DNA of 64,000 bases from Haloarcula halobia. Its GTDB lineage: Archaea > Halobacteriota > Halobacteria > Halobacteriales > Haloarculaceae. Numbering within the stretch: position 1 is the first letter of the stretch; the number at the start of each line of letters is the position of its first letter. The notes under the pieces were generated by a model. The model made no database searches. It was not told where the DNA came from and saw nothing but the letters and a program-made list of their open reading frames with translations. The position numbers and the translations under genes are program-made. The stretch covers positions 620,001 to 684,000 of the forward strand of contig NZ_CP119787.1 of the NCBI RefSeq assembly GCF_029338255.1, written 5' to 3'. This document shows, in pieces, positions 1-64,000 of the stretch.

Positions 1-151
1 CGAAGACGTCGGCGAGCGGCGTGGTGGCGAGCAGTATCGCGAGGACGACCGCCAGCGCGCCCGCGACGGAGAGGCCGACGCCGGCGACGACTCTCCGGGG
101 GTCGCGTCCCGTCCACCGGCGGCCACCGTAGGCGTCCCCGAGGTTCTCCAT
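1..151 (-). CDS. Membrane protein, N-terminal part only
   Basis: This is the first 50 codons of a gene that runs off the left edge of the window. The ATG is at 151-149. The protein begins with a short basic, glycine-rich cytoplasmic stretch (about residues 1-21, several Arg) followed by one long hydrophobic segment of Val, Ala, Leu and Ile (about residues 22-44), which fits a signal anchor or first membrane helix. Nothing visible identifies a family, so no function is assigned. It is followed on the same strand, upstream in transcription, by the alpha/beta hydrolase gene (36 bp gap), so the two may be cotranscribed. Confidence 0.6.
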   Translation of the reverse strand, partial: MENLGDAYGGRRWTGRDPRRVVAGVGLSVAGALAVVLAILLATTPLADVF

Positions 152-187
152 GGGACCGGGTTTGTCGCCGACCCACAAAACGCTACG

Positions 188-1051
188 TCAGACGTGCGTC
201 GGACTGGCACGGAGGTACTCGACGCTCGCCAGCAGCGACCCCAGGTGGTCCGCGTCGACAGGCCGGTGCGTGGCGTCGGGGATCTGCTCGACGAGCGCCG
301 GACCGGTCTCCGGCGAGACGTTCCCGTCGCGTCGACCCTGAACGACGGTGACCGGCACGTCGACGTCGCCGAGGTCGAACGGCCACGGCCGCCCGAGCGT
401 CGCCAGCGACTCGACCAGCGTCGCCGGGCCCTGGGCCGTGGCTGCCAGCAGGTCCGCCTTGACCAGCCTGGCGACGTCCGCGTCGGTGAGCGTCGGGTGG
501 CCGGGCGCGCGCTTCGCGACGAAGTCCAGGGCTGCCGCCGGGTCGCGGCGGTCGAGAACCAGCCGTTGCAGGCGGAGTAGCGGGCCGAGCACCCAGGGCA
601 CCGTCCCGGCGACGTGGCCCAGCACGCGCTGTGTCCGGGCCACGTCGCCGACGGCGGGCGGGCCGACGCCACCCGCCAGCGTCACGCGGTCGACCGCCGA
701 CAGCCGGTGGCAGGCGAGGGCGTAGGGCGCGCCGCCGGAGAACCCGAGGACCTCGGCACCGTCGACACCGAGGTGTGCGAAGAGCGCCCGCACGTCGTCC
801 GTCCAGGTCTCGATGCCACCGTCCACCGGGTCGGAGGCGCCGATTCCCGGTCGGTCGGGCGCGACGAGACGGAGTCCGCGGTCCGCGGCAGGGGCCCCGA
901 GCAGGCGAACCAGCAGGCGCGACCCCGGCGTACCGTGACAGAAGAGGACGGGTCGTCCGGTCGGGTCGCCGGCCGTCTCGTAGGCGACCTGCCGGTCGTC
1001 GATTCGACAGACTTCGGGGTCGCCCGTCCCGCCCGGTGGCGTCACGCCCAT
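188..1051 (-). CDS. Alpha/beta hydrolase
   Basis: The 287-residue product has the layout of the alpha/beta hydrolase fold. An oxyanion-hole segment CHGTPGS lies near residue 38, the nucleophile elbow GFSGG places the catalytic Ser at about residue 105, an acidic residue follows in QGRRDGNVSPETG near residue 240, and the catalytic His sits in DADHLGSL near residue 270. The substrate cannot be read from the sequence; esterases, lipases and haloperoxidase-like enzymes share this layout. It is a soluble cytoplasmic protein with no signal peptide. The stop codon of pcn's strand neighbour is close: this gene starts only about 10 bp after the end of pcn, suggesting a pcn-hydrolase transcript. Confidence 0.85.
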   Translation of the reverse strand: MGVTPPGGTGDPEVCRIDDRQVAYETAGDPTGRPVLFCHGTPGSRLLVRLLGAPAADRGLRLVAPDRPGIGASDPVDGGIETWTDDVRALFAHLGVDGAEVLGFSGGAPYALACHRLSAVDRVTLAGGVGPPAVGDVARTQRVLGHVAGTVPWVLGPLLRLQRLVLDRRDPAAALDFVAKRAPGHPTLTDADVARLVKADLLAATAQGPATLVESLATLGRPWPFDLGDVDVPVTVVQGRRDGNVSPETGPALVEQIPDATHRPVDADHLGSLLASVEYLRASPTHV

Positions 1052-1061
1052 CGGTGGCCGT

Positions 1062-1805
1062 CTACTCGCTCTGGATGCGCGGGGCGAGCATGTAGGTGAC
1101 CCGGCCCTGCCCCTCGGCGAAGTTGAAGTGCATCTTGACGGGGAACTCCTCGCCCAGCTCCATCTCGACCTCCGCGTCCTTCGGGATGGCCTTGTTCATG
1201 TTCTTGAGGTAGTCCAGCGAGAACAGGGAGTGGGCCTCCCCCGGCGTGAGGTCGATGAGGTCGTCTTCCGTGAGTTCGAGGTGGACGTCGTCGGTGTCGC
1301 CCTCGGCGTCGACGTAGAACAGCTCCTCGACGGTGTCGACGCCCAGCGCGATGTGGTCCGAGACCATGTCGGCGGCCTTCACGGCGCGGTTGATGTCCTT
1401 GCCCTCGATGACGATGTGTGCCGCCAGATCCAGATCCGGCAGGTCCGGCTCCTGGCGGATGGAGTCCGGGTCGATGAGCGCCAGCGTGTACTCCAGGCCG
1501 TCGATGGCGATGTGGAGCTTGCGCGTCTTCTCGTCGAGTTCGAGGTGGATGACCTGTCCGGCGTCGGCCATGCCGGCGATGTCCTCCAGTCGCGAGAGGT
1601 TGACGCCGATGAGGCCGCCGTCGGTCTCGTAGGACTCGAAGGCCGCCGCCTCGAGACGCAGGTCCACCATGCCCACGTTGGCGGGGTCGACCGCCCGAAT
1701 CTCCATCCCGTCTTCTTCCAGGTGGATCTTGCACTCGTCCACCAGCACGCTCACCGAGTCGAGAGCCGCCTGGAGCGTGTCCGCGCTCACGATGGCGTTG
1801 AACAT
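1062..1805 (-). CDS. pcn: DNA polymerase sliding clamp PCNA
   Basis: The 247-residue product is archaeal PCNA, the homotrimeric ring that tethers polymerase, ligase, FEN1 and repair proteins to DNA. It begins [19 protein letters not shown] and shows the two topologically similar clamp domains, the acidic interdomain region around residues 118-130 and the conserved C-terminal MLAPRI segment. Length matches haloarchaeal PCNAs. I place the start at the ATG at 1805 because a TATA-like CTTTTTAAC lies 26-34 bp upstream, fitting leaderless transcription. The reading frame stays open far upstream only because it crosses three in-frame 81-bp repeats; an ATG at 1847 lies upstream of that TATA element and is unlikely to be used. 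RfcS, which loads this clamp, is encoded at 56561-58843. Confidence 0.97.
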
Positions 1806-1830
1806 CTTGGGCCGGGCTACGCCCCCATCC

Positions 1831-1839
1831 GTTAAAAAG
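1831..1839 (-). promoter_or_regulatory. TATA-like element of pcn
   Basis: The minus strand reads CTTTTTAAC 26-34 bp before the pcn ATG, the spacing expected for a leaderless haloarchaeal transcript. It fixes the start codon choice for pcn. Confidence 0.65.
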
Positions 1840-1882
1840 TCCCTCATTGAAATCGCGCGCACGCGCGGTTCGAGGGAGCAAC

Positions 1883-2135
1883 GCGACCGAGACCCGCGCA
1901 GCGAGCGAGCGGCGAGCGAGGGCACGAGCGAGCCGCGAGCCACGCGTGAACGTACACGGAGATGCGACCGAGACCCGCGCAGCGAGCGAGCGGCGAGCGA
2001 GGGCACGAGCGAGCCGCGAGCCACGCGTGAACGTACACGGAGATGCGACCGAGACCCGCGCAGCGAGCGAGCGGCGAGCGAGGGCACGAGCGAGCCGCGA
2101 GCCACGCGTGAACGTACACGGAGATGCGACCGAGA
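1883..2135. repeat. Three perfect 81-bp tandem repeats
   Basis: Copies start at 1883, 1964 and 2045, are identical over 81 bp, and are followed by a partial fourth copy from 2126. The unit is rich in GCGAGCGAG and includes the near-palindrome GTGAACGTACAC (1946-1957, 2027-2038, 2108-2119; 10 of 12 positions symmetric). Because 81 is a multiple of three, several frames remain open, which falsely extends both neighbouring genes. The array sits between the divergent pcn and rlmE TATA elements and fills most of the 404-bp gap between these genes. No spacers exist, so it is not a CRISPR. Confidence 0.95.
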
Positions 2136-2178
2136 GCCCGGAACACCCGGGACTGGTCGCTCCCGCCAAAACAACACC

Positions 2179-2184
2179 CATAAC
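2179..2184 (+). promoter_or_regulatory. Possible TATA-like element of rlmE
   Basis: The sequence CATAAC lies 26-31 bp before the chosen rlmE ATG. It is a weak match, but the position fits leaderless transcription and places the 81-bp repeats between the two divergent promoters. Confidence 0.4.
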
Positions 2185-2209
2185 CACGTCGGCGGACTAC
2201 CCGGGGGAA

Positions 2210-3007
2210 ATGAGTGGGAAAGACGACTACTACAACCGGGCCAAGCAGGAAGGGTATCGCGCCCGGTCGGCGTACAAGCTCAAGCAGCTCGACGAGACGG
2301 CCGGGCTGCTCGGCGAGGGCCGGACCGTCGTCGACCTGGGGGCGGCCCCCGGCGGCTGGCTGCAGGTCGCCGCCGAAGGGGTCGGCGAGCGAGGGACCGT
2401 CGTCGGCGTCGACCGCCAACGCATCGACCCCCTCGAGGACCCCGAGCCCGCGGTCCACTACGTCCGCGGGGACATGACCGAGGAAAGTACGAAAGCCGAG
2501 ATTCGCGAGGTCCTGGGCGCCGCGGACGACGACACGCTCGGTGGCCCCGTCGACGTGGTGCTGTCGGACATGGCACCGAACATGACCGGCGAGTACGACC
2601 TCGACCACGCCCGCTCGGTCCACCTCGTCCGGCAGGCCCTCGAGGTCGCGACCGACCTGCTCGCCGCCGAGGGCGACTTCTGTGCGAAGGTCTTCGACGG
2701 TCAGGACCTCAAGGACCTCATCGCGGACATCGAACCGGAGTTCGAGTACGTCCGCGAGGTCCGCCCCGACGCCTCGCGGGATTCCTCCTCGGAGCTGTAC
2801 CTCGTCGCGAAGAACCGCCTGACTGCACCCGTCCGCGAGGGCGACGTCGTCGAGGTGACGATCGAGGACGTCGGCGCGGAGGGCGACGGCATCGCGAAGG
2901 TGGAGAACTTCACCGTCTTCGTCAGCGGCGCTGCGGACGGCGAGACGCTCGCGGTGCGCGTCGACGACGTGAAACCGCGGTACGCGTTCGCAGAACCCGT
3001 CGAGTGA
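2210..3007 (+). CDS. rlmE: 23S rRNA uridine-2'-O-methyltransferase RlmE with TRAM domain
   Basis: The 265-residue product is an FtsJ/RrmJ family enzyme that methylates the 2'-O of the conserved A-loop uridine (U2552 in E. coli numbering). The N-terminal half has the SAM-binding motif [11 protein letters not shown] (residues 40-50). The K-D-K-E catalytic set is recognisable: Lys in RSAYKL, Asp in LSDMAPN, Lys in FCAKVFDG and Glu in SSELYLV. After about residue 200 a TRAM RNA-binding domain follows ([20 protein letters not shown]), a fusion typical of haloarchaeal RlmE. I chose the ATG at 2210, where the protein matches the family start [12 protein letters not shown]; the longer open frame upstream is repeat DNA. 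Confidence 0.93.
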
Positions 3008-3008
3008 A

Positions 3009-3707
3009 TCACTGGACCGCCGGTGTGGCGGGCTCTTCCTGCCGGCCGCGTGCGAGTCTGACGACGGCGTAGACCAGCGGCGTATCGAGCAGGGCGATGA
3101 GCAGTTTCAGGAGATACTGGCCGACGACGAGCGACAGCGCCGCGCCCAGCGAGACGCCCTGGAAGACGACGAAGCCGACGCCGATGAAGATGACCGTATC
3201 GAGCAGCTGGCTCGACGCGGTGGAACCGAGGTTGCGCAGCCAGAGGTGGTCGCCGTCGGTGTACTCGCGGATGCGGTGGAAGACGAAGACGTCCCAGTTC
3301 TGGCTGACGACGTAGGCGGCGAGGCTGGCGACGACGATGCCGGTGCTGGCCGACAGTACGTTCCGGAACGCCGCGGGGTCGACGGGCTGGGCCGCCGCCG
3401 GCAGGCCGGGCGCGAGGATGGTGCTCCAGACCAGCGCCAGCAGGACGAAGTTCATCAGGAAGCCGACGTTGACGACCACCGTCGCCGCCCGCCGGCCGTA
3501 CAGTTCGGCGTAGCAGTCGGAGGCAAAGAAGGTCAGCGCGTACGCCAGCGCCGCGCCCGGCAACACGAGCGTCTCGCCGGCGAGGGGGAGCGCGAACGGC
3601 AGGCCGACGGCGAGCAGCTTCGAGGCGGTCACCTGGGCGACGACCAGCGAGGTGACAAAGAGCGCGACGAGGCCGACCCGGAAGCCGCCCTCCCAGTCAC
3701 CGCTCAT
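3009..3707 (-). CDS. yhhQ: Queuosine precursor transporter (YhhQ family)
   Basis: The 232-residue product is a six-helix membrane protein of the YhhQ/QPTR family, known in bacteria for uptake of preQ0/preQ1. Family-like features are the early segment ASKLLAVGLPFALPLAGE, the central FFASDCYAELYGRR around residues 63-76, and SQNWDVFVFHRIRE near residue 150. In archaea imported preQ0 could feed archaeosine synthesis in tRNA, which is inference. Its ATG (3707) lies inside the end of the upstream ribbon-helix-helix gene, overlapping by 11 bp, so translation of the two is probably coupled. It converges on rlmE with only one base between the stop codons. Confidence 0.82.
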   Translation of the reverse strand: MSGDWEGGFRVGLVALFVTSLVVAQVTASKLLAVGLPFALPLAGETLVLPGAALAYALTFFASDCYAELYGRRAATVVVNVGFLMNFVLLALVWSTILAPGLPAAAQPVDPAAFRNVLSASTGIVVASLAAYVVSQNWDVFVFHRIREYTDGDHLWLRNLGSTASSQLLDTVIFIGVGFVVFQGVSLGAALSLVVGQYLLKLLIALLDTPLVYAVVRLARGRQEEPATPAVQ

Positions 3708-3873
3708 CGTCGAGCCGCCCCTGTCGCTGGTCGATGTCGTCGAGCTGGTCGAGCGTCTTCCTGATGGACGCCCGTATCGCCTCGCTCCGGTTGACGAACT
3801 TTCCGTCCGCCCCGACGTGTTCGTCGAGGTCGTCGAGCAGTTCCGCGGGGACCTCGACGCTGATCTTTGGCAT
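3697..3873 (-). CDS. Ribbon-helix-helix DNA-binding protein
   Basis: This 58-residue protein starts MPKISVEVPAELLDDLDEHV, a classic CopG/Arc-type N-terminal beta strand followed by helix A, then the loop and helix B FVNRSEAIRASIRKTLDQLD. Such proteins are dimeric DNA-binding regulators. The charged C-terminus could be a short partner-binding tail. It overlaps the transporter gene by 11 bp and is the first gene of that two-gene operon, so control of the transporter operon, itself included, is the obvious hypothesis. A TATA-like element lies 22-31 bp upstream of the ATG at 3873. Confidence 0.82.
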   Translation of the reverse strand: MPKISVEVPAELLDDLDEHVGADGKFVNRSEAIRASIRKTLDQLDDIDQRQGRLDDER

Positions 3874-3894
3874 ATCACGTAGGTATTCTTCCGG

Positions 3895-3904
3895 TAATAT
3901 AATA
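3895..3904 (-). promoter_or_regulatory. TATA-like element of the RHH-transporter operon
   Basis: The minus strand reads TATTATATTA 22-31 bp before the ATG of the ribbon-helix-helix gene, an AT island in otherwise GC-rich DNA. Confidence 0.65.
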
Positions 3905-4031
3905 GTCCAGCGTTCCCGCGGCTCTCGGGCCCGAATCCGGTCGTATCAGACCGCTGTCTGGTCCGTGGGGCCGTGTGGCCGGTGGCTGACCGACGGGTCG
4001 ACACCGGACCGCGTACCGCCGACGGGCGGCG

Positions 4032-6224
4032 TCAGTCGGCGGGTTCGCTCCGCCGCTCGGTCGTCCGCCGGCCCCCGAGCGTGTACACCCACAGGATGCC
4101 CAGGCCGAGCAGGTACGCCAGCGCGGTGGGGACGCCCACGATGAACATCGTGAAGATACCGTTGGGCGAGACGATAGCCGAGATGGTGACGATGCCGATG
4201 ACCACCTCGCGCCACCGCCGGTACATCAATTCGAAGGGGATGATGCCCCCCCGGTGGAACAGGAACATCGTCACCGGGATCTCCGCCAGCAGACCGATAC
4301 CGATGGTCAGGAAGAACACGAGCCACCCGAAGTCGCTCACGCGGTAGGAGATGACCATGTTGGCCTGCAGCTGGTCGTAGGCGATGGCCGAGATGGTCAT
4401 CGGGGCGACGTAGAGAAATCCCACGAGACTGCCGCCCACGAGCGCGGCAAAGACCGTCCCGCCCCAGACGAGCAGGACGTTGCGGTTCCCGACCACGAAG
4501 CCCCGTTCGCGAAGCGCCGGCCAGGCGAAGTAGAGGACGAGGGGAATCACGGAGACGGCCCCCAGGATGGTCGAGAACTTCACGATGAAGACGAGGTGCT
4601 CGACGGGGTGGAGCGTGACGATGTTGACCTCCTCGGCCATCTCCGGGGGGAGCCGGCTGACGAAGGTCCGCTGTATCTCGCCGATACCGCCCTGGTAGAG
4701 AAAGAGGAAGGCCCCGGCCAGGACGGCACCGAAGATACCCAGGATCCAGAACGCCTTGGAGGCAATCGAGTCCAAGATGAAGCGGATGTCGTAGTAGTAG
4801 CCGCCGACGTCGTCCTCGGTGGTCTCGTCCTCTGTGAAGGCGTTGAACACGCCGGCGGTCGTCGAGGTGAGGACGTCCGTGTCCTCCTCTGTGCCCTCGA
4901 TGGCGCCGTCGGCGCCCTCGCCGCCCTCGCCGTCGTCCTCGTGGGCCATATCCCAGCGGTCGAGGACCATCTGGGCCTTGTCCCGGTCGCCGGCCGAGAG
5001 GGCCGTGTCCGCGTGTGCCAGCGCCTCCTCCTCGGTCATCTCCTCGAAGACCTCGGGGGGCGCGACTTCCACCGCGGACGCGTTCAGCTCGTCGATGTCG
5101 ATGGCCGCCGGGTCGCCGACGGGCCCCCTGCCGGCGTTGGCCGCGAGCGCGCCCAGCACGTGGTAGTAGAGGACCACGACGGCTCCGACCAGGCCGACGA
5201 GCGCGGCCAGCAGGAGCGCCGTCCCCTCGACCGAGAGGCCGAGCAGCTGCGGGGGCTGGACGTTGCCGGTGAGCCGCGAGGAGTACTGCGCGGCGACCCC
5301 TTCGACCGCCCGGACGTACTGGAAGGCGGGGGTCGCGAGCAGGTAGTAGACCGCACCGCCCGAGACGACGGCGCCGCCGAGCACGGTGTTCCAGTGCTGG
5401 CGTGCCACGCCACGCGTGCTCACCAGGTCGCTGGACCGGCGGACGAGCATCGCCAGCTTCGCCAGCGCGAGGCTGATGACATAGAGGCCACACAGCGGGG
5501 CCGCCCACATGATCTGCGTGAACGGGTCCGGCGGCGAGAACAGGGCACCGAAGGCGAAGATGCCCAGCACCGAGAGGCGCCACTTGTCGCGGAAGGTCTC
5601 GTAGGGGACGATCTCGGTATAGGAGAGGACGGTCATCACCAGCGGGAGCTGGGCCGCCAGGCCGAAGGAGACGGCCAGCATGAAGACGAACTGGAACCAC
5701 TTGACGATGGAGTACTGCGGGGTGAATCCGGCCTTGAACGCGTCGCCGGCCAGGAAGTCGAACATCAGGGGGAAGAACAGCTCGTAGGCGTAGGCGACGC
5801 CGCCGAAGAAGAGCGCCAGACTGATGACCGAGAAGGTCACCCCCTTCCAGAGCGGAATCCTGTCGGCGGGCCACCACCCCCGTTCGCGGAGGCCGTCCCG
5901 ACCAAAGTAGATCAGCAGCGGGAGCGACATGAGGATGCCGATGACGGCCCCGATCTTCACCTGCAACAGGATGACGTCGAACGGCGTGACGGCGACGATG
6001 CTGGTCGCCTCCCGGGTCGTCAGGTCCATCTGCGAGTACAGGAGGTCGGCCCGGAGGCGGTCCCAGACGCCGTACTGCAGGGCCATGATGGTCCCGATCA
6101 TGCCGACGACGAAGACGATAAACACCTTCTGGAGGTGCGTCTGTGCGCTGCGGAGCATCGCCCCCAGCGTGGCACGGCCGTTCTGGACCGTCCTGACGGT
6201 GTCCTCGTCGAGCGCGCTCGCCAT
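4032..6224 (-). CDS. tatCt: Twin-arginine translocase subunit TatCt (double TatC domain)
   Basis: The 730-residue product contains two TatC domains, a form known from haloarchaea, which send most secreted proteins folded through the Tat pathway. The first TatC domain occupies about residues 35-290 and the second about residues 480-715, each with several membrane helices. Between them lie extra hydrophobic helices (about 300-370) and a very acidic linker with runs of Glu and Asp (about 385-470). The C-terminus GGRRTTERRSEPAD is cytoplasmic-looking. I chose the ATG at 6224 (MASALDEDT), where the TatC-like region starts shortly after; an in-frame ATG at 6266 would add 14 residues. It is divergent from tatCo, an arrangement known for haloarchaeal tat genes. 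Confidence 0.92.
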   Translation of the reverse strand: MASALDEDTVRTVQNGRATLGAMLRSAQTHLQKVFIVFVVGMIGTIMALQYGVWDRLRADLLYSQMDLTTREATSIVAVTPFDVILLQVKIGAVIGILMSLPLLIYFGRDGLRERGWWPADRIPLWKGVTFSVISLALFFGGVAYAYELFFPLMFDFLAGDAFKAGFTPQYSIVKWFQFVFMLAVSFGLAAQLPLVMTVLSYTEIVPYETFRDKWRLSVLGIFAFGALFSPPDPFTQIMWAAPLCGLYVISLALAKLAMLVRRSSDLVSTRGVARQHWNTVLGGAVVSGGAVYYLLATPAFQYVRAVEGVAAQYSSRLTGNVQPPQLLGLSVEGTALLLAALVGLVGAVVVLYYHVLGALAANAGRGPVGDPAAIDIDELNASAVEVAPPEVFEEMTEEEALAHADTALSAGDRDKAQMVLDRWDMAHEDDGEGGEGADGAIEGTEEDTDVLTSTTAGVFNAFTEDETTEDDVGGYYYDIRFILDSIASKAFWILGIFGAVLAGAFLFLYQGGIGEIQRTFVSRLPPEMAEEVNIVTLHPVEHLVFIVKFSTILGAVSVIPLVLYFAWPALRERGFVVGNRNVLLVWGGTVFAALVGGSLVGFLYVAPMTISAIAYDQLQANMVISYRVSDFGWLVFFLTIGIGLLAEIPVTMFLFHRGGIIPFELMYRRWREVVIGIVTISAIVSPNGIFTMFIVGVPTALAYLLGLGILWVYTLGGRRTTERRSEPAD

Positions 6225-6401
6225 GTTCTCTGAAGGTAGTCTATTCGGCGTTATCAATTTGTCCATCCCGTGGACGTCGACGGCCGCTCGACAGCGTTCG
6301 TGAGACGCCCGCGAGCGGGGTCGTCGCCGGCCGGACCGACGCGCGAGCGTGGCGCCGTCCCACCCTCGTTCCGTGCCGCGGCGGGACGACTGCGAAAAGA
6401 A

Positions 6402-6410
6402 AGTTTACAA
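6402..6410 (+). promoter_or_regulatory. TATA-like element of tatCo
   Basis: AGTTTACAA lies 26-34 bp before the tatCo ATG at 6436 and supports that start over an ATG further upstream at 6349. Confidence 0.55.
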
Positions 6411-6435
6411 CGACGAACCGCCAAGCCCGGGACAG

Positions 6436-8241
6436 ATGCCCGACGGGAACGCGGACGACGACGCGAGCCCACCACGCGAGGACCACGGGGGTGATGGTTC
6501 GACGCCCCCCTCGGATGGCGGGGCCGAGGAGCCCTCGCCCCAGCCAGCGGAGGGGGGCGACGACCAGTCGTCCGAGCGTTCCGGGGACTACGACGAGGAC
6601 TACGGCCTGTCCGAGCCGGTGCGCCGGCCCGAGGAACACGGCCCCCGGGACCCGGTACTCTCGGACGAGGACGTCGCCGACGCCGACGAGTCCGACACCG
6701 ACGGCGACGGCGGAGCCGAGTCCGGGGCTGCAGCGGCAGACGCCGACGCTGACGACGGGGCTGACACGGACGCCGACGGGACCGACGTGACGGAGTACCG
6801 GACTGTCTCGGACCCCCACGGGTTGCTCGTCAAGCAGCAGCCGCCGCTGTTCGAGCGCGACCCGAGCAAGATAACCGCCGCGATTCCGGCCGACATCCCG
6901 ACCGACTGGGGCATTCCCCAGCCGACGGGTGTCGGCGACGCCGGCGGTGCCCCGTCGCCGCCGGAGCACGACTACGACGTCGACGAGATGGTCGACCAGG
7001 GCGCGCCGGACGACGAGGAGATGCCGCTGGCCGACCACGTCGAGGAGATGGCGCTCCGACTGTTCGCCGTCGTCGGCGTGATGGCCGCCGTCACCATCAT
7101 CGCCCTGCCGGCCTCCGACGAACTCATCCAGTTCCTGTGGTTCTCCTTTCTCGACGGCCCGGCGGAGGCCTGCGGTTCCTTCGCCGTCGGCGGCACGGAC
7201 ACCGTTTCGGCGGCCGGACCCGACTGTCCGCACGTCTACAGCCCGCTCGCGCTCATCCTCGCGCGCCTGAAGGTCGCCTCGCTCGTGGGCCTCATCGCCG
7301 CGCTCCCCGTCTTCGTCTACCAGACGTACCTGTTCATGCGCCCCGGGCTCTACCCCCGCGAGCGGCGCTACTACCTCGCCGCCGTGCCGACGAGTCTCGT
7401 GCTCGCGGCCATCGGCGTCGGCTTCGCGTACTTCGCCGTCCTGCGGGCGATGTTCGATTATTTCATCACCTACTCGGACCGGGCCGCCGACCTCGCCTTT
7501 GGCCTGGGCGATACCTTCAACCTCATCATCCTGATGCTGGGCTTTTTCGCGCTCATCTTCCAGATCCCGCTGTTCGTGATGCTCGCCATCATGATGGGCG
7601 TCACGACCCGCCAGTGGCTCCAGGACCGCCGGCTGTACTTCTGGGGCGCCTTCGCCGCCATCGCCTTCGTCTTCAGCCCCGACCCGACCGGGATGGCGCC
7701 GCTGATGGTCGCCGTGACGATGATAACGCTGTTCGAGGGGACCCTCCTGCTGCTGCGCTGGACCGGCGACGCCTCGCCCGTCCCGACGCCCGAGGAGGCC
7801 GCGGCCCGCCGGCCGTTCGTCTGGCTTGCCGCGCTCCTCGCCGGCTACGTCCTCAGCCCCGCCCCGGTGCCGACCGGCTACTACACCCGGCTCCCGCCGG
7901 TGGTCACCGAGTCGCTGGCGTCGATCGGGCTGGGGAACGCGACGCCGATGCTGTTGGGTGGGAGCATCATCGTCGCCTTCGAGCTGTTGGCGTACCTGAA
8001 CAAGAACTACTACGGCAGCGTCCGGGCCTGGCGGGCCTTCAGACGCGCCCGACTCCCCGTCTGGGCGGTGGGCATCGTCGCCGGCTACCTGGCCAGTCCC
8101 GACCCGACGCTGTTCCGCCTGGTGAACCAGGTCAGCCTCGAACCGACCGCCGCCACCGCCCTCGCGGCCGCGCTCATCGCACTCTTCGAGGTGAGCCTGT
8201 TCGTCGCCCACCGGCGGGCTCGAAGCGCGAGTGAGTCATGA
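6436..8241 (+). CDS. tatCo: Twin-arginine translocase subunit TatCo with acidic N-terminal extension
   Basis: The 601-residue product has one TatC domain preceded by a long hydrophilic extension. Residues 1-190 are rich in Asp, Glu, Pro and Gly with almost no hydrophobic stretch. The TatC domain begins near residue 195 (MPLADHVEEMALRLF, the cytoplasmic start of TatC) and has six membrane helices up to about residue 440, including the conserved MRPGLYPRERRYY loop. Three or four extra hydrophobic segments follow at the C-terminus. With TatCt it forms the receptor part of the Tat translocase. Its stop codon overlaps the ATG of the histidine phosphatase gene by four bases, so these two are cotranscribed. 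Confidence 0.92.
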   Translation: MPDGNADDDASPPREDHGGDGSTPPSDGGAEEPSPQPAEGGDDQSSERSGDYDEDYGLSEPVRRPEEHGPRDPVLSDEDVADADESDTDGDGGAESGAAAADADADDGADTDADGTDVTEYRTVSDPHGLLVKQQPPLFERDPSKITAAIPADIPTDWGIPQPTGVGDAGGAPSPPEHDYDVDEMVDQGAPDDEEMPLADHVEEMALRLFAVVGVMAAVTIIALPASDELIQFLWFSFLDGPAEACGSFAVGGTDTVSAAGPDCPHVYSPLALILARLKVASLVGLIAALPVFVYQTYLFMRPGLYPRERRYYLAAVPTSLVLAAIGVGFAYFAVLRAMFDYFITYSDRAADLAFGLGDTFNLIILMLGFFALIFQIPLFVMLAIMMGVTTRQWLQDRRLYFWGAFAAIAFVFSPDPTGMAPLMVAVTMITLFEGTLLLLRWTGDASPVPTPEEAAARRPFVWLAALLAGYVLSPAPVPTGYYTRLPPVVTESLASIGLGNATPMLLGGSIIVAFELLAYLNKNYYGSVRAWRAFRRARLPVWAVGIVAGYLASPDPTLFRLVNQVSLEPTAATALAAALIALFEVSLFVAHRRARSASES

Positions 8242-8873
8242 GACGGGTGCTGCTCACCCGGCACGGCGAGACGCCCTGGAACCGCGAGGGGCGCATCCAG
8301 GGGTGGGCCGCCACCGGTCTGACCGACCGCGGCCGGCGCGAGGCCAGTGCGATGGGGGCGTGGGTCGCCGACGCCTACGACGTCGACCGGGTTCTCGCCT
8401 CGGACAGCGAGCGAACCCGGCAGACCACGGCCCACCTGCGCGACGCGGCGGCCGGCGACCTGCCCACTCCCTCCTTCGACGCCGCCCTGCGCGAGCGCGG
8501 GTTCGGCGTCTACCAGGGCTTCCTGGTCGAGGAACTGTTCGAGCGCTACCCCGAGCACGACCCGGACGACAGCGTCTCGTCGCTCTCGGCCGACCCCGCC
8601 CACGGCGAGTCCGTCGCGGCGTTCTGCGACCGCGTCGCGTCGGCCTGGGACGCGGTGCAGACGGCGACCGACCCCGGCGAGACGACGCTGGTCGTCACCC
8701 ACGGCGGCGTGATCAAGGTGCTCCTGGCCGACCTGACCGACCGCGATCGGTCGGCGACACTCACCGCTCACTCACACGACAACTGCGCCGTCACCGAGAT
8801 CAGCCTCGACGGCGACGACGCGACGCTCGTCGCCGAGGAACAGACCGACTGGCGCGAGACGGTCGACTGGTAG
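8238..8873 (+). CDS. Histidine phosphatase family protein
   Basis: The 211-residue product has the phosphoglycerate mutase-like fold. The catalytic motif LTRHGETPWN places the phospho-accepting His at residue 9 with Arg8 beside it. A second conserved His is in VVTHGGVIKVLL near residue 154. A conserved acidic residue lies in ALRERGFGVYQG near residue 85. Members dephosphorylate sugar phosphates, alpha-ribazole phosphate or other small metabolites; the substrate cannot be told here. The ATG overlaps the tatCo stop codon (ATGA), but a functional link to protein export is not evident. Confidence 0.88.
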   Translation: MRRVLLTRHGETPWNREGRIQGWAATGLTDRGRREASAMGAWVADAYDVDRVLASDSERTRQTTAHLRDAAAGDLPTPSFDAALRERGFGVYQGFLVEELFERYPEHDPDDSVSSLSADPAHGESVAAFCDRVASAWDAVQTATDPGETTLVVTHGGVIKVLLADLTDRDRSATLTAHSHDNCAVTEISLDGDDATLVAEEQTDWRETVDW

Positions 8874-8900
8874 CCGTCCAGCGCCGTCGCCAGCCCGCAC

Positions 8901-9767
8901 TCACTCGGCGCTCGGGTACTCGGCGTCGAAGACGTCCGCGACGACGGGCTCGTCGTCCTCGCTCTCCGGGCTGACGCTGCCGGTCTGGTAGCCGTGGAGG
9001 TCCAGGGTCACGTGGTCGAACCCGCAGTCCTCGATGTGGTCCCGCGCCGCGCGGACGAAGTCGGGGTCCAGCGCCGTCTCCAGTTCCGCCTCGCCGACCT
9101 CGATGCGGGCCAGGCCGTCGTGGTCGCGGACCCGGAACTGCTCGAAGCCCCAGGTCCGCAGGAGGCGCTCGGCCTTCTCGACCCGGGAGAGGCGTTCTTC
9201 GGTCACTTCGAGTCCCGTCGGGATGCGCGAGGAGAGGCAGGCCATCGAGGGCTTGTCGGCCACCGAGAGGTCGTACTCGCGGGCGATCTCCCGCACCTCG
9301 GCCTTCTCGACGTCGTGTTCCAGCAGCGGCGAGTAGGCGTCGAGTTCTTCGACGGCGCGCAGGCCGGGGCGGTGGCCCTCGCCGACGTCGGAGGCGTTGG
9401 TGCCGTCACACACCACGTCGATGCCCAGTTCCATCGCGCGGTCGTACATCGCGCCCAGGCGCATCGACCGGCAGTGATAGCAGCGCATGTCGTCGTTCTG
9501 GATGAACTCCTGGCTGTCGAGTTCGGAGAACTCCACGATCTCGTGACGGATGCCGATCTCCTCGGCGACGCGCGTGGCGTCCTCGAGTTCCTCGGCCGGC
9601 AGGGTCTCTGACTTCGCAGTGCAGGCGACGGCGTCGTCGCCGAGGGCGTCGTGGGCGATCGCGGCGACGACACTCGAGTCGACGCCGCCGGAGAACGCGA
9701 CCAGCACGCCGTCCCGCGCGGCGAGGTCCTCCCGGGCAGCAGCGAGTTTCTCCGCGACAGCGGTCAT
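8901..9767 (-). CDS. larE: Sulfur transferase LarE for nickel-pincer cofactor
   Basis: The 288-residue product is LarE, an ATP pyrophosphatase-type enzyme that adenylates and thiolates the nicotinate-derived precursor of the nickel-pincer nucleotide cofactor used by lactate racemase-type enzymes. The PP-loop VAFSGGVDSS is at residues 23-32. Cysteines occur as C96-Y-H-C99 and C177 in SMACLSSRIP. C177 is at the place of the sacrificial cysteine of Lactobacillus LarE, while CxxC plus this Cys resembles LarE proteins that hold a [4Fe-4S] cluster. I chose the ATG at 9767, where a TATA-like CGTTTTC lies 25-31 bp upstream; 24 more codons are open upstream. LarB is encoded 43 kb away at 52704; LarC is not in this window. 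Confidence 0.9.
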   Translation of the reverse strand: MTAVAEKLAAAREDLAARDGVLVAFSGGVDSSVVAAIAHDALGDDAVACTAKSETLPAEELEDATRVAEEIGIRHEIVEFSELDSQEFIQNDDMRCYHCRSMRLGAMYDRAMELGIDVVCDGTNASDVGEGHRPGLRAVEELDAYSPLLEHDVEKAEVREIAREYDLSVADKPSMACLSSRIPTGLEVTEERLSRVEKAERLLRTWGFEQFRVRDHDGLARIEVGEAELETALDPDFVRAARDHIEDCGFDHVTLDLHGYQTGSVSPESEDDEPVVADVFDAEYPSAE

Positions 9768-9846
9768 TGGTCTGGCTTCTCGCTGGACCGTGAAAACGCC
9801 TTCGCGTTCTGCATCAGTAGTGTTCCCTGCAGTTGCCATCGAGGTG

Positions 9847-10007
9847 AACAGCCAGAAAGCCCCGAGACGCTGGACTCGGAGGGCTCGCTGCGCGCGCTCG
9901 TTTCACTCGCGTGCTTACGTCGCCCGCCTTCGTCCAGCGTCTCGCCCCTTTCAGTCCCGCCCCGCGTCGGCTGGTCAGCCTGCAACGGGTGGGGCTTTCT
10001 GGCTGTT
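9847..10007. repeat. Palindromic element with 17-bp perfect inverted ends
   Basis: The element starts with AACAGCCAGAAAGCCCC (9847-9863) and ends with its exact reverse complement (9991-10007). The interior is GC-rich with GCTCGCTGCGCGCGCTCG-type sequence and a second inverted pair, GAGACGCTGGAC and GTCCAGCGTCTC. It lies between the larE and mutS-family promoters, in a 322-bp gap that holds no gene. A related element is at 28647-28766. It looks like a dispersed, non-coding, foldback repeat; whether it moves or acts as a terminator is unknown. Confidence 0.85.
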
Positions 10008-10056
10008 GTGACTCGAAACGATTCCGCTCCACACTCTCCGTCCTGCTAGGCGACGG

Positions 10057-10064
10057 GTTTTATC
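10057..10064 (+). promoter_or_regulatory. TATA-like element of the mutS-family gene
   Basis: GTTTTATC lies 26-33 bp before the ATG at 10090, a good leaderless spacing. Confidence 0.6.
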
Positions 10065-10089
10065 TCGCTGGCGTCGAACGAACGGGCAG

Positions 10090-12138
10090 ATGGAGTTCGA
10101 ATCGGTGCCGGGCGTGGGCGCGAAGACGGCCGAGGCGCTCCGCCAGCTCGAGGATCCCGAGCGAGCCCTGCGGGAGGGCGACGTGGCGACGCTCGCCCGG
10201 GCCCCGGGCATCAGCGAGGGGCGGGCCGCGCGCATCGCCCGCGGGGCCATCCGGGCCGACCACGACGACCCCGGCGGGTTCGCGGCGACGCCCCGGGCCA
10301 GGACGATATTCCAGGACGCGCTCGGCCTGGTCCAGGACCGCACGGTCACCGATTACGCCGCCAGCCGCCTGGAGACGCTGTATCCAAGCGGTGTCCGCAG
10401 CCGCATCGAGGAGGTCCGCGCGTTCTCCGAGCGGGCGATGGCCCGCGACCCGGACCCCGCGGTGCTCGACGCGCTCGAGGCCGTCGAACCGCTCGTCGAA
10501 CCCGGTGACGTCAGGGTCCGGGACCGTTGCCTGGCGACGAGTGACGCCGAACGATACGCGACAGCCAAGGAGGCCATCCCCGAGGTGAGCGTCGAGGTGG
10601 TCGACGACGCCCGCCAGCTGGCGGAACTGGCTCGCTCGTACGCGACGGTCGTCGCGCTGGACGAGTCGTTTGCCGGCGTCGACGTCGAGGGCGACGTCCG
10701 CGTCGACCCGGATGCGCTGGCGAGCCCCGAATCGGTCGTCCCCGAGCGCGTCCTGACGTTCTTCGCGCGGAACCGCGACCGCGTGCGGGCCGCCGCCGAG
10801 GTCCACCGCGTCGCCGGCCTCGAGGGCCCGTGTGACCTCGACGCCCTCGAATCGGCGCTCGGACAGCTCGACCCCGACGGCAGTGTCCGGGGCGACGACG
10901 AACTCGACCGCCTCGCCACCGCCGTCGACGACCTGGACGCCGCCGTCTCGACCGCCGAGAGCGTCGCCAACGACCACCTGCGCGAGGCCATCGAGGAGCG
11001 CGACGTCACCATCGAGGGCACCGACCTACTCTCGCTGGTCGAACGGGGCGCTGGCGTCGACTCCCTGCTCCAGCGCGAACTCGCCGACGAGTACGCCGCC
11101 GCAATCGAGCAGGCCCGCGACCACCTCGTCGACGCGCTGGCGCTCACGGATACCGAGGACGTGGCCCGCCGGGCCTTCCCGGACGAACCGGCCTACCCGG
11201 TCGAACACGAGGAGCGCGTCGTCAGTCGCCTGCGCGAGGAACTGACCGCCGCGCGGGACCGCCGGGCGACCCGCCGGAAGCAGGAACTGGCCGACGACCT
11301 CGCCGACCTGCGCGACGACGCCGACGCGCTGGTCGACGCCGCGCTCGAACTCGACGTGGAACTCGCCGTCGCGCGCTTCGCCGACGACTTCGAGTGCACG
11401 ATGCCCGCGGTGACCGAGGAACCGGGCTTCGACATCCGGGGCGGGCGCTCGCCGCTGCTGGACGTGCCTTTCGAGGATGTGGACCCCGTCGACTACGCCG
11501 TCTCGGGCGTGACGGTGCTCTCGGGGGTCAACAGCGGCGGGAAGACCTCGACGCTGGACCTGGTAGCGCTCGTGACGACGCTCGCTCACATGGGCCTGCC
11601 CGTCCCGGCCGAGTCGGCCCGCGTCGGCCGCATCGGCGAACTCCACTACCACGCCAAGACCCAGGGGACGCTGGACGCCGGCGCCTTCGAGGCGACGCTG
11701 CGTGAGTTCGGGGACCTGGTGCGCGAGGTCGACGGCCAGTCGCCCGCGAACGGGGCGAGCGGTGACGCCGCGAGCAGCGACGGGGGCGCCGACCGCCGGG
11801 TCATGGTGTTGGTCGACGAACTCGAGTCCATCACCGAACCCGGCGCGAGTGCGAAGATCATGGCGGGCATCCTGGAGGCGCTCGGCGACAGTCGGGCGAC
11901 GGCCGTCTTCGTCTCGCACCTCGCCCGGGACATCCGCGAGGCCGCCGCCATCGACGTGAGCATCGACGGCATCGAGGCCGTCGGCCTGGAGGACGGGGAG
12001 TTGCGGGTCGAACGCTCGCCGGTGAAGGGAAAGCTCGCCCGCTCGACACCGGAACTCATCGTCGAGAAGCTGGCCGACGGTGACGGGGGTGCGGACGGGA
12101 CGGGCTTCTATGCGGCCCTGCTCGATAAGTTCGACTAG
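10090..12138 (+). CDS. MutS-family ATPase with N-terminal helix-hairpin-helix
   Basis: The 682-residue product joins an N-terminal helix-hairpin-helix DNA-binding region (FESVPGVGAKTAEALRQLED, residues 3-22, with a second one to about residue 55) to a MutS-type core. The long central part (about 250-430) is charged and helical, like the MutS lever and clamp. The ATPase lies at the C-terminus: Walker A GVNSGGKTST near residue 480 and Walker B VMVLVDELESI near residue 575, then VFVSHLARDI. The mismatch-recognition domain of bacterial MutS1 is absent, so this belongs with the archaeal MutS5/MutS2-like group, whose role (recombination or structure processing) is poorly known. No Smr nuclease domain is present. 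Confidence 0.88.
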   Translation: MEFESVPGVGAKTAEALRQLEDPERALREGDVATLARAPGISEGRAARIARGAIRADHDDPGGFAATPRARTIFQDALGLVQDRTVTDYAASRLETLYPSGVRSRIEEVRAFSERAMARDPDPAVLDALEAVEPLVEPGDVRVRDRCLATSDAERYATAKEAIPEVSVEVVDDARQLAELARSYATVVALDESFAGVDVEGDVRVDPDALASPESVVPERVLTFFARNRDRVRAAAEVHRVAGLEGPCDLDALESALGQLDPDGSVRGDDELDRLATAVDDLDAAVSTAESVANDHLREAIEERDVTIEGTDLLSLVERGAGVDSLLQRELADEYAAAIEQARDHLVDALALTDTEDVARRAFPDEPAYPVEHEERVVSRLREELTAARDRRATRRKQELADDLADLRDDADALVDAALELDVELAVARFADDFECTMPAVTEEPGFDIRGGRSPLLDVPFEDVDPVDYAVSGVTVLSGVNSGGKTSTLDLVALVTTLAHMGLPVPAESARVGRIGELHYHAKTQGTLDAGAFEATLREFGDLVREVDGQSPANGASGDAASSDGGADRRVMVLVDELESITEPGASAKIMAGILEALGDSRATAVFVSHLARDIREAAAIDVSIDGIEAVGLEDGELRVERSPVKGKLARSTPELIVEKLADGDGGADGTGFYAALLDKFD

Positions 12139-13358
12139 TCTCGCGTCGAGTGGCTCGTCGCATCCGTGTTGACGGCGACGAACCGCTTGATATCGCCGGA
12201 GCTGTCGGTGACCGGTGTGATCGTCTGGTCGACGACGTATCGCTCGCCGGACTTGCGCTCGTTGACGACCCACCCCTCCCAGGTCTCCCCGTCGAGGATG
12301 GTCTCCCACAGGTCCGCGTAGAACGCCTCGTCGTGTGCGCCCGACTTCAGGATGCGCGGATTGGCCCCCATAACCTCCGCTGCCGTGTATCCCGTCGACT
12401 CCTCGAACGCCGGATTGACGTACTCGATGCGGCCGTCGGGGTCCGTCCAGTAGATAGAGTGGCCGGCGTGCTCGACGGCCTCGCGGAACGCCTTCAGGTC
12501 ATGCTGGTTCGACACCCGGTCGGTAACGTCCTGTACGGTCCCGTTCATCGCGACCGGGTCGCCGTCCTCGTCCCGGGCGATCTCGGCCCGTTCGTGGACC
12601 GTTCGCACATCGCCGTCCGGCCGGACGATACGGTGCTCGATGTCGTACGCCGAGTCGCCCGCGAGCGCCCGGTCGACTGCCGTAGTCACGGCGTCACGGT
12701 CGTCGGGGTGGACCAGCTCGAGGAACGCGTCGTACGTCGCGTCCCACGTGTCCGGTTCGACGCCGGCGATTCGGTATATCTGGTCGGACCAGTACAGCCC
12801 GCCGGTCTCGATGTCCCAGGTCCAGCTGCCCAGGTCGGCGATCTGCTGGGCGCGGGCGAGGTGTGCCTCGCTCTTCTGGAGTGCCGCCAGGGAGCGGCGC
12901 CGTTCGACCGCGTTGGCGATGCGGTTGGCCAGCACGGTGTACTGGTCTACCCCCCGCCCCTTCTGGAGGTAGTCGGTCACGCCCGCGGAGATGGCATCGC
13001 TGGCGATCTCCTCGCTGCCCTTGCCCGTATACAGGATGAACGGCATCTCCGGGTACGCCTCGCGGACGAGTTCGAGGAACTCGAGGCCGTCCGTCCCAGG
13101 CATGTCGTAGTCGCTGACGACACAGTCGACCGTCTCGCGTTCGAGACGGTCGAGCCCCTCCCGTGTGCTCGACTCGCAGACGACCTCGAAGTCGTCGTTC
13201 TCGCGACGGAGACAGCTGGCGGTGAGGTCCAGTATCTGGGGGTCGTCGTCCACGTGCAGGACACGGATCGGTGCCGTCGCTGTCCGGTCGCCGGGGCGGC
13301 CGTCGACTCTCGGAATCGAGGGTTCCATCTCCATCGTGCTCCCTGATGCCCGCTTCAC
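12135..13358 (-). CDS. Response regulator receiver and PAS domain protein (REC-PAS-PAS)
   Basis: The 407-residue product has a receiver domain at about residues 30-150 with the acidic pair in HVDDDP, phospho-acceptor D83 in VVSDYDMPG, and the Thr/Lys switch region LYTGKGSEE. A PAS domain of the PAS_3 type follows (about 165-285, with LVHPDDRDAV) and a second PAS lies at about 290-400 (WTDPDGRIEYVNPAFEE). There is no histidine kinase, GGDEF or HTH module, so output is probably through protein contact. The start is taken as GTG at 13358, 7 bp after the hemAT stop; an ATG nine codons in (13334), preceded by GGGAG, is an alternative. Its place right behind hemAT suggests a role in the same sensory pathway. 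Confidence 0.88.
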   Translation of the reverse strand: MKRASGSTMEMEPSIPRVDGRPGDRTATAPIRVLHVDDDPQILDLTASCLRRENDDFEVVCESSTREGLDRLERETVDCVVSDYDMPGTDGLEFLELVREAYPEMPFILYTGKGSEEIASDAISAGVTDYLQKGRGVDQYTVLANRIANAVERRRSLAALQKSEAHLARAQQIADLGSWTWDIETGGLYWSDQIYRIAGVEPDTWDATYDAFLELVHPDDRDAVTTAVDRALAGDSAYDIEHRIVRPDGDVRTVHERAEIARDEDGDPVAMNGTVQDVTDRVSNQHDLKAFREAVEHAGHSIYWTDPDGRIEYVNPAFEESTGYTAAEVMGANPRILKSGAHDEAFYADLWETILDGETWEGWVVNERKSGERYVVDQTITPVTDSSGDIKRFVAVNTDATSHSTRD

Positions 13359-13365
13359 ACCGCTC

Positions 13366-14832
13366 TCAGTTGGTTTTCGACAGTCGTTGTATGGACGCCT
13401 GCAGGTCCGAGAGGTTCCTCGCGACCTCCCCGTTGGCTTCCGCGATGTCCTCGACCTGGCTGGCGACCGTCTCGGCCTGGTCGACGGCCTCGTCGACCTG
13501 GCTGGCGACCTCCTCGGTGCTCGCGGCCTGGTCGTCCATCGCGTCCGCGACTTCGGCGATGCCCTCCGACGTCTCCCTGACCGCGTCCGCGACGTCCATG
13601 AGGTTCTCCATCGCCTGTTCGACCTGGTCGGTCGACGCGTCCACCTGTTCGACCATCCGTTCCAGGCTCTCGACTGTCTCGTCGGTGTCGGTCTGGATGT
13701 CGTCGATGAGCGCCTCGATGTCGGTCGCGTACTCCTGGGACTCGCCGGCCAGGGACTTCACCTCGTCGGCGACGACGGCGAAGCCGTCGCCGGCGTCACC
13801 TGCGCGTGCGGCCTCGATGGAGGCGTTCAGCGCCAGGATGTTCGTCTGCTCGGCGATGTCGTTGATGATCTCGACGATGTCGTCGATCTCGTCGACGCGG
13901 TGCTGCAACGCGTCCACGTCCGAACTGACGGCCGCCGCCGAGTCAGACACGGCGTCCATCGAGTCCAGTGCCGCCTTCGCGGACTCGGTCCCGTCGTCGG
14001 CGAGCGTCGCGGCCCGGCTGCTGGTCGACTCGACCTCGTCGGCGGTCGAGGCGATCTCCTCGATGGTCGCGCTCATGTTCGCGACCTCGCTCTCGACGGC
14101 GTCCATGGCCTCGGTCTGTTCGTTGGCCGTGGCACTGATCTCCTGGGAGGTCGCCGCGACGTCGTCGGTCGTCTCGTCGATCTCGTCGACTGACTCGCCG
14201 ACCTCCTCTGCGACCGCCTGCTGGCGCTCTAGCTCCTGTTCTAAGTCCTGGCTGAACGAGTGGATGTAGGTGTCCATCGCCACCTGCTGGTCCAGCAAGA
14301 GCAGCTTGAGCACCGACGTGGTGCGCTCTGCGACCGTCTCGACTGCTTCCTCTACGTCGGCCGTCTCCGCTGCCACCTCGTCACAGATCCCCTGGATGAT
14401 GCCCTCGTAGTAGATCGAGAACGCGCCCAGATAGAACCGCGGCCCCAGGTCGAGCACGTCGTGAATCTTGCCGATGCGGGCCCGGCGCTCGAAGTACTCC
14501 CGGCCGTACTCGCCCCGGCCGAGCGCCTTGAGATACCGCTCCTGGGACCCTTTGAGCATCTCGACGGACTTGGTGGACCGCCCCAACACCTCCTTTGCCT
14601 CGCCGTGTGCCTGGATGTTGTCGTAGAACCGCTCGACGAGGTCGTCCGCGATCTCGTCGAACAGATCGTCCATCGCCGCCAGACGGCTGGCATCGTCCGC
14701 GTCGAATCCGGTGAACTCCTTCCGGAACTCGATTTCCTTCCGGTCGATGCCGATGTCGTCGACGAGCTGTGACCCGTCGACGCGCTGTCGCCGTTCGTCG
14801 TCGATACGCACGGCAGCCCCCCCCTGTGACAT
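13366..14832 (-). CDS. hemAT: Heme-based aerotaxis transducer HemAT
   Basis: The 488-residue product is a soluble methyl-accepting chemotaxis protein with an N-terminal globin-coupled sensor domain. The globin part covers about residues 25-185, and H124 in [12 protein letters not shown] is at the place of the proximal heme-binding His of characterised HemATs (His123). The rest is a long coiled-coil signalling domain without membrane helices; the conserved hairpin tip is about residue 335 ([20 protein letters not shown]). Length agrees with Halobacterium HemAT (489 aa). It should sense O2 and control CheA and archaellar switching. The start at 14832 fits this length and an AT-rich promoter. 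The frame is open upstream but that part is not protein-like. Confidence 0.93.
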
Positions 14833-14883
14833 TATAGAATATGCGTGATAACAATAGCGTAAATAATTTTCTACTGATACGGA

Positions 14884-14897
14884 CCAGAATATTCTGG
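14884..14897. promoter_or_regulatory. Perfect palindrome upstream of hemAT
   Basis: CCAGAATATTCTGG is a perfect 14-bp palindrome 52-65 bp upstream of the hemAT ATG, just upstream of the AT-rich promoter region (TTATTTACG and CTATTGTTATC on the minus strand). The position suits an activator or repressor site. The rest of the 288-bp gap to cdc6 is AT-rich near hemAT and GC-rich near cdc6; I found no origin-recognition-box repeats in it. Confidence 0.55.
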
Positions 14898-15088
14898 GGT
14901 AATGAAAACTGTTTAACAAAAGTTCCGGCAATAGCGCTCCTGTGTCGGATTTCGAAGACGCTCTGTGTATCCCAACTACGACAGGTAGGCTGCCGGCCGG
15001 AAGCCGACAGCGTGGCCCGCTGGATGGGCCCCGCCGGACGCCCGTTCCGACGCCGACCAGTTTCACTTTCACCGTCGGGGTGGCAAAT

Positions 15089-15098
15089 GGTTAAGTAC
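15089..15098 (+). promoter_or_regulatory. TATA-like element of the ORC1/Cdc6 gene
   Basis: GGTTAAGTAC lies 23-32 bp before the ATG at 15121. This favours that start over an in-frame start at 15112. Confidence 0.55.
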
Positions 15099-15120
15099 GC
15101 AGCGAAGGTCGGTGCACGTG

Positions 15121-16248
15121 ATGAGCGACGACCCCGAGGAGGGGATGCTCGGCTGGGACGAGTCCGTCTTCCGGGACGAGACCGTCTTCGAGATCGACTG
15201 GCTCCCGGAGACGTTCAAGCACCGGGAGACCCAGATGGAGACGCTGAAGTACGCGCTCCGGCCGGCGGTCCGCGGGTCCCGGCCGCTCAACGTCATCGCT
15301 CGCGGCCCGCCCGGCACCGGGAAGACGACGGCGACCCAGATCCTGTTCGACGAGCTGACCGCCCAGACCGACGTGCAGGCGGTCCGGGTCAACTGCCAGG
15401 TCGAGTCCACCCGCTACGCCGTCTTCTCCCGGCTGTTCGCCGAGATATTCGAGTACGAGCCCCCCTCCTCGGGCATCTCCTTCAAGAAGCTGTTCTCCCA
15501 GATCACCGACCGCCTGGTCGAGCGCGACCAGGTGCTCGTGGTCGCCTTAGACGACGTGAACTACCTCTTCTACGAGAACGAGGCCAGCGACACGCTGTAC
15601 TCGCTGTTGCGCGCCCACGAGGCCCACAGCGGGGCGCGCATCGGCGTCATCTGTGTCTCCTCGGATCTGGACTTAGACGTCATCGAGGCGCTGGACACCC
15701 GCGTCCAGTCGGTCTTCCGCCCTGAGGAGGTCTATTTCAACAAGTACGGTCAGGCCGAGATCGTCGACATCCTCGACGAGCGCGTCGACCGGGGGTTCCA
15801 CGAGGGGGCGGTCGGCCCGCAGGTGCTCGACCGGGTGGCCGAACTCACCGAGGAGCAGGGCGGGGACCTCCGGGTCGGCATCGACCTCCTGCGCCGGGCG
15901 GGGATGAACGCCGAGATGCGCGCCTCCCGTACGGTCGAACGGGAGGACGTCGAGGCGGCCTACGACAAGTCCAAGTACGTCCACCTCTCGCGCCGACTCC
16001 GGGAGCTCTCGGACTCGGAGGCCTCGCTCGTCGAGGTCATCGCCGACCACGACGGCAAGCGGGCCGGCGACATCTACGACGTGTTCAACGACGAGACGGG
16101 ACTGGGCTACACCCGCTACTCCGAGATCATCAACAAACTCGACCAGCTGGGCATCATCGACGCCGAGTACACCAACGTCGACGGCCGGGGCCGCTCGCGG
16201 GAGCTGACGCTCAACTACGACGCCGACGCCGTGCTCGACCGGCTCTGA
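15121..16248 (+). CDS. cdc6: ORC1/Cdc6-type replication initiator
   Basis: The 375-residue product is an archaeal ORC1/Cdc6 AAA+ protein, which binds origin repeats and recruits MCM. Walker A is ARGPPGTGKTTA (about residues 60-71). Walker B is LVVALDDVNYL near residue 142. Sensor and lid regions follow, and the last 90 residues form a winged-helix domain (about 285-375, with AGDIYDVFNDETGLGYTRYSEIINKL split by its turn). Haloarchaea carry many paralogues, some next to origins and some not. I see no origin-recognition-box repeats on either side, so a nearby origin is not supported here. Confidence 0.92.
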   Translation: MSDDPEEGMLGWDESVFRDETVFEIDWLPETFKHRETQMETLKYALRPAVRGSRPLNVIARGPPGTGKTTATQILFDELTAQTDVQAVRVNCQVESTRYAVFSRLFAEIFEYEPPSSGISFKKLFSQITDRLVERDQVLVVALDDVNYLFYENEASDTLYSLLRAHEAHSGARIGVICVSSDLDLDVIEALDTRVQSVFRPEEVYFNKYGQAEIVDILDERVDRGFHEGAVGPQVLDRVAELTEEQGGDLRVGIDLLRRAGMNAEMRASRTVEREDVEAAYDKSKYVHLSRRLRELSDSEASLVEVIADHDGKRAGDIYDVFNDETGLGYTRYSEIINKLDQLGIIDAEYTNVDGRGRSRELTLNYDADAVLDRL

Positions 16249-16266
16249 CCGGCTCGAGCCCTCGCG

Positions 16267-17052
16267 TCACCCCAGTTTCTGGAAGGTCGTCTCGGTCCAC
16301 TTGAGGGCGTAGTCGGGGCCGTGGTCGCGGTAGGCGTCCGTATCGAGTGCGGCGAAGGGCGCCGGCAGGTCGAGGCCGTGTTTGACGGCGCTACAGGCCA
16401 GTTCGGCCGCCGCGGCGAAGCGCGTCTGTCCGCGGGCCACCTCCCTCGACAGGTCGCCCAGGCGCGGTTCGAGGCGCTCGCCGGCGTCGACCCAGGCGTC
16501 GAACAGCCGCGGGTACTCGCCGTCCCAGTCCGCGAAGACGGGACGGGTCTCCAGGCCGACGTACGCGTCGTACAGTGCGGCGGCGAGCTGGTAGGTGTCC
16601 GCGGCCCCCAGTCGCGACCGGGCGACGTCGGCGAATTCGGGGTACACGTCCCGGAAGAATCCCAGGAAGTGCTCGGGCACACCCAGACCGACCTCGACCA
16701 GCGCCTCGGCCAGCAGGAAGTCGACGAAGCCCTCTGGCGACCCCGCGAGCCGGGGCTTGACGAACACACAGGGCGGGTCGGTCTGGCGGGTCCAGGCGAC
16801 CCCGCCGTCGCCGGGCATCCCGACGGTGAAGTCGCTGCCCGCGAACCGCTGCAGCTCCTCGGGCGCGTCGGCCGGCAGCCAGGATCGGTCGTAGGTGACG
16901 GGGTCGACAGCGTCGGTCAGCAAAAGGAGGTCCTCCGCGACCGCCGGGTCGAGCGTCTCGAAGTCCCGTGCGGTGTCGACGACGAGCGCGTCGGGCGCGT
17001 GGGCCTCGCGGACGCCGGCCACCTCGCCGGACAGCGAGCGTTCGGTGAACAT
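16267..17052 (-). CDS. Conserved haloarchaeal protein of unknown function
   Basis: The 261-residue soluble protein is acidic, with no signal peptide, membrane helix or recognisable catalytic motif. It alternates helical stretches rich in Ala and Leu, for example TYQLAAALYDAYVGLETR (about 150-167), with turns, and looks like an all-helical globular domain in its C-terminal half. I do not recognise a characterised family. It follows directly on the 31-codon membrane microprotein gene: the ATG at 17052 abuts the stop codon of that gene at 17053, so the two are an operon driven by the promoter at 17173-17179. Confidence 0.8.
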   Translation of the reverse strand: MFTERSLSGEVAGVREAHAPDALVVDTARDFETLDPAVAEDLLLLTDAVDPVTYDRSWLPADAPEELQRFAGSDFTVGMPGDGGVAWTRQTDPPCVFVKPRLAGSPEGFVDFLLAEALVEVGLGVPEHFLGFFRDVYPEFADVARSRLGAADTYQLAAALYDAYVGLETRPVFADWDGEYPRLFDAWVDAGERLEPRLGDLSREVARGQTRFAAAAELACSAVKHGLDLPAPFAALDTDAYRDHGPDYALKWTETTFQKLG

Positions 17053-17148
17053 CTACGCCGACAGCAGGGCCATGCCAGCGATGACGAGAATCGCAAGGAG
17101 GGCCGACGCGCCGACGGTTCCGAGGACGATCTTCGTTGCCTTGCTCAT
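17053..17148 (-). CDS. Membrane microprotein, 31 residues
   Basis: A start codon at 17148 opens a 31-codon frame: a short cationic head (MSKATK), then one hydrophobic helix (about residues 7-30) rich in Val, Leu, Ile, Gly and Ala. A TATA-like ATTAAAC stands 25-31 bp upstream of the ATG, which is good support for expression of so small a gene. Its TAG is immediately followed by the ATG of the unknown-function gene, so both are on one transcript. Such single-helix proteins often attach to or regulate a membrane complex, but nothing here says which. Confidence 0.65.
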   Translation of the reverse strand: MSKATKIVLGTVGASALLAILVIAGMALLSA

Positions 17149-17172
17149 GTGATGGCGTATCGAGGGCCGGGC

Positions 17173-17179
17173 ATTAAAC
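17173..17179 (-). promoter_or_regulatory. TATA-like element of the microprotein operon
   Basis: On the minus strand GTTTAAT lies 25-31 bp before the ATG of the membrane microprotein, giving a leaderless start for the two-gene operon. Confidence 0.6.
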
Positions 17180-17220
17180 CTTGAGAAACGACGCTCGGCT
17201 TGCCACACCCGTCGTCGGCG

Positions 17221-18687
17221 TCAGTCGCCGCTCGCGCCGACGCCGGCGCGGTGGGCCACGTCGCGCCACTTGCCCGTCCAGAAGCGGCCGGTGTTTACCG
17301 CGGCCTTCACGTAGAAATCGCCCACGAGCGCCGCGAAGATAGCCGGCAGGCCGAGGCCGAGTCCGGGCGACACCGGGACGCCGACGATCGGGACGGTCAC
17401 CACGAACGACGCCGGGAGCGCCAGTGCCGCCACCGGGAGGCGGTACCCGTAGGACCCCAGTATCGTCCCGTAGAGCGGCCAGCGGGTGTCGCCGGCGCCC
17501 CGCAGACTCCCGCGCATCGTCCGCGAGACCGAGAAGCCCGCGACCAGCAGGCCGAACACGCGGACGAACTGCGCGGCGAGCTCGGGGTAGGCGGTCCCGA
17601 ACAGGCCCACGATGGGGCGGGCCAGCAGGACGAGCACGGCGCCGACGGCGAGCTGGACCGCCAGTGCGACCCGCAGCGTCTGCCAGCCGTAGTCCGTCGC
17701 CGCATCGGGGTCGCCCGACCCGAGGTGCTGGCCGACGAGCGTCGAGGCGGCCGTCGCGTACCCCCACGCGGGCATCAGCGCCAGCAACATCACGCGCCGG
17801 CCGATGGCGTAGGCCGCGAGCGTCGGCGTCCCCAGCACGCCCAGGACGAACAGGAACGGGAAGCGTGCGAACGTCTGGAGCAGGCGCATCCCCGTCAGCG
17901 GGAGCGCAACGCGGACGATCTCGCGCAGGAGGCCGGCGTCGAACTGTGGCCCGCCCAGCGGCAGGCGGACGGCGTAGCGCCCCGAGGAGAGCAGCGTGAA
18001 GAAGATGACCGCCGCGAGCGTGTTCGCGATGGCGGTCCCCCACGCCGCGCCGGCGATGCCCAGCCTGGGGAACGGGCCCAGGCCGAAGATGAGGACGGCG
18101 TTGAGCGCGACGTTCGTCGGGAGGCTCAACAGCCGGACGTACATCGGCGTACGGGTATCGGCGCTCCCGGCGAGCGCGCGAGCGGCGACCATAGACCAGA
18201 ACCGCGGGGCCATCGACAGCATCACGATGGCCAGGTAGGTCGCTCCGAACTCGACCGTCGCGGCGTCGTCGGTCAGCACGCCGACCAGGAGTTCGGGGTA
18301 CAGCCAGGAGACCAGCGTCAACGGCGCCGAGAGGGCCAGCGCCAGCCACAGGGACTGCTTGACCGCGAGGTCGGCCCGGGCGGCCTCACCGGCCCCCTGG
18401 AGCCGCGAGACGACGCTGATGGTCCCCGAGGAGATCGCCAGCGAGAGACCGAAGCCCACGAAGTAGTACTGAAAGCCCAGCTCGAGGCCGGCGATGGCCG
18501 CATCGCCCAGCGCGACCCCGACCATCAGGAAGTCCGCCAGTCGCAGGAGGATGCGAAGCCCGCCGGTGACCATCACCGGGGCCGCGAGGTCCGTCGCGGC
18601 GGTGGCCTTCTCGCGGTCGACCAGGCCCGCGCTGGAAAGCACCGCGGGAACCCAGCGAACCAGCCGCTGTAGCGCACGTCGGACCAT
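17221..18687 (-). CDS. MATE family efflux transporter
   Basis: The 488-residue product has about twelve membrane helices in two homologous halves, as in multidrug and toxin extrusion (MATE) cation-coupled exporters. Recognisable family features are the first-half loop RLADFLMVGVALGDAAIAG, the AGSADTRTPMYV segment near residue 175 and its second-half equivalent GAGDTRWPLYGTILGS near residue 400. It differs from the second MATE protein in this window (42461-43936) and has no adjacent regulator. The ATG at 18687 is followed by a basic amphipathic N-terminus. Substrate is unknown. Confidence 0.9.
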   Translation of the reverse strand: MVRRALQRLVRWVPAVLSSAGLVDREKATAATDLAAPVMVTGGLRILLRLADFLMVGVALGDAAIAGLELGFQYYFVGFGLSLAISSGTISVVSRLQGAGEAARADLAVKQSLWLALALSAPLTLVSWLYPELLVGVLTDDAATVEFGATYLAIVMLSMAPRFWSMVAARALAGSADTRTPMYVRLLSLPTNVALNAVLIFGLGPFPRLGIAGAAWGTAIANTLAAVIFFTLLSSGRYAVRLPLGGPQFDAGLLREIVRVALPLTGMRLLQTFARFPFLFVLGVLGTPTLAAYAIGRRVMLLALMPAWGYATAASTLVGQHLGSGDPDAATDYGWQTLRVALAVQLAVGAVLVLLARPIVGLFGTAYPELAAQFVRVFGLLVAGFSVSRTMRGSLRGAGDTRWPLYGTILGSYGYRLPVAALALPASFVVTVPIVGVPVSPGLGLGLPAIFAALVGDFYVKAAVNTGRFWTGKWRDVAHRAGVGASGD

Positions 18688-18732
18688 CTATTCCCCCTGT
18701 GGACCGCAACGTGGTGTCGGTTTCGCTCCCGC

Positions 18733-18975
18733 TCAGACGACCTGCTCGCCGTCGTCGTCGTAGACGGCGATGGCGTCGACCGGACAGGCCCGCGCGGCGA
18801 ACTTCGCGTCCAGTTCGGCTCCCTCGGGCACCTCGCGGACGAAGACGTCGTCCTCGCGCTCCTCGCTGTCGGTCAGCACCGCCTTGCCGGCGTCCTCGTC
18901 TTTCTCGAAGGCGTCCCACTCCGCGACGCACTGGAACATCCCGATGCAGGTGTCCCAGTCGTACTCGATGCGCAT
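18733..18975 (-). CDS. Small ferredoxin
   Basis: The 80-residue acidic protein has the cysteine pattern CIGMFQC near residues 10-16 and ACPVDAI near residue 63. A CxxxxxC motif plus a distant CP is typical of single-cluster ferredoxins, with a [3Fe-4S] or [4Fe-4S] cluster depending on ligands; the middle Cys of the usual CxxCxxC is replaced here, which favours [3Fe-4S]. It would act as a cytoplasmic electron carrier, for instance for a P450 or another reductase, none of which is adjacent. The ATG at 18975 gives the usual length. Confidence 0.85.
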   Translation of the reverse strand: MRIEYDWDTCIGMFQCVAEWDAFEKDEDAGKAVLTDSEEREDDVFVREVPEGAELDAKFAARACPVDAIAVYDDDGEQVV

Positions 18976-19098
18976 GGCGGGCGTTGGGCGGTCACGGCCA
19001 AAGGCGTTCCCCTCAGCTGGCTCTGTGACGGTATGCCGTCTCGCAGTATTCTCGGCGATATCTCCCCGACGGAACACTTCCACTCCGGAGTGCGACAG

Positions 19099-19105
19099 TT
19101 TAAAT
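19099..19105 (+). promoter_or_regulatory. TATA-like element of hel308
   Basis: TTTAAAT lies 26-32 bp before the ATG at 19131 and supports that codon over an in-frame start two codons earlier. Confidence 0.65.
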
Positions 19106-19130
19106 CGCGGGACGGTCCTAACGGGTGGTA

Positions 19131-21584
19131 ATGGACGTCGCGGACCTGCCGGGTGTGCCCGACTGGTTGCCCGAGCACCTGCGTGCGGACGGTATCGAGG
19201 AGCTGTATCCACCGCAGGCCGAGGCCGTCGAGGCGGGCGTCACGGAGGGCGAGAACATCGTCGCCGCCATCCCGACGGCGAGCGGCAAGACGCTGGTCGC
19301 CGAGCTGGCGATGCTCTCGTCGGTCGCCCGCGGCGGGACGGCGCTCTATATCGTCCCGCTCCGGGCGCTGGCCAGCGAGAAGCAGGCCGAGTTCGAACAG
19401 TTCGAGCAGTACGGACTGGACGTGGGCGTCTCCACGGGCAACTACGAGTCCGACGGCGGGTGGCTCGGCGACAAGGACGTCGTCGTCGCCACCAGCGAGA
19501 AGGTCGACTCGCTCGTGCGGAACGACGCGCCCTGGATAGACGAACTCACCTGCGTCGTCAGCGACGAGGTCCACCTCGTCGACGACGGCAACCGGGGGCC
19601 GACGCTCGAGGTCACCCTCGCCAAGCTCCGCCGGCTGAACCCCGACTTACAGACGGTGGCGCTGTCGGCGACCATCGGCAACGCCGGCGAACTCGCCGCG
19701 TGGCTGGACGCCGAACTCGTCGATTCGGACTGGCGCCCCATCGACCTCCAGAAAGGGGTCCACTACGGGCAGGCGCTCCACCTGGAGGACGGCAGCCAGC
19801 GCCGCCTCGCGGTACAGAACAACGAGAAGCCGACCGCGGCCATCGTCCGCGACACGCTACAGGACGAGTACGACGAGGACGGCGACCTGGTCGAGACGGG
19901 CGGGTCGACGCTCGTCTTCGTCAACTCCCGCCGGAACGCCGAGGCCGCCGCGGGCCGGCTCGGGAGCACCGTCAGCCCGCACCTCGCGGCCGACGAGCAG
20001 GCCCAGCTCGCCGACGTGGCCGACGAGATACGCGACGTCAGCGACACCGAGACCAGTGACGACCTGGCCGACGCCGTCGCCCAGGGCGCGGCCTTCCACC
20101 ACGCCGGGCTCGCCCGCGGCCACCGCGAACTGGTCGAGCAGGCCTTCCGCGACCGCCTCGTGAAGGTCGTCTGTGCGACCCCGACGCTGGCGGCGGGCGT
20201 CAACACGCCCTCGCGCCGGGTCGTCGTCCGGGACTGGCGGCGCTACGACGGGACGGCGGGCGGGATGCAACCCCTGTCGGTGCTGGAGGTCCACCAGATG
20301 ATGGGCCGGGCCGGCCGGCCGGGCCTGGACCCCTACGGCGAGGCCGTGCTCATCGCCAACAGCCACGACGAACTCGACGAGCTGTTCGAGCGCTACGTCT
20401 GGGCCGACCCCGAACCCGTCCGCTCGAAACTGGCTGCCGAACCCGCCCTGCGGACCCACATCCTCGCGACCGTGGCGTCTGGCTTTGCCCGCTCACGAAC
20501 TGGCCTGCTCGAGTTCCTCGAGGAGACGCTCTACGCCAGCCAGACCGACGAGAGCGGGCGGCTCGAGCGGGTGACCGACGACGTGCTGACCTACCTCGAG
20601 CGCAACGGCTTTTTAGAAATCGATGGCGGTAGCGAGGCGCTCCGCGCCCCGGACTGGTCGAGCGGCGACGAGCCGCGAGACATCGAACTCGACGCGACGT
20701 CGCTCGGTCACACCGTCTCCTCGCTGTACCTGGACCCGATGAGCGCCGCCGAGATCATCGACGGGTTGCGCGACTGGAAGCGCTCGGCGGGGACGACGAG
20801 CAGCGAGCCAGCGGATCCCGAGGGCGGGTTCACGACCGCCAGCGAACTCGCAGAGGAGCACGCCGAGGCGGCCGATGCCGACCCCGGCGAGATCTCGGCG
20901 CTCGGGCTCTACCACCTGGTCTCGCGAACGCCGGACATGTACGAACTGTACCTCCGGTCGGGCGACCGCGAGGAGTACGAGATGGAACTGTACGAGCGCG
21001 AGGACGAGTTACTGGGTCCGACGCCCTCCGAATTCGAGGACGACCGGTTCGAGGACTGGCTCGCGGCGCTGAAGACCGCGCGCTTGCTCGAAGACTGGGC
21101 GACAGAGGTCGACGAGGAGACCATCACCGAGCGCTACGGCGTCGGCCCGGGCGACATCCGCGGGAAGGTCGAGACCGCCCAGTGGCTCCTGGGGGCGGCC
21201 GAGTCGCTGGCCGGCGAGGTCGACCTGGACGCCGCCCGCGCCATCAGCGAGGCCCGCATCCGCGTCGAACACGGCGTCCGCGAGGAACTGGTCGACCTGG
21301 CTGGCGTCCGGGGCGTCGGTCGCAAGCGCGCCCGGCGGCTCTTCGAGGCCGGCATCGACGACCGCGCGACGCTCCGGGACGCCGAGAAACCGGTCGTCCT
21401 GGCGGCACTCCGGGGACGCCGACAGACCGCCGAGAACGTCCTCGAGAACGCCGGCCACCGCGACCCGTCGATGGAGGGCGTCGAACCCGACCCAGACGTG
21501 ACCGTCGTCGATACGGGCCGGGCGGACGACCCCGACGACCCCGACGAGACCGCCGAGGACCAGTCGAGCCTGGGTGATTTCTGA
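19131..21584 (+). CDS. hel308: ATP-dependent DNA helicase Hel308
   Basis: The 817-residue product is the archaeal superfamily 2 helicase Hel308 (Hjm), a 3'-5' helicase acting at stalled forks. Motif I is AIPTASGKT (residues 46-54), motif II is DEVH (145-148), motif VI is [10 protein letters not shown] near residue 388. A winged-helix and ratchet domain follow, with a C-terminal helix-hairpin-helix ([16 protein letters not shown] near 728). The protein ends in QSSLGDF, a clear PCNA-interacting peptide (QxxLxxF), so it should bind the clamp encoded at 1062-1805. The stop codon overlaps the ATG of cgi121 by one base (TGATG), giving a two-gene operon. Confidence 0.95.
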
Positions 21585-22081
21585 TGCAGGTGGTCGAGGG
21601 CGAGGCGACCATCGAGGACGTCGGCGAGTTCGTGGCCGCGCTGACCGACGTCGGCGACCGTCACGACGTGACCGTCCAGGCGTTCGACGCCCGCTACGTG
21701 GTCGACCGCGCCCACCTCGTTCGGGCCGTCGAACTCGCCGAGCGTGCCCGCGAGCGCGACGATACCATCGCCGACGACTTCGGCGTCGAGATACTGCTGT
21801 ACGCGGCGGGTCGCCGGCAGATAGACCGCGCGCTCCGGATGGGCGTCGGCGAGGGGGAGTGTCCGGTGGTCGCCGTCGTGGTGGGTGACGACGTGACCGA
21901 CGAGTCGGCGGCCGCCACCGACCTGCGTGATCTGCTCTCGCCGGCCGAGACGCTCGGCGACTACGACGCGGCGCTCGTTCGCGACTTCTTCGACGTGACC
22001 GACACGGAACTCGCCGCGACCGAGGGGACGCTGGCCGACGCCGTGCGCGAGCGGGTGGCGATGCTGCCCGTCGAGAAATAG
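21584..22081 (+). CDS. cgi121: KEOPS complex subunit Cgi121
   Basis: The 165-residue product belongs to the Cgi121/TPRKB family, the KEOPS subunit that binds the 3' end of tRNA during N6-threonylcarbamoyladenosine (t6A37) synthesis. The family pattern is visible as the central VEILLYAAGRRQIDRALRMGV near residues 65-85, where the conserved Gly-Arg and Gln-Ile segment lies, and the VVAVVVGD strand near residue 103. It starts on the last base of the hel308 stop codon. Pairing of cgi121 with hel308 recurs in archaeal genomes as I remember it, though a direct functional link is not established here. Confidence 0.88.
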   Translation: MQVVEGEATIEDVGEFVAALTDVGDRHDVTVQAFDARYVVDRAHLVRAVELAERARERDDTIADDFGVEILLYAAGRRQIDRALRMGVGEGECPVVAVVVGDDVTDESAAATDLRDLLSPAETLGDYDAALVRDFFDVTDTELAATEGTLADAVRERVAMLPVEK

Positions 22082-22990
22082 CTACTTCTCGCGGTCCAGC
22101 GCCACCAGCACGCCCCTGACGTTCATCGCCGTCTCGGCCTTCGCCTTCCGTTCGCCCCAGACGGCCGGCGTCTCGACCGGGTCGACGAAGTGCTCGACGA
22201 CGGCCTCGTCGTCGCCCAGTTCCGCGCGTTGCTCCTCGATAGCCGCGACCCACTCGGTCAGGATGTCCGCGTACGTCTCGAGCCGGTCGCCGGTCGGTGC
22301 CGGCCCGAAGTGGGCGTACAGCAGCGTCTCGGGGTCGAGATCCCGGATCATCGCCAGGTCGTCGAGCGCCTGTTCCAGGTCGAAGTTGACCGGGGGGCTC
22401 GTGACGTGGAGCTCGCCGGACGAGGGCGTGTAGATGCCGGCGGCGTCGCCGGTGAACACGGCGTCGATAGCCGCGTCGTGGAAGACGACCTGGTGTGGGG
22501 CGTGGCCCGGCGCGTGGCGGGCCTCGAGTTCCCGGTCGCCGAGGGAGACGGTGTCGCCGTCGGTGAGCTCGACGATGCGGTCTTCGGGCACCGGCTCTGG
22601 CTCGGTGTAGAACTCGAACTGGTCGCCGACCGCCCCCTTCGTGCCCTCCCAGAGCAGGTCGGGATCGACGAGGTGGCGCGCGCCGATCTCGTGGACGTAC
22701 ACTGTCGCGTTCGGGCACGCCTCGGCGAGGAAGCCCGCACCCCCGGCGTGGTCCAGGTGCACGTGCGTGACGGCGACGACCTCCAGTTCTTCGGGGGCGA
22801 TGCCCACGTCGGCCATCGTATCGAGGACCCGCTCGTAGTTCGTCCCGATTCCGGTGTCGACCACCGCGGGCCGCTCGGTGTCCAGCACGTAGACGGACCC
22901 GTACTCGGGGACGTCGTACATCCCCGTATCGACGTAGTAGATGTCGGTACAGTCGCCGACCGTCGCCTCGTAGACGTCGCCGATTGCCAT
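22082..22990 (-). CDS. MBL-fold metallo-hydrolase
   Basis: The 302-residue product has a metallo-beta-lactamase fold. The metal site is THVHLDHAGG (HxHxDH) near residue 88, with a further His in HAPGHAPHQVVF near residue 170, the bridging Asp in FTGDAAGIY near residue 190, and the last His in LLYAHFGP near residue 232. It resembles hydroxyacylglutathione hydrolase-like enzymes, but the substrate is not clear. I place the start at the ATG at 22990: a TATA-like GGTTTTGCG is about 26 bp upstream. It converges head-on with cgi121, the two stop codons being adjacent. Confidence 0.88.
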   Translation of the reverse strand: MAIGDVYEATVGDCTDIYYVDTGMYDVPEYGSVYVLDTERPAVVDTGIGTNYERVLDTMADVGIAPEELEVVAVTHVHLDHAGGAGFLAEACPNATVYVHEIGARHLVDPDLLWEGTKGAVGDQFEFYTEPEPVPEDRIVELTDGDTVSLGDRELEARHAPGHAPHQVVFHDAAIDAVFTGDAAGIYTPSSGELHVTSPPVNFDLEQALDDLAMIRDLDPETLLYAHFGPAPTGDRLETYADILTEWVAAIEEQRAELGDDEAVVEHFVDPVETPAVWGERKAKAETAMNVRGVLVALDREK

Positions 22991-23158
22991 ACTACGGGTC
23001 GGGTCCGGTGGGCGCAAAACCGTTGTGCTACCTGCTCGGTTCGACAATTCTGTGTCTCTGGCCGTTCGCCGCGACACCCTCGACGCTGGACGACACCGCG
23101 CTCCACCACGCACACCAGGACCGACACGCCTAATTTCCGCCATCGAGAACCGACGTCC

Positions 23159-24541
23159 ATGTTATCGAGACAGTTCGTCCGGGAGCACCCCGAGACGGTC
23201 CGGGACGCCATCGAGCGCAAGGGCGTGACCGGCGTCGACCTCGAGGAGATCCTGGCGGTCGACGAGGAGTGGCGCGAGCTGAAGGCGAGCGGCGACGGGT
23301 TGCGCCAGGAGCGCAACGAGGTCTCGAAGAAGATCGGCCAGCTCAAACAGGAGGGCAAGGAGGAAGCGGCCCAGGAGGCAATCGAGCGCTCACAGGAGCT
23401 CAAGGCCGAACTCCAGGACGTCGAGGAGCGGGCCGACGAACTGGAGGCCAAGCTGGAGCAGGCCCTGCTCGAGCTCCCGAACGTCCCCCACGAGTCGGTG
23501 CCCACCGGCGAGGACGAGCGCGATAACGTCGAGCGCTACCGCGAGGGCTTCGAGGACCTGCGTGCCCTGCCCGACGACGTGATTCCCCACTACGACCTCG
23601 GCGAGGAACTCGACATCCTTGACTTCGAGCGCGGCGCGAAGGTCACCGGCGGCGGCTACCAGTTCGTCAAGGGCGAGGGCGCGCTGCTGGAACACGCGCT
23701 GATCCAGTTCATGCTCGACGTCCACCGCGAGCAGGGCTACTCCGACATCCTGCCGCCGATCCCGATCAACTCCGCGTCGATGGAGGGGACCGGCCAGCTC
23801 CCCAAGTTCGACGAGGACGCCTACCGCGTCGGCGCGCGCCAGGACGACGACATCGACGAGGACGACCTGTGGTTGCTGCCGACCGCTGAGGTGCCGGTCA
23901 CCAACATGTACCGCGACGAGATCATGCTGGACGACGACCTGCCGATCAAGCACCAGGCGTTCTCGCCGAACTTCCGGCGTGAGGCCGGCGAACACGGCAC
24001 CGAGACGAGGGGCTACGTCCGCGTCCACCAGTTCCACAAGGTCGAACTCGTCAACTTCGTGCGCCCCGAGGACAGCTACGACCGACTCGAGTCGCTACTC
24101 GAGGAGGCCGCCGAGGTGCTCGACCGCCTCGAACTCCCCTACCGTGTGCTGGACATGTGCACCGGCGACATGGGCTTCACGCAGGCCAAGAAGTACGACA
24201 TCGAGGTGTGGGCTCCCGGCGACGACATGGAAGACGGCCCCGAGCGCGGCGGCCGCTGGCTGGAAGTCTCCTCGGTCTCGAACTTCGAGGACTTCCAGGC
24301 GCGTCGCGCCGGCCTGCGCTACCGCCCGGAGCGCCACGAGTCCGCCCAGTACCTCCACACGCTCAACGGCTCCGGGCTGGCGGTCCCGCGGGTGCTCGTG
24401 GCGATTCTGGAGTACTACCAGAACGAGGACGGCACCGTGACCGTCCCCGAGGCGCTCCGGCCGTACATGAACGGGCAGGAGCGTATCGAGGGACAGGACC
24501 CGGTCGGCGAGAGCGCCGTCGGTGCGGGCGAGAAAGAGTAG
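23159..24541 (+). CDS. serS: Seryl-tRNA synthetase
   Basis: The 460-residue product charges tRNA-Ser (and tRNA-Sec where present). The N-terminal arm (about residues 30-105) is a long antiparallel coiled coil that holds the tRNA variable arm. The class II core has motif 2 in FRREAGEHGTETRGYVRVHQF near residue 280 (cited in pieces: FRREAGEHGTET, then GYVRVHQFHK) and motif 3 GSGLAVPRVLVAILE near residue 403, which contains the ATP-binding Arg. This is the common, bacterial/eukaryal-like SerRS, not the methanogen type. The ATG at 23159 has a TATA-like TAATTT 23-28 bp upstream. Confidence 0.96.
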   Translation: MLSRQFVREHPETVRDAIERKGVTGVDLEEILAVDEEWRELKASGDGLRQERNEVSKKIGQLKQEGKEEAAQEAIERSQELKAELQDVEERADELEAKLEQALLELPNVPHESVPTGEDERDNVERYREGFEDLRALPDDVIPHYDLGEELDILDFERGAKVTGGGYQFVKGEGALLEHALIQFMLDVHREQGYSDILPPIPINSASMEGTGQLPKFDEDAYRVGARQDDDIDEDDLWLLPTAEVPVTNMYRDEIMLDDDLPIKHQAFSPNFRREAGEHGTETRGYVRVHQFHKVELVNFVRPEDSYDRLESLLEEAAEVLDRLELPYRVLDMCTGDMGFTQAKKYDIEVWAPGDDMEDGPERGGRWLEVSSVSNFEDFQARRAGLRYRPERHESAQYLHTLNGSGLAVPRVLVAILEYYQNEDGTVTVPEALRPYMNGQERIEGQDPVGESAVGAGEKE

Positions 24542-24543
24542 TG

Positions 24544-25023
24544 TCAGTCGTCGGCGACGGCCCGGTGGGCCGGGAGGTCGGCGACCCGCCGACAGATGTG
24601 TTTGACCTGGGGGAGCGTCGTGGCCGGCAGCGTCCGCAGCCCGAACCACCCGACGTCGTCGATACCCTCGCCCCGGTCGGGCGTCGGGTCCGACAGCAGC
24701 GAGCAGTCGAAGACGGTGTACAGCGACACCGTCGACGCCAGGCTCTCGTGGACGTAACAGAACTGGGCGCGCGCCGTCCCGACGTGGGCCCGGCAGTGTA
24801 ACTCCTCGCGGAGCTCCCGGACCAGCCCGTCTTCGGGGGCCTCGTGGGGGTGGACGCCGCCGCCAGGGAGCGTCCAGAACGGCTGGCCGTCCGCGTGGCG
24901 TTCCCGGACCAGCAGGACCTTCGCCGCGGACGTCACCAGCGCCTTCGCACCGGTCCGGTACCGGTACTGTCCGGACTCGCGCGCTGTCTCGCCGTCCCGG
25001 AGGGTGGTCGACGGGTTCGTCAT
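24544..25023 (-). CDS. NUDIX hydrolase
   Basis: The 159-residue product has the Nudix box as GGGVHPHEAPEDGLVREL followed by REEL (about residues 54-76; G-x5-E-x7-REUxEE), which binds Mg and cleaves nucleoside diphosphate-X compounds. The preceding KVLLVRERHADGQPFWTLPG is the typical strand. Substrate is unknown. Two starts are possible. The ATG at 25023 has a TATA-like CTATTTATTC about 26-34 bp upstream; an in-frame ATG at 25140 adds 39 glycine- and alanine-rich residues and has its own TATA-like TAATATACT about 27 bp upstream. I prefer the shorter form because the family-like sequence begins there. Confidence 0.85.
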   Translation of the reverse strand: MTNPSTTLRDGETARESGQYRYRTGAKALVTSAAKVLLVRERHADGQPFWTLPGGGVHPHEAPEDGLVRELREELHCRAHVGTARAQFCYVHESLASTVSLYTVFDCSLLSDPTPDRGEGIDDVGWFGLRTLPATTLPQVKHICRRVADLPAHRAVADD

Positions 25024-25204
25024 GCACTCTAACGAGGCTCCCGTCGTGAATAAATAGACGCCGCCTAAACCGGTAGCGTCGGCCTTCGGTGCGGCGTCGA
25101 AACCGCCGCCTCGGGCGCCGGTGCCCGCTCGGCGTGGCATCGTACCCTGAGTCTCTCGCGGGAGTATATTACTCTTCGGCAGACGGTGCCTACCGCGGTG
25201 GTAG

Positions 25205-25540
25205 TCACCCGGTGTAGGTCTCGATGCGGGCGATGCGGTCGCCGTCGAACGCGAAGACGTCGACGAAGCACACGAGCGTCTCGCCGTCGGCGCCTACGAG
25301 CCGGCCCCGGACCACGACGTCGGTCCCGTCCTCGGCCGGGACGTAGACGCCCTCGAGCGGGTGGGTCGTGTCGGTCCGTGGGCGCTCGTCGCGCATGAAC
25401 CGGACGAACCGGTCCCGGCTCTCGATGGTCCGGTCGGGGCGGTCGTGGACGAACTCGGACGTCAGCAGGTCCGCAAGCGCCCCGTAGTCTCCGGCGTCTA
25501 TCGCCCGATAGTACGCCCGGGCGCGGCCGACCGGCGTCAT
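25205..25540 (-). CDS. SnoaL-like / NTF2-fold protein
   Basis: The 111-residue product has the cone-shaped NTF2-like pattern: N-terminal helices RARAYYRAIDAGDYGALADLL, then a curved sheet including GVYVPAEDGTDVVVRGRLVG and the final DGDRIARIETYTG strand. Family members are polyketide cyclases, isomerases, limonene epoxide hydrolases or non-enzymatic ligand binders; residues for a specific one are not clear. It lies 13 bp downstream of the peroxiredoxin-like gene on the same strand, so it is probably cotranscribed with it. Confidence 0.8.
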   Translation of the reverse strand: MTPVGRARAYYRAIDAGDYGALADLLTSEFVHDRPDRTIESRDRFVRFMRDERPRTDTTHPLEGVYVPAEDGTDVVVRGRLVGADGETLVCFVDVFAFDGDRIARIETYTG

Positions 25541-25553
25541 CGCGGCCTCCGAA

Positions 25554-26729
25554 TCACGGGTCGTCCCGCCCGGTCGACCCGCCGGTGTCGGGCCGGTCCC
25601 GCGTCCGGTCGTCGTTCGCGTCGCCGTCCGCGCCCGGTTCGCTGGCTTCCACTTCCGCGTGTATCGCCGCCAGTTCCTCGTCGTCGATGGCGTCGTCGCC
25701 GTCCTCGCCGGCCGCGTCGCTGTCCGTCGCCCCGTGATCGTCCGCGGTCGCCGTCGCCCCGTCGACCTCGGCGTCGATGTCGACGTTCAGGGTCGCCGGC
25801 GTGCCGTCCTCGGCGTCCGGGAGCACGTCCCCAGTCGACCCCTGCTTCGGGTCCGTGCCGTCCGGCGGCCACTGGTCGGGGTCCGGGGGGTCGCGGTAGT
25901 CGCGGGCCGACTCGAGGCGGCGTTCCGCGTCTTCGCGGAGCGTCCGCCCGGCCATGCCGTTGCCACTGGAGTACTGGTTGGCCGCCCGTGCGAGCCAGTC
26001 AGCGGCCTGGTACAGCGCGTCTGCCTTGGTCCGGGCGCCGTCGTAGAGGGTCTCGAGGTCCGGATCGTCGACGAACCGGACCGCCGTGTCGAAGTGGTCC
26101 TCGGCGGCCGCGAACTCGTCGCGGGCCTGCTGGAAGTCGCCCTGAGCGAGCAGCCACTCGGACTCGTTGAACGACCCCATCGCGGCGGTGAACGCGCGCC
26201 GCCCTTCGGTGTAGTGGGCGTGGCCGACCCGGTAGCGGGCGAAGGCGACGTCGTCGCCGCCCGTCTCGCCGATGGCGTCTTTCACGCCCTCGAGGTCCGG
26301 GCGGCGACTCGGGTCGCTCGTCGACCACGTGTACGCGACGACCCCGTCGTGGTCGACGACGACGACGGCACGCTCGAGGAGATGTTGCCCCAGGTCGTCG
26401 ACGACGTCGACGCCGTACCGGCGAGCCACCTCGCGGTCGGTGTCGGCGAGCAACGGCATCGTCAGGTCGTAGGCGTCGGCGAAGGCCCGGTGGCTGTAGA
26501 CCGAGTCGGGGCTGATGCCCAGGACGGTGACGTCCTTCTGTACGGTGAACAGGTCCAGCTCCTCGAGGCCGCTGGACTGGTCGTCACAGGCCGGGTTGAA
26601 AGCGCCCGGGATGAACGCCAGGACCACCACGTCCTCGCCGAGGTACTCCTCGAGTGCCACCTGGCGGAACGACCCGTCTACCAGCGCCGGCAGTTCGAAC
26701 CGCGGCGCCCTGGCCCCCTCTTCAAGCAC
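25554..26729 (-). CDS. Peroxiredoxin-like protein with long C-terminal extension
   Basis: The first 150 residues are an AhpC/TSA thioredoxin-like fold. The active-site motif is PGAFNPAC, with Cys at residue 48; the usual PxxxTxxC Thr is Asn45 here. The segment VLGISPDSVYSHRAFADAYDLTMPLLAD is typical. After about residue 170 comes a helical region (about 165-275) that looks like a repeat-type or four-helix domain, then a highly acidic, low-complexity tail to residue 391. Peroxiredoxins are normally 150-220 aa, so this is a domain addition. The start is GTG at 26729, supported by GCTTAAGTAC about 20-29 bp upstream. Peroxide reduction is probable but not certain with the Thr replaced. Confidence 0.82.
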   Translation of the reverse strand: MLEEGARAPRFELPALVDGSFRQVALEEYLGEDVVVLAFIPGAFNPACDDQSSGLEELDLFTVQKDVTVLGISPDSVYSHRAFADAYDLTMPLLADTDREVARRYGVDVVDDLGQHLLERAVVVVDHDGVVAYTWSTSDPSRRPDLEGVKDAIGETGGDDVAFARYRVGHAHYTEGRRAFTAAMGSFNESEWLLAQGDFQQARDEFAAAEDHFDTAVRFVDDPDLETLYDGARTKADALYQAADWLARAANQYSSGNGMAGRTLREDAERRLESARDYRDPPDPDQWPPDGTDPKQGSTGDVLPDAEDGTPATLNVDIDAEVDGATATADDHGATDSDAAGEDGDDAIDDEELAAIHAEVEASEPGADGDANDDRTRDRPDTGGSTGRDDP

Positions 26730-26826
26730 ACCGGATTGTTGCTGGCATGGTACTTAAGCGTGGGTGTCAGGTCCCCCCGCTGGACCGTGCCGAGGTGCTT
26801 TTGTCCGCCGGTGTGCTAGCCCGGAT

Positions 26827-27342
26827 GTGGAACTTCACGTCCGCTACGAGGGCGACGACGACCCGAAGAAGTGCAGCGCCCGCAAGCTCGCCCGGTTCGA
26901 CCTGGCGGAGCTGCACCGCGCGACGCGGTCGACGCCCCCGGGCGTCGTCCTCAACCCATTCGCGGACCGGGCGCTGTCGCCGGCCGACCGCGCTGACCCC
27001 GGCGACGGCGCCCGACACGACCGGCTGGTCGCGCTGGACTGCTCCTCGGAGACCGCCGAGCGCGAGGCGTTCGACCTCCAGGGAATCCACCGCTCGCTGC
27101 CCTTTCTGGTCGCGGCCAACCCGGTCAACTACGGGACGCCCTTCCAGCTGAATACCGTCGAGGCCTTCGCCGGCGCGCTCTGTATCCTCGGGGAGCGCCA
27201 GCAGGCCGAGGACATCCTCTCGAAGTTCTCCTGGGGCCACACCTTCCTCGAGCTGAACGAGGAACCGCTGCGGCGCTACGCGGACTGCGCGGACTCGACT
27301 GACGTCGTCGCGGTCCAGGACGACTACCTCGAAGCGGAGTGA
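26827..27342 (+). CDS. tsr3: 16S rRNA aminocarboxypropyltransferase Tsr3
   Basis: The 171-residue product is the Tsr3/DUF367 enzyme that transfers the 3-amino-3-carboxypropyl group of SAM to the hypermodified uridine or pseudouridine of small-subunit rRNA helix 31. Family stretches are [14 protein letters not shown] (about 15-28), [11 protein letters not shown] (about 75) and the conserved [13 protein letters not shown] near residue 97, followed by [12 protein letters not shown] place the start at a GTG (26827), because the family start [12 protein letters not shown] begins there and a TTTT-centred element lies about 26 bp upstream. It is convergent with, and directly abuts, a 36-codon zinc-ribbon gene. 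Confidence 0.92.
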
Positions 27343-27453
27343 TCAGCGCGTCGGGACCTTCTCGTTGAGCGGCGCTTCACAGTACGGACAGGCCTCCCGG
27401 GCGTACACCTCGAAGGCGTCCTCGATGAACTCGCCGCAGTTCTGACACCGCAT
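27343..27453 (-). CDS. Zinc-ribbon microprotein, 36 residues
   Basis: The ATG at 27453 opens a 36-codon frame beginning MRCQNCGEFIEDAFEVYARE and containing CPYCEAPL. The two CxxC pairs are spaced as in a single zinc ribbon. Such tiny zinc-finger proteins are frequent in haloarchaea and mostly uncharacterised. The stop codon directly abuts the tsr3 stop codon, so the two genes converge without overlap. Too short for routine gene callers; the two CxxC pairs and the clean frame are the support. Confidence 0.72.
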   Translation of the reverse strand: MRCQNCGEFIEDAFEVYAREACPYCEAPLNEKVPTR

Positions 27454-27495
27454 GGTGTCTGGTACCACGCGCGAGTTCTTGTAGATGTGCCGTCA

Positions 27496-28566
27496 CTACT
27501 CAGGGCCGCCGAAGCCGACGCCGATGCCCCGCGGGTCGGCCGGCGGGGCGAGCGGACTCGTCGGCAGGTCCGGCGCGGGGTCGGGGTCGTTGTAGCCCCC
27601 CGGGGCGACGTCGTTGGGCGAGTCCGGGTAGCACAGCGACGCCAGCGCCTGGATGTGGTCGCGGCCGACGTCGAGCTCGAACTGGCCGCCGCCGTACAGG
27701 TCGATGCCCTCACGCTCGCAGTACGCGATGGTCTCGAGCACCGACTCGACGGTCCCACAGCGCGAGGGCTTCATGTTCAGCCACTCGGGTTCGAACGGCA
27801 GCGCCTCGATGCTCTCGACGCCGGTTATCGGGACGTCCCACGTCACCCGGTCCTCGTGACCCTCGAAGATGGGGCGGATGCCCGCCGTCAGGTTCGGGTC
27901 CTCGACGAGCGCCGACGGGAAGCCGTCGACGACCCGCCGGTAGAACACCGGGTCCGGGTCGCTGGCCACCCGCTCGTCCTCGTAGAGTCCCTTCATGTCG
28001 ACGACGCGGACGTCGTACTCGGCCAGTTCGGCGATGAGGATATCGTCCCAGTCGGGTGTCGGGTCGAGTTTGAACGCCACGTCCGCGTGGATTGACTGTA
28101 GCGTCGCGAGGCGGTCGGCAGATGGGGCCTCGTCGCTCTCGGGGTCCGAGAGGCGCGTGGAGGCGACGAAGGTCACGGGGTCGTAGGTCCGCCCCAGCGC
28201 CGCCCCCAGGGAGGTGTCGGCCTGCTGCAGCGCCAGGTCGAGGGCCGCGCTCTCGAAGCCCCACCGCCGGTAGTGGCGGAAGCGGTCCTCCTCGGGCGGG
28301 TCGGGCCACAGGGCCACGTCGTCGAGGTGGTCGGAGAACGACTCGAGCGTGTACTCGCCGGCCAGGTCGACGTCGTCGGCGTGACTCGCAAGCGAGTAGT
28401 GGGCCTCGTTCGTGTAGGTGACGTCCTCGCCACGGCCCGTCTCGCCGGCCCCCGAGAGCGAGATGGTCGTCGAGGCCCGGTCGAAGCCACTGGAGGTCGC
28501 CCGCTCCTGAACGTCGACACGACAGGCCTCGACGGTCAGCGGCAGGTCGGCCACGCGGTCGTACAT
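27496..28566 (-). CDS. Enolase-superfamily protein
   Basis: The 356-residue product shows the order of an enolase/mandelate racemase-type barrel. The N-terminal capping part (about 1-115) is followed by barrel strands: FKLDPTPDWD, the LVEDPNLTAG segment and ALPFEPEWLNMKPSRCGTV, where WLNMKPS resembles the second catalytic Lys strand, then LYGGGQFELDVGRDHIQALA near residue 300. Metal ligands expected on the Asp/Glu strands are plausible but I cannot assign each one. The reaction is unknown; o-succinylbenzoate synthase and epimerases are possibilities. The ATG at 28566 has GGAGGAG 3-9 bp before it, one of the few good Shine-Dalgarno sequences here, plus GTGTTTTCA further up. Confidence 0.72.
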   Translation of the reverse strand: MYDRVADLPLTVEACRVDVQERATSSGFDRASTTISLSGAGETGRGEDVTYTNEAHYSLASHADDVDLAGEYTLESFSDHLDDVALWPDPPEEDRFRHYRRWGFESAALDLALQQADTSLGAALGRTYDPVTFVASTRLSDPESDEAPSADRLATLQSIHADVAFKLDPTPDWDDILIAELAEYDVRVVDMKGLYEDERVASDPDPVFYRRVVDGFPSALVEDPNLTAGIRPIFEGHEDRVTWDVPITGVESIEALPFEPEWLNMKPSRCGTVESVLETIAYCEREGIDLYGGGQFELDVGRDHIQALASLCYPDSPNDVAPGGYNDPDPAPDLPTSPLAPPADPRGIGVGFGGPE

Positions 28567-28646
28567 GTCTCCTCCGAGAACTCGCACCTTGAAAACACCG
28601 CGGGTGTGACGGGTCGTCGCGTGGACTGAAGAGATTCGGGTCGTGG

Positions 28647-28766
28647 ACAGCCAGAAAACCCCCGGGCGCTCGGCTACTGCGACTCGCTGCGCTCCTCTCT
28701 CACTTCCCCCGTCGCGGTGCTCTCGTCGCCCGCCGTCCCGGAGCAAGCCAGGGCATTCTGGCTGTT
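28647..28766. repeat. Second CAGCCAGAAA-ended palindromic element
   Basis: The left end ACAGCCAGAAAACCCCC (28647-28663) matches the right end TTCTGGCTGTT (28756-28766) as an inverted repeat. The ends are nearly those of the element at 9847-10007 (the 5' ACAGCCAGAAA is shared), and the interior again has GCGACTCGCTGCGCTC-like sequence. It occupies most of the 278-bp gap between the enolase-superfamily gene and the SWIM gene, whose start regions face each other. Confidence 0.8.
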
Positions 28767-28814
28767 CGCGCCCACACTGTCTGCGTCAAACGGTGCGACG
28801 CCGGGAGCCGACGC

Positions 28815-28822
28815 TGTTTTGT
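28815..28822 (+). promoter_or_regulatory. TATA-like element of the SWIM gene
   Basis: TGTTTTGT lies 23-30 bp before the GTG start at 28845, immediately downstream of the palindromic element. Confidence 0.5.
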
Positions 28823-28844
28823 CGGGGGTGTCCGTAGCCGACGT

Positions 28845-29192
28845 GTGACCGGGGTCGACGAGTGGACGGCGCTGCTCGCCGAGGCGGGGGAACTCACCCC
28901 CGAGGCAGTGTCACGTCTCGTCGACGTCCACGGCGACCGGGGCCAGCGCGCCATCGAGGCCGTCGGCGAGGGCCGGGTGAAAGGCTACCGGGACTTCACC
29001 GTCGTCGTCGGCCACGACGACGAGTACATCGTCGAGGACGGCGGCTGTACCTGTGCCGACAGCGAGTACAACTTGGACGCCGACGACCCCGACCAGCTGT
29101 GCTGGCACGCCATCGCCGTCCGCGTCGCCGAGGCCATCGACGCCGTCGACGAACACGACATGTGGTACTCCGACGTCAGGGATTTCCTATAG
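28845..29192 (+). CDS. SWIM zinc-finger protein
   Basis: The 115-residue product carries a SWIM-type zinc-finger, CxCx(n)CxH: C-T-C in GGCTCADSEY near residue 68 and C-W-H in DQLCWHAIAV near residue 87. SWIM domains bind DNA or proteins; in archaea some accompany recombination proteins. Here no such partner is next to it. The N-terminal 60 residues are helical and end in the strand pair VKGYRDFTVVVGHDDEYIVE, a short substrate-like module that often precedes SWIM. The start is GTG at 28845, supported by the TATA-like element 23-30 bp upstream. Confidence 0.85.
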   Translation: MTGVDEWTALLAEAGELTPEAVSRLVDVHGDRGQRAIEAVGEGRVKGYRDFTVVVGHDDEYIVEDGGCTCADSEYNLDADDPDQLCWHAIAVRVAEAIDAVDEHDMWYSDVRDFL

Positions 29193-29194
29193 TA

Positions 29195-29395
29195 CCTTTT
29201 TGCTTCGGGGGGTGTCCTCGCTCGCTGCGCTCGCTGCGGGCACCCCCGCTCGCAAAAATCTACGCTAAAAAGGGCCGGAATCGCCGCTCGCGGCGATTCC
29301 GGTGAAACCGCGCCGTCGGCGCGGTATGCTCGCACTTCGGGCCTGCCCTCCCCCGCCGGCGCGCCACAGAGGGCGCGCCCGGCCACCGCACCGCT
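29195..29395 (-). repeat. Left arm of the inverted repeat around hisH
   Basis: This about 200-bp arm pairs, in inverted orientation, with 30174-30430. Conserved blocks are the outer hairpin around GGGGGTGTCCTCGCTCGCTG and GGGCACCCCCG (29206-29249), and the inner block containing ACCGCGCCG, GCGCGGTATGCTCG, GGGCCTGCCCTC and CCGCCGGCGCGCC (29302-29385). A hairpin GAATCGCCGCTCGCGGCGATTC (29278-29299, stem 9 bp) sits between the blocks and differs from the right arm. It lies in the gap between the SWIM gene and hisH, which are convergent, and holds no gene. Confidence 0.85.
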
Positions 29396-29422
29396 ACCGC
29401 ACCGCGACCGCACCGCTACCGC
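29385..29422. repeat. 11-bp tandem repeat over the hisH stop codon
   Basis: Units ACCGCACCGCT (29385-29395), ACCGCACCGCG (29396-29406) and ACCGCACCGCT (29407-29417) are followed by ACCGC. The repeat runs into the last codons of hisH, and the TAG stop (29418-29416) lies within it. Confidence 0.8.
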
Positions 29423-30117
29423 TGGTCGACACAGTAGTCGACGAAGTTCCGGAGGATACGTAGGCCCGTCTCGCCGGACTTCTCGGGGTGGAACTGGGTC
29501 CCGAAGACGTTGCCGGCCTCGTTGGCGACGATCGAGGCGAAGTCGACGTCGTAGTCGGTGGTGGCGACGACCGCCTGCTCGTCGTCGGGGACGGCGTAGT
29601 ACGAGTGGACGAAGTAGGCGTACTGGCCGTCGACGGAACCGCCGGTTCCGTCTGCCCGTGGGGTCTTCGACCCCACGCTGTCGACGCCCTCGACGAGCGG
29701 GTGGTCGCGCTGGACGTCGAGTTCGTTCCAGCCCATGTGGGGGACCGTCTGGTCGCGCGAGAAGCGGACGTTCTTCCCGGGCACGAGGTCTAGGCCCTCG
29801 GCGTCGCCCTGGCCGGCGTGGTCGGCCTCCTCGCTCGTGGTCAGGAGCATCTGCATCCCGAGACAGATACCGAAGAGCGGCGTGCCCGCCTCGGCCTGTT
29901 CGACCAGCGTCTCGCGGAACGGGCCGGCGTTCTCCATCCCCTCGGAGAAGGCCCCGACGCCGGGGAGGACGATGCCGTCGGCCCGCGCGAACTCCGCGGG
30001 GTCCTCGGAGAGGGTCACCTCGGCGCCGGCCCGCTCCAGGCCGCGCGTGACGCTCCGGAGGTTCCCGAGCCCGTAGTCGACGACGACCACCTCCGCGGCG
30101 GTCTGTCTGGCGTTCAT
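29416..30117 (-). CDS. hisH: Imidazole glycerol phosphate synthase subunit HisH
   Basis: The 233-residue product is the glutaminase subunit that supplies ammonia to HisF in histidine biosynthesis. The triad is visible: Cys in FGICLGMQML near residue 90, His and Glu in GTQFHPEKSG near residue 215. The N-terminal VVVVDYGLGNLRSV and GIVLPGVGAFSEGM are typical. It has a short insertion, GSKTPRADGTGGSVDG near residue 165, compared with usual bacterial HisH. The ATG at 30117 is the family-like start; longer open frame upstream is repeat DNA. No other his gene is near, as is common in haloarchaea where his genes are scattered. The gene is bounded on both sides by inverted repeat arms. Confidence 0.94.
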   Translation of the reverse strand: MNARQTAAEVVVVDYGLGNLRSVTRGLERAGAEVTLSEDPAEFARADGIVLPGVGAFSEGMENAGPFRETLVEQAEAGTPLFGICLGMQMLLTTSEEADHAGQGDAEGLDLVPGKNVRFSRDQTVPHMGWNELDVQRDHPLVEGVDSVGSKTPRADGTGGSVDGQYAYFVHSYYAVPDDEQAVVATTDYDVDFASIVANEAGNVFGTQFHPEKSGETGLRILRNFVDYCVDQR

Positions 30118-30173
30118 GGGAGGGGATACGAAAACGGAGGCTAAGTGGCTTCCCCTTCGGACAGATTTCGCGG

Positions 30174-30430
30174 GTAGTGGCGGCGCGGTGGCCGGGCGCG
30201 CGTTCCGTCGCGCGCCGGCGGGGAAGGGCAGGCCCGCACCACGAGCATACCGCGCCGGAGGCGCGGTTTCACCGGACGCGAGCAGCGAGGTCACTCCGTG
30301 ACCTCGTAAGCGAACGGCGCGAAGCGCCGTGAGCGAGTGAGCGTCCGGCAGTTTTTCCCCACGTTTTTGCAAGCGGGGGTGCCCGCAGCGAGCGAAGCGA
30401 GCGAGGACACCCCCCGCAGTAAAAAGTGGT
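30174..30430 (+). repeat. Right arm of the inverted repeat around hisH
   Basis: This arm is the reverse-complement counterpart of 29195-29395. Shared blocks are GGTGGCCGGGCGCGC to ACCGCGCC and GCGCGGTTTCACCGG (about 30188-30275), then CGTTTTTGCAAGCGGGGGTG to GGACACCCCCC (30363-30415) followed by AGTAAAAAGTGG. Between them the right arm has its own hairpins: GAGGTCACTCCGTGACCTC (30287-30305) and GGCGCGAAGCGCC (30316-30328). The 327-bp gap between the hisH start and the end of the uracil-DNA glycosylase gene holds this arm and no gene. Confidence 0.85.
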
Positions 30431-30444
30431 CGTCAAAAAGTGGT

Positions 30445-31032
30445 CTAGTAGTCCCCGAGCCGTCGCTGCCCGCTCTCGTCGTCGGTGAAATCGGCGGCTT
30501 TCGCGAGCGTGTCGGCGAAGGTGTCCTTCTGGCCGGGGTCGTACAGCGTGGCTGCCGGGTGGACACAGACGAGGACGCGCCGCGGCGACCCGGCGATGGC
30601 GACGTCGTGGACGGTGCCGGCTTCGCCGGTCACCGCGACGTCCCGGTCCAGCAGGTGCTGGGCGGGTACCTTCCCCAGGGTGACGACGACCTCGGGGTCG
30701 ACGCGGTCGATCTCGGTCTCCAGGTACTCGCGGCAGTTCGCGAGTTCGTCCGTGTGGGGGTCGCGGTTGTCCGGCGGGCGACAGCGCACGCAGTTAGTGA
30801 TGCGAACGTCGCCACGGTCCAGGCCCACGTCCCGGAGCGTCTCGTCGAGTACGTCGCCGCTGCGCCCGACGAACGGTTCGCCCTGCTCGTCCTCGTTCGC
30901 GCCGGGGGCCTCGCCGACGAACAGGAGGTCCGCGTCCGCGGGCCCGACGCCGTTGACGATCCGCGAGCGCGACTCGCACAGTGCCGCGCAGCGCTCACAG
31001 TCGACGACGTCGAGGCCGTCCATCCGAGTCAT
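30445..31032 (-). CDS. udg: Type 4 uracil-DNA glycosylase
   Basis: The 195-residue product is a family 4 (UDGa) uracil-DNA glycosylase with a [4Fe-4S] cluster, which removes uracil arising from cytosine deamination. Motif 1 is FVGEAPGANEDEQGEPFVG (about residues 38-56). Cluster cysteines lie in CERC (12-15) and in NCVRCRPP and ANCREY further on. Motif 3 is CVHPAATLYDP near residue 158. The ATG at 31032 has GTTTGATAC about 22-30 bp upstream. It acts with PCNA in base-excision repair. Confidence 0.92.
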   Translation of the reverse strand: MTRMDGLDVVDCERCAALCESRSRIVNGVGPADADLLFVGEAPGANEDEQGEPFVGRSGDVLDETLRDVGLDRGDVRITNCVRCRPPDNRDPHTDELANCREYLETEIDRVDPEVVVTLGKVPAQHLLDRDVAVTGEAGTVHDVAIAGSPRRVLVCVHPAATLYDPGQKDTFADTLAKAADFTDDESGQRRLGDY

Positions 31033-31089
31033 ACCGGCCGTTCGCGTCCGGGAGTATCAAACGCGGCGGTCCCGGCGAGCGGGCGGCAG

Positions 31090-31641
31090 TCAGTCGGCGT
31101 CGACCAGGCCACGGGCCGCCAGTCGCGCGACCCGGAGCGGTTCCGGGCGGCCGCCCTCGGGCGTGAACGCCCGGACCACGTCGGCGGCCTCGTCGTCGGC
31201 CAGGCCCACCGCGCGGACGTACACCGTCTCGTCGTTGACCGTGAGGGGATGGCGCTCGGGCTGGGCGCGGTAGGTCGAGAGACGGTCGGCGACGGTCTCG
31301 GGGTCGTCGAAGGCCTCCTCGATGGCCGACTCGAGCCCCGGCGAGGCTTCGAAGGTGACCGAGACGACGGGCAGGTCGGTCTCGTCGTGGATGCGACGGA
31401 GGTCCAGAAGGTTGAACCACGCCGGGGCGATGCCCGACAGCAGGAGGTACTGGACGTCCTCGCGGTCCAGTCGGTCGACCATCATACAGACGGCCCTGGT
31501 CGCGTCGCTCCCGCCGACGGTGCAGGTGTCGAAGACGAACCCGTCGACGATGCGGCTCGCGCGGACGACGACGCCCGCGAGGTGGCTGGTCTCTCCCCGG
31601 AACGATTCGGCGACGCCGAGGGCTCTGACCCCGGCTTTCAC
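31090..31641 (-). CDS. DUF99 family protein
   Basis: The 183-residue product belongs to the archaeal DUF99/UPF0215 family, whose fold is related to endonuclease V. Recognisable stretches are MKAGVRALGVAESFRG at the N-terminus, the DGFVFDTCTVGGSDAT strand (about 33-48) and LLLSGIAPAWFNLLDL near residue 66. Activity has not been shown for the family that I know of; a nuclease or RNA-binding role is inference. The start is GTG at 31641, which overlaps the TGA of the upstream DUF5786-type gene by three bases (GTGA), so translation is coupled. Confidence 0.88.
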   Translation of the reverse strand: MKAGVRALGVAESFRGETSHLAGVVVRASRIVDGFVFDTCTVGGSDATRAVCMMVDRLDREDVQYLLLSGIAPAWFNLLDLRRIHDETDLPVVSVTFEASPGLESAIEEAFDDPETVADRLSTYRAQPERHPLTVNDETVYVRAVGLADDEAADVVRAFTPEGGRPEPLRVARLAARGLVDAD

Positions 31642-31823
31642 GTATTGCGGTCTTCTTTGATGTCCTTCAGGCGGTCGAGAAGTTCGTCGTTCGATGCGGT
31701 AAACTCGTACTCGACGTCACCCTCGTGGGTGTTCTCCGCGGCGTCGAGTCCGTCCTCGTCGTCGAAGTCGGTGTCGTACTCCTGGTTTTCCTGTTCCGAC
31801 TCGTCGTAGCTCCCAAACCCCAT
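31638..31823 (-). CDS. Small acidic haloarchaeal protein (DUF5786-like)
   Basis: The 61-residue protein begins MGFGSYDESEQENQEY and is dominated by Asp and Glu, ending in a helix LLDRLKDIKEDRNT. It matches what I remember as the haloarchaeal DUF5786 family; function is unknown. I chose the ATG at 31823, because a T-rich CATTTTTGG lies about 28-36 bp upstream and the added upstream residues are not protein-like. It is the first gene of an operon with the DUF99 gene and overlaps it by three bases. Confidence 0.82.
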   Translation of the reverse strand: MGFGSYDESEQENQEYDTDFDDEDGLDAAENTHEGDVEYEFTASNDELLDRLKDIKEDRNT

Positions 31824-31923
31824 GATACGTGTGAATCTATGTCGTTGACGCCCAAAAATGAATCGCCCGAATATCACGATTGATTAGTATAGATTCCGCA
31901 CCGTCGATCGGCGGCAAGCCGCT

Positions 31924-32643
31924 TCAGCGTGACTCTGGCGCCTCGACGTTGCGGTTGCCGGCGTAGGCGTCGGCTCCCTCCGACGGGGTCGCCCACCGGA
32001 CGGCGTTGTCGAGCACCTGCTGGACGTCCTCGCGGTGGTAGATTGGATAGGTCTCGTGGCCGGGTCGGAAGTAGAATATCCGACCGCGGCCCCGCCGGAA
32101 GCAACAGCCGCTGCGGAACACCTCGCCGCCCTCGAACCAGGAGGTGAAGACGAGGCGGTCGGGTTCGGGGATACCGAAGGGTTCGCCGTACGTCTCGGCC
32201 TCGTCGAAGACCAGCGCGTCGTCCAGCCCGTCGGCGATGGGGTGGCCGGGATCGACGACCCACAGGCGCTCGCGCTCGTCGCCCTCGCGCCAGGTGAGGT
32301 CACAGGGCGTCCCCAGGAGGCGCTTGAACGGCTTCGAGGCGTGGGCCGAGTGGAGCACGATGAGGCCCATCCCCTCGTGGACGCGTTCGGCGACCCGCTC
32401 GACCACCTCGTCGTCGACCTCGTGGTGGGCGGCGTGGCCCCACCAGACCAGGACGTCGGTGTCCTCGAGTACCGCCTCGGTGAGCCCGTGGTCGGGCTCC
32501 TCGAGCGTGGCCGTCCGGGTGCCGTGGCCCCGGTCGGCCAGCGCGTCGGCGATGACGGTGTGGATGCCGTCGGGATAAATCTCGGCGACGGCGTCGTCTT
32601 CTCGCTCGTGGACGAACTCGTTCCAGACGGTGACGGAGACCAT
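31924..32643 (-). CDS. ThuA-domain protein (trehalose-utilisation-like)
   Basis: The 239-residue product has a class I glutamine amidotransferase-like fold of the ThuA family. Recognisable parts are [15 protein letters not shown] at the N-terminus, [32 protein letters not shown] near residue 63, [18 protein letters not shown] near residue 93, and the C-terminal [19 protein letters not shown], a strong ThuA signature. ThuA proteins act in sugar metabolism, but the reaction is not settled. A TATA-like GGTTTAGG lies about 25-33 bp upstream of the ATG at 32643. It is divergent from the MBL-fold gene. Confidence 0.85.
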
Positions 32644-32727
32644 GGTCGTGCTGTGAGCGGGCGGGGCCTAAACCTGCCGCCGGCGACCGGGGACACACTG
32701 AAACGGGCCGCGGCCCACGACACCCAC

Positions 32728-33339
32728 ATGGAAGTCCACAACGTCACCGCCGACGCCGAGACGTTCACCTGCAACGCGTACCTCGCACTCGGCGAACAGA
32801 CAGTACTCGTCGACGCGGGCGCGATGGACGGCGTCGTCGACGTGATTCGCGAACACACCGACGCGCTCGACGCCGTCGTCCTGACCCACCAGCACGGCGA
32901 CCACGTCCAGCAGCTCGACGCCGTCCTGGACGCGTTCGAGGCCGACCTGTACGCCTACGCTACGCACCCGCGCCGGACCCACGAACTCGCGGCCGGCGAT
33001 ACGGTCACGGTCGGCGACGAGGCCTGCGAGGTGGTCTCCACGCCCGGCCACGCCGACGACCACGTCTCGCTGGTCTCGGACCGGTCGCTGTTCTCGGGCG
33101 ACGTGGTCGTCCACGACGACGGCGCGTTCGAGGGCGGCTCCTTCGGCCGCACCGACCGGCCCGGGCAGTCACGCGAACGGCTCATCGAGAGCATCCGCGA
33201 GTTGCTCGACCGGATGCCGGAGGGGGTCGAACACATGTACGCCGGCCACGGGGGCGTCTTCCACGGCGACGTGCGGGCAATCGTCGAGCGCGCGCTCGAA
33301 CGGGCCGAACGCCGCGAGCCGAAGTACCCCGACGAGTGA
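32728..33339 (+). CDS. MBL-fold metallo-hydrolase (small)
   Basis: The 203-residue product has the metal-binding motif LTHQHGDHVQQ (HxHxDH) near residue 56, a His in STPGHADDHVSLV near residue 107, the bridging Asp in FSGDVVVHDDG near residue 123, and a final His in YAGHGGVFHGD near residue 172. Its size and order resemble glyoxalase II-type and related hydrolases. Substrate is unknown. It shares a short intergenic region with the divergent ThuA gene, so the two could be co-regulated. The start at the ATG at 32728 gives the usual MEVHNVTADAETFTCNAYL beginning of this family. Confidence 0.87.
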   Translation: MEVHNVTADAETFTCNAYLALGEQTVLVDAGAMDGVVDVIREHTDALDAVVLTHQHGDHVQQLDAVLDAFEADLYAYATHPRRTHELAAGDTVTVGDEACEVVSTPGHADDHVSLVSDRSLFSGDVVVHDDGAFEGGSFGRTDRPGQSRERLIESIRELLDRMPEGVEHMYAGHGGVFHGDVRAIVERALERAERREPKYPDE

Positions 33340-33349
33340 GCCAGCGCCG

Positions 33350-33361
33350 CCGCTGGTCGGT
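33350..33361. terminator. Convergent-junction motif CCGCTGGTCGGT (site 1)
   Basis: This 12-mer is 11 bp after the stop codon of the MBL gene and about 30 bp beyond the rpl40e stop on the other strand. The same 12 bases recur at 39805-39816 and 52223-52234, also between convergent genes and in the same orientation. Here no clear T-run is seen, so a terminator role is less certain than at the other two sites. Confidence 0.4.
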
Positions 33362-33391
33362 CGGCGCGACGGCAGAACCCCAACGGCGCGG

Positions 33392-35382
<1,991 letters not shown>

Positions 35383-35434
35383 ACGGAGCGATGGCTGTCG
35401 CGCCGGGAGTTCGTCGATGAGCGTCCGGTACCGG

Positions 35435-35989
35435 TCAGTCGACGCGCCACCGACCGCCGAGGTCGTCCTGTTCGTAATCCCGGTACTCTCCGTCCAGAAA
35501 CGTCGTGACGCGCCCGTTCTGCTCGCTCAGTGTGATGGCCCACAGCACCTGCTGGCGGGCCGACGCCTCCAGTGCGCTCAGGTGTTTGGTCCCCATCCAG
35601 TCGGCGGGGCTGATCTCGTCAGTCCGCTCGCGTTCGGCCGCACTGAGGTTCCGGACTCGGACCATCTGCTCCTGTATCGTCCCGTCGCCGGCGACGACGA
35701 CGGCACCGTCGCGGTCGAACGCCACGTCGCGGGCGACCTCGAGGAACGCCTCCGACTCGCGCTGGACGACCTCACACTTGTCGACCGGCCACGTGTTCCG
35801 CCCGAGGGGGTCGGTGTAGTTCCCGAAGTCGATGCCAGCGACGATCAACACGTAGAGGCTCGGTCCGGTCACGTGGCGCTCGTCCCACCGGTCGAACTCG
35901 ATGCTCAGCGTCTCGGTGGCGTACCTGATGACGTCCATGAGTTCGTGGCTCGTGGCGTACCTCGCTCGAAGTGGGCTTGAGTCTGGCAT
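35435..35989 (-). CDS. dacZ: Diadenylate cyclase DacZ
   Basis: The 184-residue product is a DisA_N (DAC) domain protein of the archaeal DacZ type, which makes c-di-AMP from two ATP. The substrate motif is DRDGAVVVAGDG with D94-G95-A96. The second motif, normally RH(T/R) or similar, is here G133-T-K135-H136-L-S, with Lys in place of the usual Arg. Other typical parts are HVTGPSLYVLIVAG and NTWPVDKCEVVQ. No membrane or regulatory domain is attached. c-di-AMP controls osmotic balance in haloarchaea. I chose the ATG at 35989; the upstream extension is basic and not typical. Confidence 0.86.
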   Translation of the reverse strand: MPDSSPLRARYATSHELMDVIRYATETLSIEFDRWDERHVTGPSLYVLIVAGIDFGNYTDPLGRNTWPVDKCEVVQRESEAFLEVARDVAFDRDGAVVVAGDGTIQEQMVRVRNLSAAERERTDEISPADWMGTKHLSALEASARQQVLWAITLSEQNGRVTTFLDGEYRDYEQDDLGGRWRVD

Positions 35990-36119
35990 GGATTCGCAGG
36001 GCTCTGGACCCACTACGACGCGAGGTCGCTTGAAGATACGTCCCCGTTGACGCCACGACGTCGCCCGGCAGTTCGTTCGCTGGGCGGCCCGGACACTCGC
36101 CAAGCGCCGCGGTCCGAAC

Positions 36120-36127
36120 GACTTAAC
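36120..36127 (+). promoter_or_regulatory. TATA-like element of trm1
   Basis: GACTTAAC lies 24-31 bp before the ATG at 36151 and favours it over an in-frame start at 36133. Confidence 0.55.
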
Positions 36128-36150
36128 GCCGCGTGTCCGCAGATTCCGGT

Positions 36151-37254
36151 ATGCGCGTCAGCGAGGGACAGGTGACGGTCGAGGTGCCCGAACAGCCCGA
36201 CGCGGGCAAGGGGGCAGACGTGTTCTTCAACCCCGTCCAGGAGCTGAATCGGGACGTGACGGTGGCCGTACTGCGGGCCTACCGCGAGCGAGACGACGGG
36301 GCCGAGTCGTATCTCGACGCGACGGCCGCGAGCGGTATCCGCGGCGTCCGGGCGGCCGCCGACGGCTGGGAGACGACGCTGTGTGACATCGACGACGCGG
36401 CGACGGCGCTCTGTGAGCGCAACCTCGAGCGCAACGGTCTCGCCGCCGCCGTCCAGCGCGAGAACGCCAACGTCCTGATGCACTCAGAGGCCTTCGACGT
36501 GGTCGACGTGGACCCCTTCGGCACGCCCATCCCCTTCGCCGACGCGGCCATCCAGGGGACGAAACGCCTGCTCTGTGTCACCGCCACCGACACCGCGCCG
36601 CTGTGTGGGGCGCACTTCGAGAGCGGCGTCCGCTCGTACGGCGCGGTCCCGCGCAACACGGAGTTCCACGCCGAGATGGGGATGCGCGTCCTCCTCTCGG
36701 CGATGGTCCGGACCGCCGCGCGTTACGACATCGCCGCCCGCCCCATCCTGAGCCACGCGACGAAACACTACGCCCGCACGTACCTCGAGTTCGACCACGG
36801 CGCGCGCGTCGCCAACGACTGTATCGACGACCTGGGCTACGTCTATCACTGCCAGCGCTGTCTCTGGCGCGACCACGACTTTGGCCTCATCGCCGACGCG
36901 CCAGCCGAGTGTCCGAACTGCGGCGAGCACCTCCAGACGGCGGGCCCCATCTGGCTCGCCCGGACGTGTGCCCCCGCGTTCGCCGAGACGGTCACCGATC
37001 AGCTGAGCGAGGACATGGGCACCGCCGACGAGGCGGCCGACCTGCTCGCGACGCTCGCGGCCGAACTCGACACCCCGACCCACTACGACCAGCACCGCCT
37101 CTGCAAGCGGTGGGGGCGTGGCGCGGAGGCGATGGACTCCTTCATCGAGAAACTGCGAGACGCGGGCTTCGACGCCTCCCGAACCCACTACGGCGGGACG
37201 ACGTTCAAGACCGACGCCGACGTGGTCGCGGTCCGCGACGCGACCGCCGAGTGA
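36151..37254 (+). CDS. trm1: tRNA (guanine26-N2)-dimethyltransferase Trm1
   Basis: The 367-residue product dimethylates G26 of tRNA using SAM. The typical N-terminal [19 protein letters not shown] is present, followed by the SAM site [15 protein letters not shown] near residue 55, then the catalytic [11 protein letters not shown] near residue 116. A zinc-binding module follows with CQRC (near 238) and CPNC (near 258). The C-terminal domain includes [20 protein letters not shown]. Family length is 360-380 for archaea. It converges on a membrane protein gene. Confidence 0.95.
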
Positions 37255-37255
37255 G

Positions 37256-37675
37256 TCAGCGGCCGTTCGCTCGTTTGCGCGTCCCGCCCCGGAGCGTCTC
37301 GAGGAGGTCGTAGGCAAACAGGTACAGCGGCCGGAGGAAGTAGTTCGCCATCCCCGCGAGGCCGAGCAGGCCACCCAGCGCCTGCACCTCGGCGGGCGTG
37401 GCCGACGGCTCGACCACGAGCGGGAGAGCCGCGACGACGACGGCGAGCCACAGCGACTGCAGCAGGTAGCCGACGTTGACGCCGGCGACCCGCCCCACCG
37501 GCGGGTCGTCGGGCCGGGCCACGAAGAGCCCGACGGCCAGGACGGCCAGCCCGGCGACCAGCAGCAGCGACGCCCCGACGCCGGCGACGCCCAGCGCCAG
37601 CAGGATGCCGGCGGCGACCAGCAACAGCACCGTCACCTGTATCGAGCCCTCGCGGATGGCCGCTTCCGTCTCCAT
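37256..37675 (-). CDS. Membrane protein of unknown function
   Basis: The 139-residue product has four hydrophobic segments: about residues 14-35, 38-55, 70-90 and 97-118, with a charged loop RPDDPPVGR between the second and third. The C-terminus GGTRKRANGR is basic and probably cytoplasmic. I do not recognise the family. I chose the ATG at 37675, because a TATA-like GGGTTTATGC lies 25-34 bp upstream; a start at 37702 would fall inside that element. It ends one base from the trm1 stop codon, convergent. Confidence 0.78.
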   Translation of the reverse strand: METEAAIREGSIQVTVLLLVAAGILLALGVAGVGASLLLVAGLAVLAVGLFVARPDDPPVGRVAGVNVGYLLQSLWLAVVVAALPLVVEPSATPAEVQALGGLLGLAGMANYFLRPLYLFAYDLLETLRGGTRKRANGR

Positions 37676-37774
37676 ATCCCCGAGGTTGGCGGGGCCGTGC
37701 ATAAACCCTGTGAGCCACCCCGGGTGTGGACGTCGGGTGGTGCGCCGCGCCGACCGGCGCGGGACGACGAGGGG

Positions 37775-38239
37775 TTAGTCGGCCGCGACGTTCGCCACCG
37801 GCTCCGTCTCGACGCCCGGCAGGGCGTGCAGGTAGTCGTCCAGATCGAGTGCGAAGGGGCCGTTCGCCGGGAGGTCGACCCACGAGAACTCGAAGGTCGC
37901 CCCCCGCTCCGCGCCGGTCCCGGTGACGACGTGGGTCCAGGTGTCCCGGGACTCGTGGACCGGCGCGTGATAGAAGTTGCGCACGTACCGCTTGGGCGGG
38001 GACTCCCGCCGGGTCCAGATGTCGGTGACAAGGTGTCGCGGCGTCTCGATGGTCGCCAGCCCGCTCTCCTCGGCGATCTCCCTGAACACCGCCTCGCGGG
38101 GCGACTCGCCCGGTTCGACGGTGCCTTTCGGTATCTGCAGGCCGTCGTGGCCCGGTCCCTCGAACACCAGCAGTTCCGACCCGTTCCTGGTGATGTAGGC
38201 ACAGGCCTTCGTGACGTGTTCGACGTTCTGTACTGGCAT
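37775..38239 (-). CDS. NUDIX hydrolase
   Basis: The 154-residue product has the Nudix box GTVEPGESPREAVFREIAEE followed by SG (about residues 39-60), with the helix that binds Mg. The preceding GPGHDGLQIPK is the strand of Ap4A- or ADP-ribose-type enzymes, and the N-terminal HVTKACAYITRNGSELLVFEG is typical of the fold. Substrate is not known. A strong TATA-like GGTTTTATAC lies 24-33 bp upstream of the ATG at 38239, and further up is the palindrome at 38288-38300. Independent of the NUDIX gene at 24544. Confidence 0.87.
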   Translation of the reverse strand: MPVQNVEHVTKACAYITRNGSELLVFEGPGHDGLQIPKGTVEPGESPREAVFREIAEESGLATIETPRHLVTDIWTRRESPPKRYVRNFYHAPVHESRDTWTHVVTGTGAERGATFEFSWVDLPANGPFALDLDDYLHALPGVETEPVANVAAD

Positions 38240-38262
38240 GGTCTACAGTCGTACAGCGATAC

Positions 38263-38272
38263 GTATAAAACC
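38263..38272 (-). promoter_or_regulatory. TATA-like element of the second NUDIX gene
   Basis: On the minus strand GGTTTTATAC lies 24-33 bp upstream of the ATG at 38239, one of the best promoter matches in the window. Confidence 0.65.
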
Positions 38273-38287
38273 ACTCAAATAGTATCC

Positions 38288-38300
38288 TAATAGACTATTA
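38288..38300. promoter_or_regulatory. 13-bp palindrome TAATAGACTATTA
   Basis: TAATAG-A-CTATTA is a perfect inverted repeat around one base, 49-61 bp upstream of the NUDIX ATG and just behind its TATA element. It lies in a 271-bp AT-rich start and GC-rich end region between this gene and the divergent brkB-type gene. A regulator site is plausible; the site lacks a known match in my knowledge. Confidence 0.45.
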
Positions 38301-38480
38301 ATTGTTCGAACGTGGCCCACTATCGGATCTCGGTGGCCGGATACACTCTCTCTCGACCGGTAGACTCCGGACCCGTTCGTAGGACGTCCGAACTCGGGGC
38401 ACGCGAGGGGGCTCCCCGCGACGGTTCCGAGGGCGGCGCGGACCGTCCCGGGATGCCGGTGCCGACCCCGTGACACCGAC

Positions 38481-38490
38481 GTATATATAA
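38481..38490 (+). promoter_or_regulatory. TATA box of the BrkB/YihY gene
   Basis: GTATATATAA lies 21-30 bp before the GTG at 38511 and is a textbook haloarchaeal TATA element. Confidence 0.75.
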
Positions 38491-38510
38491 CAGCCGCCCG
38501 ACATCCCGCT

Positions 38511-39761
38511 GTGAACACCGCACGGGCGTTCGCGGTCACTCGTGACCTCGTCGACACCGTCCGGACCGAGCAGATATCCTTCCTCGCCGCCAGCATCGCC
38601 TACTACATGTTCGTCTCGGTGATTCCGCTCCTGTTGCTGGGGCTGGTCGTCGGGTCGCTGGTGGGCGGCGAGGCGTTCGCCGCGCGTATCGTCGGCGCTG
38701 TGGCCTCTGCGCTCACGCCGGCGGCACAGGGGTTGCTCGAGAGTGCACTGACGAGCGGCGTGGGACGCGGCGGGGCGACGGTCGTCGGACTCGCGGTGCT
38801 GCTGTGGGGGGCGCTGAAGATGTTCCGGGGGTTCGATTTGGCCTTCGCCCGCATCTACGGGAGCGTACAGAGCCACTCGTTGGTCGACCAGTTGCGCGAC
38901 GCGCTGGCGGCGCTGCTGGGTATCGGTCTGGCGCTCGCCAGCCTCGGCGCCGTCGCGATGATCGGGGCGTTCTTTGGCCTCCAGCTGGCCTTTGGCGGCC
39001 TCCTCTTGATTCCCGTCCTCGCGGTGGCGTTCTTCCCGCTGTACTACGTCTTCCCCGACGAGGAGATGACCGTCCGGGGGGCGGCCCCGGGGGCGCTCCT
39101 GGCCGCCGTGGGCTGGACGGTGCTCGGCACCGCCTTCGGCGTCTACGCCGCCCAGGCCGACGCCTTCCAGCTGTACGGGGTCTTCGGCGGCGTCCTCCTG
39201 CTCGTGACGTGGTTTTACTTCGGCGGGCAGGTCCTGCTGGTCGGCGCGGCGCTCAACGCCGTGCTCGCAGGTGTCCGGGACCGGCAATTACAACACGAAC
39301 CGCCTCGAGAGTCCAGCAAAGCGATGAGCGAGGACGCCGATGCACGCGCCGGCGACACGCCGTCCCCCGGCGGCGAACCCGACCCGGAGCGGTCGCCCGA
39401 CGACCTGTCAGAGGAGGAGCTCGCGGCGCTTCGCGAGGAGTTCGAGTCGTTCCGCGAGGAGGTCGACGACCGCACTCTCCACCGCGAGGACGTCGAGGCG
39501 GACCTGAAACGGTACGTCCGCCGACGGATGCGCCGGGGTCACGCCCGAGGCTGGGGCCCCTACGTCGTCCTGTTGTACGGGACGCTGATGACGCTGGGCG
39601 CGTTCTACTACCTGGAGGGGGCGTGGGCCGTCCTGGCGATGCTGGTCGTCTGGCTCTCGACGCTTGGCCTGTACGTCGTGATGGTCGTCGTCGGCGTCAC
39701 CGTCTCCGCGGCGGGCGTCCCCGGCCGGGTCGCCGACCGGGTCCGCGACTGGCGGGACTGA
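38511..39761 (+). CDS. BrkB/YihY family membrane protein with extended C-terminus
   Basis: The first 260 residues are the YihY/BrkB integral membrane domain: ISFLAASIAYYMFVSVIPLLLLG is cited here only by its start and end, then ALTSGVGRGGATVVGLAVLL, the conserved YYVFPDEEMTVRGAAPGAL near residue 180 and LYGVFGGVLLLVTWFYFGGQ near residue 224. An acidic linker (about 270-325, with GEPDPERSPDDLSEEE) and two more membrane helices (about 345-410) follow, so the protein is longer than the bacterial form. Despite the names ribonuclease BN or virulence factor, the true role is unknown. The start is GTG, 21-30 bp after a strong TATA element. Confidence 0.88.
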   Translation: MNTARAFAVTRDLVDTVRTEQISFLAASIAYYMFVSVIPLLLLGLVVGSLVGGEAFAARIVGAVASALTPAAQGLLESALTSGVGRGGATVVGLAVLLWGALKMFRGFDLAFARIYGSVQSHSLVDQLRDALAALLGIGLALASLGAVAMIGAFFGLQLAFGGLLLIPVLAVAFFPLYYVFPDEEMTVRGAAPGALLAAVGWTVLGTAFGVYAAQADAFQLYGVFGGVLLLVTWFYFGGQVLLVGAALNAVLAGVRDRQLQHEPPRESSKAMSEDADARAGDTPSPGGEPDPERSPDDLSEEELAALREEFESFREEVDDRTLHREDVEADLKRYVRRRMRRGHARGWGPYVVLLYGTLMTLGAFYYLEGAWAVLAMLVVWLSTLGLYVVMVVVGVTVSAAGVPGRVADRVRDWRD

Positions 39762-39804
39762 CCTGCCACGGTGCTCGCCGCCGCGGACGCCGGTGCCGGC
39801 GCTC

Positions 39805-39833
39805 CCGCTGGTCGGTCGCGTGTCGCGAAAAAT
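39805..39833 (-). terminator. Convergent-junction motif with T-run after glnA (site 2)
   Basis: Reading the minus strand after the glnA stop, TTTTT (39833-39829) is followed by CGCGACACGCG and then ACCGACCAGCGG, the reverse complement of CCGCTGGTCGGT (39805-39816). A T-run shortly after a stop codon is the usual archaeal termination signal; the 12-mer is shared with 33350 and 52223. Confidence 0.5.
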
Positions 39834-39847
39834 GGCGGTGATGGCCG

Positions 39848-41203
39848 TTAGAACTTCTCGAGGTACTGGTCGAGCTCCCACTGCGAGACGTCGACGAGGT
39901 ACTCCTTGTGCTCCTGGCGCTTGGCCTCGACGAAGTTCTCGAAGACGTGCTCGCCCAGCGCGTCGCTGACGACTTCGTCCGCCTCGAGTTCGTCGATGGC
40001 TTCGCCGAGGTTCTCGGGCAGCGTGGTGATGCCGTACTCCTCGCGTTTCTCCTCGTCGAACTCGTAGATGTTCTCGCGGACCGGGTCGTCACACTCGAGG
40101 TCGCGCTCGATGCCGTCCAGTCCCGCGTGGATGAGCGCGGCGAAGGCGAGATACGGGTTACACGACGGGTCGGGGAAGCGGGCCTCGATACGCGAGGCGG
40201 CCGGGACGCGGGCGGCCGGCTTGCGGATGAGCGCCGAGCGGTTGCGGTCCGACCAGGCGACGTAGACTGGTGCCTCGTAGCCCGGGACCAGGCGCTTGTA
40301 GGAGTTCACGGTCGGGTTGGTGACGGCCGTGATGGCGGGCGCGTGGTCGAGGATACCCGCGACGAAGCTCTTTGCCGTCTCGCTGAGGTTGAACTCGTCG
40401 TCGTCGTCGTGGAACGCGTTCTCGCCGTCCTCGGTGAAAAGCGAGATGTGGGTGTGCATCCCGGAGCCGTTGATTCGCGGGATCGGCTTGGGCATGAACG
40501 TCGCGTGCAGGTCGTGTTCGGCGGCGATGGCACGGACGACCGACCGGAAGGTCGCGACGTTGTCGGCCGTCGACAGGGCGTCGTCGTAGGTGAAGTTGAT
40601 CTCGTGTTGGCCCTGGGCGACCTCGTGGTGGGAGGCCTCGATGTCGAAGCCCATGTCCTCGAGTCCGTAGATGATCTCACGGCGGACGTCGCTCGCGAGG
40701 TCCTTCGGCGCGAGGTCGAAGTAGCCACCGGCGTCGTTGGTCTTGGTGGTCGCGCGGCCGTCCTCGTCTTCCTCGAACAGGAAGAACTCGGGTTCGGGGG
40801 CGGCGTTGACCTCGTAGCCCATCTCCTCGGCACGCTCGATTGCGCGTTTCAGGACGCCACGCGGGTCGCCGGAGAACAGCTCGCCGGTCGAGGTGTTGAC
40901 GACGTCACAGATGAGTCGCGCGCTGGAGCCGCCCTCGACGTTTTCGCGCCACGGCAGGATAGAGAACGTCGATGGGTCCGGGTCCAGACGCATGTCGGAC
41001 TCCTGAATCCGGACGAAGCCGTCGATGGACGACCCGTCGAAGTAGATGCCTTCGGTGAACGCCTTCTCGGCCTGGTCGGCCGTGATTGAGACGTTCTTTA
41101 CTGTGCCGAGAATATCCGTGAACTGCAGCCGCAGGAAATCGACGTTCTTCTCTTCGATCTCGTCAAGCACGTCCTGGGCCTCGTCCGAGAGTTCGCTTGT
41201 CAT
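39848..41203 (-). CDS. glnA: Glutamine synthetase
   Basis: The 451-residue product is a type I glutamine synthetase, assimilating ammonia into glutamine. Signature stretches: [19 protein letters not shown] near residue 55, the metal-binding [10 protein letters not shown] near residue 136, [12 protein letters not shown] near residue 193, the ATP-binding [16 protein letters not shown] near residue 246 and the Glu flap region [17 protein letters not shown] near residue 305. There is no adenylylation-type Tyr segment that I can point to. The TATA-like CTACTAAAACC (41232-41242) lies 29-39 bp upstream, so a short leader is possible. It is divergent from lrp, known in Halobacterium to regulate glnA. 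Confidence 0.97.
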
Positions 41204-41231
41204 GTTGGGACACCCGATAGGAACGCCGCCA

Positions 41232-41242
41232 CTACTAAAACC
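41232..41242 (-). promoter_or_regulatory. TATA-like element of glnA
   Basis: The minus strand GGTTTTAGTAG lies 29-39 bp before the glnA ATG. It lies in a 126-bp region shared with the divergent lrp promoter, so Lrp could act on both. Confidence 0.6.
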
Positions 41243-41292
41243 CTGCCGTTTTGCGCAATCCTTCCGGAGTTATCGATTCCATCTGGACATTC

Positions 41293-41302
41293 GTAAAATT
41301 CT
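41293..41302 (+). promoter_or_regulatory. TATA-like element of lrp
   Basis: GTAAAATTCT lies 28-37 bp before the lrp ATG at 41330. Confidence 0.5.
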
Positions 41303-41329
41303 AATCCCTGGGGGGCGTGCCTCGATGTA

Positions 41330-41788
41330 ATGACGTACGAAAATCTCGACCGGAAGTTGGTGAATGCCCTGCTCGGCGACGGGCGAGCGAGCCTCCGAAG
41401 CCTCGGAGAGGACCTGAACGTCTCGGTTACGACGGTGTCGAACCATCTCTCGGACCTCGAGGACGAGGGTGTCATCAATGGCTACACACCGAAGCTGGAC
41501 TACGACGCGCTGGGGTACGACGTCACCGCCATCATCCAGCTGAAAGTCGAGGGGTCGGCGCTGCCCTCGGTCACCGACCGGCTCAAAGAGCACAAGCAGA
41601 TGATATCGGTCTACGAGGTCACCGGCGACTACGACATCATCGCCGTCGGGAAGTTCACCGACACCGACGGGATGAACGCCCAGATCAAGAAACTCCTGAC
41701 CGACCCCGAGATCAAGGAGTCCAACACCTCGGTGGTGCTCAACGCCGCCGCCGAGAACGAGCAGTTCGATCTCGAAATCGACGAGTAA
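41330..41788 (+). CDS. lrp: Lrp/AsnC family transcriptional regulator
   Basis: The 152-residue product has an N-terminal winged HTH (about residues 1-55: [24 protein letters not shown], then [19 protein letters not shown]; cited as short parts) and a C-terminal RAM-type ligand-binding domain (about 65-145, with [21 protein letters not shown]). Such proteins sense amino acids and bind as dimers or octamers. It is divergent from glnA. In Halobacterium salinarum an Lrp next to glnA activates it, so control of glutamine synthesis is the likely job, by family and context. Confidence 0.93.
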
Positions 41789-41840
41789 CCCGATTTTCGT
41801 CGGCTTCCGAATCGGCCGGCGTCGCGAACCGCTACCCTCT

Positions 41841-41858
41841 TGACTGACCAGTCAGTCA
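41841..41858. promoter_or_regulatory. Operator for the TetR-type regulator
   Basis: TGACTGAC-CA-GTCAGTCA is a perfect 8-bp inverted repeat around a two-base spacer, ending 9 bp before the regulator ATG at 41868. It covers the expected transcription start of a leaderless gene, so a bound repressor would block initiation. Arms and spacing fit the binding mode of TetR dimers. Confidence 0.75.
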
Positions 41859-41867
41859 GCTCTAGCA

Positions 41868-42464
41868 ATGAGTGACGGCGACCCCGCGGACGACATCATG
41901 CGTGCCACCTATCGGGCGCTGTGTACCCACGGGTACGCCGACCTGACGATGCAGGACATCGCCGACGAGTCCGCAAAGAGCAAGGCGGCCCTCCACTACC
42001 ACTACGACAGCAAGCACGACCTGCTGTGTGCCTTCCTCGAGTACCTCCACGACCGGTTCGTCGAGCGCACGAGCGACCCGGCGGGGGCGTCCCCGGCCGA
42101 CCGCCTGGTCGCCTTGGTCGAGACGGTGCTGGACAAACCCGAGGACGACCGCGAGGCCTTCGAGACGGCCATCCTCGAGATCCGCGCCCAGGCACCCTAC
42201 GAGCCCGGGTTCCGCGAGCGACTCACCCGGTTCGACGACTACCTCGCCGGTGAGTTCGAGCGGCTGCTGGCGGCCGGCATCGAGGAGGGCGTCGTCGACC
42301 CGACGGTCGACCCCGAGGACACCGCGACGTTCCTCGTCACGATGCTGACCGGGGCGGCGACCGAACGGGTCACGGCCGGGCGGCCGGTCGAGTGCACTAG
42401 GCGGATGCTCGCGGAGTACGTCGAGACGCACCTCCTGACCGGCGATCTGGAGGCCGACCTGTGA
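41868..42464 (+). CDS. TetR/AcrR family transcriptional regulator
   Basis: The 198-residue product has an N-terminal TetR HTH (about residues 10-55): IMRATYRALCTHGYADLTMQ and DIADESAKSKAALHYHYDSK form the recognition unit, with the rest a helical ligand-binding domain. The gene is just downstream of an 18-bp inverted repeat and overlaps the MATE transporter gene (GTGA), so it is an autoregulator that probably represses the transporter until a drug or metabolite binds. Ligand is unknown. Confidence 0.92.
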   Translation: MSDGDPADDIMRATYRALCTHGYADLTMQDIADESAKSKAALHYHYDSKHDLLCAFLEYLHDRFVERTSDPAGASPADRLVALVETVLDKPEDDREAFETAILEIRAQAPYEPGFRERLTRFDDYLAGEFERLLAAGIEEGVVDPTVDPEDTATFLVTMLTGAATERVTAGRPVECTRRMLAEYVETHLLTGDLEADL

Positions 42465-43936
42465 GTCTCCTGGACCGACTGGCGTCCCTGGGCGACCTGT
42501 TCCGGGGACAGGAGGACTTAGACCTCACCAGCGGCGACATCGGCCGGCCGCTGCTCTTCCTGTCGCTGCCCATCGTCGTGACGAACCTCCTGCAGGTCGC
42601 GTACAACCTCGCCGATACGTTCTGGCTCGGTCAGTACTCGACGACGGCGCTTGCGGCCATCTCCTTTGCCTTCCCGATGATATTCCTGCTCATCTCGCTG
42701 GGGATGGGCCTGTCGGTGGCCGGGAGCGTCCTGGTCGCCCAGCACACCGGCGCCGACGAACACCGCCAGGCGGAGTACGCGGCCTCCCAGACGGTCACCT
42801 TCGCGCTCGTCGCGTCGGTGCTGCTGGGCGTGGCCGGGTACTTCTTCGTCGGGGACTTCCTGGCGCTCCTGGGAGCGTCCGACCAGGTGCTCCCCGGTGC
42901 GACCGGCTACCTGCAGGTGGTTTCGCTGGGCCTGACGGCGATGTTCGGCTTCTTCGTGTTCATCTCGCTGATGCGGGGTGCCGGCGACACGGTGACGCCG
43001 ATGCTGGTGATGCTCGGGACGGTGATTCTGAACATCGTCCTCGACCCGTTCCTCATCTTCGGGTGGGGGCCGTTCCCCGAGCTGGGCGTCGTCGGCGCGG
43101 CCATCGCGACCATCTTCTCGCGGGGCCTGGCGCTTGCCGTCGGGGTGACCATCATGCTCCGTGGCAACCACGGCGTCCGCATCCGACCGCGGGACATGGT
43201 CCCCGACCGCGAGTACCTGGGGAAGCTCCTCCGCCTCGGCGTGCCCGCCTCGCTCGAGGGGACCGGTCGGGCGCTGTCGGTCAACGCCATGCTCTTTATC
43301 GTCGGTACGTTCTCGGTGACCGTCGTGGCGGCGTTCGGCGTCGGCATCCGCGTGTTCTCGCTCGTCTTCATGCCCGCCATCGCGATGGACCGCGGCGTCG
43401 AGACGATGACCGGCCAGAACCTCGGCGCGGGTCGGCCCGACCGGGCCGCGACGGCGAACCACTTCGCCGCGAAGGTATCCTTCGCGCTGCTGACGGCACT
43501 CGGTCTGGTGACGATATTCGCCGCGCCGACGGTCGTGAGCGTCTTCAGCGACGACCCCGAGGTGGTCCGCATCGGGGCCGACTTCCTCCAGTGGGTCGCC
43601 CCGACGTTCGGTTTCATCGGCATCGTCCGGGCCTACTCCGGGGGCTTTCGGGGCGCGGGCAAGACCCTGACCGCGGCGGCGCTTGCGGTCCTGATGCTCG
43701 GGATCATCCGCCTCCCCGTTGCGTGGGTCGCCTCGCGGCCCGTCGCCGTCCCGGCGTGGCTCGGCCCCGCGGTCGCCGAACTCTTCGCGTCCTCGCTTTC
43801 CGAGCAGGGCATCTGGCTGGCCTTCGGGGTCTCGAACGTGCTGTCGGCGGGCATCGCCGCGGCGTGGTTCCTCAGGGGAACCTGGCGCGACGCCGACCCG
43901 CGCGAGGCCGGCGAGGCCGTGGTGGCCGACGACTGA
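42461..43936 (+). CDS. MATE family efflux transporter (TetR-controlled)
   Basis: The 491-residue product has twelve membrane helices in two halves. Typical segments are NLLQVAYNLADTFWLGQYST near residue 45, the GAGDTVTPMLVMLGTVILN half-1 loop near residue 175, and its half-2 counterpart RGAGKTLTAAALAVLMLG near residue 398. It exports cationic drugs or metabolites in exchange for Na or H ions. The GTG start overlaps the TGA of the TetR gene, so the two are translated from one message. It is distinct from the MATE gene at 17221. Confidence 0.92.
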   Translation: MSLLDRLASLGDLFRGQEDLDLTSGDIGRPLLFLSLPIVVTNLLQVAYNLADTFWLGQYSTTALAAISFAFPMIFLLISLGMGLSVAGSVLVAQHTGADEHRQAEYAASQTVTFALVASVLLGVAGYFFVGDFLALLGASDQVLPGATGYLQVVSLGLTAMFGFFVFISLMRGAGDTVTPMLVMLGTVILNIVLDPFLIFGWGPFPELGVVGAAIATIFSRGLALAVGVTIMLRGNHGVRIRPRDMVPDREYLGKLLRLGVPASLEGTGRALSVNAMLFIVGTFSVTVVAAFGVGIRVFSLVFMPAIAMDRGVETMTGQNLGAGRPDRAATANHFAAKVSFALLTALGLVTIFAAPTVVSVFSDDPEVVRIGADFLQWVAPTFGFIGIVRAYSGGFRGAGKTLTAAALAVLMLGIIRLPVAWVASRPVAVPAWLGPAVAELFASSLSEQGIWLAFGVSNVLSAGIAAAWFLRGTWRDADPREAGEAVVADD

Positions 43937-44015
43937 CGCCACCGGGACCCGCGAATCCGGTCGTGTGACGGCCGTCTGACGTACGTTCTTGGGGGTCGGC
44001 GTGCATGCTGCTGTC

Positions 44016-45410
44016 ATGCACGCTGGCACCGACGCGAGTGACGGCGACGACGAGGGACTTCTCTCGGTGTTCGGTGCTCCGCTGCTCGACGCCCTGGACG
44101 GCGACAGCGACCGGCAGGCCGCCCGGGCACTCACGTTGCTTGCCGACGCCGACCCCGACCTGGTGGGCCCGCTGGCCGGCCGTCTGCTCGACCGCCTGCC
44201 GGCGGCGCGCGACCGCGAACCGCTGGTCCGGATGCTGGCGACGCTCGCCGACGACCACACCGCCGCGGTCCGGACCGCCCTCGACGCGCGAGACGCCGGT
44301 CGCTCGCTCAGAGCGACCATCGCCGATACCGAGGGCTGGGCGTTCACGGAACGCGCCGACGGCGGCACGGACGTCGCCGGGGCGGTCCGTCGCGTCGTCG
44401 AGACGGACGCCCCGAGTCCCGGCGGCCCCGGGGTCGTCGAACGGGAGCACGCGGGGTCGGGGACCGGTCGCGAGGCCGACGCCGACCGGGCGGTCGAACG
44501 TGAACACCGCGGGGACCCGGCGGCCGTCGACCGCCGCGACCGAATCGAGCGCGCCGAGAACTCGCGGGCCTTCCGCGCCATCGACATGCTGAGCGCGTTC
44601 GGGGACCTCTCGGTCGTCGAACCCGAGCAGGCGGTCCGGTACGGCTCGGTACTGCGGACCCGGGCGACCCTCGACGGCGACGTGCTCGGGGTCGCCCTGC
44701 GCCTGTTCGACCTGCCCGACGACGCCGACGACCGCCGCGAGTTCGCGGCTCGCGTCGCCGAGTCGCTGGCCCAGTGGGACGCCGTCGCCGACCACGACGG
44801 GGTCGCGGCGGTCCACGACTGGGGCGACTACCCGCGCCCGTGGGTCGCCACGCCCTTCCTCGACGGGTCGCTGGCCGACCGGGGCCGCCCGAGCCCCGAA
44901 CGCGGCCTCCGCGAGGCCGCCCACCTCGCCGGCGCCGTCGCGCACTGCCACCGCAACGGCGTCCTCCACGGCGGTCTGGACCCGAAATCGGTGGTCTACC
45001 CCGAACGCTCCTTCGACGGGCTCCCGGCGCCCAGGCTCGACAACGTCGGCCTGATGGGGCCCGTGCGTGACGTCTTCGAGCCGTCCTCGTACCTGGACCC
45101 TCGCTACGCCGCGCCGGAGTACTTCTCGCGGGAGTACGGCGCCGTCGACGCCGCCTCGGACGTCTACGCGCTCGGGACGGTCTGTTTCCGCCTGCTGACC
45201 GGCCGGCCGCCCTTCACCGGCGACTACGAGGCGGTCCGGGAGTGCGTCCTGCACGGCGAGCTGCCGAACCCGACGGACGTACACCCGCGCCTGCCCGACG
45301 CCGTCGACCACGTCGTCGCGAAGGCGACGGCGACGGACAAGCTCACCCGCTACGAGACGGCCGCGGCGGTCCGACGGGACTGCTGGCGACTGGTCCAGCG
45401 ACTCGACTAG
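44016..45410 (+). CDS. Protein kinase-fold protein, probably degenerate
   Basis: The 464-residue product has an N-terminal Ala- and Leu-rich helical region (about residues 1-110, like HEAT repeats), an acidic/basic linker and a kinase-like domain (about 195-460). Kinase landmarks are altered. The VAIK strand is GVALRLFDL, with Arg or Leu where the ATP-binding Lys should be. The catalytic loop is LHGGLDPKSVVY instead of HRDxKxxN. The DFG is replaced by LDNVGLMG. APEYFSREYGAVDAASDVYALG (in parts APEYFS and DVYALGTVCFRLLTG) is the normal APE and F-helix. It is therefore probably a pseudokinase or a divergent kinase. I chose the ATG at 44016 rather than the GTG-type start at 43989. It overlaps the AEC gene tail by four bases. 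Confidence 0.78.
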   Translation: MHAGTDASDGDDEGLLSVFGAPLLDALDGDSDRQAARALTLLADADPDLVGPLAGRLLDRLPAARDREPLVRMLATLADDHTAAVRTALDARDAGRSLRATIADTEGWAFTERADGGTDVAGAVRRVVETDAPSPGGPGVVEREHAGSGTGREADADRAVEREHRGDPAAVDRRDRIERAENSRAFRAIDMLSAFGDLSVVEPEQAVRYGSVLRTRATLDGDVLGVALRLFDLPDDADDRREFAARVAESLAQWDAVADHDGVAAVHDWGDYPRPWVATPFLDGSLADRGRPSPERGLREAAHLAGAVAHCHRNGVLHGGLDPKSVVYPERSFDGLPAPRLDNVGLMGPVRDVFEPSSYLDPRYAAPEYFSREYGAVDAASDVYALGTVCFRLLTGRPPFTGDYEAVRECVLHGELPNPTDVHPRLPDAVDHVVAKATATDKLTRYETAAAVRRDCWRLVQRLD

Positions 45411-46357
45411 ACCACCGCGCCGGACTGCAACACGGCGACCAGCACCGTCACCGTCAGTACGCTCAGGAGGGTGGTCACCAGCACCGTCGCGCTGACGAAC
45501 TCGCCGGGCGCGATGCCCTCCTCGGCGTGGCTGAACGCCCCCACGAGGATGATGGTCGTCACGCCGGTTGGCGTCGCCAGCAGGAGGACGACCACCCGGG
45601 CGACCGTCGGGTCCTGGAACCCGACGAGGAGGACGGCACCCAGCGCGACGACGGGTGCGAGGAGGAGTTTCAGCCCGCTCGCGACGCCGACCGGGCGGAG
45701 CGTCCCGCCGACGTCGACGTCCGACAGCTGGATGCCGAGGATGAGCAGCATGACGGGAATCGAGGCGTTACCGAGTATCTCGAGGGTCCCCATGAGCGTC
45801 GAATCGGTCGGCGGGACGGCGCCGAGCCACCGGACCGCGAGCGCGACGACCACGGCGTAGACCAGCGGCACGCCGAGGACCCGCCGCATGTCCGCGAGCG
45901 GGTCGCTCTCCTCGCCCCGCGCCGCGACGTAGATGCCGAGCGTGTAGAGCATCACGCCCTGGAGCGCGGTCACGAGTATCGCCAGACTCCGGCCTTTCGG
46001 CCCGAAGGCGAAGTCCGCCAGCGGGATGCCGTAGTTGCCCGTGTTCGGGAAGATGGTCACGAGGACGAACGCCCCGAGCAGGGGCTCTGACTGGCCCCAG
46101 GCCCGCCCGATGGCCTCGGCGACGGCGAGCATCACCGCCGTGAACATGACGACGGCGACGACGACGCCGGCGATGGTCGTCCCGGTCAGCGTGGAGGTCA
46201 TCAGGCTGTGGAGGACCAGCGCAGGGGCCAACACGTAGACGGTCACCGTGTTCAGCGCGTCGGGGTCGACGCCCTCGTAGCGTCCCAGGCCGAACCCGAC
46301 GGCCGAGACCGCCACGACCGGCAGGATGGCCGTCGCGAAGATGTCGAGCAGCGACAC
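45407..46357 (-). CDS. AEC family transporter
   Basis: The 316-residue product has about ten membrane helices in two inverted halves, the fold of auxin efflux carrier-like (AEC) transporters. The family-like FPNTGNYGIPLADFAFGP near residue 104 and the second-half repeat LLILGIQLSDVDVGGTL near residue 205 and TPTGVTTIILVGAFSHAE near residue 268 are visible. It probably carries an organic acid or amino acid anion. The start is taken as GTG at 46357, where the hydrophobic protein begins (MSLLDIFATAILPVV). Longer open frame upstream is antisense to the thiolase gene. It is divergent from thiolase. Confidence 0.85.
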   Translation of the reverse strand: MSLLDIFATAILPVVAVSAVGFGLGRYEGVDPDALNTVTVYVLAPALVLHSLMTSTLTGTTIAGVVVAVVMFTAVMLAVAEAIGRAWGQSEPLLGAFVLVTIFPNTGNYGIPLADFAFGPKGRSLAILVTALQGVMLYTLGIYVAARGEESDPLADMRRVLGVPLVYAVVVALAVRWLGAVPPTDSTLMGTLEILGNASIPVMLLILGIQLSDVDVGGTLRPVGVASGLKLLLAPVVALGAVLLVGFQDPTVARVVVLLLATPTGVTTIILVGAFSHAEEGIAPGEFVSATVLVTTLLSVLTVTVLVAVLQSGAVV

Positions 46358-46438
46358 GGGTTGGCGTCCACGGCCGACCGAGAGAAGGCTTTCGACTCCA
46401 GCCCAACAGTGATGCGTCGGCGCCGAGTACCCGCGGGC

Positions 46439-47617
46439 ATGCAAACTGCCTACATCGTCGACGCGGTCCGGACGCCCTTTGGCGCACGCGAAGGGGCGTT
46501 CCGCGACACGCACCCCCAGGACCTGGCGGCCGAACCGCTCCGTGCCCTGGAAGCCCGCAATGGGTTCGACGGGCCCGACGTCGAGGACGTCGTCTACGGC
46601 TGTGTGGTCCCCGTCGACGAACAGGGGCTGAACATCGGCCGCATCGCCCCGATGGTCGCCGGGTGGGGCGAGACGGTGCCCGGCGTCCAGCTCAACCGGA
46701 TGTGCGGGTCCGGCCAGCAGGCCGTCAACTTCGCCGCCGGACAGATTCGCGGGGGGATGGCCGATCTGCTGGTCGCCGGCGGCGTCGAGCACATGACCCG
46801 CGTCCCGATGGGCAGCGATACGCCGGGCGACACCCACAGCTACGCCGACCCTGGCGGCGTCACGGACACCTACTTCGAGCACTTCGAGGAGCTGACCACG
46901 CAGGGCGAGGGCGCCGAGCGCATCGCCGAGCAGTGGGGGTTCTCCCGGCGGGAACTCGACGCGCTCGCCGTCGACTCACAGCGCCGCTGGGGCGAGGCCG
47001 CCGACGCGGGCAAGCACGACGACCAGGTCGTCCCCGTCGAGACGACGCTGGACGGCGAGTCGGTCGCTGTCTCCGAGGACGGGCATCCCCGGCCGGACAC
47101 CGACGTCGAGACGCTGGGCGACCTGCCGCTGGTCTTCCGCGACGAGGGCGACGGCGTCGTCCACGCCGGGAACGCCTCGGGCATCGTCGACGGCGCGGCC
47201 GCGACGCTGGTCGCCTCCGGGGCGGCCTGCGAGGCGTACGGCTGGGACCCGCTCGCCCGCATCGTCGACGCCACCGTCGTCGGCGTCGACCCGACGACGA
47301 TGCTCACCGGCCCGATCCCGGCGACCCAACAGCTGCTGGAGCAAACCGGACTCGATGTCGGCGACGTCGACCGATTCGAGGTCAACGAGGCGTTCGCGCC
47401 CGTCGTCGCCGCCTGGCTCGAGGAGACGGGCGCCGACTGGGGAAAGACGAACGTCTGGGGCGGCGCCATCGCTCACGGCCACCCGCTGGGGGCGACCGGC
47501 GCGGCCCTGCTGGGGAAACTGCCCTACCAGCTCGCGGACTGCGGTGGCCGGTACGGCCTCTGTACGATGTGCATCGGCTTCGGCCAGGGCGTCGCGACGC
47601 TCGTCGAACGGGTCTGA
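46439..47617 (+). CDS. Thiolase (acetyl-CoA C-acyltransferase)
   Basis: The 392-residue product has all three thiolase landmarks: the acyl-accepting Cys in LNRMCGSGQQA near residue 88, the His in GGAIAHGHPLGATGA near residue 345, and the second Cys in LCTMCIGFGQG near residue 378. The N-terminal IVDAVRTPFG and EVNEAFAPVVAAW are typical. It catalyses thiolytic cleavage of 3-ketoacyl-CoA or acetoacetyl-CoA formation. Position does not decide which; no beta-oxidation genes are adjacent. It is not the archaeal thiolase-like type that works with a DUF35 partner, because the Cys-His-Cys set is complete. Confidence 0.93.
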   Translation: MQTAYIVDAVRTPFGAREGAFRDTHPQDLAAEPLRALEARNGFDGPDVEDVVYGCVVPVDEQGLNIGRIAPMVAGWGETVPGVQLNRMCGSGQQAVNFAAGQIRGGMADLLVAGGVEHMTRVPMGSDTPGDTHSYADPGGVTDTYFEHFEELTTQGEGAERIAEQWGFSRRELDALAVDSQRRWGEAADAGKHDDQVVPVETTLDGESVAVSEDGHPRPDTDVETLGDLPLVFRDEGDGVVHAGNASGIVDGAAATLVASGAACEAYGWDPLARIVDATVVGVDPTTMLTGPIPATQQLLEQTGLDVGDVDRFEVNEAFAPVVAAWLEETGADWGKTNVWGGAIAHGHPLGATGAALLGKLPYQLADCGGRYGLCTMCIGFGQGVATLVERV

Positions 47618-47661
47618 CGACGGGACGACGGTGTTCCCTGTAGCAATGGGGCCCCTCCGGA

Positions 47662-47732
47662 GCCAGAGCGCCCCGGCTGTCATCGGGCGCGAAGCGCCCG
47701 ATTGCCCCCGAGACCTTCGGCCTCGCTCTGGC
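47662..47732. repeat. Nested hairpins between thiolase and methyltransferase genes
   Basis: ATCGGGCGC-GAA-GCGCCCGAT (47682-47702) is a perfect 9-bp stem with a 3-base loop. Around it, GCCAGAGCG (47662-47670) pairs with CGCTCTGGC (47724-47732). The structure lies between two convergent genes and could stop transcription from both; no T-run follows on either side, so a dispersed palindromic repeat is the alternative. Confidence 0.6.
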
Positions 47733-47789
47733 CGACCGCGGGTGGTTCGAAAGACGTTCCGCGTCAGTCGACGAACTCGTCCGCCCGAC

Positions 47790-48470
47790 CTATCGGTTCA
47801 CGCCGACGGTGACGAGGGTGCCGTACTCCCGGTAGCGCTCGACCATCGCCTCGCGCGTGTCCCACTCCTCGATGGGGAAGGCGTCGGCCGGCGGGATCTC
47901 GATGTCACGGTCGGGGACGTTGTCCTGGACGGCGACCGACAGGCCCGCCTCGCCGAAGGCATCGCGGTACTCGGCCGCGCTCCAGCGGGTCATGGGCACC
48001 TCGACCAGCTCGTCCCAGTGGTGGGTGTGGACGCTCTCCTCGAAGTAGTTGACCGCGCAGTGGAACGTGCCGCCGGGCTGCAGGACCCGCGCCACGTCGC
48101 GGAGGACGGCGTGTGGGTCGCTCGCGTAGTAGAACGCCTCCATCGAGAAGCAGTGGTCGACGCTGTCGTCGGCGAACGGGAGGTGCTCGAAGTCGCCCAC
48201 CAGAAAGCCCACGTCGGGGTCGTCGGTGTACGAGCGGGCGTTACGGGCCATCGCGGGCGCGGCGTCGATGCCGTAGGCCCGGTCGGCGCCTTTCGTCTGC
48301 TTGAGTGCGCGGCCGGCGTAGCCGCTACCACACCCCAGGTCGAGGACGGTGTCGCCTTCCTCGACGGGCATCCGTGCCAGGACGTGCTTGGCCGTGTGCC
48401 AGTGGCGGTCCTCCATCCCGCGGTCCTTGCCGGCGGCCGCCCACTCGTCGAACTCGTCGCTGACGCTCAT
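47790..48470 (-). CDS. SAM-dependent methyltransferase, class I
   Basis: The 226-residue product has a Rossmann methyltransferase fold: motif I TVLDLGCGSGYAGRAL near residue 41, the acidic residue of motif II in AYGIDAAPAM near residue 66, FLVGDFEHLPFADDSVD near residue 87 and RVLQPGGTFHCAVNYF near residue 131. The C-terminal part contains the unusual EVPMTRWSAAEYRDAFGEAG helix. The target is unknown. A TATA-like GTGTTTGGC lies about 25-33 bp upstream of the ATG at 48470; an ATG at 48497 is in frame but sits within that element. Confidence 0.88.
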   Translation of the reverse strand: MSVSDEFDEWAAAGKDRGMEDRHWHTAKHVLARMPVEEGDTVLDLGCGSGYAGRALKQTKGADRAYGIDAAPAMARNARSYTDDPDVGFLVGDFEHLPFADDSVDHCFSMEAFYYASDPHAVLRDVARVLQPGGTFHCAVNYFEESVHTHHWDELVEVPMTRWSAAEYRDAFGEAGLSVAVQDNVPDRDIEIPPADAFPIEEWDTREAMVERYREYGTLVTVGVNR

Positions 48471-48553
48471 GTCCGGAGTCGGGGGCGGGGCGGCCAAACA
48501 CCCTTCGACTCGATTCCACGGCTGTTATCCCGCGAGGCGACCGAACCGTGCAT

Positions 48554-48994
48554 ATGACACGCCGTCGTCGCTACCGAATCTCCAACACCGCCCAGCAGGT
48601 GGTCGGCGGGTTCCTGCTGGCCGGCCCCTTCGTCGTCACCGAGGAGGTGTGGGTGCTGGCGGCGAACATGAGTTTCTATCACGTGATTCTCATCGTCGGC
48701 ATCGTCTTCGCCATCGGCTACGGCGCCCTCTACGAGGCCGACGAGGACCGCGAGGTAGACGAGGAAGCGGAGGTCGGTGGGATCCCCATCCGTTTCATCT
48801 CGCTGATGGTTGTCTCCTTCGGGTCCGTCGCGGTGCTCGCGTTGGTGTTTACCGCCCCGAGCGCCTTCCTCGTCGAGGGCGGGGTCCTGGCCGACCCCAC
48901 GCGGGCCGACGTCGCCCTGACGACGGTGAAGGCCGTCTCCGTGGGCGCGATCTTCAGCGTCGTCGGCGCCGCGACGGCCGACAGCGTCTTCTGA
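48554..48994 (+). CDS. DUF2391-type membrane protein
   Basis: The 146-residue product has four hydrophobic segments (about 16-34, 38-60, 79-103, 122-144) between a basic N-terminus and short polar loops; the loop ADEDREVDEEAEVGG is acidic. It matches the DUF2391 family, inner-membrane proteins of unknown role found in bacteria and archaea. The TATA-like TGTTATCC lies 25-31 bp upstream; a GTG two codons earlier (48548) is an alternative start. Confidence 0.82.
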   Translation: MTRRRRYRISNTAQQVVGGFLLAGPFVVTEEVWVLAANMSFYHVILIVGIVFAIGYGALYEADEDREVDEEAEVGGIPIRFISLMVVSFGSVAVLALVFTAPSAFLVEGGVLADPTRADVALTTVKAVSVGAIFSVVGAATADSVF

Positions 48995-49043
48995 GACACC
49001 GGACCCGCATACTTAATGTCTGTCGCCACGCGTTCCCGGACAT

Positions 49044-49622
49044 ATGGAGTATACGCTGGCCATCGACAACACGCCCGAGACTGTCGAGGGCGGGACCGGG
49101 ATTCTCCTCTTGCATCCGTCGACCGGTGCGACGGACCGACTGGACACCGACTTCCTGTCGACCGACACCGACGCGATGCTGGTCATCTCGACGCGGACGA
49201 CCGCCCGCGAGGTCAAGCAGAAACTCGAGTACTACCAGGTCGACGAGTCGAAGGCGACCATCCTCGATACGCTCTCGGTCGAGCGTGGCTACACCCGCCG
49301 GCAGTCGGCCGGCGTGAAGTACGTCTCGGCCCCGGACGACCTCGAGGGCATCGTCGAGGAGACGGAGACGTTCCTCGACGCCCACGAGGGCAAGCTGCGC
49401 ATCACCTTCGACTCCGTGACCGAACTCATCTACTACGCCGACGAGGACCGGGCCCTGTCGGCGGTGGGTGAGATCCTCGAGCTGCTCGACGCGTACGACG
49501 CCGTCGGCATGTTCCACCTGGCACAGGGCGTCCACGACGCCGAGACGGTCGACCGGTTCCGCGACCTGTTCGACGGCGTGGTCGAACTCGCCGAGGACGG
49601 CACCATCACCAGCGAGTTCTGA
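49044..49622 (+). CDS. RecA-fold protein without Walker A
   Basis: The 192-residue product keeps the shape of a RadA/KaiC-like domain: GILLLHPSTGATDRLDTDFL replaces the usual Walker A region, then DAMLVISTRTTAREVKQKLEYYQVD (in parts AMLVISTRT, EVKQKLEYY), an FDSVTELIYYADEDRAL segment resembling the second strand (Walker B-like FDSVTE), and a terminal region MFHLAQGVHDAETVDRFRDLFDGVVEL. There is no GxxxxGKT, so ATP binding is doubtful. A TATA-like TACTTAATG lies 26-34 bp before the ATG at 49044. I do not know a defined function; a signalling role akin to haloarchaeal RecA-like regulators is a guess. Confidence 0.75.
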   Translation: MEYTLAIDNTPETVEGGTGILLLHPSTGATDRLDTDFLSTDTDAMLVISTRTTAREVKQKLEYYQVDESKATILDTLSVERGYTRRQSAGVKYVSAPDDLEGIVEETETFLDAHEGKLRITFDSVTELIYYADEDRALSAVGEILELLDAYDAVGMFHLAQGVHDAETVDRFRDLFDGVVELAEDGTITSEF

Positions 49623-49648
49623 CGACCTGTCAACGCGGGCTAATCACT

Positions 49649-49658
49649 AATTATTAAG
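49649..49658 (+). promoter_or_regulatory. TATA-like element of the zinc-ribbon microprotein 1
   Basis: AATTATTAAG lies 28-37 bp before the ATG at 49686. Confidence 0.55.
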
Positions 49659-49685
49659 AGGGTATGGGCCATCAGAACAGCCTGT

Positions 49686-49844
49686 ATGCCGGAATGCCAG
49701 AACTGCGGTAATTTTGTAACGGCTGCCTATGCTCGTGTCTTCACACCGAACGGTGTCGAGAAGCCACGGGTCTGCCCGCAGTGTGAGGACAAGATCCGAG
49801 ACGGAGCGGACGTTCGCGAGGCGCGGTCGACGCGCCGCGGATAG
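49686..49844 (+). CDS. Zinc-ribbon microprotein 1 (DUF7563-like), 52 residues
   Basis: The 52-residue protein has CQNCGNFVTAAYARVFT at residues 4-20 and CPQCEDKIRDG near residues 30-40. The two CxxC pairs form one zinc ribbon. The start MPEC.NCG...ARVF recurs in the second small protein at 53559-53708, so the two are paralogues. The C-terminus is basic (EARSTRRG), unlike the acidic bulk proteome. The family is common in haloarchaea (as DUF7563, from memory) with no known function. The promoter is visible upstream. Confidence 0.8.
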   Translation: MPECQNCGNFVTAAYARVFTPNGVEKPRVCPQCEDKIRDGADVREARSTRRG

Positions 49845-49928
49845 GCGACTTTCGGGGGAACGGTGTCCCTGTCTCTCTGAGACCGTGACCGGGTTCGGTC
49901 ACGCGTCGACGCTCGCTCGCCGACAGCG

Positions 49929-51245
49929 TCACGGCCGTGCGTCGGCGACGAGCGCCCGGGCCCGCTCGAAGACGTCGTCGGCCCGACCCGGTTCGCGGGC
50001 CTCGGCCGTCACGCGGACCAGGGGCTGGGTGCCACTGGCCCGGAGCAGGAACCAGGCGTCGCCCAGGTCGACACGGACGCCGTCGAGCGTGGTCACGTCG
50101 TCGTACGTCGCGTGGACCGTCTCGCGGACGGCGTCCATCACGGCGCGCTTCTCGTCGACCTCGACGCTGTCCCGGCGGATGGGGTAGTCGGGCACGTCGG
50201 CCGACCGGTCGGCCAGCGACCGGTCGGCGTCCAGCGCGGCCACGGTGCCGGCCGCCAGCGGCCCGTCGGGACACAGCGTCCGGTCGGGCCAGATCCACGA
50301 CCCGCTGGGTTCACCGCCGAAAGCGACGCCCTCGGCGCTGGCGGCCTCGGCGACGTAGACGTCGCCGACCGGCGTGTACTCGACGTCGACGTCGGTCTCG
50401 GCGAGGTAGTCGGCGACGGCGAGGCTGGTGTCGACGGGGACGGCGACCCGCTCGCCGGGGTCGGCCGCCGCCCGGGCGAAGATGGCCAGCAGGACGTCGC
50501 CCGAGAGGTAGGTGCCGTCGCCCGCCACCGCCCGCATCCGGTCCGCGTCGCCGTCGTGGGCAACGCCCAGATCCGCGTCGGAATCGGCGACCAGCGTGGC
50601 GAGCGACCGGCAGTTCTCGGCCTTCGGTTCGGAGGGGCGGCCCGGGAAGGTACCGTCGGGCTGGGCGTTCAGCGTCTCGACCGTACAGCCCAGCGCCTCC
50701 AGGACGTCCAGCGTGACGCCGCCGGCGCCGTTGCCCACGTCGACGACGACGTGGCGGTCGAGCGCGTCGCGGTCGACCGCACTGCGGACGGCCTCGACGT
50801 GGCGCTCGCGGGCGTCCCAGGTCTCGAGACGGCCGCTCGCATCCCACTCGGCAGGGTCGAACGCCTCCTCCGCGATGCGCTCCTCGATCTCCTCGCGCAG
50901 CGCGGCGTCGAACGCTTGCCCGCTGGGCTGCCAGAGTTTGATGCCGTTGTCCTGCGGGGGGTTGTGGCTCGCCGTGATGGAGACGCCCGCGTCGGCGTCG
51001 CGCCACCCGACCGTACGCGCGACGGTTGGCGTCGCCGCCAGGCCCAGATCGACCACGTCGGTGCCGCTCTCGCGGAGGCCGGCGACCAGCGCCGCCTGGA
51101 GGAACTCGCCGCTCTCGCGGGGGTCCCGCCCGACGACGACCCGCTCGCTCTCGACGCCCAGCGCCCGACCGACCGACAGCGCCAGGGCCGCCGTCACCGT
51201 CTCGCCGACCGGGCCACGGATGCCGCTCGTCCCGAACAGTGTCAT
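49929..51245 (-). CDS. glmM: Phosphoglucosamine mutase
   Basis: The 438-residue product is an alpha-D-phosphohexomutase of the archaeal GlmM type. The phosphoserine loop is SITASHNPPQDNGIKL near residue 92. The metal-binding loop is VAHDGDADRMRA near residue 230, the sugar-binding loop is FGGEPSGSWIW near residue 310 and the phosphate-binding loop is LLRASGTQPLVRV near residue 408. It converts glucosamine-6-phosphate to glucosamine-1-phosphate for UDP-GlcNAc synthesis, though phosphomannomutase activity cannot be excluded. A TATA-like GAAAAGAAG (minus CTTCTTTTC) is 22-30 bp upstream of the ATG at 51245. A second mutase of the superfamily is at 54035-55432. Confidence 0.9.
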   Translation of the reverse strand: MTLFGTSGIRGPVGETVTAALALSVGRALGVESERVVVGRDPRESGEFLQAALVAGLRESGTDVVDLGLAATPTVARTVGWRDADAGVSITASHNPPQDNGIKLWQPSGQAFDAALREEIEERIAEEAFDPAEWDASGRLETWDARERHVEAVRSAVDRDALDRHVVVDVGNGAGGVTLDVLEALGCTVETLNAQPDGTFPGRPSEPKAENCRSLATLVADSDADLGVAHDGDADRMRAVAGDGTYLSGDVLLAIFARAAADPGERVAVPVDTSLAVADYLAETDVDVEYTPVGDVYVAEAASAEGVAFGGEPSGSWIWPDRTLCPDGPLAAGTVAALDADRSLADRSADVPDYPIRRDSVEVDEKRAVMDAVRETVHATYDDVTTLDGVRVDLGDAWFLLRASGTQPLVRVTAEAREPGRADDVFERARALVADARP

Positions 51246-51296
51246 ACCGTCGAATCGGCCGCGGGCGAAAAGAAGACTCGGGCTCCGGCAGCGTGG

Positions 51297-51473
51297 CTAC
51301 TCGGCGGGCGACCACTCACAGGAGGTGCCAGTGGCCAGCGCCGCCTCGTCGACGTGGGCCGACAGACAGCCGTAGTTGCAGTACTGTGCCGTGGGTTCGC
51401 CGCCGGGCGTCTTCGAGAGAAACAGCGGGTCGTGGTCCTCGACGGGGCACCCGCAGTACGTGCAGTCGGTCAT
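51297..51473 (-). CDS. Zinc-finger microprotein, 58 residues
   Basis: The 58-residue protein has CTYCGCPVEDHDP (Cys 4, 7, 9) and YCNYGCLSAHVDEA (Cys 32, 36), a MYM-like or zinc-beta-ribbon pattern with a His shortly after. I recall a similar haloarchaeal DUF7576-type family; function is unknown. It is divergent from rpiA and uses the shared palindromic promoter region (AAACGTTT at 51499-51506). I chose the ATG at 51473, because the open frame upstream includes that promoter. Confidence 0.78.
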   Translation of the reverse strand: MTDCTYCGCPVEDHDPLFLSKTPGGEPTAQYCNYGCLSAHVDEAALATGTSCEWSPAE

Positions 51474-51494
51474 ACGTGGGTGCAGTAGACCGGA

Positions 51495-51510
51495 GAACAA
51501 ACGTTTTGTC
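51495..51510. promoter_or_regulatory. Back-to-back TATA elements of rpiA and zinc-finger gene
   Basis: The palindromic core AAACGTTT (51499-51506) lies so that GTTTTGT (51503-51509) is about 24-30 bp before rpiA and, on the other strand, CGTTTGTTC (51495-51503) is about 22-30 bp before the zinc-finger gene. The two promoters therefore overlap and compete. Confidence 0.55.
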
Positions 51511-51532
51511 CACGTCTCCCGACCCCCCGCAC

Positions 51533-52213
51533 ATGAAACAGGGCGGGTCCGAGGCGGCGAAGCGGGCGGCCGGCGAGTCGGCGGCCGAGGCAGTCGCGGA
51601 CGGGATGGTCGTCGGCCTGGGTACCGGGAGCACCGCTGCCCACGCCATCCGGGCCATCGGGCGAGCGGTCGACGCCGGCCTCGACGTCGCCGGCGTCCCC
51701 ACCTCGTTCCAGTCGCGCGAACTGGCCCGAGACTGTGGCATTCCGCTGGTGGACTTAGACGAGGCGTCGGTCGACCTCGCCGTCGACGGCGCCGACGAGG
51801 TGGCCGGTGGTGACCTGATCAAGGGCGGTGGCGCCGCCCACGCCCGCGAGAAGGTCGTCGACGCGAGCGCCGACCGCTTCCTGGTGGTCGCGGACCCGAC
51901 GAAACTGGCCGACGAACTCTCCCATCCGGTCCCCGTCGAGGTGCTCCCGGCGGCCCGGACGACCGTCGCCGACGCCGTCCGCGGCCTCGGCGGCGACCCG
52001 ACGCTGCGGGCGGCCGAGCGCAAGGACGGCCCCGTCGTCACCGACAACGGGAACCTCGTGCTGGACTGTGAGTTCGGGACAATCGACGCCCCGGCCGACC
52101 TCGGGGCGACGCTCGCCGACACGCCGGGCGTCGTCGAGCACGGCCTGTTCGTCGACCTGGCGGACGAACTACACGTCGGCACCGCCGACGGCGTCACCGT
52201 CCGTGACCTCTGA
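51533..52213 (+). CDS. rpiA: Ribose-5-phosphate isomerase A
   Basis: The 226-residue product interconverts ribose 5-phosphate and ribulose 5-phosphate. Family features are MVVGLGTGSTAAHAI near residue 25, the substrate-binding VDLAVDGADEVAGGDLIKGG near residue 80 (with catalytic Glu-like and Lys residues), AHAREKVVDASAD and PVVTDNGNLVLDCEFG near residue 165. It serves the archaeal route to ribose for nucleotide synthesis. The ATG at 51533 matches the family start MKQGGSEAAKRAAGESAA. Confidence 0.95.
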   Translation: MKQGGSEAAKRAAGESAAEAVADGMVVGLGTGSTAAHAIRAIGRAVDAGLDVAGVPTSFQSRELARDCGIPLVDLDEASVDLAVDGADEVAGGDLIKGGGAAHAREKVVDASADRFLVVADPTKLADELSHPVPVEVLPAARTTVADAVRGLGGDPTLRAAERKDGPVVTDNGNLVLDCEFGTIDAPADLGATLADTPGVVEHGLFVDLADELHVGTADGVTVRDL

Positions 52214-52222
52214 GCGGCGCCG

Positions 52223-52245
52223 CCGCTGGTCGGTGCGTGAAAAAA
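52223..52245 (-). terminator. Convergent-junction motif with T-run after the histone-fold gene (site 3)
   Basis: On the minus strand, TTTTTT (52245-52240) is followed by CACGC and ACCGACCAGCGG, the reverse complement of CCGCTGGTCGGT (52223-52234). It lies between the convergent rpiA and histone-fold genes, with the same order as site 2 at 39805. Confidence 0.5.
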
Positions 52246-52267
52246 TCAGAAACGGGTACTGACAGTC

Positions 52268-52435
52268 CTACAGGTCGCGCGGCTGGACTGTCTTGCGGTC
52301 GTTCTCGCTGGCCCGACGGGCCGCGTCGTCGAGCAGCTCCCCGACCTCTGCGTCGAGGGCATCGTAGAAGTCAGAGGAGACGTTCATGTCATCGAGCGCT
52401 TCCTTCACGGCGGCTTTGACGATTAGGTCTGCCAT
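52268..52435 (-). CDS. Histone-fold microprotein (DUF1931-type), 55 residues
   Basis: The 55-residue product has one full histone-like helix-strand pattern: MADLIVKAAVKEALDDMN, VSSDFYDALDAEVGELLDDA and ARRASENDRKTVQPRDL. The final RKTVQPRDL resembles the C-terminal helix of archaeal histones and of CBF/NF-Y-type proteins. The family is known as DUF1931 in archaea. It is much shorter than the roughly 65-70 aa of usual archaeal histones and may dimerise to bind DNA or act with a partner. A strong TATA-like AGTATATAAG is 26-35 bp upstream of the ATG at 52435, so it is likely well expressed. Confidence 0.85.
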   Translation of the reverse strand: MADLIVKAAVKEALDDMNVSSDFYDALDAEVGELLDDAARRASENDRKTVQPRDL

Positions 52436-52460
52436 ACAGGAGTCCCATCCGTATGGATGA

Positions 52461-52470
52461 CTTATATACT
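52461..52470 (-). promoter_or_regulatory. TATA element of the histone-fold gene
   Basis: The minus strand reads AGTATATAAG 26-35 bp before the ATG at 52435. Further upstream, a second AT island (TTATAAATC at 52537-52545, readable on either strand) lies in the 268-bp gap to larB. Confidence 0.65.
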
Positions 52471-52703
52471 TTCCCCCAGAGGACCCGTCTCGTCGCTATT
52501 TGCGGCAGTCTGAGCCGGTTTCTGCCCAGAGACCGGTTATAAATCGAGTATTCTGTCCTACATAGTAAGGTCACATCCGGCGCTTCGACCGGAAACGGTG
52601 GTCTGTGGGGGCCTGCGGCGCGCCTGCCGCCGCTCGCGCGCGCCACGGCGGGCGGCCGGGACGGACCGACGGATAGGAGTAGGCGCCGCCCGGAGAGGGA
52701 CGC

Positions 52704-53465
52704 ATGCGCGACCTACTCGAAGCGGTCGCGGCGGGCGACCTCTCGCCCGCCGAGGCCGAAGTGGAACTCGCGGGCTACGCGACCAACGGTGCGGGTCGGT
52801 TCGACGCGGCACGCACGGACCGGTCGGGCGTCCCGGAGGCGATACTGGGCGACGGGAAGGACCCGGCCGAGGTAGCGACGCTGGCGGCCACGGCCGTCGA
52901 GACGACCGGCCGGGCCATCGCCACCCGGCTCGACGGCGCCGACGTGGCGGCGGTCCGCGAGCGGGTGGTCGCTGTGGCCCCCGACGCGTCGGTCCGCTGG
53001 AACGAGCGCTCGAACTGGCTGGTGGCGACCACGCCCGACTTCGAGCGGCCCGCCCTCTCGGCGTCGGTGGGCGTCGTCACCGCGGGCACGTCCGACGCCG
53101 TCCCGGCCGGCGAGGCGGCGATGGTCGCCCACGAGATGGGTGCCAGCGTCAGTCGCATCGACGACGTCGGCGTCGCGAGCATCGCCCGCACCATCGACGC
53201 CGTCGACCGGCTGCGCGACCAGGACGTCCTCGTCGTGGCGGCGGGCCGCGAGGGCGCGCTCCCGACGGTCGTCGCCGGCCTCGTCGACGTCCCGGTCGTC
53301 GGCCTCCCGGTGTCGACCGGCTACGGCCACGCCGGCGAGGGCGAGGCGGCGCTCTCGGGGATGCTCCAGTCCTGTACGGCGCTGTCGGTGGTCAACGTCG
53401 ACGCCGGGTTCACGGCCGGCGCGCAGGCAGGGCTCATCGCCCGGCAGCTCGACGATGCCCGGTGA
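52704..53465 (+). CDS. larB: Nickel-pincer cofactor biosynthesis protein LarB
   Basis: The 253-residue product is LarB, which carboxylates and hydrolyses nicotinic acid adenine dinucleotide in the first step of nickel-pincer nucleotide synthesis. It has an N-terminal helical part (about 1-60) and a PurE-like Rossmann domain (about 115-250): SVGVVTAGTSDAVPAGEAA near residue 115, VASIARTIDAVDRLRDQD near residue 154, VLVVAAGREGALPTVVAGL near residue 174 and GYGHAGEGEAALSGMLQSC near residue 211. LarE lies at 8901 in the same window; no larC is seen. A possible weak TATA (GGATAGG) stands about 28-34 bp upstream of the ATG at 52704. Its product would serve lactate-racemase-type enzymes. Confidence 0.9.
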   Translation: MRDLLEAVAAGDLSPAEAEVELAGYATNGAGRFDAARTDRSGVPEAILGDGKDPAEVATLAATAVETTGRAIATRLDGADVAAVRERVVAVAPDASVRWNERSNWLVATTPDFERPALSASVGVVTAGTSDAVPAGEAAMVAHEMGASVSRIDDVGVASIARTIDAVDRLRDQDVLVVAAGREGALPTVVAGLVDVPVVGLPVSTGYGHAGEGEAALSGMLQSCTALSVVNVDAGFTAGAQAGLIARQLDDAR

Positions 53466-53558
53466 CCACGTGACTGGATACCTAACCAAGTGGGTACACT
53501 GGTCTCCTGCCCGCAGGGCTATGTACAGATGTCGGCACGATAACGGCCGACGACTACG

Positions 53559-53708
53559 ATGCCTGAATGTAACCACTGCGGCGCACACGTCTCGGACCAG
53601 TTCGCCCGCGTCTTCGCCGACGAGACCGGCTCCATCAGGGCGTGCCCCAACTGCTCGGCGAACGCTGGCATCGCTGAAGTGTCGAGACAGCGCGCTCATC
53701 AAGTATGA
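53559..53708 (+). CDS. Zinc-ribbon microprotein 2 (DUF7563-like), 49 residues
   Basis: The 49-residue protein has CNHCGAHVSDQFARVF (residues 4-19) and CPNCSANAG near residues 29-37, with the same MPEC..CG...ARVF start as the protein at 49686-49844. Two CxxC pairs bind one zinc. It lies just downstream of larB and just upstream of the GIY-YIG gene, separated from the latter by 27 bp. It is a paralogue of microprotein 1, and the only other copy seen in this window. Confidence 0.78.
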   Translation: MPECNHCGAHVSDQFARVFADETGSIRACPNCSANAGIAEVSRQRAHQV

Positions 53709-53735
53709 GGCCCTCCGGGCCGCCCGTACAGCGCG

Positions 53736-53993
53736 ATGACCACCACGCGGAGCCCACACCACGTCTACGTCCTGCGGTGCAGTGACGATTCGTTCTACAC
53801 CGGCTACACCACCGACGTCGAGCGCCGCGTCGCCGAACACGACGCCGGCGAGGGTGCGAAGTACACGCGCGGCCGGACCCCCGTCGAGCTCGTCCACGTC
53901 GAGTCCTACGACAGTCGCTCTGCGGCCATGTCCCGGGAGTACGAGATAAAGCAGCTCTCCCGGGCACAGAAGGAACGCCTCGTCGAGGCGTAA
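53736..53993 (+). CDS. GIY-YIG domain protein (UPF0213/YhbQ-like)
   Basis: The 85-residue product is a stand-alone GIY-YIG domain. VYVLRCSDDSFYTGYTTDVE holds the GIY- and YIG-like motifs (VYVL and YTGY) and is followed by the conserved Arg-Arg in ERRVAEHDAG, and by Glu in RSAAMSREYEIKQLSRAQK, where E near residue 68 is the catalytic acid. Bacterial YhbQ has DNA endonuclease-like activity; cellular role is uncertain. The ATG at 53736 follows the microprotein gene by 27 bp and may be cotranscribed. Confidence 0.9.
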   Translation: MTTTRSPHHVYVLRCSDDSFYTGYTTDVERRVAEHDAGEGAKYTRGRTPVELVHVESYDSRSAAMSREYEIKQLSRAQKERLVEA

Positions 53994-54000
53994 GCGCGAG

Positions 54001-54009
54001 GTTTTTTCC
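54001..54009 (+). promoter_or_regulatory. TATA-like element of the phosphohexomutase gene
   Basis: GTTTTTTCC lies 26-34 bp before the ATG at 54035. Confidence 0.5.
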
Positions 54010-54034
54010 ACCCACCGGGAGTTGCTACCGGTAC

Positions 54035-55432
54035 ATGACACACGACACAGACACAGACGCCGCCGCCATCGAGTTCGGCACCGACGGCTGGCGCGCGACG
54101 CTCGACGTCTTCACCGAACCTCGCGTCCGGATGGTCGGCCAGGCCGCCGCGTCGTACCTCCACTCGGAGGGTGAGACGGGCCCGGTCCTCGTGGGCTACG
54201 ACGCTCGCGACACCTCGCGCGGGTTCGCCGAGGCGCTCGCGGACGTCCTGACGGCGAACGGCTTCGACGTCACGCTCCCTGACCGGGACACGCCCACGCC
54301 TGTCGTCGCCTGGACGGCCAGAACCGAGGGGTACGCCGCCGCACTCCAGATCACGGCGAGTCACAACCCGCCCGAGTACAACGGCGTGAAGTTCCTCACC
54401 GGCGACGGCGCGCCGACGCTGCCCGAGGTCACCGAGCGCATCGAGGCGAACCTCGCTGCCCCCGAGTCGCTGCCCGACGCGGAGCACGGCGCGGTCACCG
54501 AGACGGACCTCCTCGAGCCGTACATGGACCACGCCCTGGAGTACGTCGACGCCGACCTCGAGGGGCTGACCGTCGCCCACGACGCGATGCACGGAAGCGG
54601 CCGCGGGGTGACGGACGAACTGCTGCGCCGGGCCGGCGCGGAGACGGTGACGCTGCGCGACGACCTCGACCCCGAGTTCGGCGGCGGCGCGCCCGAACCC
54701 GAGGCCGAGAACGTCACGGAACTCATCGAGCTGGTCGCCGACGGAGAGGCCGACGTCGGGTTCGTCAACGACGGCGACGCCGACCGCATCGGCGTCGTCA
54801 CGCCCGACCGCGGCTTCCTGGACCCGAACCTCTTTCTCGCCGCGATGTACGACTTCCTCCTCGAGAGCCGTTCGGGCCCCGTCGTCCGGACCGTCTCGAC
54901 CTCCAGCATCGTCGACCGGGTCGCCGAGGCCCACGGCGAGGACGTCTTCGAGACGGCCGTCGGCTTCAAGTGGGTCGCACAGGCGCTTGCCGAACACGAC
55001 GCCCTCTTTGGCGGCGAGGAGTCGGGCGGGTTCGGCCTGACCGACCACGTACGGAACAAGGACGGCGTCCTCCTCTCCCTGCTGGCCGCCGCGGCCGACC
55101 ACGAGGCGTCGCTGGACGCCCGGGTCGACCGCCTGCTCGCCGACCACGGCGAGATTCACCAGGGCCGCATCAGCGTCGACTGCCCGGACGACCGCAAGGA
55201 CCCGGTGCTCGCCGCACTGGAAGAGCGGATTCCCGACTCGGTGGCCGGCGAACCCGTCGACGGCGTCAACACCATCGACGGCTTCAAACTCCGACTCGAG
55301 GACGGGACCTGGGTGCTGGTCCGTCCGTCGGGCACCGAACCGAAGCTGCGGGTGTACGCCGAAGCGGGGAGCACCGACCGCGTCGAGGAACTGCTCGCGG
55401 ACGGCCGCGAACTGGTCGAACCCCTCGTTTAA
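54035..55432 (+). CDS. Phosphoglucomutase/phosphomannomutase family protein
   Basis: The 465-residue product is an alpha-D-phosphohexomutase with the active-site loops in order: phosphoserine loop LQITASHNPPEYNGVKF near residue 105, metal loop VNDGDADRIGV near residue 246, sugar loop FGGEESGGFGLTDH near residue 325 and phosphate loop VRPSGTEPKLRVYA near residue 430. It interconverts hexose 1- and 6-phosphates; whether glucose or mannose cannot be told. A TATA-like element is upstream. It is separate from glmM at 49929 and not clearly its paralogue from a recent duplication. Confidence 0.9.
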   Translation: MTHDTDTDAAAIEFGTDGWRATLDVFTEPRVRMVGQAAASYLHSEGETGPVLVGYDARDTSRGFAEALADVLTANGFDVTLPDRDTPTPVVAWTARTEGYAAALQITASHNPPEYNGVKFLTGDGAPTLPEVTERIEANLAAPESLPDAEHGAVTETDLLEPYMDHALEYVDADLEGLTVAHDAMHGSGRGVTDELLRRAGAETVTLRDDLDPEFGGGAPEPEAENVTELIELVADGEADVGFVNDGDADRIGVVTPDRGFLDPNLFLAAMYDFLLESRSGPVVRTVSTSSIVDRVAEAHGEDVFETAVGFKWVAQALAEHDALFGGEESGGFGLTDHVRNKDGVLLSLLAAAADHEASLDARVDRLLADHGEIHQGRISVDCPDDRKDPVLAALEERIPDSVAGEPVDGVNTIDGFKLRLEDGTWVLVRPSGTEPKLRVYAEAGSTDRVEELLADGRELVEPLV

Positions 55433-55456
55433 GCCCCGCGCGGGCGTACGTCGGGT

Positions 55457-55909
55457 ATGGACCTCGACGTCGAGTTCGCCTACACCTCCGGGATGGAGGA
55501 GTCGACGGTCGAAGAGCGCCTCGCAGAGCGACGGCACGGCGTCCTCTCGCTGGCCGACGGCGACGAGGCCTACGCCCTCCCCGTCTTCCACCACTACGAG
55601 AACGGGTCGCTGTACTTCCGCCTCGGCGTGGCCTCGGGCAGCGAGAAGGCTCCGTTCCTCGACGCGACAGCGACGGCGACGTACGTGGTCTACGCGACCG
55701 AACCGACCGACGACCCGGCGGAGACCACCGGCTGGAGTGTCGTCGCCCGCGGCCCGATACGCGAGGTCCCGCGCGACGACCCGGCCCACGAGGCCGTCGA
55801 GATCAACGAGCGGTACGCGCCCATCCGCATCTTCGACGAGAGCCTCGACGACGTCGACGTGACGCTGTACGAACTCCGCATCGAGGCGCTCACCGGCCGG
55901 CAGAACTAG
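55457..55909 (+). CDS. Pyridoxamine 5'-phosphate oxidase family protein
   Basis: The 150-residue product has the split-barrel FMN-binding fold of PPOX-type proteins: ERRHGVLSLADGDEAYALPVFH near residue 24, SLYFRLGVASGSEKAPFLDA near residue 52, VVYATEPTDDPAETTGWSVVARGPI near residue 78 (in parts) and YELRIEALTGRQN at the end. Members reduce or oxidise small molecules with FMN or F420, or bind heme. The specific one is unknown. A TATA-like CGTTTAAG overlaps the stop region of the upstream mutase gene at about 55427-55434. It overlaps the convergent GNAT gene tail by four bases. Confidence 0.85.
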   Translation: MDLDVEFAYTSGMEESTVEERLAERRHGVLSLADGDEAYALPVFHHYENGSLYFRLGVASGSEKAPFLDATATATYVVYATEPTDDPAETTGWSVVARGPIREVPRDDPAHEAVEINERYAPIRIFDESLDDVDVTLYELRIEALTGRQN

Positions 55910-56271
55910 CGGACGCCGCGCACGCGTCCCGGTTCGTCAAGTCCCTCCAGGTCGAATCCCAGCCCCGCGTAGAACTCGCGCAGGCCGGCGTCGAACTCGG
56001 CGACGAGCCGCTCGCGCCGAGCCACCGCGGCCCGGACGAGTGCGCTTCCGATGCCCTGTCCGCGCCGGCGCCGTCGGACGGCGACCGCCGCGATGTGCTC
56101 CCCGTCGAGCACGAGCGCGCCGAGAATCCGGTCGTCGTCGGTGACCGCGACCAGCGTCCCGTCAGCCTCGATACCGGCCCGGGCCGTCTCGACGTCGACC
56201 GCGAGTGCTGCCCCGTCGAGGACGTTCATCACGCCGGACAGCTCGTCGCTTGTCGCCTCGCGAACGTCCAT
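55906..56271 (-). CDS. GNAT family N-acetyltransferase
   Basis: The 121-residue product has a GNAT fold with the acetyl-CoA pyrophosphate loop RRRRRGQGIGSALVRAAV (about residues 70-87) and the preceding strand HIAAVAVRR. The C-terminal LREFYAGLGFDLEGLDEPGR holds the usual Tyr. The acetyl acceptor is unknown; amines, amino acids or protein N-termini are possible. It begins 10 bp after the SAMP2 stop, so it is the second gene of an operon with the ubiquitin-like modifier. Confidence 0.88.
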   Translation of the reverse strand: MDVREATSDELSGVMNVLDGAALAVDVETARAGIEADGTLVAVTDDDRILGALVLDGEHIAAVAVRRRRRGQGIGSALVRAAVARRERLVAEFDAGLREFYAGLGFDLEGLDEPGRVRGVR

Positions 56272-56281
56272 CGCGGGGCGC

Positions 56282-56482
56282 TCAGCCGCCCTTGATCAGC
56301 CGCACTACTCTGACGTGGTCCGTCTCGACGGGCTGGTCGGTGGGGACGGGGCGGCCCTCGACCAGCACGGACACCTCGTGGGGCGAGAGGTCGACGGGGG
56401 ACAGCAGGTCGGCGTAGGTGGCGTCCGCCGGGACGTCGACCTCGTGGGTGGCCTCGCCGGCCACCTCGACCGTGACGTGCAT
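56282..56482 (-). CDS. samp2: Small archaeal modifier protein SAMP2 (ubiquitin-like)
   Basis: The 66-residue product has the beta-grasp ubiquitin-like fold: MHVTVEVAGEATHEVDVPAD, then TYADLLSPVDLSPHEVSVLV and VRVVRLIKGG. The C-terminal Gly-Gly is the site used for protein conjugation and for tRNA thiolation. Its length and sequence order match Haloferax SAMP2, which is also 66 aa, modifies proteins through Lys isopeptide bonds and donates sulfur for tRNA wobble uridine. UbaA is not in the window. The ATG at 56482 gives the standard start. A weak TATA-like GGTACGAC is about 24-31 bp upstream. Confidence 0.92.
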   Translation of the reverse strand: MHVTVEVAGEATHEVDVPADATYADLLSPVDLSPHEVSVLVEGRPVPTDQPVETDHVRVVRLIKGG

Positions 56483-56530
56483 ACCCGGGATTGCCGACCG
56501 TCGTACCTGAGTCTGTCGCCTCTCGCGGGG

Positions 56531-56538
56531 TTTATGAA
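56531..56538 (+). promoter_or_regulatory. TATA-like element of rfcS
   Basis: TTTATGAA lies 23-30 bp before the ATG at 56561. An in-frame ATG at 56534 sits inside this element, so it is not the start. Confidence 0.55.
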
Positions 56539-56560
56539 TCGCCCACGCCTCGACCTGGAT

Positions 56561-58843
56561 ATGAGCGAGGCCGACAGCGAGTCGCGGGCGGGACGGGAGG
56601 AAGTCTGGATCGAGAAGTACCGCCCACAGACCCTCGACGACGTGATGGGTCACGAGAACATCGTCGGGCGACTCCAGAGCTACGTCGACCGCAACGACCT
56701 GAGCCATATGTTATTTTCAGGACCAGCAGGGACTGGAAAAACTACCTGCGCGACCGCCATCGCCCGCGAGCTGTACGGCGATGACTGGCGCGAGCACTTC
56801 CTCGAACTCAACGCCTCCGACGAGCGCGGCATCGACGTGGTCCGGGACCGCATCAAGAACTTCGCGCGCACGAGCTTCGGCGGCGTCGAGTACCGGATCA
56901 TATTCCTCGACGAGGCAGACGCGCTGTGTGTGCCTCCGGGTACGGAAGTCGTCACCGGCTATCCGTCCTCACCGGAGGTGAAACCGATAGAGGAGGTCGC
57001 GGAGGACGGCGAACCGATCCCCTCCGTCGACTTCGAGACGAACGAGATACAGTCCGACAGCGGGAAACTCGTCGACTCGGGTGTTGCGGACTTCTTCAAA
57101 CTCGAACTGGCCGACGGACGGACGGTCCAGGCGAGTCTCAGCCATCCGTTCTTCGTGGTCAGTGAGGAGGGAACACTCGTCGAGAAGGAACTACAGGAAC
57201 TCTCTCCTGGAGACGAGATCGCCGACTTCAAAGACGATATCGGCGTCTCAGAGTGTGAGGTCTGCGGTGAGTGGACCGCAGGAAGATTCTGTTCTCTCGA
57301 CTGCAAGAACGAGGGCCACAGTCGAGAGATGCGAGGTGAGGGGAACCCGATGCATGGGACCGAGTGGTCCGCGGAGCGGCGAGAGAAAATCGTCGAGAAG
57401 CTATCGGACGGGCGGTTCGCTGGCGAAAACAACCCGAACTACGGGGGAGCATTCCACGGCGTCTCCGTGTGGGAGATGGACGAAGACTCGATTGACCAGT
57501 TCCGCGAGACGGTTAGCGAACTGCGGTCGGGGACCTCATGGGACGAATGGGTCGTTGAGGCCGACCCCGAGCAGGTCAAAGCGGATATCGGTCGTGCGTG
57601 CGAAGCGTGGTGGGATAGTTTGGACGACGAAAAGAAGGAGCGACTCGTCGAGAAGAGCACCGAGAACTGTGAATATCCCGTCTGTGACATCACCGGAGAC
57701 AACAACCCGATGCGTGATCCCGAGGTCGCACAGAAGGTCTCGGAAGCGCTGCAAGGTCACGAACCGACGGGCGGAAACATCCGGCACAGCGACGAACTCG
57801 GCCACCTCGTCCGGTCTGACTGGGAGTTCGAAGTCGCGAAGGCCTTGCAAGACGCCGGTATCGAGTACGAATACGAACCGGAGTTCGAGTTGTCGGAGAC
57901 AGTCTTCCACCCGGACTTCCTGGTTGGAGACACGGTTATCGAGGTAAAGGGATCCGCCGAACTGTGGGGACAGACAGAGAAAGTCGAGGAGTTCCTGGAG
58001 ACGTACGGCGACGAATACACCTTCCTCGTCGTCGGCGACGAGGAACTCCCCCACCACGAACACTACGACAGAGACGAGTTCGAACCAGCGCTCGTCTCCG
58101 ACGGCGGGTTACAGTCGGTGGAGACGGTGGAAGTGCGTGACATTACGTACAGTCATCGCGGGAAGGCGTACAACATCACGATGGAGGGTACACCCAACTT
58201 CATGCTGGCAAACGGTATCCTGACGCACAACACCAGCGACGCCCAGTCTGCACTCCGCCGGACGATGGAGCAGTTCTCGAACAACGTCCGCTTCATCCTC
58301 TCGTGTAACTACTCCAGTCAGATCATCGACCCCATCCAGTCGCGGTGTGCGGTCTTTCGCTTCTCGCCGCTGTCGGACGACGCCGTCGAGAGCGAGATCC
58401 GCCACATCGCCGCCGAGGAGGACATCGAACTCACCGACGACGGCCTGGACGCCTTGGTCTACGCGGCCGGCGGCGACATGCGCAAGGCCATCAACGGCCT
58501 CCAGGCGGCCTCGGTCAGCGGCGACGTGGTCGACGAGGGGGCGGTCTACGCCATCACCTCCACCGCGCGCCCCGAGGAGATTCACGACATGGTTCAGTCG
58601 GCGCTGGACGGCGACTTCACCGCGGCGCGGGCGACGCTGGACCGCCTGCTGACCGAGGAGGGTATCGCCGGCGGTGACATCATCGACCAGCTGCACCGCT
58701 CCATCTGGGAGTTCGAGATCTCCGACCAGGCTGCGGTTCGGGTGCTCGAACGCGTCGGCGAGACGGACTACCGCATCACGCGCGGCGCCAACGAGCGAAT
58801 CCAGCTCGAGGCGATGCTCGCCTCGCTCGCGCCCGAGGAGTGA
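56561..58843 (+). CDS. rfcS: Replication factor C small subunit RfcS, intein-containing
   Basis: The 760-codon gene encodes RfcS, the AAA+ clamp loader subunit that opens PCNA, interrupted by a 435-residue intein. The two exteins join to 325 residues, normal for archaeal RfcS. Extein features are YRPQTLDDVMGHE near residue 22, Walker A SGPAGTGKTT near residue 53, Walker B IIFLDEADAL ending at residue 122, and after the intein SDAQSALRRTME, the sensor 1 SCNYSSQIID and the SRC motif QSRCAVFRFSPL. The intein lies just after Walker B, so the host is inactive until splicing. The start at 56561 is chosen because of the TATA-like element. It is the longest of the core replication genes here. Confidence 0.96.
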   Translation: MSEADSESRAGREEVWIEKYRPQTLDDVMGHENIVGRLQSYVDRNDLSHMLFSGPAGTGKTTCATAIARELYGDDWREHFLELNASDERGIDVVRDRIKNFARTSFGGVEYRIIFLDEADALCVPPGTEVVTGYPSSPEVKPIEEVAEDGEPIPSVDFETNEIQSDSGKLVDSGVADFFKLELADGRTVQASLSHPFFVVSEEGTLVEKELQELSPGDEIADFKDDIGVSECEVCGEWTAGRFCSLDCKNEGHSREMRGEGNPMHGTEWSAERREKIVEKLSDGRFAGENNPNYGGAFHGVSVWEMDEDSIDQFRETVSELRSGTSWDEWVVEADPEQVKADIGRACEAWWDSLDDEKKERLVEKSTENCEYPVCDITGDNNPMRDPEVAQKVSEALQGHEPTGGNIRHSDELGHLVRSDWEFEVAKALQDAGIEYEYEPEFELSETVFHPDFLVGDTVIEVKGSAELWGQTEKVEEFLETYGDEYTFLVVGDEELPHHEHYDRDEFEPALVSDGGLQSVETVEVRDITYSHRGKAYNITMEGTPNFMLANGILTHNTSDAQSALRRTMEQFSNNVRFILSCNYSSQIIDPIQSRCAVFRFSPLSDDAVESEIRHIAAEEDIELTDDGLDALVYAAGGDMRKAINGLQAASVSGDVVDEGAVYAITSTARPEEIHDMVQSALDGDFTAARATLDRLLTEEGIAGGDIIDQLHRSIWEFEISDQAAVRVLERVGETDYRITRGANERIQLEAMLASLAPEE
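56927..58231 (+). mobile_element. RfcS intein with NUMOD3 and PD-(D/E)XK-type homing endonuclease
   Basis: The intein covers residues 123-557: Cys123 starts it, His-Asn ends it, and Thr558 is the +1 residue. Block B is ASLSHPFFV; the C-terminal block is YNITMEGTPNFMLANGILTHN as short parts NITMEGT and ANGILTHN. The inserted domain has four Cys (232, 235, 244, 248; CxxC-x8-CxxxC), NUMOD3-like repeats GENNPNYGG and GDNNPMRDPE, and a nuclease core with Glu422 or 424, P451-D452, E461-V-K463 (HPDFLVGDTVIEVKG). No LAGLIDADG motif is seen. The stretch is visibly more AT-rich than the exteins, with codons such as GTA, TTA and AGA, which fits horizontal spread. It is a mobile parasite of the gene; nuclease activity itself is unproved. 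Confidence 0.9.
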
Positions 58844-58890
58844 TCGACCGGCCGAAATCGGCGTTTTCACCGGTGATACTCGGGGGATGA

Positions 58891-58900
58891 GTTTTACAAC
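58891..58900 (+). promoter_or_regulatory. TATA-like element of the archaellin gene
   Basis: GTTTTACAAC lies 30-39 bp before the ATG at 58930, leaving room for a short leader. Confidence 0.5.
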
Positions 58901-58929
58901 GACGTGCAACCAAGATATCAACAACTGAA

Positions 58930-59562
58930 ATGCATCGCGAGCACCTCTCCGGCGGGCGCGACGACCGCGGGCAGGTCGGCATCGGGACGCTCATCGTGTT
59001 CATCGCGATGGTGCTCGTCGCGGCCATCGCCGCCGGCGTGCTCATCAACACTGCCGGCTTCCTCCAGAGTTCGGCGCAGGCGACGGGACAGGAGGCCAGC
59101 GACTCGACGACGAACCGGGTCCAGGTCGTCAGCACGTCGGCCGACCACTTCACGAACAACGACGAGGTCGGCGTGGTCAACGTCACGGTGAAGGCCGGAC
59201 CGGGATCGGGGAACGTCGACCTCGAAACGGCGACGGTCCAGTGGGTCGGACCGACCGGTTCGTACTACCAGCTGGCGTCGGGCGGTGCCTCCGGGAACCC
59301 CGACGGCCGGTTCATGGTCTCGACCATCCAGGACGACGACGGCTCCCAGCCCGTGCTGAACGACCCCGAGGACCGCTTCAAGATAACGCTCGACCTCGGT
59401 ACCGCCGACCTCACCAAACTGGGCACCAGCGACACGTTCGGCCAGCCCATCGGTGAAGGGGAGACGGCCACCATCCGCATCACGACGGCCTCGGGCGCGA
59501 CGACGGAGAAGCGCATCGTCGTGCCACAGACGCTCTCGGGCGAGTCGTCTGTCCTGCTGTAG
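58930..59562 (+). CDS. arlB: Archaellin (flagellin)
   Basis: The 210-residue product is an archaellin subunit. The N-terminus has a class III signal peptide: charged RDDRG, cleaved by the PibD/ArlK peptidase after the Gly before QVGIGT, then the highly conserved hydrophobic helix [21 protein letters not shown] given as [10 protein letters not shown] and [10 protein letters not shown]. The outer domain is acidic and Asn- and Thr-rich, with an N-glycosylation sequon in VVNVTVK. It is short but complete. The gene stands alone between rfcS and alaS, with none of the arlCDEFGHIJ or second archaellin genes near, so it could be a silent, accessory or variant filament subunit. The name arlB is tentative. 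Confidence 0.88.
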
Positions 59563-59581
59563 GCAGGCCCCCTTCGGAACA

Positions 59582-59589
59582 GTTTTAGG
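59582..59589 (+). promoter_or_regulatory. TATA-like element of alaS
   Basis: GTTTTAGG lies 25-32 bp before the ATG at 59614, downstream of the archaellin stop codon. Confidence 0.55.
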
Positions 59590-59613
59590 CGCACGTGGGC
59601 CAAGAATACCCCA

Positions 59614-62397
59614 ATGAGCGACCTCGAGGAAGCCTACCGCCTCGATTACTTCGACGAGGCCGGATTCACCCGCCAGGAGTGTGTCTCCTGTGGGGATATG
59701 TTCTGGGCGCGCGTCGAGCGGGACACCTGCGGCGAACCGCCCTGTGAGGAGTACGGGTTCATCGACAACCCCGGGTTCGACGAGGCCTTCTCCCTCTCGG
59801 AGATGCGCGAGGCGTTCCTCTCTTTCTTCGAGGAGCGCGACCACGCCCGCATCGACCCCTACCCCGTCGCGGCGAACCGCTGGCGCGACGACGTGCTGTT
59901 GACCCAGGCCTCTATCTACGACTTCCAGCCCCTGGTCACCTCGGGGACGACGCCGCCGCCGGCGAACCCGCTCTGTATCTCCCAGCCCTGCATCCGGATG
60001 CAGGACATCGACAACGTGGGCAAGACCGGGCGCCACACCATGGCCTTCGAGATGATGGCTCACCACGCGTTCAACGCCCGCGAGGACTTAGAGGACCCCG
60101 AGCAGTACGCCTACCAGGGCGAGGTCTACTGGAAGGACGAGACCGTGCAGTACTGCGTCGAGCTGTTCGAGGAACTGGGCGCGGACGTCGCCGAACTGAC
60201 CCTCATCGAGGACCCGTGGGTCGGCGGCGGCAACGCCGGGCCCGCCTTCGAGGTCATCTACCGGGGCGCGGAGCTGGCGACGCTCGTCTTCATGTCCCTC
60301 GAACAGGACCCCGACGGCGGGTACGAGATGAAAGACGGCAACCGGTACGCGGAGATGGACACCTACATCGTCGACACCGGCTACGGTCTGGAGCGGTGGA
60401 CCTGGATGTCCCAGGGCACCCCGACGGTGTACGAGGCCGTCTACCCCGACATGATTGCCTTCCTCAAGGACAACGCCGGGGTCGAACTCACCGACGAGGA
60501 GGAAGCCATCGTCCACCAGGCCGCGAAACTCGCGGGCCGGATGGACATCGACGAGGCCGAGGACATCGAGCAGGAACGCGACACCATCGCCGCCGAGGTC
60601 GGCCTCGAGACCGGGGAACTGATCGACCTGATGGAGCCGCTGGAGGACATCTACGCCATCGCCGACCACTGCCGGACGCTGGCGTACATGCTCGGCGACG
60701 GCATCGTCCCCTCGAACGTCGGCACCGGGTATCTGGCCCGGATGGTGCTGCGGCGCACGAAGCGCCTGGTCGACGGCGTCGGCGTCGACGCGCCGCTGGA
60801 CGAACTCGTCGACATGCAGGCCGCCCGCCTGGACTACGAGAACCGCGATACGATTCGGGACATCGTCCGCACGGAGGTCGAGAAGTACCGCGAGACCCTG
60901 GACCGGGGCGGCCGCCGGGTCCGCCAGCTGGCCGACGAGTACGCACAGAAAGACGAGCCGATTCCCCTCGAGGAACTGGTCGAGCTGTACGACTCCCACG
61001 GCATCCAGCCCGACATGGTCGAGGAGATCGCCGCCGAGAAGGGCGTCGAGGTCGACGTCCCCGACGACTTCTACTCGGTGGTCGCCGAGCGCCACGGCGG
61101 CGGCGACTTCCCCGGGGAGGAGCAGGGGGTCCCCTACGCCGACCGCATCGTCGAACTGCCCGAGACCGACCGGCTCTACTACGACGACCAGCAGCGCACC
61201 GAGTTCGAGGCGGTCGTACTGGAGGTGTTCGACCGCGAGGACGGCGACTTCGACGTCGTCTTAGACCAGACGATGTTCTACCCCGAGGGCGGTGGTCAGC
61301 CCCCGGACCACGGGACCCTCTCGACGGACGACGTCACCTGCGAGGTGACCGACGTCCAGCGCTACGACGGCGTCATCGTCCACACCTGCGACGCCGACCC
61401 CGGCAAGGGTGAGTTCGTCCGCGGGCAGCTGGACGCCTCCCGCCGGAAGCGCCTGATGCAACACCACACCGCTACGCACATCGTCATCCACAGCGCCCGG
61501 CAGGTGCTGGGCGAACACGTCCGCCAGGCCGGCGCCCAGAAGGGCGTCGACTCCTCGCGCATCGACGTCAGCCACTACGCCTCGGTGACCCGCGAGCAGG
61601 TCACGGAGATCGAACGGCTGGCCAACGACCTCGTCCAGGACAACGTCTCGGTCACCCAGCAGTGGCCCGACCGCAACGAGGCCGAGGAGAAACACGGCTT
61701 CGACCTCTACCAGGGCGGCATCCCCGCCGGCGAGCAGATCCGCCTCATCCAGGTCGCCGACGACATCCAGGCCTGCGGCGGGACCCACGTCGCCCGCACC
61801 GGCGACATCGGGACGATCAAAGTGCTCGGCACCGAACGCGTCCAGGACGGCGTCATCCGCATCACCTTCGCGGCCGGCAACGCGGCGCTCGAGGCGACAC
61901 AGTCGACCGAGGACGCCCTCTACGAGGCCGCCGACGTGCTCGACGTCGCCCCACAGGAGGTCCCGGAGACGGCCGAACGCTTCTTCGACGAGTGGAAGGC
62001 CCGCGGCAAGGAGATCGAGACGCTCAAAGAGCAACTCGCCGAGGCCCGCGCCTCGGGCGGCGCCGACGCCGAGGAGGTCGAGGTCGGCGACGCCACCGCG
62101 GTCGTCCAGCGCATCGACGCCGACATGGACGAACTGCGCGCCCAGGCCAACGCCGTCACCGAACAGGGGAAGATTGCGGTGCTCGGCTCGGGGCTGGACG
62201 GCGCGCAGTTCGTCGTCTCGGTGCCCGACGGCGTCGACGTCGACGCTGGCGAGGTCGTCGGCGAGCTCGCCCGTCGGGTCGGCGGTGGCGGCGGTGGCCC
62301 GCCGGATTTCGCACAGGGCGGTGGCCCCGACGCAGACGCGCTCGACGGCGCGCTCGCGGACGCTCCCGAGATTCTACGCTCGGTCGCGAACGCATAG
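59614..62397 (+). CDS. alaS: Alanyl-tRNA synthetase
   Basis: The 927-residue product charges tRNA-Ala. The N-terminal part has the archaeal insertion [19 protein letters not shown] (zinc-type Cys), then class II core features: [15 protein letters not shown] near residue 146 and [15 protein letters not shown] near residue 252. The editing domain has [14 protein letters not shown] (zinc HxxxH) near residue 622 and [14 protein letters not shown] (second zinc half) near residue 722, which clear Ser- and Gly-tRNA-Ala. A coiled coil (about 790-820) and a Gly-rich C-terminal DHHA1-type domain ([18 protein letters not shown]) complete the archaeal form. The length is typical. Confidence 0.97.
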
Positions 62398-62496
62398 GGC
62401 GACGCGACCCGCTGTCGGTCGATCGTGGACTGGTCCCCGCGGGTCCACAATCCGAATGCCTGGACCCGGTCCGAAGAGAGTCGGTGATAGCGGCGC

Positions 62497-63324
62497 TCAG
62501 GGCGATCCGAGGACGCCCACCCTCGCCCGGAACACGTCGGCGTCGAACCAGGCGACGCGGCGGTCACCCCACGCCTCGGCGTCGGTCAGGGCGAACCGCT
62601 CGGCGGCCGCGTCGAAGTCCACCGCAGAGAGGAGGAACGCGAGCGGCTGCTGTGCTGTCTCGGCGAGCCGACTGGCGAGCGCCGACCCCGGAGCGGGCTC
62701 GACGAACGAGACTGGCTGGCCCGGGACGGACGCCACGTCGGCCGCGAGCGGTGTCGCCACGTCGACCGGCGTCGGGAAGTCGTGGAGTCGACGGAACCAC
62801 TCGACCGGCTCCGTGACGGACTCGACTCCGACGAGTATCTCCGCGATGCCGGTGAGTGGCCCGTCGCTGACGGCCGCGTCGGGGACTCGGAAGTCACGGG
62901 GCGTCCGGTCCGTGATTGCGAACGGGAGCACGCCACGGAGTCGCGGGGGACCGTAACTCCCGTTGACCCACTCGACGCGCGTCCCGTCGGGCCGCTCGCG
63001 GCGTCCCGGGTGGGGGCCGTCGACCGGCGCCCCCGTGGCGATGGCACGGGTCAGAAGCGTTCGGACGTCCGCCCGGATACACCAGTTCTCCGGGCCGCGC
63101 CAGTGGTCGACCAGCCCCGCCCAGCGGTCCGGTTCGGTGCCGGGCTCGGTCGGTGTCATCAGCTCCAGGTAGGAGCCGTCGGCGAACGCGACCAGGGAGT
63201 TTTGCGTCTCGCCGCCGTCGTGGACGCCCCCGAACGCGGGGGCCAGACCGACGGCCTCGCAGGCGGCCAGGACTTCGTCGTGGTCCGGCCAGGCGAACAG
63301 GGCGTGGTCGACGGTGAGCGTCAT
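62497..63324 (-). CDS. VOC family (glyoxalase-like) protein
   Basis: The 275-residue product has two halves of the vicinal oxygen chelate fold: LTVDHALFAWPDHDEVLAAC at the start (strand with a metal-type His near residue 6), GETQNSLVAFADGSYLELMTP near residue 38 (Glu near residue 54), and a second part from residue 140 (TGIAEILVGVESVTEPVEWF). The order resembles the Glyoxalase_3-like family of unknown substrate. The metal set is not complete enough to name a reaction. I chose the ATG at 63324, because AGTATTTTCTAC lies about 22-33 bp upstream; an ATG at 63339 would add five residues. It converges with alaS. Confidence 0.85.
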   Translation of the reverse strand: MTLTVDHALFAWPDHDEVLAACEAVGLAPAFGGVHDGGETQNSLVAFADGSYLELMTPTEPGTEPDRWAGLVDHWRGPENWCIRADVRTLLTRAIATGAPVDGPHPGRRERPDGTRVEWVNGSYGPPRLRGVLPFAITDRTPRDFRVPDAAVSDGPLTGIAEILVGVESVTEPVEWFRRLHDFPTPVDVATPLAADVASVPGQPVSFVEPAPGSALASRLAETAQQPLAFLLSAVDFDAAAERFALTDAEAWGDRRVAWFDADVFRARVGVLGSP

Positions 63325-63496
63325 GCGACGCAGGTTCACACCGCAGTAGAAAATACTCTCCTGTGCTGTCCCTGCCGTTCAGTGCTCGGCTCGAGGATGT
63401 GTCTCAGATAGTGACTCGCTCGACCAGCACCGCGACCGAACACTCTCACGGGCCACGCGTCACCGGTCTGGCTCGCGACAGCACGGCCCCGCCCGC

Positions 63497-64000
63497 TCAG
63501 TCGACGTTGCAGACCTTCCGCGCGGCCCGCATCGCCTCGTTGGTCTCACAGACGAGCGTCAGGTGGTCTCCCTCCGCGAGGACGAAGTCGTCGTCGGGCA
63601 CCCGGTCGCTCCCGTCCCGGCTCACCATCGCGACCAGACAGCCATCGGGGAGGTCGTCGGTCACCACCGAGAGCGGACGGTCGGCGAGCGCGTCGTTCGC
63701 GAGTTCGACCTCGAGGACGTCGCCGGTCCGGGCGGCGTCGGCCAGCCAGTGGGCCAGCGCCGGTCGCTCGATGGCGTCGTCCATGGCGTCGGCGACGGCA
63801 AAGCCCGCCGAGATGGTCTCCACGCCGATGTCCTCGAACGCTTCGACGTTGTCCGGCTGGTTCGCCCGGGCGACGACGGTGCCGACGTCGAAGCGGGTGG
63901 TCGCCAGTTGCGAGACGAGCAGGTTCACGTCGTCGTCGGCCGTCGCGGCGACGAACACGCTCGCCCGGTCGATGCCGGCCCGCTCCAGCACCGCCGCCTC
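63497..64000 (-). CDS. TrkA-type RCK domain protein, C-terminal part only
   Basis: The frame is open for 168 codons from the right edge of the window to the stop codon at 63497. The first part is the end of a Rossmann RCK_N domain (DRASVFVAATADDDVNLLVSQ, then FEDIGVETISAGFAVADAM), the second an RCK_C domain with ligand pocket (VLEVELANDALADRPLSVV, LPDGCLVAMVSRDG and LAEGDHLTLVCETNEAM). RCK proteins bind NAD(H) and nucleotides such as c-di-AMP, to control K or Na channels and transporters (Trk). Whether a membrane domain lies upstream cannot be seen. DacZ in the same window makes the possible ligand. Confidence 0.88.
   Translation of the reverse strand, partial: EAAVLERAGIDRASVFVAATADDDVNLLVSQLATTRFDVGTVVARANQPDNVEAFEDIGVETISAGFAVADAMDDAIERPALAHWLADAARTGDVLEVELANDALADRPLSVVTDDLPDGCLVAMVSRDGSDRVPDDDFVLAEGDHLTLVCETNEAMRAARKVCNVD

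Follow-up and report, generated by a model that had tools for sequence, protein, structure and literature searches.

Inverted copies of a dispersed hairpin element bracket hisH in Haloarcula halobia

Main finding

In Haloarcula halobia, the hisH gene lies between two inverted arms which are ordinary members of a real, well-supported family of dispersed elements, named E here. The window, i.e., the whole 64-kb stretch of DNA that was analysed, corresponds to C1:620001-684000 of the 3.48-Mb host genome (G000). Element E is apparently undescribed and occurs in most of the salt-loving archaea (Halobacteria) sampled. Its modular anatomy, its dispersal, the covariation of its stems, its placement where genes end, and a congener in which the hisH-Z segment is fixed in the inverted orientation are described below. 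The best explanation, which we consider probable, is that the arms are copies of a class-wide element situated behind genes, with a putative role as bidirectional terminator, and that exchange between copies moves or inverts the segments between them. The interest of the locus lies in the E family and its gene-end rule, together with orientation-dependent tail duplications and tRNA trailers; hisH itself provides a concrete, testable case of an E-bounded inversion.

The inverted arms around hisH

The initial annotation placed hisH between two inverted copies of a repeat of roughly 200 bp, and this arrangement is confirmed. A repeat search of the window returned two inverted ungapped pairs: (i) 29196-29258 and 30364-30426 (63 nt, 94% identity); and (ii) 29298-29397 and 30177-30276 (100 nt, 87% identity). 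The inverted arms, of about 220-260 bp, are located one on each side of hisH. In a BLASTN comparison of arm A with the window, arm B was the sole match besides arm A itself (29196-29407 against 30168-30426 reversed), with 69% identity over the gapped length and an E value of 1.6e-32. The hairpins between the shared blocks differ, as had been claimed: there is a single, perfect 28-nt hairpin in arm A (29275-29302) and a longer, compound one in arm B (30272-30349). Arm A is found between the stop codon of a small plus-strand gene (29190-29192) and the hisH stop, and arm B between the stop codon of the uracil-DNA glycosylase (UDG) gene (30445-30447, minus strand) and the region upstream of hisH. 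Two traits were absent from the initial annotation: (i) each arm starts immediately after a stop codon, the T5 of arm A beginning 5 nt past the SWIM-like stop and arm B directly past the UDG stop; and (ii) each arm includes a fourth hairpin block. The features of the locus, in window coordinates, are the following:

28845..29192, plus strand: small gene (ORF) with a CxC...CxH motif, from which the name SWIM-like is read; no Pfam match; its stop abuts arm A
29193..29387, plus strand: arm A, long-form E, placed behind the SWIM-like gene (in sense) and behind hisH (in antisense) (BLASTN with arm B; covariance model R2 match 649187-649332, 116.5 bits)
29197..29258, plus strand: arm A hairpin 1, closed by T5 (29197-29201) and A5 (29254-29258) (sequence; DNA fold z -4.7 over 29193-29335; covarying helices)
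29275..29302, plus strand: arm A hairpin 2; its minus strand reads as a stem then CCCTTTTTAG, terminator-like for hisH (terminator scan; fold)
29307..29325, plus strand: arm A hairpin 3 (ACCGCGCC-GTC-GGCGCGGT), then ATGC (sequence; fold)
29340..29387, plus strand: arm A block 4 (GGCCTGCCCTCCCCCG...hairpin...CGGCCACC), which extends E to its long form (recurs after E in sense-anchored copies of other species)
29416..30117, minus strand: hisH, the segment between the arms (Pfam GATase 1e-20; present in 32/32 congeners)
30118..30165, minus strand: hisH upstream region, on the hisH side of the arms, with core CCGAAGGGGAAG...CACTTAGCC (by-eye comparison of upstream regions; G026 sequence)
30177..30434, minus strand: arm B, long-form E, sense behind UDG, 5' end at 30434, block 4 at about 30177-30241 (BLASTN; R2 match 650242-650434, 125.5 bits)
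30249..30267, minus strand: arm B hairpin 3 (sequence)
30272..30349, minus strand: arm B hairpin 2, compound, two nested hairpins (sequence)
30364..30425, minus strand: arm B hairpin 1, with T5 (30425-30421) and A5 (30368-30364) (sequence; alignment)
30430..30444, minus strand: the E 5' end (ACCACTTTTTGACG) present once more, immediately after the UDG stop (sequence)
30445..31032, minus strand: UDG gene (Pfam UDG 3e-33); its stop abuts arm B

The arms look inverted because both are sense copies behind genes that face each other, namely the SWIM-like gene (plus strand) and UDG (minus strand). The insertion of two foldback elements on either side of hisH, also put forward at first, is unsupported, since E has about 40 copies, most of which occur singly, and each arm is one such copy. 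Target-site duplications were looked for at both arms and no duplication flanking arm A or arm B was found; it is other, antisense copies of E that carry long duplications of gene tails. Between arm A and the hisH stop (29386-29418), three copies of an 11-bp unit, CGCACCGCTAC, are found, and a different tandem unit occupies this place in G010 (L210).

Anatomy, copy number and spread of element E

A genome-wide search with each arm, proposed in the initial annotation to look for a separate dispersed element, gave 11 and 20 matches, many of them partial, which led to the E family. When the arms are aligned with their genomic matches, a single modular element is obtained, with three or four hairpins and T5...A5 boxes. 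Its layout is CCAC-TTTTT-xC-(TGCGTCGGG)-hairpin 1-(CCACTCCTTGC)-AAAAA-cGTGG-GGAAAAA-(TGC)-hairpin 2-GTGAAACC-hairpin 3-GGTATGC. The early description of the arms as intergenic elements with GCGAGCGA-type hairpin cores was right. A long form, to which many sense-anchored copies belong (arms A and B included), has an extra GCCTGCCCTTCCCCGG-hairpin 4-CCGGCCACC after E. In other species, this block 4 is found behind E in many of the sense-anchored copies, and it was missing from every antisense-anchored copy inspected.

Copies were searched for with covariance model R2, a first model (R1) having been dropped due to its poor structure. R2 yielded 44 matches in the host genome, four of which are duplicates because contig C1 has a terminal redundancy of about 69.6 kb; in consequence, there are about 40 unique copies. 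The two ends concerned, C1:1-69600 and C1:3285050-3354654, are 99-99.8% alike over some 69.6 kb (three spots compared), which implies that the chromosome was not circularised and that the E copies located there were counted twice. Regarding specificity, the best chance match scored 13 bits over 484 kb of hisH loci, mostly of non-halophiles, and confident copies score about 35-140 bits.

Element E was found in 31 of 32 Haloarcula genomes (genus as delimited by GTDB), a record of Haloarcula mannanilytica (L086) also having a copy. Across the Halobacteria sampled, it occurs in 125 of 155 genomes and 50 of 59 genera. A search of Rfam, in both gathering and E-value modes, returned nothing relevant to the arms, and no description of E was found in our literature search, which covered mostly open-access papers.

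Placement at gene 3' ends

The position of E was surveyed in 117 distinct copies of the genus and 49 copies from other genera, taking as anchor the upstream stop codon on the same strand or the end of a tRNA. The distance from this 3' end to T5 is 0-9 nt in 64/117 genus copies, the other 10-nt bins holding 0-3 copies each, and in 21/49 copies of other genera. Among the genes that own a copy are those for tRNA-Ser, -Pro, -Gly, -Arg, -Phe, -Ala and -Gln. In a second class of copies, E is antisense and the gene to its right has its stop codon at the 3' end of E. Some 30-40% of the copies are without anchor by ORF calls, which tandem arrays and truncation explain in part. The RNase P RNA gene departs from the 3'-end rule: there, the 5' end of E faces the promoter side (L204:785-1154, L205:2393-2946).

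As for the two arms, copies similar to arm A are present behind the SWIM-like gene in most relatives, and a copy similar to arm B is found behind UDG also in G015, G017 and G002 and is absent from most others. Between UDG and hisH, where the host and its relatives have E, G025, G021 and G016 (L199, L207, L218) have another repeat family (GGTGGGACTGAAAGGGGC...CAGCCAGAAAGcCCC).

Stem covariation

In 115 distinct copies of the genus, 96.5% of the stem cells are paired, and the stems accumulate 292 double changes versus 62 (sd 6) in shuffled alignments; slid structures reach at most 59% pairing. Because the model structure guided these alignments, the counts are biased towards it, and shuffles and slides served as control. 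The same behaviour was observed in 49 copies from other genera. Leaving aside two fixed G-T columns, G-U pairs make up about 1% of the stem cells. Their near absence from variable pairs indicates that both arms of each stem change together. This pattern suggests either a constraint at the DNA level or copying between the arms of a stem, and the scarcity of G-U pairs fits a DNA-level constraint at least as well as an RNA structure.

Putative role as terminator and recombination site

Element E is most likely a bidirectional terminator-like element and a recombination site. The proposed mechanism has three components: (i) in sense, the TTTTT located 0-9 nt past the stop codon, together with the hairpin, would end the transcript of the gene that owns the copy; (ii) in antisense, the GC-rich hairpin 2 followed by TTTTT-n7-TTTTT would end the transcript of the opposite strand; and (iii) homologous exchange between copies would move and invert the segments between them. 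The T tract found directly behind genes, at the frequencies given above, is what a terminator would present. In Haloferax, intergenic 3' ends map to T stretches ending at C, and termination in vivo can be brought about by hairpins (PMC7237163). A terminator scan detected one terminator-like site for hisH versus 0.7 expected by chance, a result which alone is no better than chance. A terminator function of E, if real, would account for the ends of many haloarchaeal transcripts and for the breaks in gene order at such sites.

Gene-tail duplications and the origin of E

The tail of the adjacent gene is duplicated on the far side of the element (X'-E-X) at 20 of the 24 antisense-anchored copies and at 0 of the 83 anchored in sense only. 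Fourteen further tail duplications belong to copies unanchored by ORF calls, many of them within tandem arrays. The duplicated tails are mostly 20-120 nt long; the 5' end of E is regular and some antisense copies are cut on their 3' side. At hisH, G016 carries an antisense E and an 89-nt copy of the hisH tail between hisH and SDR; the hisH-SDR gap of G022, G008 and G025 measures 49-85 nt and has no E. Several species share similar boundaries of the copied argF tail, and this copy is therefore old in the genus. There, X and X' are 93-100% alike within the best-conserved species and 80-87% alike (median) between species. Concerted evolution keeps both alike and, therefore, their identity is not proof of a recent event.

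Repeated units were also observed at several loci: (i) argF E-plus-tail arrays, of one to three units, occur in about 10 Haloarcula genomes and evolve in concert with the gene (L072:1540-1864; L332-L361); (ii) behind tRNA-Arg(ccg), identical 26-nt copies of the tRNA 3' tail alternate with complete and partial E (L039:1380-1730); and (iii) the end of an etfA-like gene, as read from the peptide, is present in three identical 186-bp E-plus-tail units (L083:1400-2070, i.e., G000 C1 ~3341400-3342070). Many neighbours of E have 332-336 aa; the idea that they form one gene family was rejected, as these ORFs were cut by the 1-kb flank.

For the origin of the tails, our preference, a tentative one, goes to template switching during replication at strong hairpins, followed by gene conversion; tails and hairpin turnover would then need no dedicated enzyme. 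Stem arms that change together with hardly any G-U intermediates, tandem E-X arrays, and argF tails with similar boundaries across species and concerted evolution are all consistent with this account. Nevertheless, microhomology was looked for at the tail-duplication junctions and no consistent rule emerged, and template switching alone fails to explain the position of E exactly at stop codons and tRNA ends.

Its rival is transposition by an unspecified mechanism. According to this reading, which we find doubtful, E is mobile and targets gene 3' ends for insertion, the gene being spared because its tail is duplicated; the two arms at hisH would be old insertions, and anchoring would reflect target choice and not terminator function. 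The X'-E-X tails of the antisense-anchored copies, the regular 5' end with occasional 3' cuts, and the E plus hisH tail of G016 next to three E-less relatives point in this direction, and, if E is able to move, it would spare its target gene in a novel manner. But sense-anchored copies have no tail duplication at all, and outside tandem arrays and redundant contig ends the genome has no near-identical donor copies. Nor was a mobilizing partner found: the reverse transcriptase (PF00078) on which non-LTR, target-primed insertion would depend is absent from 32/32 genomes, with positive controls; no E occurs at IS605 or TnpB loci; no RAYT (Y1 HUH) is flanked by E, the one Y1 transposase of the genome lying beside TnpB (an IS605 pair) with no E near. 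Besides, E is absent from phage records, without exact-pattern matches in IMG/VR, and rare on plasmids (three weak matches). MITEs would share terminal inverted repeats with a transposon and leave a short fixed target duplication; no such duplication was found, the tails of E varying from about 20 to 120 nt and accompanying antisense copies or arrays only, and transposon ends were compared non-exhaustively.

Two more specific origins were considered. Reverse-transcribed insertion, which could fit variable tails and a regular 5' end, is unlikely, at least by an enzyme of known type, given that there is no RVT_1 in the genus. Derivation from IS605 or PATEs was rejected, since an unfiltered model search of seven Y1/TnpB loci gave at most 5.2 bits. 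Rather unlikely, too, is the broader proposal that E represents a new kind of class-wide haloarchaeal mobile element which inserts at 3' ends without a transposase or reverse transcriptase of its own, copies 20-120 nt of gene end to its far side when landing in antisense, and acts as terminator and recombination hub as well.

Inversion of the hisH-Z segment

In most relatives, the usual order is gB-EndoV-UDG-hisH-(SDR/Z), followed by SWIM in convergent orientation (UDG>hisH>...SWIM<). G026 has the order SWIM>hisH>Z>UDG<, that is, the usual one with the hisH-Z segment turned round, as read from one 7.1-kb contig of a 58%-complete draft. The inverted orientation between the repeats thus exists in nature. 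Visual inspection revealed, at each junction of G026, a long-form E that is degenerate (below the R2 threshold) and includes block 4, and these two copies have the variant GGCGGTGGCACCGGC in place of GTGAAACCG; the common variant suggests an exchange between them. As the two copies have only short identical stretches in common, an assembly error through the repeat is unlikely. The hisH upstream region travelled with hisH, its core being seen in many congeners, the inverted G026 included; the arms lie outside both and, in consequence, inversion leaves gene and upstream region intact. In G009 and G002, hisH is again located between two E copies, with RNase P RNA or tRNA-Ser as neighbours, and RNase P lies on opposite sides of hisH in these two genomes. 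The rearrangements of G026, G009 and G002 imply that E marks breakpoints repeatedly.

The initial annotation held that recombination between the arms would invert hisH. Exchange would indeed have that effect, and G026 offers an inverted hisH-Z, but a hisH-specific invertible switch is unsupported; the data support an event on the evolutionary scale, i.e., a fixed difference between species. A site-specific recombinase acting on hisH as a dedicated, phase-variable segment that can be inverted, as the inverted arms and G026 might evoke, is highly improbable, for the arms are only 69% alike over their gapped length, are common dispersed copies and lack one member in most relatives, and no expression switch is expected when hisH keeps its own upstream region either way.

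Comparison with known systems

The REP/BIME and ERIC sequences of enterobacteria are short, palindromic, non-coding intergenic repeats, often placed behind genes and present in tens to hundreds of copies. Element E too is palindromic and intergenic, with many dispersed copies (about 40) and a structure that is kept, as covariation reveals, while its sequence varies. It differs from them in its greater length, in its three to four hairpins plus T5/A5 boxes, and in spanning an archaeal class; furthermore, it abuts stop codons within a few nt, its antisense copies have duplicated tails, and no RAYT-type partner was found. Integron attC sites are likewise structured, sequence-variable and located directly behind stop codons, as is E, but no attC consensus ends were noticed in E, its host genes are housekeeping genes and tRNAs, and we know of no integrase partner.

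Among haloarchaeal repeats, the PATEs, SMRs and MITEs of Haloquadratum walsbyi are free of transposase and contain heterogeneous palindromes, two properties shared by E, and at some positions such repeats switch orientation between strains (PMC3119063). PATEs derive from IS605 ends and SMRs are without target duplications (PMC3119063), whereas E has no IS605 link and has long gene-tail duplications in one orientation. Finally, the T-stretch and hairpin terminators of haloarchaea (PMC7237163) resemble E in their T tract close behind the gene and in a hairpin able to terminate in vivo; those are simple signals, whereas E is a conserved, repeated module whose T tracts are readable from both sides.
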